Source: Lachnospiraceae bacterium (lineage in GTDB: Bacteria; Bacillota; Clostridia; Lachnospirales; Lachnospiraceae). From it: a DNA stretch of 36,494 nt. Below the pieces are notes generated by a model. That model was not told where the DNA came from, made no database searches, and was given only the letters and a program-made list of their open reading frames with translations. The stretch lies in the NCBI GenBank assembly GCA_017938285.1, contig JAGBBW010000149.1:1-36494 (forward strand), written 5' to 3'. Every line of letters starts with the position of its first letter. The stretch's first letter is position 1. This document shows, piece after piece, positions 1-36,494 of this stretch. A program made the position numbers and the translations under genes.

Positions 1-10
1 CTTCCGATCT
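1..10. other. Probable residual Illumina adapter end
   Basis: The first ten bases, CTTCCGATCT, equal the common 3' end of the Illumina TruSeq adapters. A chance match exactly at the window edge is unlikely. The true genomic sequence probably begins near position 11, so the first visible codons of the acyltransferase are not trustworthy. Confidence 0.7.
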
Positions 11-722
11 GCCGTTTTACCTGATTCTTCTTCTCCTCAGAAAGAAGAACCGCCATCTCTCTTCTGTCATTGCACAGAAATTTGTAAAATACGGCTTTAA
101 ATTCGTGACCTTTCCAACCGGAATGAAAAAAATCATTCTTGGTCTGGAACATGTACCAACCGACACCGCTGTACTGTATGTTGCAAACCACCGCAGCCTT
201 GTGGACATTCCTATGGCCTATATGACCGTTCCTACCCTGACCGGTTTTGTTGCCAAAATTGAAATTAAAAAGGCACCATTCTTAAGCTGGTGGATGGAAC
301 TGGTCAACTGCCTGTTTTTAGACAGGGATGATATGCGGGCCGGAATGAAAATGATTCTGGACGGTATTGACAGCATTAAACAGGGCTACTCCATTTTTAT
401 CGCACCGGAAGGCACCAGAAGCCAGGGCGAAGAAATGCTTCCGTTTAAAGAAGGTTCTTTAAAAATGGCTGACAAAACCAACTGTCCGATTATTCCGGTG
501 GCTATTTCCGGTACGGATGATGTATTTGAAAACTCCTTCCCATGGGTAAAAAAAGTAACTACGGTTATTGAATACGGCAAACCTATTTATCCGGACCAGC
601 TTTCCAAAGAAGAACGCAAAGCCATGGGAGCATACTGCCGGGATATTATTGCCGGGATGTTAAAGGAACATGAACCGTACCTTACCAAAAATCCATCCCG
701 CCGCGTAAAACAGCAGGGGTAA
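1..722 (+). CDS. plsC: 1-acyl-sn-glycerol-3-phosphate acyltransferase, 5'-partial
   Basis: PlsC-type acyltransferase that transfers an acyl group to the sn-2 position of lysophosphatidic acid to make phosphatidic acid at the inner face of the membrane. The reading frame is open from position 3 to the stop at 720-722, so the gene is cut by the left edge; an internal GTG at 105 is not a likely start because a hydrophobic stretch and a basic segment typical of the family lie upstream in frame. Visible motifs are the catalytic NHRSLVD (H-x4-D, about visible residues 62-68), FLDRDD near 105 and PEGTRS near 135-140, the glycerophosphate-binding motif. About 239 residues remain, close to full family length, so little is missing. 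The C-terminus is basic (RRVK). The next gene on the same strand has its own promoter. Confidence 0.9.
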   Translation, partial: SDLPFYLILLLLRKKNRHLSSVIAQKFVKYGFKFVTFPTGMKKIILGLEHVPTDTAVLYVANHRSLVDIPMAYMTVPTLTGFVAKIEIKKAPFLSWWMELVNCLFLDRDDMRAGMKMILDGIDSIKQGYSIFIAPEGTRSQGEEMLPFKEGSLKMADKTNCPIIPVAISGTDDVFENSFPWVKKVTTVIEYGKPIYPDQLSKEERKAMGAYCRDIIAGMLKEHEPYLTKNPSRRVKQQG

Positions 723-738
723 AACAGGTAATTACTAC

Positions 739-767
739 TTGCAATTTGTCTGGATTTTATATACAAT
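739..767 (+). promoter_or_regulatory. Sigma-A type promoter for the 802 gene
   Basis: TTGCAA at 739-744 and TACAAT at 762-767 are separated by 17 bp, close to the TTGACA/TATAAT consensus. They lie after the plsC stop and about 35 bp before the next start codon. This is pattern recognition only. Confidence 0.5.
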
Positions 768-801
768 AGGATTAATTTGAAGCAAAGGAAGGAGATATGT
801 T

Positions 802-1260
802 ATGGAAACATGGATGATTGTTACGCTGATTATCGTTCTTGTTGTCATTGCCGCGCTGGTTGGATTATATATATACGGCAGTAAAATGCAGAAAAAGTCT
901 GAAAAAGCACAGGCTGACATGATGGTAGGGGCACAGACCTATACCATGCTGGTTATTGACAAAAAGATGATGAAATTAAAAGAAGCCGGATTTCCAAAGA
1001 TTGTACTGGAGCAGACTCCAAAGTACTTAAGAGGTTCCAAAGTACCTGTAGTTAAAGCAAAGATTGGTCCAAAGGTGACTAATCTGATGTGCGAGCCAAA
1101 GGTATTTGACCTGATTCCGGTAAAAAAAGAAGTAAAAGCTGTCATGAACGGTATTTACATTATTGATGTCAAGGGCTTAAGAGGCGGACTGGACAGCAAA
1201 CCGGAAAAGCTGACCTTTATGCAGAAGGTAAAAGCAAAGTTTGCAAAAAAAGACAAATAA
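802..1260 (+). CDS. Single-span membrane protein of unknown function
   Basis: A 152-residue protein with one N-terminal hydrophobic helix at about residues 5-26 followed by a basic, mostly soluble domain of about 120 residues. The C-terminus is very lysine-rich. A strong GGAAGGAG ribosome site precedes the ATG at 802 by about eight bases. No catalytic motif is visible and I do not recognise the family. The start MET-W-M followed by the helix suggests an N-out, C-in anchor with the basic domain in the cytoplasm, where the lysines could contact anionic lipid or nucleic acid; that is inference. It follows plsC but has its own candidate promoter, and it ends just before a bidirectional terminator. 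Confidence 0.75.
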   Translation: METWMIVTLIIVLVVIAALVGLYIYGSKMQKKSEKAQADMMVGAQTYTMLVIDKKMMKLKEAGFPKIVLEQTPKYLRGSKVPVVKAKIGPKVTNLMCEPKVFDLIPVKKEVKAVMNGIYIIDVKGLRGGLDSKPEKLTFMQKVKAKFAKKDK

Positions 1261-1296
1261 TGCAGCAGAAGTTTTGTTACAGATGATATAACCTTA

Positions 1297-1350
1297 AAAA
1301 AGAAGCCGGGAACTATTCACAGTCTGAACCAGTTCCCGGCTCCCTTTTTC
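1297..1350. terminator. Bidirectional Rho-independent terminator
   Basis: A perfect 10-bp stem, GCCGGGAACT at 1305-1314 with AGTTCCCGGC at 1331-1340, is followed by a T-run on the plus strand and preceded by an A-run that gives a T-run on the minus strand. It sits between the convergent genes ending at 1260 (+) and 1384 (-). Confidence 0.9.
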
Positions 1351-1383
1351 ACAAGTTATGATGGAAATTTTTCTCACACAGGA

Positions 1384-2451
1384 CTAAATCAATCCCTGCT
1401 TTGTAATATAGTCCACAAGAAACTCCCCAAACTTCTTCTGGGTCTGCTCTGTCGGATGATAGTCTGCACCCAGACCATCTTCCTTTTCATCCTGCAGAAA
1501 CGCTTCCAGAAAGAACACCTTATTATCCCCAAAGGCATTGACTCGCTCTACTGCCTCTTTCACAAGGGCATTGGTTTCCTGACGCATAAGACCTACCGTA
1601 CATAGAATATTTGCTGACGGATTCACTTCCCGCACTTCCCGCAGAAACTTGACATATCCGTTCACAAATGCACGGCCACGCTCCGGCATATATCGGGTAT
1701 AACTTCCATCATTCGTACCAAGATTGATAATGACAAGCTGCGGCTGGTATTCCGTAAAATCCCGCTGGATATACTCTGCGGGAGCCTTTCCTCTCCGCAG
1801 GTCCGCAGAAAGGTCCGCATAGCGGTACAGTTCCGGCATAAGCGGTTCATCGTTTCTTGGCTCATTTACGGTTTCCTCCACATAGTGCGAAATAATACCG
1901 TTTCCGCTCCAGGAAATCAGGGAAACTTCCGTATCCAGCGTTCTTGCTACACGGCAGCCGTAAGCATTCCATGGATTTTCCTGTGCTGTGGTAAAGGTAT
2001 CTTTTTCCACAATCCCCTCAATCCCATAGCCACAGGTAATGGAATCGCCAATTACCTCTATCTTCTTTTCTTTTGCTGCCGGCGGAGGCAGTATCTCTCC
2101 GGTAATATCCACAGAAGCAATTCCTGCGGCACCAAACGCTGCTTCCGAATACTTCATCACACGGATTGTTGTCTCTTTTTCCTCATTACTTTCAAATAAT
2201 ACGAAGCTTTCCCGTTCCTTTGTCAATGGAAAACGCAGGAACGGTTCCTCTGCCCCATCCACAAACACGGCAATCCACGCCCGGAATTTATCCTCCCAGT
2301 CCAGCCGGTCTGTTACAAACTCCGCTTCCACTTTGGTTCCCCGGAAGCAAAATTCCAGAAAGGAAGCCGAATAACCAAGGTACAGTACATCCTCCTGCCA
2401 GGTCGTTCTGCCGGACAGACGGTAGCTGCTTTTGTTCTCTAACAGATTCAT
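1384..2451 (-). CDS. SGNH/GDSL esterase with N-terminal beta domain (CE2-like acetylesterase)
   Basis: A 355-residue protein with the two-part layout of carbohydrate esterase family 2: an N-terminal beta-sandwich domain (about 1-125) and a C-terminal SGNH hydrolase domain. The GDSI block (about 135-138) holds the nucleophile serine, followed by SGNGI, GTND (about 245-248) and DYHP near 330-333 with the Asp/His pair. No signal peptide is visible, so it probably acts in the cytoplasm, unlike secreted xylan esterases. The ATG at 2451 overlaps the stop of the DUF1934 gene as ATGA, which favours translational coupling; a GTG at 2463 is also possible but has no spaced ribosome site. The likely reaction is removal of acetyl groups from sugars; the substrate cannot be told. 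Last gene of the ddl-murI operon. Confidence 0.8.
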   Translation of the reverse strand: MNLLENKSSYRLSGRTTWQEDVLYLGYSASFLEFCFRGTKVEAEFVTDRLDWEDKFRAWIAVFVDGAEEPFLRFPLTKERESFVLFESNEEKETTIRVMKYSEAAFGAAGIASVDITGEILPPPAAKEKKIEVIGDSITCGYGIEGIVEKDTFTTAQENPWNAYGCRVARTLDTEVSLISWSGNGIISHYVEETVNEPRNDEPLMPELYRYADLSADLRRGKAPAEYIQRDFTEYQPQLVIINLGTNDGSYTRYMPERGRAFVNGYVKFLREVREVNPSANILCTVGLMRQETNALVKEAVERVNAFGDNKVFFLEAFLQDEKEDGLGADYHPTEQTQKKFGEFLVDYITKQGLI

Positions 2452-2873
2452 CCTCCCATACACTCCTTTACATCAATATTCAGTTCACACTCCGACAAAT
2501 GGACGCCGTTTACCTCCAGACCATACAATAATCTTGCCTGCAGGGTAGTCTCCTCTTCGTCCACTCCGATTCTTTTTGTAGTAATCCCCAGTGTCATATC
2601 ACCAAACGGTGTATTATAGCAGGAATACTGTTTTTCACCCAGCACAAAAATCATCTGGGTGGTAATATTGCCCTGCTTCGTCATTTCAATGGATTCCGGT
2701 GTAATTTTAATCCGGTTCTTTGTAATTTTTCCATCTTCATCTGCCTCTTCATAAGAAAGATAATGGGTATCTGCCTTTCTGAGATATGTTCCGGCACTGA
2801 TAACCTCAATCGCCTCATCGGCATTGACTTCCGACTGCAGACCACGAACGGTAATTACGACATTTTTCTTCAT
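2448..2873 (-). CDS. DUF1934 (YwiB-like) beta-barrel protein
   Basis: A 141-residue protein that fits the DUF1934 family, to which B. subtilis YwiB belongs, predicted to fold as a calycin-like beta-barrel. The sequence alternates short beta strands: an N-terminal strand in MKKNVVITVRG, central TYLRKADTHYLSYEE and a C-terminal LNIDVKE. There is no signal peptide and no catalytic motif; its role is not known. It lies 18 bp downstream of murI and its last codons overlap the start of the esterase gene, so it is part of the same transcript. In other Firmicutes the family often sits beside argS or cell-wall genes; that context is recollection. The link with D-amino-acid metabolism here is only positional. 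Confidence 0.8.
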   Translation of the reverse strand: MKKNVVITVRGLQSEVNADEAIEVISAGTYLRKADTHYLSYEEADEDGKITKNRIKITPESIEMTKQGNITTQMIFVLGEKQYSCYNTPFGDMTLGITTKRIGVDEEETTLQARLLYGLEVNGVHLSECELNIDVKECMGG

Positions 2874-2891
2874 TGTAACATAAACCTTTCT

Positions 2892-3713
2892 TTATTCAAA
2901 ACACTTCACTGCCACATCTTCCACTTCCAGATGGTCGCATGGCAGAATCGTATTGGCAAACTGACGGAATTTCTCTGCACCATCACTGACATAAAACTTA
3001 TGCGCAGGCGGCGTCTGGACCGTTTCCTGGTTCCGGAGCAGGTGTGCTTCCTCCAGTACATAAATCAGTTCCCTCGCTGTTTCATACGCCGGATTTACCA
3101 GGGTTACCCCCTCTCCCATCACTTCCCCAATAACTCCCCGCAAAAGAGGATAATGGGTACAGCCAAGTACCAGGGTATCCACCTGTTTTTCCTTCAGACC
3201 TGCCAGGTAACGCTCCGCTACCTGCCTTGTCACCGCATCATTCAGCCATCCTTCTTCTGCCAGATGTACGAACAGCGGACACGCCTTGCCAAATACCTCT
3301 ACCTCCGGACTGGTTGCCTTTAAAAACTTCTCATAAATCCCACTGGAAATCGTTCCTTCGGTGGCAATAATGCCAATCCGCTTATTCTGTGTTGCCTTGG
3401 CTGCCATTTTTGCTCCCGGCTTTACCACCCCGATAAAAGGAACTTCAAATTCTGCCTTAATCGTTTCCAGCGCCAGCGCACTGATGGTATTACAGGCAAC
3501 CACAATGGCTTTGACATCCTGGGTCATCAGAAATTTTGCAATCTGCCGGGAATACGCCGTTATCGTTTCCGCAGATTTATTTCCATAAGGCACTCTGGCT
3601 GTATCCCCGTAATATACGATGGATTCTGCCGGAAGTGCATTCATAATTTCTTTTACAACGGTTAAACCGCCAACACCGGAGTCAAATACTCCAATTGGGG
3701 CATCCTGTTTCAT
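2892..3713 (-). CDS. murI: Glutamate racemase
   Basis: Interconverts L- and D-glutamate without a cofactor and supplies D-Glu for peptidoglycan. The 273-residue protein has the IGVFDSGVGGLTV block at 7-19, the first catalytic cysteine in ACNT (Cys74) and the second in GCTHYP (Cys185), with GDTARVPYG at 36-44. The ATG at 3713 has an AGGAAAGGA ribosome site; an upstream in-frame start at 3800 would overlap ddl by about 40 bp and add a family-atypical tail, so it is rejected. Length matches the family. It follows ddl by 46 bp, and both act in supply of D-amino acids for the cell wall, which supports a functional operon. Confidence 0.96.
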   Translation of the reverse strand: MKQDAPIGVFDSGVGGLTVVKEIMNALPAESIVYYGDTARVPYGNKSAETITAYSRQIAKFLMTQDVKAIVVACNTISALALETIKAEFEVPFIGVVKPGAKMAAKATQNKRIGIIATEGTISSGIYEKFLKATSPEVEVFGKACPLFVHLAEEGWLNDAVTRQVAERYLAGLKEKQVDTLVLGCTHYPLLRGVIGEVMGEGVTLVNPAYETARELIYVLEEAHLLRNQETVQTPPAHKFYVSDGAEKFRQFANTILPCDHLEVEDVAVKCFE

Positions 3714-3759
3714 ACTGCTTTCCTTTCCTGTTCCTCTTCCATCCGGAATTTCCTTTTTA

Positions 3760-4833
3760 CTATCTGCAGGTACCGTCACTAAACTCCCTGACATGGGCAA
3801 GCTCCAGCAGTCTGCGGATTAACTCCGGCTTCTCTATTCCCTTTGCCTCCCACAGCATTGGATACATACTGATGGAAGTAAAGCCCGGCAGAGTATTGAT
3901 TTCATTAAAAATCACACGGTTTGTTTCCTTTTCCAGAAAGAAATCCACACGGGATAAGCCCTGCCCATCCACTGCTTTGAAAATTTTCACTGCCGCCGTC
4001 CGGATTTCTTCTTCCTTGCCTTCCGGCAGCTCCGGAGAAATCACTGTCCTGGACTCTGCATTGTGGTACTTTGCTTCATAATCATAAAATTCTGCCGCTG
4101 CCAGAACTTCACCGATACCGGAGGTCTTTCCGTCTCCTTCTCCCAGTACGGCACATTCCAGCTCCCTGCCGCAGATGGTTTCCTCTACTAAAATTTTGCA
4201 GTCATGCTCTGCCGCTTCTTTCAGTCCGGCAATCAGTTCTTCCCTGTCTGCCGCCTTGGAAACCCCGCGGGAGGAGCCTGCGTTGGAAGGCTTGATAAAT
4301 ACCGGATAGCCCAGCTTTTTCTCAATTTTCTCATAAACTGCGGTATCATTGATTTCTTCTTTACGGACTGCTACATAAGCCGCCTGACAGATTCCCAGGG
4401 TATCCACGATAATTTTAGTATACAGCTTATCCATGGATACCGCAGAAGCCAGTACACCACAGCCTACGTACGGAATACCTGCCAGTTCAAACAGTCCCTG
4501 TACCGTACCATCTTCTCCATTTAAACCATGAAGCACCGGAAATGCCACATCAATGGTTATCTTCCTGCAGTCCCCCTGCTCCATGACATACAATGCCTTT
4601 TCCGTGGTATCCGGAGACAGCACCGCCTGCTTTCTGCTGTCTACCCAGCTTCCATCTTTGATTTCTTCCACAGAGTCCACCAGTACCCAGCGTCCCTCTT
4701 TTGTTATACCTACCGCATAAATTTCATAACATTCCTTATCCATATTGGAAATCACTGTGGTTGCTGACACACAGGATACCTCATGTTCGGAAGACCTGCC
4801 TCCAAATACTACAAGTACCTTCTTTTTTTCCAT
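3760..4833 (-). CDS. ddl: D-alanine--D-alanine ligase
   Basis: ATP-dependent ligase that joins two D-alanines for the peptidoglycan pentapeptide; cytoplasmic ATP-grasp enzyme. The 357 residues start with the family block VVFGGRSSEHEVS (8-20), continue with HGLNGEDGT, PVFIKPSNAGSSRGVSK in the ATP-grasp region, and end with RVDFFLE and FNEINTLPGFT, where the Glu and Asn bind magnesium. GGAGG stands five bases before the ATG at 4833. First gene of a four-gene minus-strand operon with murI, the DUF1934 gene and the esterase. Whether it prefers D-Ala or D-Ser/D-Lac in the second position cannot be settled by eye, but nothing suggests a Van-type cluster. Confidence 0.96.
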   Translation of the reverse strand: MEKKKVLVVFGGRSSEHEVSCVSATTVISNMDKECYEIYAVGITKEGRWVLVDSVEEIKDGSWVDSRKQAVLSPDTTEKALYVMEQGDCRKITIDVAFPVLHGLNGEDGTVQGLFELAGIPYVGCGVLASAVSMDKLYTKIIVDTLGICQAAYVAVRKEEINDTAVYEKIEKKLGYPVFIKPSNAGSSRGVSKAADREELIAGLKEAAEHDCKILVEETICGRELECAVLGEGDGKTSGIGEVLAAAEFYDYEAKYHNAESRTVISPELPEGKEEEIRTAAVKIFKAVDGQGLSRVDFFLEKETNRVIFNEINTLPGFTSISMYPMLWEAKGIEKPELIRRLLELAHVREFSDGTCR

Positions 4834-5057
4834 ACTTCCTCCATTCCGTCTTTCAACAGCTTCTTCTTTTCTATTTTATTCCGTCTGCCATGATTTATGG
4901 CATAATTTCACACACTGTTCTTTATTTTACTCTCTTTCCATTTATAATTCAAGAAAAAAGTGATACCTGCTTTTCCTGATGTATAAATCTTTTTCTTTGG
5001 TCCATACTCTGGTTAAGAATATTACGGAGCAGCCCTCCGTTCAGAAAGGACTCCACT

Positions 5058-5858
5058 ATGAAAGAACGTATACTTTCCATTTGTTTATTACTACTCGCTG
5101 CCATTACTGTCTGGGCTATTGTTGCAGAGCTTCCCAGCAAAGAATATGCAACACCATCCACCAGACCTCTGGACGACATCCCTGCGGATACCCCTCCTTC
5201 TGTAGCCGGTGAGGTTATCCGGCTACATATTCTGGCAGATAGCGACAGCACCATGGACCAGACCGTGAAGCTGGCTGTCCGGGACGCCCTGCTTCCCTAT
5301 CTGAATGCAGCCACACTGACCGCAGACACCAAAGAAGAGGCCATGGAACTGCTCAAAGAACAATGCAGTGTTTTTCAGGAAGTGGCAGATACCACGCTGT
5401 CCCGCCTTGGCATGGACTACACGGCCTCTGTTTCCGTAGACTCCCTGTATTTTCCCATCCGTATTTATGGCAGCCAGACTTATCTTTCCGAAGATGCTGT
5501 ACTGTTTCCACCGGGTTATTATGACAGCGTCCAGGTCATCTTAGGCGAAGGAAACGGACATAACTGGTGGTGCCTGGCTTTTCCTTCCCTGTGCTTCATC
5601 GATGCCGCCTATGACTATATTCCAAAAGATTCCGATCTGTATAAAACCAGGGTGGCCACCGTGGAAAAAAGTACGCTGGACAAGCTGTTTTACGGCAGCA
5701 CAGATACAGAGATACCGGAATATTCCAACGAAATCCAGACAGAATACAAAACCCTGCTCATGGAACAGGGCGTTTCCGCAGAACCGGAAGAAGATGATAC
5801 CGTAACCGTCTATTTTGGAAGCAGACTCTGGGAACTTATAAAAGAACTATTTTCATGA
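5058..5858 (+). CDS. spoIIR: Stage II sporulation protein R
   Basis: SpoIIR is the forespore-made signal that triggers SpoIIGA to process pro-sigma-E in the mother cell. The 266-residue protein has an N-terminal hydrophobic segment (about 4-23) acting as signal or anchor, a proline-rich linker, then the family hallmark VIRLHILADSDS (53-64) and VRDALLPYL, and later GEGNGHNWWC near residues 167-176 with LCFID. AGAAAGGA precedes the ATG by about nine bases. The gene is divergent from ddl with 224 bp between them. In B. subtilis it is transcribed by sigma-F; I looked for a sigma-F promoter here and did not find a convincing one. Confidence 0.94.
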   Translation: MKERILSICLLLLAAITVWAIVAELPSKEYATPSTRPLDDIPADTPPSVAGEVIRLHILADSDSTMDQTVKLAVRDALLPYLNAATLTADTKEEAMELLKEQCSVFQEVADTTLSRLGMDYTASVSVDSLYFPIRIYGSQTYLSEDAVLFPPGYYDSVQVILGEGNGHNWWCLAFPSLCFIDAAYDYIPKDSDLYKTRVATVEKSTLDKLFYGSTDTEIPEYSNEIQTEYKTLLMEQGVSAEPEEDDTVTVYFGSRLWELIKELFS

Positions 5859-6024
5859 TCCGGTTCTCTTGTAACCCGCAGACAGTAACGACATCATTTA
5901 CCAAAATTTTACTATACTTTTATTGTTCCTTATGTTATACTGTAAACAACTTTATTTGATATCATACAGCGTTCTCTCTGACGCTGAACCATTACAAAAT
6001 CATATCATTTTACAGGAGGTTTTT

Positions 6025-6900
6025 ATGCAGCAAATTACAATTCGTGCCAATGCAAAAATCAATCTGGCACTGGATGTCCTGAACCGCAGACCGGACGGCT
6101 ACCACACCGTACGCATGATTATGCAGTCTCTTGCTCTCTGCGACACATTAACCCTGCGGAAAAAAGAAACGCCGGGCATTACCCTGTCTGCCCAGAATGC
6201 AGAACAGTTTCCGGATGTATCCTGGACAGAAGATAACCTGATTTACCGGGCAGCAAAGCTCTGGACAGACACCTACCCAATCGAAGGCGGTATCCACATT
6301 TCTATCAACAAACAGATTCCGTCGGCTGCCGGTCTGGCAGGCGGCAGTTCCGATGCCGCAGCCACTTTAAAAGGTCTGAACCTTTTATTTGGACAGAATG
6401 CGTCTCTGCAAGAGCTGCAGGCTCTTGGTGTAACGCTTGGTGCCGATGTCCCATACTGCATTCAGCTTGGTACTGCCCTCTCAGAAGGCATCGGAGAGGT
6501 TCTGACACCGCTTCCGGCTGCTCCTTCTCTTTACTGTGTTCTGGTCAAGCCGGAGCAGGGGGTTTCCACCAGATATGTTTATGAACATCTGAATCTGGAG
6601 CAGGCGAAACATCCGGACATTGACGCCGCCCTGAATGCCATTCAGACGGATAACATTTCCATGCTCTGCGAACATCTGGACAATATCCTGGAACCGGTTG
6701 CCTGTACCCTGTGTCCGGAAGTCACAGAAATCGAAGAAAAACTGAAAAACTTCGGTGCCCTTGGTGCCTGTATGAGCGGCAGCGGTCCTACCGTTTTTGC
6801 CCTGTATACGGACGGTAATGCTGCCATCGAAGCAGCAGAATACTTTGAAGACCATGGATATTCCGGCCGTTCCTTTGTCACAAAGTTTTACCAGCCATAA
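6025..6900 (+). CDS. ispE: 4-diphosphocytidyl-2-C-methyl-D-erythritol kinase
   Basis: GHMP-family kinase that phosphorylates CDP-methylerythritol in the MEP pathway for isoprenoid precursors. The 291-residue protein has the N-terminal ANAKINLALDV (8-18) with the conserved lysine, RPDGYH, the ATP-binding loop PSAAGLAGGSSDAA (99-112), and LGADVP (139-143) with the catalytic Asp; near the C-terminus MSGSGPTVFALY forms the third GHMP motif. The ATG at 6025 is preceded by ACAGGAGGT at ideal distance; the frame opens further upstream to 5923 but that tail does not resemble the family. It follows spoIIR by about 165 bp, an order often seen in Lachnospiraceae as far as I recall. Confidence 0.95.
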   Translation: MQQITIRANAKINLALDVLNRRPDGYHTVRMIMQSLALCDTLTLRKKETPGITLSAQNAEQFPDVSWTEDNLIYRAAKLWTDTYPIEGGIHISINKQIPSAAGLAGGSSDAAATLKGLNLLFGQNASLQELQALGVTLGADVPYCIQLGTALSEGIGEVLTPLPAAPSLYCVLVKPEQGVSTRYVYEHLNLEQAKHPDIDAALNAIQTDNISMLCEHLDNILEPVACTLCPEVTEIEEKLKNFGALGACMSGSGPTVFALYTDGNAAIEAAEYFEDHGYSGRSFVTKFYQP

Positions 6901-6971
6901 AAAAAACGGTTAAAAAACGGTAAAGACCAGACCGAACTACTGAAAAACGACACATTTTTTATACAGACTCT

Positions 6972-7001
6972 TTAGTTTCCCGAAAAAAAGTCCGATATAA
7001 T
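6972..7001 (+). promoter_or_regulatory. Candidate promoter of the 7060 gene (sigma-28-like or sigma-A)
   Basis: CCGATAT at 6992-6998 resembles the -10 of sigma-D/sigma-28 promoters, with TTAGTTT starting at 6972 in place of the TAAAGTTT -35 and 16 bp between. A sigma-A -10, TATAAT at 6996-7001, overlaps it but has no good -35. Which factor is used cannot be decided by eye. Confidence 0.35.
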
Positions 7002-7059
7002 TAATGTAATAGAGAACTGCCACGGATGGCACAAATATACATGGATTGGAGGACACGAT

Positions 7060-7704
7060 ATGGATATCAACGGAATCTCTCAGGTAATGCAGGCAAATTA
7101 TGAAAGCAGCAAGGTTAGTAAAGATACGGAAAAAAAGACAACCAATGACGCATTAAAAAATGAAATTTCTGCAGATACTGCAGCAGCCGAATATACAAAA
7201 TCTGAGGAGACATCCCTGGATCAGGCGGTCAAATACGATGCAGTCACCATCGAAAAAATGAAAGCAGAGGCAGAGTTAAAGACTGCCCAGCTTCGTACCC
7301 TGGTGGAAAAAATGATGTTAAAGCAGGGCGAACAGTTTACTACCCTTTCCGATGCCTTTGATATGATTAAGGAAGGCACCCTCGAAGTCGATGATGAAGT
7401 TGTGGTAGAAGCACAGAAGGAAGTAAGTGAAGATGGTTACTGGGGTGTAAACCAGACCTCCGAGCGTCTTGTTTCCTTTGCCAAGGCTCTGGCCGGCAAC
7501 GACCCGACAAAGGCAGACAGCATGATTGAAGCTTTACAGAGAGGCTTTGACGCTGCTACCGAAGCATGGGGCGGAGAACTTCCTGACCTCTGCAAGCAGA
7601 CGTTTGAAGCTGCCCAGAAAAAGCTGACCGAATGGAGAGACAGTGCAAATGCAGAAGCAGATACCGAAGCTTCCACAGACAGCGATGCAGAAGCAACTGC
7701 TTAA
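7060..7704 (+). CDS. Conserved helical cytoplasmic protein of unknown function
   Basis: A 214-residue acidic protein with no signal peptide or membrane segment. The first 65 residues are polar and likely disordered; residues about 66-100 (VTIEKMKAEAELKTAQL) look like an amphipathic helix or coiled coil; a conserved-looking core follows with EDGYWGVNQTSERLVSFAKALAGNDP (about 124-149) and a Trp-Gly motif (AWGGELP). The tail is Ala/Glu/Asp-rich with repeated SD and EA pairs. The GYWGV-x-QTS-x-R block is, as far as I recall, found in uncharacterised clostridial proteins, some near motility genes. GGAGG before ATG 7060 supports the start. The gene stands alone with its own promoter and terminator. 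Confidence 0.75.
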   Translation: MDINGISQVMQANYESSKVSKDTEKKTTNDALKNEISADTAAAEYTKSEETSLDQAVKYDAVTIEKMKAEAELKTAQLRTLVEKMMLKQGEQFTTLSDAFDMIKEGTLEVDDEVVVEAQKEVSEDGYWGVNQTSERLVSFAKALAGNDPTKADSMIEALQRGFDAATEAWGGELPDLCKQTFEAAQKKLTEWRDSANAEADTEASTDSDAEATA

Positions 7705-7746
7705 GTTTCCAGAATAGTTTCAGCTATAATGAACAACTTTTCATAA

Positions 7747-7810
7747 AAAGACTCCCTCTGTTTCTGCGGATGCCAGACCGGTTTCCACAGAAGCAGGGGG
7801 AGTCTTTTCC
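7747..7810. terminator. Long bidirectional terminator hairpin
   Basis: A 17-bp stem (7750-7766 with 7788-7804, two G-U pairs) with A-run before and T-run after. It separates the convergent genes ending at 7704 (+) and 7842 (-). Confidence 0.9.
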
Positions 7811-7841
7811 CATATATCATTTAAGAATGCTGTTTTGCCTG

Positions 7842-9404
7842 TTATGCAGGTGTCCGGACCAATAACAACATTTTTCCTGCCGGAATCATTTCTTCCTCAA
7901 GATTATTCTGTTCCGCCACAACATCCGGGGAAATATGAAACCGTTTTCCAACTGTCCACAGATTATCCCCTTCCTCACTACGGTATCCAATCATACTGTA
8001 CTGCTGTTCCTGTTCTTCCGCTGTAAACGGTACAAATTCTGCATCCGTAATCATATATTCGGGTTCATTGCAAAATACAATCGCCTGAAAATTCACTTCC
8101 GCCTTCCACTCTATTACATCACTACGGTAAAGCTGATACGAGCTGTCCGTCACCACCGGCACCACATGATACGTACAGGTTTCATTGATACCAGGAACTT
8201 CTATTGTCTGCTGGAACGGTGCATAAAACCGTACTCCCACATAAGGACGTTCATCCGATGCCGTCACCAGCAGAAGCTTAAATTCCAGCATACCTTCGAT
8301 GTTCAGTCCGTTTTCCCCACGGCTGATTTTCTCCATATGAATTTCCATACTGCCATAACTAATCTGCATTGGTGTCACACCCAGCTCCGGCAGTTCATAA
8401 TTTCCTGAAAAGCTTCCCATGCTCTGGTTCTTTAACAGAAGATGTGGAATCTGCTCCTGCTGCCCTTTCAGATTGACGTCTCCTTCTACAGAATAAATGT
8501 CTTCCAGTACAATCAGATCTTTTTCCTCATACAGTTTGATATCCAGATCCAGTACTGCTTCTATTACAACGACACGTTCCTCACCATCTTCATCGGTCCT
8601 GGTACTGATATTTTCCTGTATTACCATCGAGGAAATATCTTCTATCATATCCGGTCTTGCACCGGAAAGTTCAAAACGTCCGGTAAACGGAAGTCTGGTT
8701 TCATAAAATTCCGGTGTTTCCTTCAGACCGCTGCCCTGATACACCAGAAAAACGCCCATGGTTCCTTTCACCTGCAGTTCTTCCTCCATCATCCGGCTTT
8801 CTGTTACCGTCAAATGCATTTCTTTATAAAGAATTTCACTGATGTTCGGCCGGGACGCCGGAAGCACCAGTTCCTCCCGCAGCCGTATGGTATCCCTCTT
8901 TACCGCAGCAAGATTTGTGAAGCTGATATCCTTTGCCCGTGCAAACAGCCCCTTGCCCTCTGCTTCTGTCACCACGATTTCATCCTGCACTTCCTCACAG
9001 AGCGCTTTTACGGTAATCAGGGCTTTGACATTGATTTTCCTGGAATGAACCATGGTTGCTGTCATATCCTCCAGTTCCGCACGGATTGTCAGCCCGGTAC
9101 AGTCTTCCTGATCCATATGTATCATCTCATCAAAAGGCAGTTCACTTTCCATGCCATGAATGGTCATCCCGTCTTCTCCAAGAAACAGAACATCCGCCAG
9201 CAGTACGCCCCGGATATGCAGTCTTCCGGCATTACATTTTTTCTCCATAATGCGGATGCGCCCATTTTCCCTCAGAATCGTTTTTACATCCGGCTTTGCA
9301 TCAGGCACATTAAAATCATCATCCAGTGTAAACGTACTGGTCTGACCGACCGTTCCTGTATTCGCACTGCCCATCCTGTGAATATTTTCCCGTCTCAGTT
9401 CCAT
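7842..9404 (-). CDS. SipL-like spore morphogenesis protein (SPOCS/DUF3794 repeats plus LysM)
   Basis: A 520-residue protein of the type of Clostridioides difficile SipL, which ties the coat ATPase SpoIVA to the forespore membrane and is needed for coat localisation. An N-terminal region (about 1-60) is followed by repeated DUF3794/SPOCS beta domains spanning about 30-450, recognisable by alternating strands such as LHIRGVLLADVLF and ELQVKGTMGVFLVYQ, and a C-terminal LysM (last about 45 residues, GDNLWTVGKRFHISPDVVAEQN). No signal peptide, as expected for a mother-cell cytoplasmic protein. ATG 9404 has GGAGG upstream; the in-frame ATG 9455 has no ribosome site. In C. difficile the gene is sigma-E controlled; I could not see a clear sigma-E promoter. 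The family's SafA-like alternatives lack the SPOCS repeats. Confidence 0.82.
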   Translation of the reverse strand: MELRRENIHRMGSANTGTVGQTSTFTLDDDFNVPDAKPDVKTILRENGRIRIMEKKCNAGRLHIRGVLLADVLFLGEDGMTIHGMESELPFDEMIHMDQEDCTGLTIRAELEDMTATMVHSRKINVKALITVKALCEEVQDEIVVTEAEGKGLFARAKDISFTNLAAVKRDTIRLREELVLPASRPNISEILYKEMHLTVTESRMMEEELQVKGTMGVFLVYQGSGLKETPEFYETRLPFTGRFELSGARPDMIEDISSMVIQENISTRTDEDGEERVVVIEAVLDLDIKLYEEKDLIVLEDIYSVEGDVNLKGQQEQIPHLLLKNQSMGSFSGNYELPELGVTPMQISYGSMEIHMEKISRGENGLNIEGMLEFKLLLVTASDERPYVGVRFYAPFQQTIEVPGINETCTYHVVPVVTDSSYQLYRSDVIEWKAEVNFQAIVFCNEPEYMITDAEFVPFTAEEQEQQYSMIGYRSEEGDNLWTVGKRFHISPDVVAEQNNLEEEMIPAGKMLLLVRTPA

Positions 9405-9500
9405 ATTTCCTCCATTTCCGAGAACGTTCCAGCCAATATTCTGCTTATCTGTCATAGCGTATCTGCGACGTCCTCAACGCAGACAGCCCCTCCCATACTG

Positions 9501-9911
9501 CTACTCGAATATTACATCAAGCCCAAGATTCTGAAGTTTGATAACAATATAAGGATATGTCTCTACCTGCAGTACCGGTTCATCCTTTGCCGGACCCAGC
9601 AGCTCTGAAGAAAATACAATTCCTTCCGCTGATTCGTACAGCTCCAGCACACGGATACTGTACCCGCTGGTGCTCTGGGTGCCATACCCCTTTGCTATAT
9701 AAACATACCCTTCGGTTTCATAGGTCATCTGAAAAGGCTCCTTCTGCTTTTCCTTCATTTTTGCCAGAAGTTCCTCCGGTACCTCGCTCTCCTCCTGCAC
9801 AGTATATTCGATGTCTTTTATCTTTTCCGGTTTTTCGACCTTTTCTCCACAGCCCGATAACAGAATGGTCAGGAGAAAAAGGAACAACAAAAAAATCCGT
9901 TTCCTTTTCAT
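9501..9911 (-). CDS. PrcB-like lipoprotein
   Basis: A 136-residue lipoprotein: basic N-terminus, hydrophobic core and lipobox LLSGC with the lipidated cysteine at residue 21. After a charged linker rich in E and K, the last 75 residues (YIAKGYGTQSTSGYSIRVLELYE and following) resemble the C-terminal domain of PrcB, a protease-complex subunit, by its GGYS/SGYS-type turn. It is probably anchored on the outer face of the membrane. The gene stands 97 bp upstream of the sipL-like gene on the same strand, so cotranscription is possible. The ribosome site is weak (AGG only); a start at 9942 is open but would move the signal sequence inward. The function is not known. Confidence 0.7.
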   Translation of the reverse strand: MKRKRIFLLFLFLLTILLSGCGEKVEKPEKIKDIEYTVQEESEVPEELLAKMKEKQKEPFQMTYETEGYVYIAKGYGTQSTSGYSIRVLELYESAEGIVFSSELLGPAKDEPVLQVETYPYIVIKLQNLGLDVIFE

Positions 9912-10055
9912 AGCGTACCTGATTGTTACGTTTTGATATCAATATATGAGACTGAAAAAGGATTTATGCTAACAACCTTTATTTTTCCTGTAAATTCACC
10001 TGCACTCCAAAAACAGCCAAATAACTACTCCATGTTATTTAGCTGGATATTTATC

Positions 10056-10106
10056 TGTTAAAAGAAGCCCATATTTCACACTCACATGAAATATGGGCTT
10101 CTTTTT
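10056..10106. terminator. Perfect 19-bp terminator hairpin
   Basis: AAAAGAAGCCC... at 10060-10078 pairs with 10087-10105 over 19 bp around an 8-base loop, flanked by A- and T-runs. It can end transcripts in both directions and lies 140 bp beyond the stop of the YhcG-type gene. The rest of 9912-10244 holds no ORF that I can support. Confidence 0.9.
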
Positions 10107-10244
10107 GATTATATATTATGAAAACGGAAAAATCGCATAGTTTCAATCTCGTTGTAAGACAGAAAGCCGTCATTCCATAAGCAATCGTCCATTATCATTC
10201 CATTCGTTTAACCTCTAAAACCTCAAATTTTAATTATCTCATAA

Positions 10245-11264
10245 TTATTGAGTATTTTTCGTTTCTTCTTCTGCAATATCATATAACTCATCAAGTTTCT
10301 TTTGCAGGATTTTTTTATCGATTAATTTTGTTTTGTACTCAGCAACCATGGCTTGTGATAAACTTCGGCTCAAAGAGTATTCCACTACATCGGTATCTGC
10401 ATTTTTACATAAAATCATTCCAACACTTGGATTTTCATGCGATTTCTTAACATCCCTGTCTAATGCTTCTAAATAGAAATCCATCTTGCCTAAGTATTCT
10501 GGTTTGAAATCATCAATCTGTAAATCTATTGCTACAAGACACTGCAATTCCCTGTGATAAAAAAGTAAATCCACATAGTAATCCTTATTTCCAACCTGAA
10601 CATGGTACTCTTCACCAACCAAAAGAAAATCTCTTCCAAATTCCAATAAAAATTTCTTCATATTTTTCAAAATTGCTTTCTGCAGATCATATTCTTTATA
10701 TGGTTCAGGCAGATTAAGAAACTCTAACATATACATATCACGCAAAACACCACTCATGTCTTTTTCTTGAAGAGCTGATGGAGCTTTTCCATTTGACAAC
10801 AATAATCTTTCATAATATCCACTGTCAATCTGTCGTTCTAATTCTCTTGCCTTATACTTTTCTTTTGACGCTAATTTAAGATAAAACTCTTTTTCTTCAT
10901 AGGATTTCGTTTTAGAAACTATATGCATATTATTTGACCACGAATTTTCTCTCAACAATGTTGAGAGTTCTGGTTTATCCTTATATGTTTCAAAGAACTG
11001 TTTCATTCTCCAGATATTTTGAGCTGAATATCCTCGAATTCCGGGCTCTTTACTTAGGATATAGGCAGAAAGCTCCTTAACTGTCGATTTTCCCCAACCA
11101 TCATTTGCTGCACGCTCAGATACATAAGAACCAATTTGCCAATAAAGATCAATTATCGTTGTATTGACTTGATATTCTGCTTTTTGTTTCGCTGAATAAA
11201 TCATTCTCAAAATATCATCAAACATTCCGTTATTTTGTAAATCTATAATTTCGTTCAAATTCAT
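10245..11264 (-). CDS. yhcG: YhcG-family protein (DUF1016 N-terminal plus PD-(D/E)XK nuclease-like domain)
   Basis: A 339-residue protein with the two-domain layout of YhcG: an N-terminal winged-helix-like DUF1016 domain (about 8-165, with YWQIGSYVSE and GWGKSTVKELS) and a C-terminal restriction-endonuclease fold (about 195-330) with YYVDLLFYHRELQCLVAIDLQ. In the family as I know it, the nuclease core is D...ELK; here Asp232 is kept but the E-x-K is D247-L248-Q249, so the usual lysine is replaced by glutamine (codon CAG). The protein may have lost or altered nuclease activity. It is a single-gene unit with AT-rich codons, between strong terminators, unlike its neighbours, which suggests horizontal acquisition. 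The family is linked to mobile DNA and defence; a precise role is unknown. Confidence 0.85.
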   Translation of the reverse strand: MNLNEIIDLQNNGMFDDILRMIYSAKQKAEYQVNTTIIDLYWQIGSYVSERAANDGWGKSTVKELSAYILSKEPGIRGYSAQNIWRMKQFFETYKDKPELSTLLRENSWSNNMHIVSKTKSYEEKEFYLKLASKEKYKARELERQIDSGYYERLLLSNGKAPSALQEKDMSGVLRDMYMLEFLNLPEPYKEYDLQKAILKNMKKFLLEFGRDFLLVGEEYHVQVGNKDYYVDLLFYHRELQCLVAIDLQIDDFKPEYLGKMDFYLEALDRDVKKSHENPSVGMILCKNADTDVVEYSLSRSLSQAMVAEYKTKLIDKKILQKKLDELYDIAEEETKNTQ

Positions 11265-11303
11265 CCATCCTTCCCAAATACATTCAATAAAAATGTAACT
11301 CTA

Positions 11304-11366
11304 ATTATACCAAACAATTTTCGTTCATTCCACTTTATATTTACATACCATCTGGATTATTGTCAA
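11304..11366 (-). promoter_or_regulatory. Tandem promoters of the YhcG-type gene
   Basis: On the minus strand TTGACA (11366-11361) and TAAATA (11343-11338) lie 17 bp apart. Closer to the gene an extended -10, TGG followed by TATAAT (11312-11304), could start a second transcript. The GGAAGGA ribosome site sits right before ATG 11264. Confidence 0.5.
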
Positions 11367-11398
11367 TTTCAAAAAAATATCAAATCAATAAACACCGC

Positions 11399-11429
11399 AA
11401 AAAAGGGACGAAATACACATTCGCCCCTT
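11399..11429 (-). terminator. Terminator of trpB
   Basis: On the minus strand a 10-bp stem with one G-U pair (11429-11420 with 11412-11403) is followed by a run of six T. It lies about 70 bp after the trpB stop. Confidence 0.8.
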
Positions 11430-11497
11430 CACTTAACAAAATTATTCTTACCTAACCAACATTAACTCACGATTCTGTCTGTAAAAATTTTGTACTC

Positions 11498-12718
11498 CTA
11501 CCGGATTCCGTAATTTTCCAGAATATAATCCATATCCTTGTCACCACGACCGGACAGGTTAATCAGCACAGAACCATGGTCCATGGTCTTTGCAAGCTTC
11601 ATGCCGTACGCCACTGCATGGGAGCTTTCGATAGCCGGGATAATACCCTCTAAACGAGCCAGGGTAAAGAATGCGTCGATGGTTTCCTCGTCGTTAATTA
11701 CATCGTACTTTACTCTGCCAATCTCCTGTAAGAATGCGTGCTCCGGACCGGAGGATGGATAATCCAGACCACTGGCTACGGAATATACCGGAGCCGGGTC
11801 GCCGTTTTCGTCCTTTAACATAATACTGTTGAAACCGTGCATAATACCTTCCGTACCGTACTTTAAGCTTGCTGCATGGTCGCCCAGCTTTTCGCCACGT
11901 CCCAGAGGCTCAATACCATAAATATCTACCGGGTCATTTAAGAATCCGGCAAACAGACCTGCTGCGTTGGAACCGCCGCCTACGCAGGCTACGATGGCAC
12001 TTGGAAGGTGTCCTGTCATATCAATAAACTGGTCTCTTGCTTCAATGCCGACAACGCTCTGGAAGTCACGCACCATCATCGGGAACGGATGAGGACCTAA
12101 TACAGAGCCGATGCAGTAAATGGCATCCTTATATTCTCTGCTGTAAGCGTCAAATGCTGCGTCAACCGCTTCCTTTAAGGTCTGTAAGCCATGGGTTACT
12201 TCCACTACGTTTGCGCCTAAAATTTTCATTCTGGCAACGTTTGGCGCCTGCTTCTTAATATCCACAGCACCCATATAAATATCACATTCCAGACCAAAGT
12301 AAGCAGCCGCAGTCGCTAATGCTACACCGTGCTGTCCGGCACCGGTTTCTGCAATTACCTTTTTCTTGCCCATGTACTTCGCCAGCAGTGCTTCACCCAT
12401 ACAGTGGTTTAACTTGTGGGCGCCGGAATGGTTCAAGTCCTCTCTCTTTGCATAGAGCTGAACCTTGCCGCCAAGAGCGTCAGACAATCTTTCCAGATGG
12501 GACACCGGAGTCGGTCTGCCCTGGAACTCCTTACGGATTCTGCGGAGCTCCGCAATGAACTTTCTGGACTGGCAGATAGAAAAATAAGCCTCGGTAATTT
12601 CGTCCATGGCTGCCTTTAGCTTTGGCTCAATATAAGCACCGCCATACTTGCCGAAGTAACCGTTGACATCCGGGTAATTGTTAAAATAGGTATCAAAATC
12701 GACGTTGTTGAATTTCAT
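11498..12718 (-). CDS. trpB: Tryptophan synthase beta chain (stand-alone)
   Basis: PLP enzyme that condenses indole with L-serine to give tryptophan. The 406-residue protein has FGGAY-like [10 protein letters not shown] (23-32), GRPTP, the PLP lysine in [10 protein letters not shown] (Lys102), the catalytic Glu in AETGAGQHG (Glu124), [17 protein letters not shown], and the phosphate-binding [12 protein letters not shown] 12718 is seven bases behind AGGAGG; the TTG at 12724 is less likely. There is no trpA or other trp gene beside it, and a Trp T-box lies upstream, so it is an orphan trpB, regulated by charged tRNA-Trp. It may salvage indole or work with a TrpA encoded elsewhere; that is inference. 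It resembles the TrpB1 class by its motifs. Confidence 0.95.
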
Positions 12719-12785
12719 ATACAATCCTCCTGAAAATAAAATAATGAATAGGTCTGGCAGTTTTATAAAAGTATTTTTTTATGAA

Positions 12786-13125
12786 ATAAAAAAATACCCC
12801 TATCCACTGCGAAAAGTTTCGCGGGACAAGAGTAAACTCCTGCGGTGCCACCCGTATTGGTATCCTGCTGATACCCTCCTTAGCCATACGCCCCGTTGCC
12901 GGTTGATATGCTGGTTTTTTTAACGGAGATTCGACTCCGGCTTCCCTACCCCGGTTATGCACTGTTCCATCATAGAAACAGTAACTCTGGTTTTCAGGTC
13001 GCCCTCCAAAGCCCATTCGCTCTGACCACTCGTGCGGCAGTCCCACCCATCTGCTGCTCTCTGTACCGGTGCTGTCAAAGGTACTTACTCTTTGTCACAG
13101 GTTTCACATACTTGTTACTTTAGTA
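12786..13125 (-). ncRNA. T-box leader, tryptophan specificity
   Basis: The minus-strand leader of trpB carries the T-box hallmarks. The conserved GGTGGCACCGCA lies at 12852-12841, whose TGGC bulge would pair with the GCCA end of tRNA-Trp with discriminator G73. Stem I has the AGAGAG motif near 13055, an AAGTA S-turn candidate near 13085, and GAA-TGG-G at 13018-13012 followed by CTTTG that pairs with CAAAG on the 5' side; TGG is thus the specifier codon for Trp. The terminator stem (TACTC..GTCC with GGAT..GGGTA, about 12835-12795) is followed by seven T. Uncharged tRNA-Trp should stabilise the antiterminator and turn trpB on. Confidence 0.9.
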
Positions 13126-13147
13126 GAAGAAAGTAACTATGTAGTTA

Positions 13148-13176
13148 TTTATACCACAGAAAATGCGATACGTCAA
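13148..13176 (-). promoter_or_regulatory. Promoter of the T-box/trpB transcript
   Basis: TTGACG (13176-13171) and TATAAA (13153-13148) on the minus strand lie 17 bp apart, just upstream of the T-box leader. Confidence 0.75.
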
Positions 13177-13231
13177 TCCTATTTTTTCAAGTGCCATGGA
13201 AATCAATTTTGCTGTTCAAGTACATGACATA

Positions 13232-13260
13232 ATGACAAGCGAAACTAAATGTGCTATGAT
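13232..13260 (+). promoter_or_regulatory. Promoter of the 13298 gene
   Basis: ATGACA (13232-13237) and an extended -10, TGC-TATGAT (13252-13260), lie 17 bp apart. The trpB promoter on the other strand is 55 bp away, so the two transcripts diverge from a short shared region. Confidence 0.65.
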
Positions 13261-13297
13261 AAAGACAACGCCAACGTTGACAAAGGAGGGACTACAC

Positions 13298-13618
13298 ATG
13301 AAAAAGAAATTAGTAATTGCAGTAGCTGTTATTACCGTTATTATTGCAACTATTGTTGCATGGCGTATTGCTTATGACAACCATAAAAGCAATGACAATC
13401 TCCCAAGACTTACAAGAATTGCTACGGACTTTTCGCCGGAGGAGGCCAATTCGCTTTTGAAAGGCTACCTTAGAAACCAGTTACAATATATGTGGGGTGA
13501 CCCTGCGGAGCAACAGGAAACCATAGATATCTGGCACATTGATGAAACAACTTCTTTGATTATTACATACAATAAGAAGGATAAAGTGGTTTCTGCCAGG
13601 ATAGAAAAAGTCGAGTAA
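13298..13618 (+). CDS. Small membrane-anchored protein, unknown function
   Basis: A 106-residue protein starting at ATG 13298 with AAAGGAGGG nine bases upstream; the open frame back to 13163 lacks a ribosome site and is disregarded. Residues 4-23 form a hydrophobic helix without a lipobox, so it is either a signal anchor or an uncleaved signal. The outside part has FSPEEANSLLKGYLRNQLQYMWGDPAEQ (about 46-73) and IWHIDETTSLIITYN, a pattern similar to the small SmpA/BLIP-like repeats in which a helix is followed by a Gly-x-Pro turn and strands. I cannot name a function. It diverges from the trpB leader and precedes a CPBP protease gene by 180 bp. Confidence 0.75.
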   Translation: MKKKLVIAVAVITVIIATIVAWRIAYDNHKSNDNLPRLTRIATDFSPEEANSLLKGYLRNQLQYMWGDPAEQQETIDIWHIDETTSLIITYNKKDKVVSARIEKVE

Positions 13619-13652
13619 CTTAGAATTGAGCGAACTCTTTTTGCGAGCGATG

Positions 13653-13675
13653 ACAAATGAACGAAGTTCATTTGT
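13653..13675. repeat. Perfect 10-bp inverted repeat
   Basis: ACAAATGAAC and GTTCATTTGT with a three-base loop lie 34 bp after the stop of the 13298 gene. There is no T-run on the plus side, so it is not a typical terminator; it may be an mRNA-end hairpin or an intergenic repeat. Confidence 0.6.
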
Positions 13676-13798
13676 ATGGACTTGATTCTGTTAAATAAAT
13701 TTGAATTTGACGCACTATTGATTTTTGACTATACAGTGTCGATATCATGAATATAGAAAGATAAAATTGTATTATATAAATAAAGGAGAAATAGTAGT

Positions 13799-14467
13799 AT
13801 GAGTACATCAATTAAAACAGATAAAAGCAAAACTCTTACATTGGTCGGTATGGGCATTATGACCCTTTTAGTTTTAACCAAGGTGGTGCCAACATTACAA
13901 CTGGCTGATTATGCAATGTTTGTTGGACTGGCATTTTTCTTTATTGTAGAAAGTGTTGCAAAAACACCGGATGATGAATCAAACTTGCGCTTTAAAACTT
14001 TTTTTACAGACTTGAAAAAACCAGGTGCACTTCTCTGGATGTTATTGCCAATTGTTACAGCTATCGGTTCGATTATTTTAAGCAATTTTATTTTTGGGGA
14101 TCAATATGTCAATCATGTATTGGAACGTACCAGTGATATATTTACATTTGATCAGATATTTTTTCTTATTCTTCAGCTGATATTCCCTGCGTTTGCTGAA
14201 GAAATTGCGTTTCGTGGTTTCTTTATAGGTAAAGGCATAAAGCTGTTTCCGTACTGGCTTTGTGTAATTGTTTCCTCTGCAATTTTTGCAGTAGCACATT
14301 TGGCGGCTGGAAATATTGGAGTTTTGGTATTTGATATCGTAGGAATTTTTATTGATGGTTTAATCTATGCTATGATTTTCAAAAAAACAGGAAATTGTGT
14401 CATTAGCACAGTTGCACATATTCTTTGTAATGTATCTGGATTTGCTTTTGTTTTTCTGTTTATGTAA
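13799..14467 (+). CDS. CPBP-family intramembrane glutamic endopeptidase
   Basis: A 222-residue multi-span membrane protein of the CAAX protease/bacteriocin-processing (CPBP, Abi) family. The three family motifs are visible: AEEIAFRG with Glu134, Glu135 and Arg139, a histidine in FAVAHLAAG (His167), and a second histidine in STVAHILCN (His207). Six or more hydrophobic helices fill the sequence. AAAGGAG precedes the ATG at 13799. In lactic bacteria such proteins give bacteriocin immunity, in other cases they process membrane proteins; no bacteriocin gene is visible here. Codon use is AT-rich like the next two genes, and the three may have arrived together. The substrate is unknown. Confidence 0.9.
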   Translation: MSTSIKTDKSKTLTLVGMGIMTLLVLTKVVPTLQLADYAMFVGLAFFFIVESVAKTPDDESNLRFKTFFTDLKKPGALLWMLLPIVTAIGSIILSNFIFGDQYVNHVLERTSDIFTFDQIFFLILQLIFPAFAEEIAFRGFFIGKGIKLFPYWLCVIVSSAIFAVAHLAAGNIGVLVFDIVGIFIDGLIYAMIFKKTGNCVISTVAHILCNVSGFAFVFLFM

Positions 14468-14521
14468 GCTTGAGTAATAAGTGAGACATATAAAAGTCGC
14501 TTTGTTTTGAAAGGAGAGCAT

Positions 14522-15013
14522 ATGAGAACAATAATTCATGATTTGGATGAATCTTACGATTCGCTATTTAAGAGTAAAAATGAAAATGTTATCCGTGCAG
14601 ACGGGAAATATGCACCATGTCAAGGCTGCTTTGGTTGTTGGACGAAGCAGCCAGCACAGTGTTATATGAAAGATAAGTTACAAATGGTATGTCGCATGAT
14701 TGGTAAAGCGGATGAATTAGTTATTATAACAGATAATTATTATGGAGCATATAGTCCATCGGTTAAGAATGTGTTGGATAGAAGTATTGGAGTCTCCACT
14801 CCTTTTAGTACATATCGTGGTAAACAGATGCATCATACATTACGTTATGGAAAAAAGAAAAAACTTGCTGTATATGCATATGGTAGTATGACAGAAGATG
14901 AGTCAAAAACTTTTCGGTATATGGTAGAGAGAAATGCTATCAATTATGGATTCCAAGAGTTTGAATTTCACTATTTAGAAAATCTAAACCGATTGGAGGA
15001 AATGGAATTATGA
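14522..15013 (+). CDS. Flavodoxin-family protein (FMN-dependent oxidoreductase-like)
   Basis: A 163-residue protein with flavodoxin-fold features: PCQGCFGCWTKQPAQCYMKD (31-51) is the typical cysteine-containing block of flavodoxin-like reductases (Cys33, 36, 39, 47), followed by ADELVIITDNYYGAYSPSVKNVLDRSIG (63-90), which shapes the flavin site. The N-terminus is shorter than the usual beta1-P-loop region: the first strand reads MRTIIHDLDESYDSL with no obvious phosphate loop. ATG 14522 is preceded by AAAGGAGAG; the frame opens 15 bases further up without better signal. Its stop overlaps the next ATG by four bases (ATGA), so both are likely cotranslated and may form one complex. Redox partner and substrate are unknown. 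Confidence 0.8.
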   Translation: MRTIIHDLDESYDSLFKSKNENVIRADGKYAPCQGCFGCWTKQPAQCYMKDKLQMVCRMIGKADELVIITDNYYGAYSPSVKNVLDRSIGVSTPFSTYRGKQMHHTLRYGKKKKLAVYAYGSMTEDESKTFRYMVERNAINYGFQEFEFHYLENLNRLEEMEL

Positions 15014-15723
15014 AAATAGTATTTATCAATGGTAGTCCCAAAAAGAAATTAAGCGTATCCTCGTATCTTCTTGGAATTGTTCGTCTTTTGGTTAGGGGCA
15101 AAGTGGTATCAGAACAGGTACGTAATGCAGGAGACCATGAGCGTGTATTGAAAAGCATAAAAGATGCAGATACTGTTGTTTTTGGTATGCCGCTTTATGT
15201 GGATGGAGTGCCTTCTCATATGCTTGTATTTATGAAAGCAATGGAAAAATTTTGTATGGACAATAATATCAGCTTAAAGGTGTATGCTGTTTCTAATGGA
15301 GGCTTTATTGAAGGTTGTCAGAACAGACCACTAATGCAGGTGCTTGAAAATTTTTGTAAACGCTGTAATTTTCAGTGGTGCGGAGGTGTCGGCATTGGTG
15401 GAGGTGTCATGCTCAATGTCATGCGAATTATGTTTTTGGTATATACAGGTCTGTTTATATTAAATACGGTCACATCTGGATTAACTGCAGCATTACCGAT
15501 TTTTGCAGAGCAGTTGGTAGTGGTTTTGTTTTTTAGTCTTGGTGCGTTCTTCTATTGCTTGCGTATGGGAATAGCAGTTAATAAGGGGGCAACTTGTGGG
15601 GTAAAGTTTACTCGCATACTTTTGCCATCATTTCTATTTATTTTAGCGGCAGATATTTTCTTTGTAATCATTTCAATATTTCAGGGCGGTATTTTTAAAG
15701 GATGGCTGAGCCAGAAAGAGTAA
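15010..15723 (+). CDS. Flavodoxin-like domain fused to a membrane tail
   Basis: A 237-residue protein. Residues 1-130 look like a flavodoxin/NADPH-dependent FMN reductase: MKIVFINGSPKKK with the first strand and phosphate loop, ADTVVFGMPLYVDGVPSHMLVFMKAMEKF (53-81) and GGFIEGCQNRPLM. From residue 139 on there are three hydrophobic helices (about 139-157, 165-188, 203-224), so the domain is tethered to the membrane. The first gene of the pair overlaps by ATGA. The second half has cysteines in QWCGGVG and GATCGV. I do not know a characterised homologue with this layout; a role as a membrane-bound quinone or FMN-linked reductase is inference. Confidence 0.75.
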   Translation: MKIVFINGSPKKKLSVSSYLLGIVRLLVRGKVVSEQVRNAGDHERVLKSIKDADTVVFGMPLYVDGVPSHMLVFMKAMEKFCMDNNISLKVYAVSNGGFIEGCQNRPLMQVLENFCKRCNFQWCGGVGIGGGVMLNVMRIMFLVYTGLFILNTVTSGLTAALPIFAEQLVVVLFFSLGAFFYCLRMGIAVNKGATCGVKFTRILLPSFLFILAADIFFVIISIFQGGIFKGWLSQKE

Positions 15724-15859
15724 TACATTACTAGAAACAGAAAGAAAGCGTTTAGTTTGTGTGACTGACCAATTCTAATTGTGCAAACATATAATTTAAG
15801 GGTTCTGTTATCTATTATAATTTATTGTTAAATTCCTGGCAAACCCTTATAAATACTAA

Positions 15860-16012
15860 CTTTTCTGTAGGTGTGCTTTCCCTTATGTGTTCTCTTGTGT
15901 TATATCGTTTCACAAGGCTTTACGAACTCTCGTAAGGAAAAAAGTAAGACTATATCTTGACGGGACTATGCAAATGTGGATAGATACGGAGGATCGTTTA
16001 GAAGTGTGGTAA
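15860..16012 (+). pseudogene. Possible decayed coding fragment in a gene-poor stretch
   Basis: Between the genes ending at 15723 (+) and 16181 (-) no full gene is seen. A plus-strand frame of 50 codons opens after TAA at 15857-15859 and ends at 16010-16012 with KKVRLYLDGTMQMWIDTEDRLEVW-like codons (about 15934-16009), which read as coding sequence but lack a start and ribosome site. It may be the C-terminal remnant of a mobile-element protein. The evidence is weak. Confidence 0.3.
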
Positions 16013-16017
16013 CATAC

Positions 16018-16048
16018 AGGCGGAATGCTAAGAATTAGCAGTCCGCCT
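16018..16048. repeat. Inverted repeat downstream of the decayed fragment
   Basis: AGGCGGA-A-TGCTAA pairs with TTAGCA-G-TCCGCCT (one mismatch, 3-base loop) six bases after the stop at 16012. No T-run follows, so it may be an old transposon end or a weak terminator. The rest of 15724-16180 shows nothing else I can support. Confidence 0.5.
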
Positions 16049-16180
16049 TAAATAATCTATAAAATATATGTGGAATATTAGGGATATGTGTTACTTTCAT
16101 AACCAATAAGGGCATTAAAAATCTAATAAGTAACTAGGAGGTATTGCATTCCATAGAAAGTAATCTTATAGTTGATTCTT

Positions 16181-17107
16181 TTATAGAGAGGTTGTCTTTC
16201 TGTATTGCAGAGGTGTACATCCTACATATTTCAGAAAGTGTGTACCAAAATGGCTGGGACTGCAAAAACCGGTCATTTCGGCTATGTCTGCAATTCTAAG
16301 CTCTGGATTTTCCAAAAGAAACAGAGCCTCATGTATCCTGTATTGTATTAGAAAGTCTTTTGGTGTAATGTCCAAAACTCTGCGAAAGCATTTACACAAT
16401 TCACTTCTGTTAGTCATGGCAGCTTTGGCTATGATTTCAAGAGAAATATTCTTGTCGTAATTATCCTTCATGAACTGTAAAGCTGTCCGTACCCGTTCTT
16501 CATCTTTTTCCTTTGAAACATATCGTAATTTGGTGGTATCTGCATTATACAGAGTTGTGCTGTCCGTATATTCGCACAGCTTTAACCATATTTTAGAGAT
16601 CTGGTTATAAATTCTAAGCTCATAAAAAGAAAATTTTTCAATCATTATGTTAATGATTCTTAGCAATGAGGATTGAAGCTGCTGGTTCATTGGATTATCT
16701 TTGCTCCAAAAAACATACTTTAGTTGGGAATGTGTTATTGTTTCTATGCAGTTTCTGTATAAATCACAAGAAGTATCTCCGGAGAGTATGTCCGGCTTCC
16801 AGATAAAAGAATACAGCTTCCCATATCCTTTTTTATTTGGAGTAATTTGATGGAGTGCATGATTGTTAATAAATATAATTTCGCCGGGTTTCATGGTTAT
16901 TTTTTCGTTTCCTACCTGACAGGTAAAATCTCCCTCACTGATAAGTGTCATCTGCACTTCATCATGCCAGTGCCAACAAATATAGCCATTTTGAAAATCT
17001 GAAAAATCATTTAAATAGACTGTGAAAGGAAATTCTTTTGTTCCATGGGTTGTAGTTTCTTTGAGTGAATTATCCACAAGGGTAGCATTTCCGGTAAGCT
17101 GCTTCAT
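16181..17107 (-). CDS. AraC-family transcriptional regulator with cupin sensor
   Basis: A 308-residue regulator: an N-terminal cupin-type sensing domain (about 20-110, with CWHWHDEVQMTLISEG and MKPGEIIFINNHALHQI) followed by a helical linker and a C-terminal double helix-turn-helix (about 210-305, with ISLEIIAKAAMTNRSELCKCFRRV and IADIAEMTGFCSPSHFGTHFLKYVGCTPLQYRK). ATG 17107 has AAGGAG eight bases upstream; the in-frame start at 17149 has no site. It is divergent from kduD with 135 bp between the start codons, so it probably controls kduD, and perhaps itself, in response to a sugar acid. The effector is unknown. The product's N-terminal HWH metal-binding pattern fits the cupin fold. Confidence 0.9.
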   Translation of the reverse strand: MKQLTGNATLVDNSLKETTTHGTKEFPFTVYLNDFSDFQNGYICWHWHDEVQMTLISEGDFTCQVGNEKITMKPGEIIFINNHALHQITPNKKGYGKLYSFIWKPDILSGDTSCDLYRNCIETITHSQLKYVFWSKDNPMNQQLQSSLLRIINIMIEKFSFYELRIYNQISKIWLKLCEYTDSTTLYNADTTKLRYVSKEKDEERVRTALQFMKDNYDKNISLEIIAKAAMTNRSELCKCFRRVLDITPKDFLIQYRIHEALFLLENPELRIADIAEMTGFCSPSHFGTHFLKYVGCTPLQYRKTTSL

Positions 17108-17144
17108 AATATTCTCCTTTTTTGATACGATTATGATATTTTTA

Positions 17145-17187
17145 AACACGAATATGTTTGTGTTAGGGATTTTGTTTGCAATATAAT
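17145..17187 (+). promoter_or_regulatory. kduD promoter region with a candidate operator
   Basis: TATAAT at 17182-17187 is a likely -10 for kduD; TTGTGT at 17158-17163 is only a partial -35 (18 bp spacer), as expected for an activator-dependent promoter. AACAC (17146-17150) and GTGTT (17160-17164) form an imperfect inverted repeat overlapping the -35, a candidate binding site for the AraC regulator. Confidence 0.4.
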
Positions 17188-17242
17188 GATAATTGACAAG
17201 AGGAAATATGTCAAATGAGTTTATCAGGAAGGGAAGTATGTT

Positions 17243-18010
17243 ATGAACGATATAATGAAGTTATTTTCACTTGAAGGTAAAACTGCAATTGTCACAGGTG
17301 CGAATACCGGGCTTGGACAGGGGATTTCGATTGCACTTGCTGGTGCGGGGGCAAAGGTTTTTGGAGTGGCACGAAGAAGCTGTACGGAAACCTTAGAAAA
17401 AATAAAACAGATTGGAGGCAGTTTTACAGAAATTATCGCAGACCTTTCAGATGTTTCGGCGATTGATACAATTTTAAATGAAGTTTCAAAGACAGCCTCC
17501 AGAGTAGATATTCTGGTAAATAATGCAGGTATTATAAAAAGATGCCGTGCAGAGAATGTAACTTATGAGGATTGGGATATGGTAACAGATATCAATACCC
17601 GCATGGTATTTTTTCTTTCCCAGGCAGTAGCAAAACAATGGATAACAGATGAGAAAGGTGGAAAGATAATCAATATTGCTTCTATGCTTGGCTATCAGGG
17701 TGGTGTTTATGTTCCGGCATATACAGCCAGTAAAAGTGCTGTAATAGGTATTACTAAGGCACTTGCTAATGAATGGGCACATTATAACATAAATGTCAAC
17801 GGTATTGCACCAGGATACTTTGCAACAAATAATACAGCCCAGCTTAGGGATGATGCAGAACGAAGTGAAGATATACTAAGCAGAATACCTGCTGGAAGAT
17901 GGGGAACACCGGAAGATGTTTACGGAGCAGCTATTTTTCTTGCTTCGGATGCATCTGCATATATGCATGGCTTTACAATCGCTGTTGATGGTGGCTGGCT
18001 GGCAAGATAA
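17243..18010 (+). CDS. kduD: 2-dehydro-3-deoxy-D-gluconate 5-dehydrogenase
   Basis: Short-chain dehydrogenase of 255 residues that interconverts 2,5-diketo-3-deoxygluconate and 2-keto-3-deoxygluconate with NAD(H) in the breakdown of pectin-derived or glycosaminoglycan uronates. TGANTGLGQG (18-27) binds the cofactor, NNAG is at 93-96, and the catalytic Ser147, Tyr160 and Lys164 stand in IASMLGYQGG and PAYTASKS. The C-terminal AVDGGWLAR and IPAGRWG-x-PED match KduD as I know it closely, more than generic FabG. The start at 17243 follows GGAAGGGAAG. No kduI, kdgK or lyase gene is adjacent, so the rest of the route must lie elsewhere. Confidence 0.85.
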   Translation: MNDIMKLFSLEGKTAIVTGANTGLGQGISIALAGAGAKVFGVARRSCTETLEKIKQIGGSFTEIIADLSDVSAIDTILNEVSKTASRVDILVNNAGIIKRCRAENVTYEDWDMVTDINTRMVFFLSQAVAKQWITDEKGGKIINIASMLGYQGGVYVPAYTASKSAVIGITKALANEWAHYNINVNGIAPGYFATNNTAQLRDDAERSEDILSRIPAGRWGTPEDVYGAAIFLASDASAYMHGFTIAVDGGWLAR

Positions 18011-18100
18011 AAATATAAGCACTTTGTAAACTTATACCGTTTGACGGAGCAGCAAATCACAATTCAGCAAAAATATATTAAAAATCACACCAACCTGATT

Positions 18101-18138
18101 CACAGCCTGCCCAGACCTTAATCCGGGCAGGCTTTTCC
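18101..18138. terminator. Bidirectional terminator between kduD and the SGNH lipoprotein gene
   Basis: GCCTGCCC (18105-18112) and GGGCAGGC (18125-18132) form an 8-bp stem followed by a T-run. It separates convergent genes. Confidence 0.8.
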
Positions 18139-18148
18139 ATTCCTATCT

Positions 18149-19453
18149 TTAATGCGACAACAGCAGACGCAGCAATGCAAAATCATCACCTTCTGATTTC
18201 TCTGACCTCTTAATGGTCACGGTATGCTCTGCTTCTTCCTCTGACACAAAAATTTCCTGGGAGTAAGCGTAAGCACCCCAGCCATCCAGAAACTGCGCCT
18301 GGAGATTTGCCTTATGTTCTCCGTCTACCCACACTTCATACATGCCATATTTTCCGCTGGTGGAACGCCAGAACAGAATGCCCAGGTTGCGGCAGGTCAC
18401 CGTAAACGTAATTTCTCCATCTCCTTCTGTTGTGGACCATACCTTCCCCCAGCCATTAAAGTCATTGGCTGTTTCTGTAAATGTACCAAGGGCATCCGGC
18501 GTAATGTCACCGATACCCACCATTTCTGCGTTTTGGTAGCGTTCTTTTGTCACTGCCTTTTTATCAAACGGCACCGGCTCCCCATAGGAATCCAGCTCTG
18601 CGTACACGTTATTTAAATACTTCCAGAGCATTTCACCTACCAGAGCGTGACCGAATACAGACGGATGGGAAACATCACCGGACAACTCCTCCGCTGTATA
18701 CCTGCCGCTTTCATAAAAATCAGAGAGCAGGTTTAAGTGGCTCACCATCGGCAGCTCGTAATTAAAGCCGATGAGCTGGTGCACACTCTGGGCAGAATTC
18801 AGGTTTGTCTGCCCCATAAACAGAAGCAGGACTGCAGGTGCATCTTCCGACTTTAACACCTTGCGTACCAGATTGTCATAACTGTTTTTATAAGAATTAT
18901 TGCCGCCATCATTCACGGAATATTCAATTAAAACCAGGTCCGGGTGATAATCCAGCACATGCTCCTGTACTCTGTGTACGCCAAGGTAGGAATCCGTACC
19001 ACCGATTCCGGCATTCACCACCGTTACTTCCACCTCTGGGAAAGTCTCTTTCCACCAGGAAAAGAAAATATCCGCATAACAGGCTCTTGTTTTAATTTCT
19101 GAGTCCAGAGGACCGCTGGAAATCGACCCCTGGGTAATGGAACCTCCGATTGTGGCAATGGTAATTGGCTCTCCTGCTTCTGCCTTTTTCATCACAGCCG
19201 CCAGAGCCGTATTATCACACACCTTCCACGGGCTGGCAGTGTGCATATCCTCTTCCGTCAGATAATCCGTCCATGCCGGAACAATCGTCCGCTCCGGTGC
19301 AGGGGTTGCCGTCGGGGCTTCGGTTGGAAGCGGTGTCGCCGTTGCTTCCACAGGTGCCTGTGTTGGAGAGGCTTCCTCCGTACTTCCCTGACATCCGGCA
19401 AGCAGGGCAATACCGCCTGCCGCCAGTAATGTTGTAAGCCATTTCTTTCTCAT
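18149..19453 (-). CDS. SGNH/GDSL hydrolase lipoprotein
   Basis: A 434-residue lipoprotein. The signal peptide ends in lipobox LLAGC (Cys21), followed by a Thr/Pro/Ala/Glu-rich linker (about 22-55) that keeps the domain off the membrane. The SGNH domain has Ser105 in GGSIT (a variant of GDSI), NAGIGGTDS with its Gly, SVND with Asn181, and Asp260/His263 in DVSHP. The last 100 residues (about 325-434) form a beta-rich domain that may bind carbohydrate (FTETANDFNGWGKVW; FWRSTSGKYGMYEVWVDG). It is likely an extracellular acylhydrolase on glycans. ATG 19453 has a GGAAAGGAAA site. It follows the YitT gene by 25 bp and both look cotranscribed. Confidence 0.85.
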   Translation of the reverse strand: MRKKWLTTLLAAGGIALLAGCQGSTEEASPTQAPVEATATPLPTEAPTATPAPERTIVPAWTDYLTEEDMHTASPWKVCDNTALAAVMKKAEAGEPITIATIGGSITQGSISSGPLDSEIKTRACYADIFFSWWKETFPEVEVTVVNAGIGGTDSYLGVHRVQEHVLDYHPDLVLIEYSVNDGGNNSYKNSYDNLVRKVLKSEDAPAVLLLFMGQTNLNSAQSVHQLIGFNYELPMVSHLNLLSDFYESGRYTAEELSGDVSHPSVFGHALVGEMLWKYLNNVYAELDSYGEPVPFDKKAVTKERYQNAEMVGIGDITPDALGTFTETANDFNGWGKVWSTTEGDGEITFTVTCRNLGILFWRSTSGKYGMYEVWVDGEHKANLQAQFLDGWGAYAYSQEIFVSEEEAEHTVTIKRSEKSEGDDFALLRLLLSH

Positions 19454-19478
19454 AATCGTTTCCTTTCCATGCAGCGCC

Positions 19479-20351
19479 TTAAATCCGCTTCTCAAAGTTA
19501 CCATTTACAATGACATGCTCGTCCACAATAACAAATGCCTGCGGATCGATTCCCTGCACAATCTCCATCATGTCATTGACCTCATACTTACTGATACAGG
19601 ACACCAGAACATGCATGGACTCTCCGGTGTAAGCACCCACTCCCTGCCACTCAGTAACCCCCCGGCGGGTCTGTTCGGTTATCTGCCTGTCAATGCCATC
19701 TTTTTTGGTAAAAATCATCACCCGCACATTAATGTTCTGATAATGGGTTCTGTCCAGTATCAGGGTAAATATCACGTTATAAATCAGGGAATAAATCACT
19801 GTCTGCGCATCAAACAAAAACAGAAGCACCGCATATAATGCCGCATTAAACATCAGGGAAATCCCTCCGACACTGGCTCCCTTAAACTTCTTTGCCGCCC
19901 AGACCGCAATAATATCCACTCCGCCGCCGCTTCCTCCGGACAAAAGAATCATACCGACACCTGCCCCGGCAGCAATGCCGCCAATCAGCACGGAAGTCAG
20001 GTAATCCTCCACTACCGGCACCTGAAGCGTTGGGACAAGTGTAATAAACAAACTCGTAGCTGCGGAGCCAATCAGTGTTTTTACAAAAAAACTTCTGCCA
20101 ATCTGATAATACGCCAGAAATAAAAGCGGAATATTAATCAGCATGTAAATAATACCATACAGATTCAGATTTCCTACATTCACAAACTGCTCCAGAAAGA
20201 AATTAATGACCTGTGACAGACCCACAGCACCGCCACTAAACAGATTCAATGGTGTCAGAAACAGATTCATGCCTAACGCATAGAGCAGGCTGCCTGTAAT
20301 AATCAGCCCTGCATCTTTTCCTATGGAAACCACCTTGTTTTTCTTTTTCAT
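19479..20351 (-). CDS. YitT-family membrane protein (DUF161/DUF2179)
   Basis: A 290-residue protein with five or six hydrophobic helices (about 12-210) carrying the YitT repeats, including a Gly-rich SGGAVGLSQVI and a second GGIAAGAGVGMILLSGGSGGGVDI, and a C-terminal soluble DUF2179 domain (about 215-288, with VRVMIFTKK and FVIVDEHVI). ATG 20351 has AGGGGAG upstream. The family's substrate is not known. It stands between a HAD phosphatase gene and the SGNH lipoprotein gene with short gaps, so it is probably cotranscribed with both. Confidence 0.88.
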   Translation of the reverse strand: MKKKNKVVSIGKDAGLIITGSLLYALGMNLFLTPLNLFSGGAVGLSQVINFFLEQFVNVGNLNLYGIIYMLINIPLLFLAYYQIGRSFFVKTLIGSAATSLFITLVPTLQVPVVEDYLTSVLIGGIAAGAGVGMILLSGGSGGGVDIIAVWAAKKFKGASVGGISLMFNAALYAVLLFLFDAQTVIYSLIYNVIFTLILDRTHYQNINVRVMIFTKKDGIDRQITEQTRRGVTEWQGVGAYTGESMHVLVSCISKYEVNDMMEIVQGIDPQAFVIVDEHVIVNGNFEKRI

Positions 20352-20431
20352 GCCAATCTCCCCTGCCATTCCAGGCTCATTTTTTATTCCCTGTATTCTT
20401 TTGTTTTTTTACTGACTCTTTCTTTCCTGTT

Positions 20432-21166
20432 TTACAGTTTCATTACCTCATACAGATCTGCTGCCTGCACACAGCCTTCCGGCAGCGCACCTTCAAAGTA
20501 GCTGGACTGCTCTGTATGTAAATAAATTGCCTTAATTCCAAAATCCAGAGCACCCTGTACATCGGACCAGCGGTCATTACCTACCATAACAGACTCCTCT
20601 TTTTTCAGGTCATGCTTTTTAAACAGTTCCTCAAAAAAATATCTGGATGGCTTCTTTACCTGTAAATCAGAGGAAAAGAAAATGTCATCAAACAGACCAT
20701 CTATACCAAGCAGCTGCATTTCCGGTGCCGTAAAGGAAGTCTGTGCGTTGGATAACAGATACACCTTCTTTCCAGCATCTTTTAAGTTCTGTAACAGTTC
20801 TGCCGCACCTGGGAACAGATGAAGTTTTTCCATGGTAATGGCACGAAAGGCTAACATGGCATTCTTTACGGTCTGCTTTGTTGCCTTAACACCCTTTTCC
20901 TTGTAAAGCGCCGCAAATACACGGTCCAAATCAATTTCCACTTCACGGACGGTAATTTCCGGATATTTCTTTTTCAGCTTCTTAAGAAGTGCTTCTTCCT
21001 CTTCCTGAATCAGGGAAACATAACGTTCTCTTAACTCCTGACCGCTGTAAGCCGCGCCCTGGGCAGAAACATACATGGCTGCCTTTTCCCATACGGAGGC
21101 AGTGCCCTCCTCTGTGTGAATGTCTACTAACGTTCCATATAAATCAAAAATATAATTCTGGTACAT
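20432..21166 (-). CDS. HAD-superfamily hydrolase (subfamily IA)
   Basis: A 244-residue phosphatase-type protein. Motif I is FDLYGTL (Asp8 as nucleophile; the usual second Asp is Tyr), motif II has LLSNAQ with the Ser, motif III is KKPS with the lysine, motif IV is MVGNDRWSDVQGA. A helical cap is inserted after motif I. The DLYGT form occurs in many HAD-IA proteins including nucleotidase YjjG-type and haloacid dehalogenases, so the substrate is open; the second Asp, which usually acts as general acid in phosphatases, is missing, which may mean another activity. AAAGGAAAA precedes the ATG. It is upstream of the YitT gene by 80 bp. Confidence 0.85.
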   Translation of the reverse strand: MYQNYIFDLYGTLVDIHTEEGTASVWEKAAMYVSAQGAAYSGQELRERYVSLIQEEEEALLKKLKKKYPEITVREVEIDLDRVFAALYKEKGVKATKQTVKNAMLAFRAITMEKLHLFPGAAELLQNLKDAGKKVYLLSNAQTSFTAPEMQLLGIDGLFDDIFFSSDLQVKKPSRYFFEELFKKHDLKKEESVMVGNDRWSDVQGALDFGIKAIYLHTEQSSYFEGALPEGCVQAADLYEVMKL

Positions 21167-21228
21167 TGTTTTATTTTTTCCTTTCTTTTATTATGCATGT
21201 TTTTCAACGCATTTTACTGTTCATTTTC

Positions 21229-21260
21229 GGAGGAATCACTGATTAATCACTGCTTCCTCC
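21229..21260. repeat. Imperfect palindrome sharing a motif with 24828
   Basis: GGAGGAA and TTCCTCC flank a palindromic TGATTAATCA core. The right half, TGATTAATCACTGCTTCC, recurs with one inserted T at 24828-24846, so it is a dispersed intergenic repeat. It lies 63 bp upstream of the HAD gene. Confidence 0.55.
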
Positions 21261-21280
21261 GAAGCCTCCGGCGGATCGCA

Positions 21281-21351
21281 CGAATTTGCAGTAGAAATTG
21301 CAGCTTCGCTGCGCAAATTCGGCGGGGAAAACGCTTTAATCAGCGTTTCCC
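21281..21351. repeat. Two further hairpins in the HAD-MATE spacer
   Basis: CGAATTTGC (21281-21289) pairs with GCAAATTCG (21313-21321); GGGAAAACGCT (21325-21335) pairs with AGCGTTTCCC (21342-21351) with one bulge. They follow the MATE gene on the minus strand. No clear T-run follows, so these are structured, not typical terminators. Confidence 0.5.
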
Positions 21352-21360
21352 TAAAAAAAG

Positions 21361-22719
21361 TCACACCTCAATTTTCGTCCACTTCCCTGAGCGGAATCTC
21401 CAGTTCGTCAGTATCAGCCGCACCACCTGGTCGCCAACCACGCCGAACCAGATACCAATGACTCCCATCCTGAGCACATACGCACAAAGGTAGGACACCG
21501 TTGGACGAATCAGGGTCACGCTGATGGTCGATGCCAGTGTAGTAAACTTCACATCCCCGGCACCACGGAGGCAGCCCATATAAATTACCTGTGCCACCTG
21601 CATTAATACAATAACCACCATAACCCTCATAATCTGCACACCAATGGAAACAGCATATTCATCCTTCGGAAAATATGCCCGGAAGAACGCTTCTCCACCT
21701 ACCAGATACAGTACGGACAGCACCACAGAAATCAGGTTTCCTATCCGCTGGCATATCGTTCCGTATTTCTTTGCCATATCCGGATCTTTTCTGCCAAGAC
21801 ACTGGCCAATCAGTGTTACCGCCGCCACCTGCATACCGTCTCCAAAGGAAAAAGACAACGACATGACATTCATGCCGACCTGGTGTGCCGCATATTCCTG
21901 TGTTCCCAGATTTGCTGCCATGACCGCAACGGACATAAAACCTGCACGCAGCAGAATCTGCTCAATAAAGACAGAAGACGCCAGCTTAAACAATGCCAGC
22001 GTATCTGCAATGGTTGCTTTTAATTTATTTGCTATAATATAACCAACATTGATAAAACTGTCTTTCCGGAAAATGGACGCAATACTCATACTGCAGGCAA
22101 CTACCGTACCAATCACTGTGGCAATCGCTGCACCTTCTATGCCAAGAGCAGGAAAACCAAACCTTCCTTCAATCAGCAGAAAATTTCCCACAACATTTAC
22201 CAGATTGGAGGTTAAGTTAGTGCGCATGGCAATTTTGGTGTTGCCGGAGCCACGCTGTGCCGCATTAATCGCCAAGGAAATAATGGAGAACAGAATACAG
22301 CCCATAATAATGCGGAAATATGCCACTGCACTGTCATGGGTATCTGCCTTGGAACCAGCCAGCCGGATAATCGGGTCTGCAAAAGCCACACAGACCATGC
22401 TGACCACAATTCCCGCCAGCACCACAAAAATCAGTGCTGACAGCACAGTCCGGTTTGCCCCTTCCCGGTCCTCCTGCCCTTTTCTGCGGGCAGTAATGGC
22501 AGAAAGTGCCACATTGGTTGCTATAAACAATGCCAGCCCCAGAAACTTCGGCTGGGTGGTAAGCCCCACCGCTGCCACTGCATATGTGCCAAGCCGGCTT
22601 ACCATCAGGGAATCCACCATGCCTACCAGTGCCACAAAAAAGGATTCCAGCACTGCCGGCCAGGCAACTCCCATGGTTGTTTTTAAACATGCTTTATTTT
22701 CCAAAAGCCAACGTTTCAT
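21361..22719 (-). CDS. MATE-family multidrug/sodium antiporter
   Basis: A 452-residue protein with about twelve hydrophobic helices in two halves, characteristic of MATE exporters such as NorM and DinF, driven by sodium or protons. Both halves carry repeated features: an N-terminal PAVLESFFVALVGMVDSLMVSRLGTYAVAAVG and a second-half EQILLRAGFMSVAVMAANLGTQEYAAHQVG. GGAAGGA precedes the ATG at 22719. It is 35 bp after the GH13 gene and likely cotranscribed. The substrate cannot be told. Confidence 0.93.
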   Translation of the reverse strand: MKRWLLENKACLKTTMGVAWPAVLESFFVALVGMVDSLMVSRLGTYAVAAVGLTTQPKFLGLALFIATNVALSAITARRKGQEDREGANRTVLSALIFVVLAGIVVSMVCVAFADPIIRLAGSKADTHDSAVAYFRIIMGCILFSIISLAINAAQRGSGNTKIAMRTNLTSNLVNVVGNFLLIEGRFGFPALGIEGAAIATVIGTVVACSMSIASIFRKDSFINVGYIIANKLKATIADTLALFKLASSVFIEQILLRAGFMSVAVMAANLGTQEYAAHQVGMNVMSLSFSFGDGMQVAAVTLIGQCLGRKDPDMAKKYGTICQRIGNLISVVLSVLYLVGGEAFFRAYFPKDEYAVSIGVQIMRVMVVIVLMQVAQVIYMGCLRGAGDVKFTTLASTISVTLIRPTVSYLCAYVLRMGVIGIWFGVVGDQVVRLILTNWRFRSGKWTKIEV

Positions 22720-22754
22720 TTTTATCCTTCCATTCTGTATATCACGTTATCCCT

Positions 22755-24764
22755 TTAAACGGCATCGTTAAAGTTTTTCAGTACAAAAGAGGAAAAGGCA
22801 GGCATGGTTAATGTCACTCTGCCATTCACTACCGGATAAAACCAGGCTTCCGGCTGCATAACTCCAGGCTTCGTTACCATCATGCTTACCATGCACGGTG
22901 AAGTGACATCCAGCTCTTCCACGGAAAACGTAATGTGTCTTGTATAATCGTTGTTATTGACTGCCACAAAGAACTGGTCTTCCCGGTCGAAACGGCCGAA
23001 ACTGATAATTCCATGTTCACAGTAGAGCGTCCGGAAAGACCCTGTCTTTACAGCAGGATACGTCCGATGAATACGAATCAGCTCACGGTGCAGATTAATC
23101 AGTTCTTTATCTTCCCTTCCCCACGGATACGTCCGCCGGTTATCCGGGTCCGTAAATCCACAGACTCCGGCTTCATCACCGTAATACAGGGTCGGTGCTC
23201 CCGGCCAGAGCATCTGGATTACAACAGCCTCTGCAAATACTGCCTTATTCACACCCTGCTCGGCTGCCTCAGCGCCCATATACTGCACTCTGCCTGCTTT
23301 ATGGTTTGTTCTCGTTAAGAAACGGGAGTGGTCATGGTTGGACAGCTCATTCATGGCACAATATAACGATGGTGTCTGGAATTTTGCCATATTATATTTC
23401 ATGCTGTGCAGGAAATGCTCATGGTTATTCCAGAGATGTCCCCGGAATTCATCGCTGTGCTTTTCCATACCGGTTAAAAACCAGGTGACCGGTTCCATAA
23501 ATGCATCGTAATTCATCACGGTGTCCCACTCATCTCCCTTTAACCAGGATGACGCATTCCCGTAATGTTCTGCTAAAATCACCGCATTGGGATTGGCATC
23601 CTTTACCGCCTTACGGAACCGTTTCCAGAACTTATGGTTAAATTCCTCGCTGTGGCCTAAATCTGCCGCCACGTCAAGACGCCAGCCGTCCACATTATAT
23701 GGCGGGGATACCCACTTGGCACCGATATGGCAGATATATTCACAAAGTTCCTCGGATTCCTCAAAATTCAGCTTCGGCAGGGTTTCATATCCCCACCAGC
23801 CTTCATAGGAATTGCGGTCATCCGGATTGCGGAACTTAAAAAACTTATGGTATGGGCTGCGCTTTGCCTGATATGCTCCCGGCTCATAACCGCCGCTGGC
23901 CGCATAAAACCCTTCCCTGTCCATCCACTTATTAAACGAGCCGCAATGATTAAATACACCATCCAGAATGACTTTCATCCCACGGCGGTGGATTTCCTCC
24001 ACCAGGCTGGCAAAATACGCATTGCTGGCCTCTAAATTTTCTTTGTCTGTTGTTCTTTTGATATAGCGTGCAAACGCGCTGTCTCCCACTTCACCGTCAT
24101 TCACAATGACACCGTAATGCGGGTCAATATGGTCATAGTCCTGACTGTCATACTTATGATTGGATGGAGAAACAAACATTGGATTAAAATAAATCACTTC
24201 TACTCCTAAATCCTGTAAGTAATCCAGTTTTTTACGCACTCCTGCCAGGTCGCCGCCGTAAAAGCGTCCTACATCCAGATGAGCTACCGGAGCATCCCAG
24301 TTGTCCACATGCTCCACCCGGGTACCAAGATAGCTGTATTCCCCATCTACAACATCATTCTGGCTGTCACCATTACAGAAGCGGTCCGTGTAAATCTGAT
24401 ACATGACAGCTCCTTTTGCCCATTCCGGCACAGAAAACTCCGGTGTCAGCAAAAAGTAAAATTCCCGGTTCAGATTCTCCGTCACACCACTGCGGTCATA
24501 GTAATATGTCTTTCCTTCATACGTAAAGGAAAAATAATACCATGCCTGTTTTTTGCCCATCAGAAGTTTACTGGCATAATAATCAAATTTCTCTCCTGCT
24601 TCCACCAGGCGCATCAGCACCTCACCTTTTTCAGTATGAAGCTTTGGACAGGCAGCGCATCCGGCAGGTACACGAAACCGTATCGTTACAGTTTCACCGG
24701 TTTTCAAATCCACCGGATTCCGGTATTCTTTCGTACCATCTGAAAAAAATAAATGCAGACTCAT
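22755..24764 (-). CDS. GH13 neopullulanase/cyclomaltodextrinase-like amylase
   Basis: A 669-residue cytoplasmic glycoside hydrolase of family 13 with an N-terminal beta domain (about 1-108) and no signal peptide. The conserved GH13 regions are visible: DGVFNHCG (268-275), GWRLDVAAD (360-368) with nucleophile Asp364, ILAEHYG (396-402) with acid/base Glu399, and NELSNHDHSR (472-481) with Asp478. QIYTDRFCNGD near 123-133 and the YGGDLAGV block are typical of the cyclomaltodextrinase/neopullulanase group. A C-terminal all-beta domain ends the protein. It should split alpha-1,4 (perhaps alpha-1,6) bonds in imported maltooligosaccharides or cyclodextrins. AGAGAGGAAAA precedes the ATG. Upstream of the MATE gene. 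Confidence 0.9.
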   Translation of the reverse strand: MSLHLFFSDGTKEYRNPVDLKTGETVTIRFRVPAGCAACPKLHTEKGEVLMRLVEAGEKFDYYASKLLMGKKQAWYYFSFTYEGKTYYYDRSGVTENLNREFYFLLTPEFSVPEWAKGAVMYQIYTDRFCNGDSQNDVVDGEYSYLGTRVEHVDNWDAPVAHLDVGRFYGGDLAGVRKKLDYLQDLGVEVIYFNPMFVSPSNHKYDSQDYDHIDPHYGVIVNDGEVGDSAFARYIKRTTDKENLEASNAYFASLVEEIHRRGMKVILDGVFNHCGSFNKWMDREGFYAASGGYEPGAYQAKRSPYHKFFKFRNPDDRNSYEGWWGYETLPKLNFEESEELCEYICHIGAKWVSPPYNVDGWRLDVAADLGHSEEFNHKFWKRFRKAVKDANPNAVILAEHYGNASSWLKGDEWDTVMNYDAFMEPVTWFLTGMEKHSDEFRGHLWNNHEHFLHSMKYNMAKFQTPSLYCAMNELSNHDHSRFLTRTNHKAGRVQYMGAEAAEQGVNKAVFAEAVVIQMLWPGAPTLYYGDEAGVCGFTDPDNRRTYPWGREDKELINLHRELIRIHRTYPAVKTGSFRTLYCEHGIISFGRFDREDQFFVAVNNNDYTRHITFSVEELDVTSPCMVSMMVTKPGVMQPEAWFYPVVNGRVTLTMPAFSSFVLKNFNDAV

Positions 24765-24827
24765 AGAACCACTTTTTTTCCTCTCTTTTCTAAATTAACT
24801 TATTTACCCTGCTCTCTAAAGAAGCAT

Positions 24828-24846
24828 TGATTAATTCACTGCTTCC
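24828..24846. repeat. Second copy of the 21240 intergenic motif
   Basis: TTGATTAATTCACTGCTTCC matches 21240-21257 with one inserted T and one mismatch. Here the motif also makes a small palindrome with GAAGCA at 24821-24826. It lies between the ftsH stop and the GH13 start. Confidence 0.5.
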
Positions 24847-24849
24847 CAC

Positions 24850-24888
24850 CATGAAAGTAAACAGGCTGGCAATCGCTTGCCAGCCTGT
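24850..24888 (-). terminator. Strong hairpin, likely ftsH-side terminator
   Basis: ACAGGCTGGCAA (24861-24872) and its complement (24877-24888) form a perfect 12-bp stem with a 4-base loop. On the minus strand it is followed by TTTACTTTC. The remaining intergenic stretch 24889-25070 is AT-rich and contains no ORF I can support. Confidence 0.7.
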
Positions 24889-25070
24889 TCGGAGAAGGTA
24901 TTTTTGTTACTTATGGGGTGTAGCAAAAACTATATAATGTATTGGGGTTTACGTGTGTTATTATAGTACAGTTCGTCCGATAAGTGTGCACAAACTTTAC
25001 AAAATTTTTCATGTTTTTTTGTTAATAATTACAAGAACCTTTTTTCGACCCCAAAAAATCCGTTGTTATT

Positions 25071-26879
25071 TTATACAAAAAGCGCTTCAAATTCATCTTT
25101 TGTGATACGTTCCTTCTCAAGAAGGAGCTCTGCGCATGCATCAAGAACCGCTTTATGCTCTTCTAACAACTGTTTTGCTTTACCGTAACATTCGTCAATA
25201 ATTGCACGAACCTCTTCGTCAATGCTGTTTGCCACTGCATCACTATAATTTCTTGTGTGTCCATAATCTCTGCCAAGGAAAACCTCGTCTTCACTGACTT
25301 CACAGTTGACAAGACCAATTTTGTCAGAGAAACCATATTTTGTTACCATGCTTCTGGCTGTCCGGGTCACCTGCTTGATATCCTGGGAAGCCCCGGTAGT
25401 CACATCATCGAACATCATTTCCTCAGCAATTCGTCCGCCCAGGCCGACCATAATGTTCTGCAGCATGATTCCTTTGGTCATATACATTTCGTCCCGCTCC
25501 GGCAGAGGCATCGTATAACCTGCGGCACTGGAGCCGGTTGGAATGATGGATACGGTGTAAACCGGACCCACATCCGGCAGTACATGGAATAAAATCGCAT
25601 GCCCCGCTTCATGGTATGCGGTAATTCTTCGTTCTTTCTCGGAAACAACGCGGCTTTTCTTTTCCATACCAATGCCTACTTTAATTAAAGACCTCTTAAT
25701 GTCCTCTTCTTTTACAAAGGCACGGTCTTCCTTTGCCGCATTCAGTGCTGCCTCATTTAACAGGTTTTCCAGGTCTGCCCCGGTAAAGCCCGCCGTTGTC
25801 TGGGCAACACGCTTTAAATCCACATCTTCTGCCAGTGGCTTGTTCTTTGCATGGACTGCAAGAATTTCCTCTCTTCCCTTCACATCCGGACGGTTCACAT
25901 AAACCTTACGGTCAAAACGTCCCGGACGTAAGATTGCAGGGTCCAGAATATCCACACGGTTGGTAGCTGCCATCACGATAATACCTTCATTGACACCAAA
26001 ACCGTCCATTTCTACTAAGAGCTGGTTCAGCGTCTGCTCACGCTCGTCATGTCCGCCGCCCATACCGGTACCACGGAGTCTTGCCACTGCGTCAATTTCA
26101 TCAATGAAAATAATACATGGTGCATTGCGCTTTGCCTGTTCAAAGAGGTCACGCACTCTGGAAGCACCCACACCTACGAACATTTCTGCAAAGTCAGAAC
26201 CGGAAGTGGAGAAGAACGGAACCCCCGCCTCTCCTGCTACCGCCTTGGCAAGCAGTGTCTTACCTGTTCCCGGAGGACCGACTAAAATCACGCCCTTTGG
26301 AATTTTGGCTCCTACCTGGATATATTTCTTTGGATTCTTTAAGAAATCCACAATTTCCTGCAGTTCTTCCTTTTCCTCGGCAACTCCGGCAACCTCTTTA
26401 AAAGTGGTTCCCTTGCCATCCAGATTTAATGTCATTTTGGCCCGGCTCTTACCGAAGTTCATCATTTTATTATCTCCGGAACTACCTCTGCCCATCATCA
26501 TGTTAAACATAAAGAACATGACAACGAAAATCAGAATCATCGGTAAAATCTCCGTCATGAACCAGTTTGGTTTGGAAATGTCCATGACTTCCGGACTGAT
26601 TCCTGCATCCATGGCTGCCTGCCATGCTGTTTCCGTATTCACTACGTTAAACGTCTGCACCGAATCCTTTTTGTCTACCACACTGACCTGACCGGTCGGT
26701 GCTTCCTCATTCTGGCGGATAATGACACGGGATACCGTACCTTCTTTTAAATCCTCCAGATAATCCTGGTAAGTATAACTGGCAGCTGATGTCTGGGTTG
26801 TCAGGGTCAGCCCAAGTCCGATAAGCACAATCAGCAGCAAAAGTATAAAAAATCCCTGCCCTTTTAATGGTTTATTCAA
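25071..26879 (-). CDS. ftsH: ATP-dependent zinc metalloprotease FtsH
   Basis: Membrane-bound AAA+ protease that degrades misassembled membrane proteins and regulators. Two N-terminal helices (about 9-27 and 112-129) flank an extracytoplasmic domain; Walker A is GPPGTGKT (201-208), Walker B IIFIDEID (256-263), the second region of homology follows with [19 protein letters not shown], and the zinc motif HEAGH is at 423-427 with ETHA-type [10 protein letters not shown] further on. The first codon is TTG: 26879 has AGGAGG seven bases upstream, whereas the TTG at 26885 is too close to it and no ATG is near. The 602-residue length fits. It follows hpt by about 50 bp in the conserved tilS-hprT-ftsH order. 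Confidence 0.95.
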
Positions 26880-26928
26880 ATTCAATCCTCCTATTGCTTT
26901 CTCCTATTATTTTTCTTTTCATTTTCTC

Positions 26929-27450
26929 TTATTGTTCTACTACTCCGATATACGGAAGATTCCGGTACTTCTGGGCATAGTCCAGACCATATCCTACCAC
27001 AAAAAGATCCGGTATCTCCATTCCGGTGTAATCCACATCTACCGGAACCACACGGCGGTCCGGCTTGTCAAGCAGCGTACACAATTTTAAAGACTTCGGC
27101 TCCCGTACCTTTAACAGTGACAGCAGGTGGGAAAGCGTCCGCCCGGAATCAATAATATCCTCTATTACCAGAACATTTTTATTCTGGATGGAATCATCCA
27201 GATCCTTTATAATTTTAATGCTTCCGGAACTTTCCATTCCATCTCCATAACTGGACACAGACATAAAATCAATGGTAACCGGCACAGTAAGGTACTTGGC
27301 AAGCTCACAGGTGAAAAAAATACTTCCCCGCAGAATGCACACCAGATGTAATGTCTCTCCTTTGTAATCCCGGCTGATTTCTTCTGCCATCTCCCGTATT
27401 CTCTTTTCCACATCCTCCTGTGGAACCAACACTCGAATCTTATCCTCCAT
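26929..27450 (-). CDS. hpt: Hypoxanthine phosphoribosyltransferase
   Basis: Purine-salvage enzyme of 173 residues that makes IMP or GMP from hypoxanthine or guanine with PRPP. The PRPP-binding motif is VLVIEDIIDSGRTL (93-106); LKGSxxF-type LRGSIFF (40-46), DFMSVSSYG (61-69) and the C-terminal FVVGYGLDYAQKYRNLPYIG complete the family pattern. ATG 27450 uses a GGAGGAA site eight bases upstream; an upstream ATG at 27465 lacks this. The first 11 bases overlap the end of tilS, so translation is probably coupled. The tilS-hpt order is conserved across Firmicutes. Confidence 0.95.
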   Translation of the reverse strand: MEDKIRVLVPQEDVEKRIREMAEEISRDYKGETLHLVCILRGSIFFTCELAKYLTVPVTIDFMSVSSYGDGMESSGSIKIIKDLDDSIQNKNVLVIEDIIDSGRTLSHLLSLLKVREPKSLKLCTLLDKPDRRVVPVDVDYTGMEIPDLFVVGYGLDYAQKYRNLPYIGVVEQ

Positions 27451-28879
27451 CCTCTCTTCCTCCATCTATTTCTGCAGTTAAAACCTGCTTTGTCTCTTCG
27501 GTTATACGGTAAGCCTCACTGCCACGGATTCCCGGAATCCAGAGTGTCTGTACTTCGTCACAGAGGATCCAGTAATTTATCCTGTCCTCTTTTGGCACCC
27601 TGGCATCCTTTAAAACATCCATGACTTTCTTCTTTCTGCCATCCGCATAAAGGACAATGCTGTCCTCGGGGGTAGGACTCCGTAATGAAACAACCCCATT
27701 TATTTTATCATAATCAAACGATTTCGTATAGGTACTTTTTGGAATGAAACGCAATTTTTCCTGAAAAATCCGCTCCCCGATGTTCCAATTTTCCACTGTA
27801 ATAGTTAGTTTTTTCCCAATTCCAGACAAAAAAGTTTCATACGGGAAAGCACATATCTCTTCACAGTGGTAAACCGCTGTCACGCTGCCCTTTTTAAACT
27901 TTAACTGGTCATAACTTCTTTTCACTACTAAATTTTCCGGCAGCATAATCTGCCGTCCGGTCTGTTTTCCCATTAGTGCCATACAGTCTGATACAAAATC
28001 TGCGGTCATATCTTTTCTTCCACCGGCAGCCCGGCACAATGCCCGGTACATCACCCGCTCTGCCAGAAAAGGATCTGCTTCCACAAGTACCGGAATGGAA
28101 ACTGCCAGATCGCCTTCTCCATACTCCGTCACCGCCCTCTGGTACAGTTCCGTTGTCAGCCCCTCCAGAAACTTTTCTGCCCTTCCTATATACTCTGCGG
28201 TTTCTGCCATATGCTCCACCGCCCTGGTCTGGATTTTCTGTGCTGCAGGAATGATCCTGCTGCGAATCAGGTTTCTGGTATATTCTTCCTCAAAATTGGT
28301 ATGGTCTATACAAAAAATCTGATTTCTTTGTAATAAAAACTGTTCAATTTCTTTCCTTGTCACCGCAAGCAGCGGACGGATAATGTCTTCATGCCGTGGT
28401 TCCATGCCTGCCAGACCTTTTAACCTGCTGCCACGGATTAACTGAAACAGCATAGTCTCCGCCTGGTCATTTTTATGATGCGCCACCGCAATTTTCTGGC
28501 AGTGGTAACGCTCTTTCCGTTCACGGAACACCTGATATCTGGCATTCCGTCCGGCCTCTTCCAGTGTCCAGCCATGTTCTTCTGCCAGTTTCCTCACCGG
28601 AACCGATACCACTTCCAGCGGTATCCTATGCTGGCGGCATAATTCCATGCAGAACTGCTGGTCTGCTTCTGCCTCTGCTCCACGGATGTTATGATTGATA
28701 TGCACCGGAACCAGTGTCAGATTCCACTTTTCCGCCAGTGCCAGAAGCACCAGAAAAAGGCAGACGGAATCTGCTCCCCCGGAGAGGCCGAGCAGTACCC
28801 GGTCCCCAGGAAGCAGCAGCTCTTTCTGCCTGCAGTATGTTTCTATATAAGATATCATGTCTTTTTTTGTATCTGCCAT
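27440..28879 (-). CDS. tilS: tRNA(Ile)-lysidine synthetase
   Basis: Modifies cytidine 34 of the CAU-anticodon tRNA-Ile with lysine so that it reads AUA, using ATP. The N-type PP-loop SGGADS is at 33-38 in the 479-residue protein, followed by VPVHINHNIRG, the PDEAETxL-like HHKNDQAETMLFQLIRGSRLKGLAGM, and a C-terminal TilS-specific domain with RSPTPEDSI and KKKVMDVLKDARVPKEDR. ATG 28879 has AGAAGG five bases upstream; the frame opens to 28963 without a better site. An independent promoter (TTGTTA and TACAAT) may lie at 28948-28920. Essential in most bacteria. Confidence 0.93.
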   Translation of the reverse strand: MADTKKDMISYIETYCRQKELLLPGDRVLLGLSGGADSVCLFLVLLALAEKWNLTLVPVHINHNIRGAEAEADQQFCMELCRQHRIPLEVVSVPVRKLAEEHGWTLEEAGRNARYQVFRERKERYHCQKIAVAHHKNDQAETMLFQLIRGSRLKGLAGMEPRHEDIIRPLLAVTRKEIEQFLLQRNQIFCIDHTNFEEEYTRNLIRSRIIPAAQKIQTRAVEHMAETAEYIGRAEKFLEGLTTELYQRAVTEYGEGDLAVSIPVLVEADPFLAERVMYRALCRAAGGRKDMTADFVSDCMALMGKQTGRQIMLPENLVVKRSYDQLKFKKGSVTAVYHCEEICAFPYETFLSGIGKKLTITVENWNIGERIFQEKLRFIPKSTYTKSFDYDKINGVVSLRSPTPEDSIVLYADGRKKKVMDVLKDARVPKEDRINYWILCDEVQTLWIPGIRGSEAYRITEETKQVLTAEIDGGREDGG

Positions 28880-28919
28880 AAAACCTTCTGTAACCGACTT
28901 TCTTTTCTTTTGCCACCTT

Positions 28920-28948
28920 ATTGTAACCTGTCCAAAGAAAAATAACAA
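28920..28948 (-). promoter_or_regulatory. Possible promoter of tilS-hpt-ftsH
   Basis: On the minus strand TTGTTA (28948-28943) and TACAAT (28925-28920) lie 17 bp apart, about 40 bp upstream of the tilS start. The match is moderate. Confidence 0.45.
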
Positions 28949-28987
28949 GAAGAAATTGTTCATTCCTTTTACTTTTCATAAACAATA

Positions 28988-30385
28988 TTATTTTTTCTGT
29001 ACTACCCCGCATACAAGTACTGTCATATCATCCTTCGGCTCAAAATTCTGCATCAGCAGCGAAGCGTTCAGAATACGTCCAGCCAGCACCTGGGGATTCT
29101 GGCTGGTTTCTTCTCCGATAATCTGGCGCAGAAATTCCACACGCTCCTGTTCCGGCACCACATCCAGCACTCCGTCGCTCATCATAATGATATAATCCCC
29201 ATCGTACAGTTTTTTCACAAGAAAATCATAATCCACTTTCTGCACCATACCAATCGGCAGTGTTTTCGCCTCCACGCATTCCAGCCATTTTCCCCGGCGG
29301 AGATACGTAGCCGCTCCGCCAATTTTAATAAATTCGCAGGTGCCGCTGTACAGATTGATTCTGCTGATATCCAGTGTCGCAAACATTTTCTGTTCTGCCC
29401 GGAGAGCCAGTACGGAATTAATCAGACGAATGGCTGCCTCCTCCCGGAAGCCTGCTGACAGCATCCGCTCCAGCAGAAGCAGTACCGCTTCACTCTCCCG
29501 GGCGGCTTCTTCTCCACTGCCCATCCCGTCGGAAAGAATCATTGCCATCTCGCCCTCATTTTCATAGAAAAAGGAAAATGAATCACCGGATACCTGCTGC
29601 TCTTCCTTTACCATCCGGGCCACTCCGGTCATGACGGAATACCCCGGTTCTTCCCGGAACAGCACCTGCTGTTCTGTTTCAGACAGATAGCCTCTGGCCT
29701 GGCTGCATGCTCTAACCGGAAAACCCAGTTCTTCTGACAGCAGACGTTCCACCAGACGCATGGACATGGCACGCTTTGCCCCATCACACCGCAGATGAAG
29801 CAGAAGTTCCCTTCCTTTTCCTATCCGATGCATGGTTTCCAGTTCCCTTGCCCGGACATGGTATTTCCGGAGTCCGTACATGAGTTCCCTCTTTTTCTCC
29901 TCCGACAGATACTGCTCCCGCTGAAATGTCTGTTCCATCTGGCGAAGATATTTTGCCGTTTCCTCCAACTGATAGACCAGTGCCTCTTTTCCCTCCATCA
30001 TCTGATTATAGGCGGACCGCCTCATACGCTCCAGATACAGCACAGTCTGTATTTCATCCACAACCTTTTCCCCACACATACACTCCTTCACAAAAAATTC
30101 CGGCATCCAGTCCGGTTCTGTTTTTCCTTCCACCTCCATACACTTTAGTAAAACGTTCAAAGCTGTCTGCCGCTCTTCTTCCAGCACTTCCCGGCACCAT
30201 TCCTTCTTGGGACAGTCCCTGCACAGACGCTCCGTTACTCCGGCTGCCAGCCGGTCATATTCCTTTTTTTCCTGCGTTTCACGCCCCGACACATAGGAAG
30301 AAAATACTCTGGCCAGTTCCTGATAAGATTCTGCAGCCCTTGTTGTCCAATGTCCCAGTTCGTGGCCGATATATGGTTCTCCCAT
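28988..30385 (-). CDS. spoIIE: Stage II sporulation protein E, short form without membrane domain
   Basis: PP2C-type phosphatase that dephosphorylates SpoIIAA and so activates sigma-F in the forespore. The 465 residues hold a central helical regulatory region (about 15-245, with the cysteine pattern CRDCPKKEWC at 55-64 known from SpoIIE) and the phosphatase domain (about 250-463), with SGDSF (266-270), LSDGMGSG (284-291) and MMSDGVLD. No membrane helix is present; B. subtilis SpoIIE is about 827 residues with ten N-terminal helices. The start is well supported: TTAGGAGGC stands seven bases before ATG 30385, and the upstream frame contains no membrane-like sequence. Operon position matches B. 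subtilis (after divIC, before tilS). The short form implies septum targeting by another route, for example FtsZ binding. Confidence 0.85.
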   Translation of the reverse strand: MGEPYIGHELGHWTTRAAESYQELARVFSSYVSGRETQEKKEYDRLAAGVTERLCRDCPKKEWCREVLEEERQTALNVLLKCMEVEGKTEPDWMPEFFVKECMCGEKVVDEIQTVLYLERMRRSAYNQMMEGKEALVYQLEETAKYLRQMEQTFQREQYLSEEKKRELMYGLRKYHVRARELETMHRIGKGRELLLHLRCDGAKRAMSMRLVERLLSEELGFPVRACSQARGYLSETEQQVLFREEPGYSVMTGVARMVKEEQQVSGDSFSFFYENEGEMAMILSDGMGSGEEAARESEAVLLLLERMLSAGFREEAAIRLINSVLALRAEQKMFATLDISRINLYSGTCEFIKIGGAATYLRRGKWLECVEAKTLPIGMVQKVDYDFLVKKLYDGDYIIMMSDGVLDVVPEQERVEFLRQIIGEETSQNPQVLAGRILNASLLMQNFEPKDDMTVLVCGVVQKK

Positions 30386-30431
30386 GTCAAGCCTCCTAAC
30401 TTTTTTTGTAACAGCAACTCTTTTCTGCTAT

Positions 30432-30465
30432 AGTATACAAACTTTGGACTGGAAATTTTTGTCAA
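30432..30465 (-). promoter_or_regulatory. spoIIE promoter with 22-bp spacer and a 0A-box-like site
   Basis: On the minus strand TTGACA (30465-30460) and TATACT (30437-30432) lie 22 bp apart. In B. subtilis Spo0A-activated sigma-A promoters spoIIG and spoIIE have 21-22 bp spacers. A TTTGACA heptamer that includes the -35 is one base from the 0A box complement TTCGACA. This is inference from the sequence. Confidence 0.6.
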
Positions 30466-30495
30466 AACAAAATGGAAGAGTCCAAAAACTCTTCC
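30465..30495 (-). terminator. Terminator of divIC
   Basis: GGAAGAGT (30481-30474 side) and ACTCTTCC form an 8-bp stem (30474-30481 with 30488-30495); on the minus strand ATTTTGTTTT follows. It ends the mazG-divIC block and separates it from spoIIE. Confidence 0.75.
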
Positions 30496-30515
30496 ACATA
30501 ATCTGACGTATTCTA

Positions 30516-30836
30516 TTATTCTTCCTGTCGCAGAATCACTTCATCCGGATAAACAAGCCCCAGCACTTCCCTGGCAATTTCCTCTATGTAACCCACCGTC
30601 TGCATATAGGCACGGCGCTCTGTCAGTTCCTCTGTACGCTCCTGCTCTTCCTGAATCCTCGCCTGGAGTTCACTCTGCTGTGCTTCCAGCGCACGCTTCT
30701 CTTTCTGCAGTTCCAGACTATTATACGACATAACGGCAAACAGCAGTACGACCGCTATGGTCAGCCAAAATGCCACGCTCTTAATCCCTTTGTTTCTTTT
30801 TCCTTTTACTTTTGTGTTCCGGACTACTACCTTCAT
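30516..30836 (-). CDS. divIC: Septum formation initiator protein DivIC
   Basis: Divisome membrane protein of 106 residues: a basic cytoplasmic N-terminus (1-20), one helix (about 21-40, VAFWLTIAVVLLFAVMSY), and an extracytoplasmic coiled coil (about 42-80, rich in E, L, Q) ending with IEEIAREVLGLVYPDE, the DivIC/FtsB-family signature. It works with FtsL and DivIB in septal peptidoglycan synthesis. The start at 30836 overlaps the 3' end of yabQ by 56 bp; a good ribosome site is not visible, so coupled translation is likely. The gene ends at a terminator before spoIIE. Confidence 0.88.
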   Translation of the reverse strand: MKVVVRNTKVKGKRNKGIKSVAFWLTIAVVLLFAVMSYNSLELQKEKRALEAQQSELQARIQEEQERTEELTERRAYMQTVGYIEEIAREVLGLVYPDEVILRQEE

Positions 30837-31206
30837 CCACCGACACCTGACCTTTACTTATAAATTGTGTCTTTATTGTAGCTGTTTTTTTCCGTTTTTG
30901 CAATAGCCACTTTTGGACAGACCCCAACGTTTTTCCAAACGTACGCATATACAGAAAAAGGCCCAGGCCGGCTCCTGCAAAAGCGTACCACCGCAGAATC
31001 CCATCATTTTTTTCATATGCTGTCAGAAAAAAGAGAAAACCTGCTGCCAGAAAAAACAAAATGTCCTCCGCATCCACAACCGCTTTTGCATGCGACACAA
31101 GAGCACGCAGAAACAGGAGCGGCTGGTAACATACTGCTGCCAGAAACCCATACACAAGCATTGCCAGAAAATATTCCAGCTCTGCCATCATACCTGCACT
31201 CAGCAT
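30781..31206 (-). CDS. yabQ: Spore cortex biosynthesis protein YabQ
   Basis: Mother-cell membrane protein required for cortex formation. The 141 residues have about four hydrophobic helices (8-32, 46-63, 68-85) and end in a lysine/arginine-rich tail (KSKRKKKQRD) overlapping divIC. Position between yabP and divIC matches B. subtilis. The start at 31206 is four bases after the yabP stop and uses AGGA within the yabP end. In B. subtilis it is sigma-E controlled. Confidence 0.85.
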   Translation of the reverse strand: MLSAGMMAELEYFLAMLVYGFLAAVCYQPLLFLRALVSHAKAVVDAEDILFFLAAGFLFFLTAYEKNDGILRWYAFAGAGLGLFLYMRTFGKTLGSVQKWLLQKRKKTATIKTQFISKGQVSVDEGSSPEHKSKRKKKQRD

Positions 31207-31210
31207 AATC

Positions 31211-31501
31211 CTAACGGAACAGGCGCTTTAACAGAGAACCATTTTCCCCTGTTCTGCCCGGTTTATCCGTATAAATAAAACTGTCTATCTGCCCTTCCAG
31301 CTCTACTTCTCCTTTTTCTACCGTCAGACGACGGACAAAGAAATCATTGCCCCGGATGACCAGTGCCCCCATGGTTGTATTTAAAATCACTTCTTTCGCA
31401 TCAAAGGAAACCACTTCCCTGACACCGGTCAGTTCCGCAGATTTTCGTCCCTGAATCAATAATTTATGAGGACCCTGGTTTGTTGAAGATTTGTCTTCCA
31501 T
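31211..31501 (-). CDS. yabP: Sporulation protein YabP
   Basis: A 96-residue protein of the YabP/YqfC family, required for spore cortex or coat formation in B. subtilis. The family core is visible: NQGPHKLLIQGRKSAELTGVREVVSFDAKEVILNTTMGALVIRGNDF (about 8-54), a beta-rich fold, then LEGQIDSFIYTDK near residues 68-80. It has no signal peptide. AGGAG stands 11-12 bases before ATG 31501. It is directly followed by yabQ. Confidence 0.9.
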   Translation of the reverse strand: MEDKSSTNQGPHKLLIQGRKSAELTGVREVVSFDAKEVILNTTMGALVIRGNDFFVRRLTVEKGEVELEGQIDSFIYTDKPGRTGENGSLLKRLFR

Positions 31502-31599
31502 AACATTTGGGAGCTCCTGCGTTCGATTATTATAATGTATGGAAGTTTCCAGACGAATATGACTTTTTTTTCTTCTGCCGGCATTCCCTGAAACTGCTT

Positions 31600-31839
31600 T
31601 TATAAGTATTTAAACAGCTCCTTCGCCTCATCTTTCTTTGTGGTATCCTGGATATCCAGCACTTCTACTTTCACGGACTTCGTTCCAAACCCAATTTCAA
31701 TGACGTCGCCCACCTTTACTTCCGTGGAAGCCTTTGCCACCTTGTCATTAATCAGGACACGGCCCGCATCACAGGCTTCATTTGCCACGGTTCTTCTTTT
31801 TATCAAACGGGATACTTTTAAATATTTGTCAAGTCTCAT
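31600..31839 (-). CDS. rqcP: S4-domain RNA-binding protein RqcP (YabO)
   Basis: A 79-residue S4-domain protein, MRLDKYLKVSRLIKRRTVANEACDAG at the N-terminus, that matches RqcP/YabO. RqcP works with RqcH in ribosome-associated quality control, adding alanine tails to peptides stalled on 50S subunits. GGGAGAGG precedes ATG 31839. The gene sits between the HU gene and yabP as in other Firmicutes. The HU terminator lies between it and HU, so it may have its own weak promoter or be read through. Confidence 0.9.
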   Translation of the reverse strand: MRLDKYLKVSRLIKRRTVANEACDAGRVLINDKVAKASTEVKVGDVIEIGFGTKSVKVEVLDIQDTTKKDEAKELFKYL

Positions 31840-31868
31840 ATCGATACCTCTCCCTTTCTGAAACTACG

Positions 31869-31897
31869 TAAAAAGGCTGTCAGTCACCTGACAGCCT
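31869..31897 (-). terminator. Terminator of the HU gene
   Basis: AGGCTGTCAG and CTGACAGCCT (31874-31883 and 31888-31897) form a perfect 10-bp stem with a 4-base loop. On the minus strand a run of five T follows. Confidence 0.9.
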
Positions 31898-31920
31898 GAT
31901 TCATCAATGTGTTTTACCAA

Positions 31921-32196
31921 TTACTCGTTTACAACGTCCTTTAAAGCCTTGCCAGCCTTGAACTTAGGGTTCTTGGAAGCTGCGATTGTAATCTTTTCCT
32001 TTGTCTGAGGGTTGATACCTTCTCTGGCTGGTCTTTCGGAAACTTCGAATGTACCGAAACCTACTAACTGAATCTTTTCACCCTTCTTTAATTCTTCTGT
32101 AACAACATCGATAAATGCCTTTAAAGCTGCCTCGGTATCCTTCTTGGATAAACCTGCATTTGCAGACATAGCTGCAACTAATTCTGTCTTATTCAT
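31921..32196 (-). CDS. hup: HU-family DNA-binding protein
   Basis: A 91-residue nucleoid protein that bends DNA. The conserved body is complete: MNKTELVAAMSANAGLSKKDTEAAL, then IQLVGFGTFEVSERPAREGINPQT, which forms the beta arm with its proline, and IAASKNPKFKAGKALKD. A strong AGAGGAGG site precedes the ATG. Codon use is biased to preferred codons, as expected of a highly expressed gene. The gene has a strong terminator and lies between mazG and rqcP. Confidence 0.96.
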   Translation of the reverse strand: MNKTELVAAMSANAGLSKKDTEAALKAFIDVVTEELKKGEKIQLVGFGTFEVSERPAREGINPQTKEKITIAASKNPKFKAGKALKDVVNE

Positions 32197-32256
32197 TGTG
32201 TAAAATCCTCCTCTAAAAGTATGTGAATAAAAGAGTCCATAGTACTGCGGCCTGGA

Positions 32257-33054
32257 TTATTTGACACGCTTCCAGAGCTCATCTATTTCCTCAGCTGACA
32301 TCTGATTTAATCTCTCTCCCTGTTTCCGGGCAAGTACCTCAATGCCTACACATCTATTTATAAACTTATTAGTAGCATTTGTCAAGGAATTTTCTGCATT
32401 CAGGTCCAAAAAACGGGATAAATTTATCATGGAAAACATCAAATCGCCAAATTCCTCGTCCAGACGCTCTTTCTGCGGGGAATCCGACATTTTCCCTGCC
32501 GCAATTACCTCCTCCAGCTCTGCCAGTTCTTCCTTCACTTTGCCAAGCACCTGTTCCATGGATTCAAACTCAAAACCGCTCTTTGCCGCCTTCTTCTGCA
32601 CCTTTTCCGCACGAATGTTGGCAGGAAACGCCTTTGCCACCCGGTTCAGGGTATCAGAAAGAGTTTCTTCTTTTTTCTCCTGCTTTTTGATATCCTCCCA
32701 GAGCTTTAGGGATTCCCCGGAATTTTCCGCCTCCGCACTGCCAAACACATGGGGATGGCGGCGGATCATCTTTTCACAGATTTCGTCCACAATATCCTCC
32801 ATGGTAAAATGACCTTCCTCCTCGGCAATCCGGGCGTGCATCACTACCTGGAGCAGTACATCTCCCAGTTCCTCCCGCAGATTTTTGTAATCCCCGGTTT
32901 CCTCAAAACACTGAATGCCGTCAATAACCTCATACGCCTCCTCCAGCATACACTGCTTTAAAGAAGCATGGGTCTGCTCCCGGTCCCATGGACAGCCGTT
33001 TTCACTGCGCAGGGTTTTGATAACCTCTAAAAATTCTTCGTAAGTATGTTTCAT
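32257..33054 (-). CDS. mazG: Nucleoside triphosphate pyrophosphohydrolase MazG
   Basis: A 265-residue protein that hydrolyses nucleoside triphosphates to monophosphates and pyrophosphate. Both MazG repeats are visible: the N-terminal one has CPWDREQTHASL and metal-binding EEAYE (38-42) and EELGD (61-65), the second has EELAELEEVI and EEFGDLMFSM (about 205-214). AAAGGAC precedes ATG 33054. It follows spoVT by 15 bp, which fits the B. subtilis spoVT-yabM-yabN order with yabM missing. Confidence 0.93.
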   Translation of the reverse strand: MKHTYEEFLEVIKTLRSENGCPWDREQTHASLKQCMLEEAYEVIDGIQCFEETGDYKNLREELGDVLLQVVMHARIAEEEGHFTMEDIVDEICEKMIRRHPHVFGSAEAENSGESLKLWEDIKKQEKKEETLSDTLNRVAKAFPANIRAEKVQKKAAKSGFEFESMEQVLGKVKEELAELEEVIAAGKMSDSPQKERLDEEFGDLMFSMINLSRFLDLNAENSLTNATNKFINRCVGIEVLARKQGERLNQMSAEEIDELWKRVK

Positions 33055-33069
33055 AATTCTTGTCCTTTC

Positions 33070-33615
33070 TTAACTTTCCATCTGACGTCCCAAGAAAGAA
33101 GCTGCCGTCTGTGCAATTTTTAATTCCATGTCACCCGGACGCTGCTTTCCTTCTCTTGTCAGAAGCAGCACCGCTCCAATCACATCACCCTCACAGATAA
33201 TCGGTACAATCACCTGTCCGGTATACTCCTCTTCGTCATAACTGATGGAAACAAAATTTTTGTCACCCTTGTTTGCAATCACCGTTTCACGCTCGGTCAT
33301 CAAATGTTCCAGCTCCCTGCTGACCGGCTTGGCAAGCAGGTCCTTTTTACCGCCCCCGGCTACCGCAATAAACTGGTCACGGTCTGCAATTGCCACCACA
33401 TGTCCGGTGGTCTGTGCCATTGCTTCCGCATACTGCTTTGCAAAAATACTCAGCTCTCCGATTGGAGAATACTTTTTCAGAATAATTTCCCCTTCACGGT
33501 CTGTAAAAATTTCCAGCGGGTCTCCTTCACGGATACGCAGGGTTCTTCTGATTTCCTTTGGTACTACCACACGTCCTAAATCGTCAATACGACGTACAAT
33601 TCCGGTTGCTTTCAT
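33070..33615 (-). CDS. spoVT: Stage V sporulation protein T
   Basis: Forespore transcription regulator of 181 residues: an AbrB-type swapped-hairpin DNA-binding domain (1-50, MKATGIVRRIDDLGRVVVPKEIRRTLRI) and a C-terminal GAF domain (about 55-178) that may sense a small molecule. It tunes sigma-G genes in B. subtilis. GGAGG precedes ATG 33615 by about seven bases. A candidate extended -10, TGG-TATAAT, lies at 33715-33707 on the minus strand; the leader contains a 6-bp hairpin (AAAGGC and GCCTTT). mazG follows directly. Confidence 0.95.
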   Translation of the reverse strand: MKATGIVRRIDDLGRVVVPKEIRRTLRIREGDPLEIFTDREGEIILKKYSPIGELSIFAKQYAEAMAQTTGHVVAIADRDQFIAVAGGGKKDLLAKPVSRELEHLMTERETVIANKGDKNFVSISYDEEEYTGQVIVPIICEGDVIGAVLLLTREGKQRPGDMELKIAQTAASFLGRQMES

Positions 33616-33706
33616 GATTTACTCCTCCATAACGATTCTTTTACTTATAAAGGCGGATGCCTTTCTCTGATTTTGTTATGGAGTTATTATCTGTAAATTC
33701 AGTTGG

Positions 33707-33715
33707 ATTATACCA
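33707..33715 (-). promoter_or_regulatory. Candidate extended -10 promoter of spoVT-mazG
   Basis: TGG followed by TATAAT on the minus strand is an extended -10 element about 95 bp upstream of spoVT. No good -35 is visible; a sigma-G promoter expected for spoVT was not clearly found. Confidence 0.4.
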
Positions 33716-33782
33716 GAAAATTTAAAATTTACTCATTTATAGTTATACCTTATGATTTACAATATTTTTTCCGACTTTTCCC

Positions 33783-35657
33783 TTACTCTTCAAATGCAAC
33801 CTTCACCTGTTTTTTATAAAAAGCCACTCCGATTTTCATAATCTTCTGAATGCCGTCCTGCTGCAGTTCCATGGCATATTGCTTCGTTTCCATTTGCCCG
33901 ATTGCCTGCCGGCTAAGCTCTTCCAGCTTTTCTGCAATCTGGCTTTCATCGATTTTCTCCTGTGGAACCTTAAGTTCTAAAAGCAGTCCCGGAAGCCGTT
34001 TATCCAGCGGTTTCATCTGAATATCATATCGTCCTGCCCCGCTTTCCCGGTTTGAGGTCACCTGATAAATATTATTCATCACCGCATAAATTCCTAACAT
34101 CAGACCATGATAAAAATTTTCGTGGGCATAGTCAAAGGAACTGATGCTTTGTATCAGGAAATCTTCCAAATGTTTCTGAAATTCGCTCATGTTCCGCTTA
34201 AGTAACGCATGTTTAATAGAAATCGCTGTTGCCTGTTTGAAGTGACCTGAAAAAGCGGAAATGATTTCTTTCTCGTATACATAAAATATTTCCTTATTCG
34301 GAACTGCGATATTACATATATTATTTCCATCAAAGCAGAACTCCGTTGTCACAGCCTTCAAGTAACCTGCCGACAGCAAAAAGCTGTACACCGACGCCGG
34401 ATTATTCTCAATTTCCGGATAAATCACAGAAGTATCCACATAAGACGATATGTTTTTGCCCTGCAGTAACTGCTGCAGATTTTCAAAAATTTCCTCCGTG
34501 CCTCCACTAATTATCTTCCGGATAAAGCTGTTATCACCGGTAGACTGCCAAAATGCTTTCGGTGTGCAGGCTTCATCCAAATAGTTGAGCACCGACCATG
34601 GATTGAATATTTCCGTATTTCCAAAACGGTAACCGTCGTACCATTCACAAATCTCATCAAATTTTTCTCCATGGCCGTAGTAAGCCAGCATCTCTTTTAC
34701 TTCGTCCGCTGTAAATCCGAAGTATTCGCTGAAACGCTCCTCCATGATAGAATTTACTTTCAGGTTATTCATGCCGCTAAAAATACTTTCTTTGGCCACC
34801 CGGAGAATTCCTGTCATGAAACCGAAGGAAAGATGTGGATTATCTTTGAAACCACCGGAAAACAGCGTACGCATGAAGCCAACTACCTTGTCGTAATACC
34901 CCATCACATAGCCCTGTTGTATTGGTGTATCATATTCATCAATAATAATAATTGGTGCTACCCCATGATGGACATGAAGCATTCTGGAAAGATTCAGAAA
35001 CGCCATGGCAATATCCGTCTCTCCTGCGTCTCCCTCCAGAACCCCTGTCAGATATTTTTTTTCATAGGAACTGATTTTCCCGCTATCCAGCAGTTCACTG
35101 TGCCGTTCAAATTCATTTCTCAAAATTCTGCAAATATACTCATAGGCTGCTTCCCAGGTTTCGCACTTTACATCTTTAAACGTAACATAAATTACCGGGT
35201 ATTTCCCCTGATATTCCTGATATTTTGTACCACAGGTCCATATTTTTTTGTCTGTAAAATATATCGAAGTATCTTCTTCACTTATCTCAAAAAAGGTCCG
35301 GAGCATATCCATAGTCAATGTTTTACCGAATCTGCGAGGTCTGGTAAACAAGGAAACCTGTGGAATAGCATCGAGAAAATCCCGGAGAAGCAACGTTTTA
35401 TCCACATAATAATAACTTGTTACTGCTTTTTTAAAATCGGAAATTCCGATCGGCAAAGGTTTCAGGTCACCTGTGTCCTGCCATGTTTTCCCTGCTGTTT
35501 TTCGTCCATCCTCCGGTCGTCTGGCTGTTTCAGGAATAAGCCAGTACTTACCCTCTTTTTTGGCACCACTGATTTTTCCTTCGCGGCACAACATAGTAAC
35601 CCGTCGTTCTGTCATTTTCCACTGTTCCGCAGCAGCAGCAGAATTCATATATCGCAT
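33783..35657 (-). CDS. HTH-AAA-ATPase-like-PD-(D/E)XK nuclease fusion protein
   Basis: A 624-residue protein with three parts. Residues 1-45 (NSAAAAEQWKMTERRVTMLCREGKISGAKKEGKYWLIP) look like a MerR/excisionase-type winged HTH. Residues 65-330 form the AAA-ATPase-like domain (PF09820 type): YYVDKTLLLRDFL, the P-loop-like RPRRFGKT (106-113) and Walker B IIIIDEYDT (236-244). The C-terminal third carries a PD-(D/E)XK nuclease-like core with Asp545 and ELK at 561-563. GGAGG stands right before ATG 35657, so the HTH is translated as part of the protein. It has its own promoter. Such proteins are abundant in gut anaerobes and their role (defence, selfish element or other) is not established. Confidence 0.85.
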   Translation of the reverse strand: MRYMNSAAAAEQWKMTERRVTMLCREGKISGAKKEGKYWLIPETARRPEDGRKTAGKTWQDTGDLKPLPIGISDFKKAVTSYYYVDKTLLLRDFLDAIPQVSLFTRPRRFGKTLTMDMLRTFFEISEEDTSIYFTDKKIWTCGTKYQEYQGKYPVIYVTFKDVKCETWEAAYEYICRILRNEFERHSELLDSGKISSYEKKYLTGVLEGDAGETDIAMAFLNLSRMLHVHHGVAPIIIIDEYDTPIQQGYVMGYYDKVVGFMRTLFSGGFKDNPHLSFGFMTGILRVAKESIFSGMNNLKVNSIMEERFSEYFGFTADEVKEMLAYYGHGEKFDEICEWYDGYRFGNTEIFNPWSVLNYLDEACTPKAFWQSTGDNSFIRKIISGGTEEIFENLQQLLQGKNISSYVDTSVIYPEIENNPASVYSFLLSAGYLKAVTTEFCFDGNNICNIAVPNKEIFYVYEKEIISAFSGHFKQATAISIKHALLKRNMSEFQKHLEDFLIQSISSFDYAHENFYHGLMLGIYAVMNNIYQVTSNRESGAGRYDIQMKPLDKRLPGLLLELKVPQEKIDESQIAEKLEELSRQAIGQMETKQYAMELQQDGIQKIMKIGVAFYKKQVKVAFEE

Positions 35658-35689
35658 AGTGACACCTCCTCTCTCTTTTATTTGACCTT

Positions 35690-35718
35690 ATTATGTCACG
35701 TTTATGTTGGTATGTCAA
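35690..35718 (-). promoter_or_regulatory. Promoter of the AAA-nuclease gene with TATGTCA repeats
   Basis: On the minus strand TTGACA (35718-35713) and CATAAT (35695-35690) lie 17 bp apart. Three similar heptamers, TATGTCA (35692-35698), TATGTTG (35703-35709) and TATGTCA (35711-35717) on the plus strand, cover the -10 to -35 span and may be an operator. Confidence 0.7.
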
Positions 35719-35786
35719 GGTATTCGGAAATATATAGATACATTTTGAATAAAAATGGTACCTGAATAAGCCCTGCCAGAATCAAA

Positions 35787-35835
35787 GCCTGATGCCCTCC
35801 TTTGCGTATGACAATACGCCTGCGATGCCTTTTGC
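35787..35835. repeat. Hairpin flanked by two similar short repeats
   Basis: GCGTAT (35804-35809) and ATACGC (35814-35819) form a 6-bp hairpin. On both sides lies a related motif, GCCT-GATGCC-TTTGC, at 35787-35805 and 35818-35835. The origin is unknown; the rest of 35719-35890 shows nothing more. Confidence 0.4.
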
Positions 35836-35889
35836 TTTTCAATCTATTTTCCTTCTGATATTATTTTTTTATAAGACTGACATACTACA

Positions 35890-36015
35890 GAACACGTGGA
35901 GGTGAGTGGCGGGGCTGTATAGCGGCGACCCCGCATGTTAATATGTTGTCGGTCATCCGTTAAGGAGTATAAGCAGGCACGCTATGTCATCAAAGAAGAT
36001 GCAGTTCCTGCCATG
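35890..36015 (+). ncRNA. Candidate IscB/HEARO-type omega RNA scaffold, ORF-less
   Basis: A plus-strand structured stretch. Stem A pairs GCGGGG (35909-35914) with CCCCGC (35929-35934) and has the loop CTGTATAGCGGCGA. As far as I recall, IscB omega RNAs have a similar hairpin with CTGCATAGCGG in the loop. Stem C pairs GCAGG (35973-35977) with CCTGC (36007-36011) and encloses CATC-GATG (35988-35991 with 35998-36001). AAGGAG (35962-35967) precedes only a short frame. No IscB or TnpB ORF follows. It lies beside an IS200/IS605 tnpA. The strand and function are inferred. Confidence 0.35.
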
Positions 36016-36089
36016 AATTAAGTCTGATATCTATATTTACTTTTTCTGGAAGCCACCTGAAAGGATGGTTTTGTTGTCATGCCCTTTAC

Positions 36090-36342
36090 TTCACTTCTAC
36101 CCACCACTGGGTTGTTTCAAACTTTGCCTCCTTAGTAATTTACTTGTTAATTCTATTATCTACATTAGCAGTCCTATAAAACGGACTTTATGCCTAGTGT
36201 ACTGACCGTTTGTAATTTATGGTAAAAGCACTGCCTAAGTCAGCAACCACCAGTTCAACTGGTGGTTTGTTATTAGCCCTCCAAAGGGCTATTCTTACTG
36301 CTCGCCCCACAGGGCGGTGTCGCAAGCACCATTACTGGTCCG
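36090..36342. repeat. Hairpin-rich 3' region of the IS200/IS605 element
   Basis: Between the putative structured RNA and tnpA, several short perfect hairpins appear: ACCCA-CCAC-TGGGT (36100-36113), AACCACCAG-CTGGTGGTT (36245-36267), AGCCCT-AGGGCT (36275-36290), CGCCC-GGGCG (36303-36316) and CCGCT-AGCGG (36340-36353). The AACCACCAG hairpin is a plausible right-end recognition hairpin for TnpA, as IS200/IS605 transposases bind subterminal hairpins. Confidence 0.55.
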
Positions 36343-36494
36343 CTATAAAGCGGTACTTCTCGATTCTTCTTTTCTCGATTCTTCTGCCTGCTCTCTTATA
36401 TATTTCTGCACTGCTTCTTCGGTGATATTACCAATTGTCTCAACATAATATCCCCTCGCCCAGAATGCTTTGTCCCATTTACTTTGCAATTCCG
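36343..36494 (-). CDS. tnpA: IS200/IS605-family transposase TnpA, 3' end only
   Basis: The minus strand from 36492 to 36343 encodes 49 residues and a TAG stop. KWDKAFWARGYYVETIGNITEEAVQKYIREQ matches the C-terminal part of Y1 (HuH) transposases of the IS200/IS605 group, where the FWARGY-type motif and the KYI-x-x-Q helix are typical. The rest, including the HuH and catalytic Tyr, lies beyond the right edge. The tail EESRKEESRS is basic/acidic and variable. TnpA excises and inserts single-stranded element DNA. Such multi-copy genes often break assemblies, which fits the window ending here. Confidence 0.88.
   Translation of the reverse strand, partial: ELQSKWDKAFWARGYYVETIGNITEEAVQKYIREQAEESRKEESRSTAL

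What the first reader, a model, noticed from the sequence alone, without database searches (positions are those of the whole stretch)
35890..36015. ORF-less HEARO/IscB omega-RNA-like structure beside an IS200/IS605 tnpA
A non-coding stretch folds into a GCGGGG-CCCCGC hairpin with an ATAGCGG loop core and a nested second hairpin, which recalls the omega RNA scaffold of IscB elements. No IscB or TnpB ORF is present. If correct it is an orphan guide-RNA scaffold that could act with a nuclease encoded elsewhere.
Basis: inference. Interest (0 to 1): 0.7.

Follow-up and report, generated by a model that had tools for sequence, protein, structure and literature searches.

The report
Broken IS110 bridge-RNA transposon remnant
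The hairpin is not an IscB-type guide RNA but the broken front half of a different guide RNA, the bridge RNA of an IS110 jumping gene whose intact relatives seem to use it to find the start codons of genes; the copy here has lost its enzyme, one end and half of its RNA.

Summary
The GCGGGG...CCCCGC hairpin is real, but it is not HEARO/IscB. Rfam gives no such hit in the window. HEARO is not found in the host genome, while the same model rings in 36 of 398 genomes of the phylum. Window 35829-35965 is the left noncoding part of an IS110-family element. In relative G041 the window sequence resumes after about 1.35 kb holding an IS110 transposase. The window copy lacks its left end, the 3' half of the RNA and nearly all of the transposase; the last codons and the right end remain. 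In 96 of 122 motif-bearing loci the transposase N-terminus starts 170-215 nt downstream. The intact RNA has two long-range stems with compensatory changes and two guide-like segments. One matches the element's right end. The other matches the left junction CATNNN, where CAT complements a host gene's start codon; NNN agrees in 75 of 102 elements, 6.5 expected. Two relatives show unoccupied sites. Verdict: an inert relic of an IS110 bridge-RNA transposon family that targets translation starts, as IS900 does.

The parts
35829..35965 (+). Left noncoding part of an IS110-family element: promoter-like stretch and the 5' half of the bridge-RNA gene
   Evidence: 83-95% identical to 8 places in 7 relatives, all ending at 35965; ahead of IS110 transposases
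35836..35864 (+). Promoter-like site (TTTTCA, 17 nt, TGA-TATTAT); relatives have an extended -10 TGATATAAT here
   Evidence: consensus scan, 9 of 12, 3 sites found against 0.9 in shuffles; consensus of relatives. Weak alone
35876..35882 (+). 5' strand of the outer stem (ACTGACA); its 3' partner is missing here
   Evidence: helix 1 of A1, 6 of 6 pairs with changes on both sides; window row ends at column 102
35909..35934 (+). The reported GCGGGG...CCCCGC hairpin, helix 3 of the bridge RNA
35934..35945 (+). Position of the target guide (CAT-GTT-AATATG here; CAT/TAT-NNN-TATATG in relatives)
   Evidence: the window's own left junction is lost, so no match can be tested
35951..35958 (+). 5' strand of the long second stem (GGTCATCC); its 3' partner is missing here
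   Evidence: helix 4 of A1, 6 of 8 pairs with changes on both sides
35966..36021 (+). Remnant of the transposase C-terminus (reads ...YVIKEDAVPAMN stop); the deletion junction lies between 35965 and 35987
   Evidence: 36-37 nt match 86% to the end of the L013 ORF, 35987 onward
36022..36124 (+). Right noncoding end of the element, ending TTGTTTCAAACTT (36112-36124)
   Evidence: 35987-36130 matches L013 at 74%; right end fixed by multi-copy genomes; position
36127..36131 (+). CCTCC, complement of a Shine-Dalgarno sequence: the remaining half of the old target site
   Evidence: sequence; same arrangement in relatives

Best explanation
The feature is a decayed, internally deleted copy of an IS110-family insertion sequence (DEDD transposase with a bridge RNA, also called seekRNA, in its left noncoding region). 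In intact relatives an RNA of about 200 nt lies behind an extended -10 promoter; an outer stem and a long second stem enclose hairpins, one of them the reported hairpin. The RNA carries one segment that matches the element's right end (donor guide) and one that matches the left insertion junction (target guide). Inferred mechanism, as in IS621: the RNA, bound by the transposase, pairs with donor and target DNA and the two are recombined. The target is the start codon of a gene on the other strand, so the element lies between start codon and Shine-Dalgarno sequence. Shown by sequence: homology, truncation, covarying stems, guide/junction agreement, unoccupied sites in two relatives. Inferred: transcription, binding, recombination. 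The window copy lacks the left end, the donor guide, the closing strands of both stems and the enzyme, so it is most likely inert.
For: Sharp common border at 35965 in 8 places of 7 genomes, and resumption at 35987 about 1.35 kb later in G041; the insert encodes PF01548 + PF02371, and the only two solved-structure relatives at E up to 0.001 are the IS621 and ISCro4 transposases. Transposase N-terminus 170-215 nt downstream in 96 of 122 motif loci. 13 of 36 pairs change on both sides, 0 of 500 shuffles, slid structures 1-7. Target guide NNN equals the junction NNN in 75 of 102, mean 6.5, 0 of 20,000 shuffles; still 49 of 65, 31 of 37 and 15 of 20 after removing rows over 95, 90 and 85% alike. 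Donor guide and right end: 3 of 3 C-type RNAs have the C-type end. Unoccupied sites in Enterococcus raffinosus and G769.
Against: 27 of 102 target guides do not match exactly. The three C-type elements are 88-91% alike in RNA, so that change may be a single event; L117, an ORF-less copy, has a mismatched donor end. Folding energy is unremarkable even for a complete relative (z -0.43). The RNA matches no Rfam family, so membership rests on the neighbouring gene and the guide logic. Nothing was tested at the bench. The core dinucleotide could not be fixed, and no right target guide was established.
Confidence: 0.9

Rival explanations
1. HEARO / IscB omega RNA (or a TnpB omega RNA) orphaned from its nuclease.
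For: Structured, ORF-less, next to an IS200-type tnpA fragment; the host has three genes with the TnpB zinc-ribbon domain.
Against: No HEARO match in window or host, while the model rings in 36 of 398 phylum genomes; relatives are tied to IS110 transposases, and the guide matches lie at IS110 ends.
Confidence: 0.02
2. A non-autonomous miniature IS110 element that still moves, or supplies its RNA, with a transposase given in trans.
For: ORF-less forms exist: L182 keeps left end, complete RNA with matching target guide, and right end within about 350 bp; L046, L117 and L186 keep both ends with shortened insides.
Against: The window copy has no left end and no donor guide; its sequence occurs once in the host, and no cognate transposase was found there. 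Break points differ among the copies inspected, which looks like separate decay.
Confidence: 0.05
3. A domesticated small RNA: the truncated bridge RNA is still transcribed and has gained a host function.
For: The promoter-like site and the 5' hairpin are kept.
Against: No match in the three other genomes of the genus that were searched (G001-G003); the similarity to relatives is explained by a fairly recent element.
Confidence: 0.02

Closest known systems
IS621 and the IS110-group bridge RNA (PMC11208160; passages seen)
   Same: DEDD transposase, structured RNA in the left noncoding end, guide segments with the sequence of the left target and left donor strands
   Different: Target is a start codon, not REP; the stem arrangement differs; the target guide follows a hairpin and the donor guide lies inside a long second stem; the window copy is truncated
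IS110-type seekRNA of ISEc21 (PMC11187229; passages seen)
   Same: Upstream noncoding region gives a target-matching RNA; natural reprogramming between related IS was reported there for ISEc11/ISXne4
   Different: Different target; no RNA was purified here
IS900 (PMC8141618; passages seen; Doran 1997 seen only as a title in its reference list)
   Same: IS110 family; target motif CATGNNNNNNTCTCCTT, i.e. complement of start codon and Shine-Dalgarno site
   Different: Mycobacterial element; no guide RNA described in the passages seen; not compared by sequence here
HEARO / IscB omega RNA (Rfam RF02033)
   Same: Transposon-borne structured guide RNA next to its gene
   Different: No covariance-model match; other protein family

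Membership tests
HEARO / IscB omega RNA | Match to the HEARO covariance model | tested here: not met
   positive control: 36 of 398 phylum genomes
HEARO / IscB omega RNA | iscB (or tnpB) ORF beside the RNA in intact relatives | tested here: not met
   IS110 transposase instead in 96 of 122 loci, Pfam on two of them
IS110 family element (intact relatives) | DEDD_Tnp_IS110 and Transposase_20 domains | tested here: met
   (two proteins)
IS110 family element (intact relatives) | Long noncoding region upstream of tnp in the IS110 group | tested here: met
IS110 family element (intact relatives) | Specific target without target duplication beyond a base or two | tested here: met
   two unoccupied sites
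Bridge RNA / seekRNA (intact relatives) | Conserved secondary structure with compensatory changes | tested here: met
   relatedness is not controlled by the shuffles, but slid structures fail
Bridge RNA / seekRNA (intact relatives) | Segment agreeing with target DNA, varying with it | tested here: met
   75 of 102; 31 of 37 below 90% similarity
Bridge RNA / seekRNA (intact relatives) | Segment agreeing with donor (element end), varying with it | tested here: inconclusive
   3 of 3 C-type agree, 64 of 65 A-type agree after correcting L116, but the change may be one event
Bridge RNA / seekRNA (intact relatives) | Guide for the second (right) target strand | tested here: inconclusive
   GGAGG in the RNA could pair with CCTCC, but its distance from the right end varies 0-7 nt
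Bridge RNA / seekRNA (intact relatives) | RNA is transcribed, bound by the transposase and needed for recombination | not testable with these tools
   needs biochemistry
Functional bridge RNA (window copy) | Both closing stems and the donor guide present | tested here: not met
   window homology ends at alignment column 102

The most novel reading that the evidence does not exclude
The family behind this relic is an RNA-guided, start-codon-seeking transposon: its bridge RNA carries a CAU/UAU triplet that can pair with the start codon, followed by three freely evolving guide bases. Its left end carries GAAAGGCGG or GAAAGGTGG at a fixed distance before the ATG, a possible substitute ribosome-binding site that would keep the interrupted gene translated. 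Short ORF-less forms with a complete RNA (L182) may be moved in trans.
Probability: 0.5. Interest if true: 0.72.

Novelty: new member of a known kind. Interest (0 to 1): 0.45.

Why it matters
The window copy is a relic. Its intact relatives are a natural experiment: many elements with the same target logic (start codon) but different three-base guides that mostly agree with their own insertion site. This would explain how IS110 elements such as IS900 can find translation starts, and it makes start-codon-directed insertion directly testable. The one complete RNA scanned (L090) matches no Rfam family up to E 1.

Tried and rejected
HEARO and other Rfam families: none at gathering score in the window; permissive mode on 35660-36494 gave four matches, all far below gathering score (best E 0.12 enod40, 0.4 sroD), taken as chance. 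A TnpB 3' end was my first guess from the position beside tnpA; relatives showed IS110 instead. Folding energy did not help: z -0.99 for the window stretch, z -0.43 for a complete relative. GGAGG in the RNA (35898-35902) as a right target guide was left open, because the distance from the right end to CTCC/CCTC/TCCT varies 0-7 nt. Plasmids: one record with the RNA, a Roseburia plasmid with an annotated IS110 family transposase; phages: no match. Literature: the searches listed no title or abstract start about start-codon guides in bridge RNAs; they cover only the held library and only listed rows.

Corrections: the redundancy filters used a similarity function that misbehaves on strings of 200 letters or more, so their 'unique' sets and the 'nr95' row are not used; one search repeats the test with that fault removed. 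Alignment A1 was given 61 of the 72 sequences plus the window; 8 of 1830 pairs of relatives exceed 97% identity. misread L116 (a site inside the gene); one search shows CAAACTT there. In one search the left-end block was read in 92 of 115 loci with at least 200 nt upstream; among the 23 unread, E. avium copies do have CAT. The CAT count has no formal chance control; CAT was taken as the last one within 22 nt.

Full report
Observation. The hairpin lies at about 35909-35934 on the + strand; the 28-nt stretch folds at -15.0 kcal/mol (z -1.90, 11 of 200 shuffles as stable). The rest of the described fold is unremarkable: 35890-36015 has z -0.99, the second hairpin z -0.49. No IscB or TnpB ORF was seen. 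The gene fragment to the right is an IS200-type TnpA C-terminus of 49 aa on the - strand (PF01797), cut by the contig end.

HEARO test. cmscan of the whole window gave no family at gathering score; permissive mode on 35660-36494 gave no HEARO match up to E 10. The host genome (86.7% complete) has none; that call's 14 control genomes were empty too, so I searched the phylum, where the model rings in 36 of 398 genomes, 29 above its cut-off. The negative is therefore meaningful.

What it is. A DNA search of 195 genomes (21 match some part of the 641-base query) found 8 places in 7 genomes (G015 twice, G173, G041, G096, G079, G113, G127) whose match ends at window base 35965, at 83-95% identity. 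That stretch holds a 437-aa ORF with both IS110 Pfam domains. The only solved-structure relatives at E up to 0.001 are the IS621 and ISCro4 transposases. So window 35829-36124 is an IS110-family element lacking the second half of its RNA gene and nearly the whole transposase; the last codons (stop at 36021) and the right end (TTGTTTCAAACTT, 36112-36124) remain. The left end is missing too: 35776-35836 matches a transposase-like ORF in other genomes. L046 (G173) is another ORF-less copy with a different junction. In the host the RNA region occurs once and no relative of the transposase was found; nearly the same query finds it in 18 of 299 genomes of the family at E up to 1e-100.

The intact RNA. 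In 96 of the 122 loci the transposase N-terminus begins 170-215 nt downstream; the other 26 include contig ends, a masked stretch and broken copies. On an alignment of 61 relatives and the window the consensus structure has an outer stem (6 of 6 pairs with changes on both sides), a long second stem (6 of 8) and hairpins including the reported one (1 of 9). In all, 98.3% of cells pair and 13 of 36 pairs change on both sides; 0 of 500 shuffles reach these values and slid versions give 22-47% paired and 1-7 such pairs. The shuffles do not control for relatedness. The window keeps only the 5' strands of the two covarying stems. A scan of one complete relative (L090) found no Rfam family up to E 1, and its folding energy is not unusual (z -0.43).

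Ends and target. Multi-copy genomes (E. avium, Acididesulfobacillus, Peptococcaceae CEB3) fix the ends: left CAT-NNN-TATAA..CCGCC, right GTTTCAAACTT or TTTTCAAACTT. In 91 of 92 left ends read by script CAT lies 8-14 nt before the conserved block (90 at 12-13), and in 73 of those 91 a frame on the opposite strand runs open from that ATG to the edge of the stretch. Right flanks hold CTCC, CCTC or TCCT within 14 nt in 50 of 62, against 23.5 in shuffled flanks. Two relatives show the unoccupied site: E. raffinosus has CATCATTTTTCCCTCC where E. avium L138 is interrupted, and G769 has CATGTTCTATCCTCTCC where L047 is interrupted; sequence further out continues on both sides. A third, G770, keeps the gene side only. 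The element thus lies between start codon and Shine-Dalgarno site, as IS900 does by its motif CATGNNNNNNTCTCCTT (PMC8141618, passage seen).

Guides. Just after the reported hairpin the RNA reads YATNNNTAT. NNN equals the NNN of the element's own left junction in 75 of 102 elements (mean 6.5, 0 of 20,000 shuffles). With rows over 95, 90 and 85% alike removed it is 49 of 65, 31 of 37 and 15 of 20, each 0 of 20,000. In Acididesulfobacillus the RNA reads GTG in all 8 copies, while the 7 readable junctions are GTG five times, CTG and GCG: the junction bases come from the target, and mismatches are tolerated. The second segment, GTAAACTTATC, shares AAACTT with the right end. Where the RNA reads ACACTT the right end reads CACACTT (L081, L142, L145; 3 of 3, their RNAs 88-91% alike, perhaps one event). 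Of 65 A-type RNAs 63 have the A-type end by script; L116 was misread and agrees, L117, an ORF-less copy, is a real mismatch. These are the relations described for bridge RNAs (PMC11208160, passages).

Mechanism. By analogy with IS621 and ISEc21 (PMC11208160, PMC11187229; passages seen) the RNA would be bound by the transposase and pair with target and donor. Transcription, binding and recombination were not tested here. The window copy has no left end, no donor guide, no closing strands and no enzyme, and is best read as a relic.

Short forms. Of 13 short or ORF-poor loci inspected, plus L046 and the window, break points differ. L182 stands out: left end, complete RNA with matching target guide (TGT/TGT), AAACTT donor segment and CAAACTT right end within about 350 bp, without a transposase. 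L186 and L117 also keep both ends with reduced insides.

Noticed in passing
window 36194-36237; L039 549-715; L040 597-762; L041 642-808: One arm of a small inverted-repeat element (about 167 bp, ends CTAGTGTACTGACCG) that recurs elsewhere in the host genome. In the window only one arm is left; matches to the IS200-type element of other genomes begin where the arm ends.
   Followed up: partly
window 35776-35836 (-): Fragment that matches the end of a 417-aa transposase-like ORF in G140 (L028) and places in G031 and G039; its family was not tested. It replaces the lost left end of the IS110 element.
   Followed up: partly
L182 about 5,000-5,400 (reverse strand of the motif): ORF-less miniature IS110 form with both ends and a complete RNA within about 350 bp.
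   Followed up: partly
L191 657-858: Bridge RNA with about 21 extra bases that lengthen one hairpin.
   Followed up: no
L146 (Pseudomonas putida 31753) 3112-3133: The core motif occurs without further homology to the element and near a masked stretch; cause unresolved.
   Followed up: no
G000:C35 1870-2088, C15 4619-4834, C34 17756-17971: Three host genes with the Cas12f1-like/TnpB zinc-ribbon domain in frames of 428-446 aa.
   Followed up: no
window 5058-33615: Sporulation and housekeeping genes: SpoIIR, SipL, FtsH, TilS, SpoIIE, MazG, SpoVT domains; an AAA-ATPase-like plus PD-(D/E)XK protein at 33783-35657.
   Followed up: no
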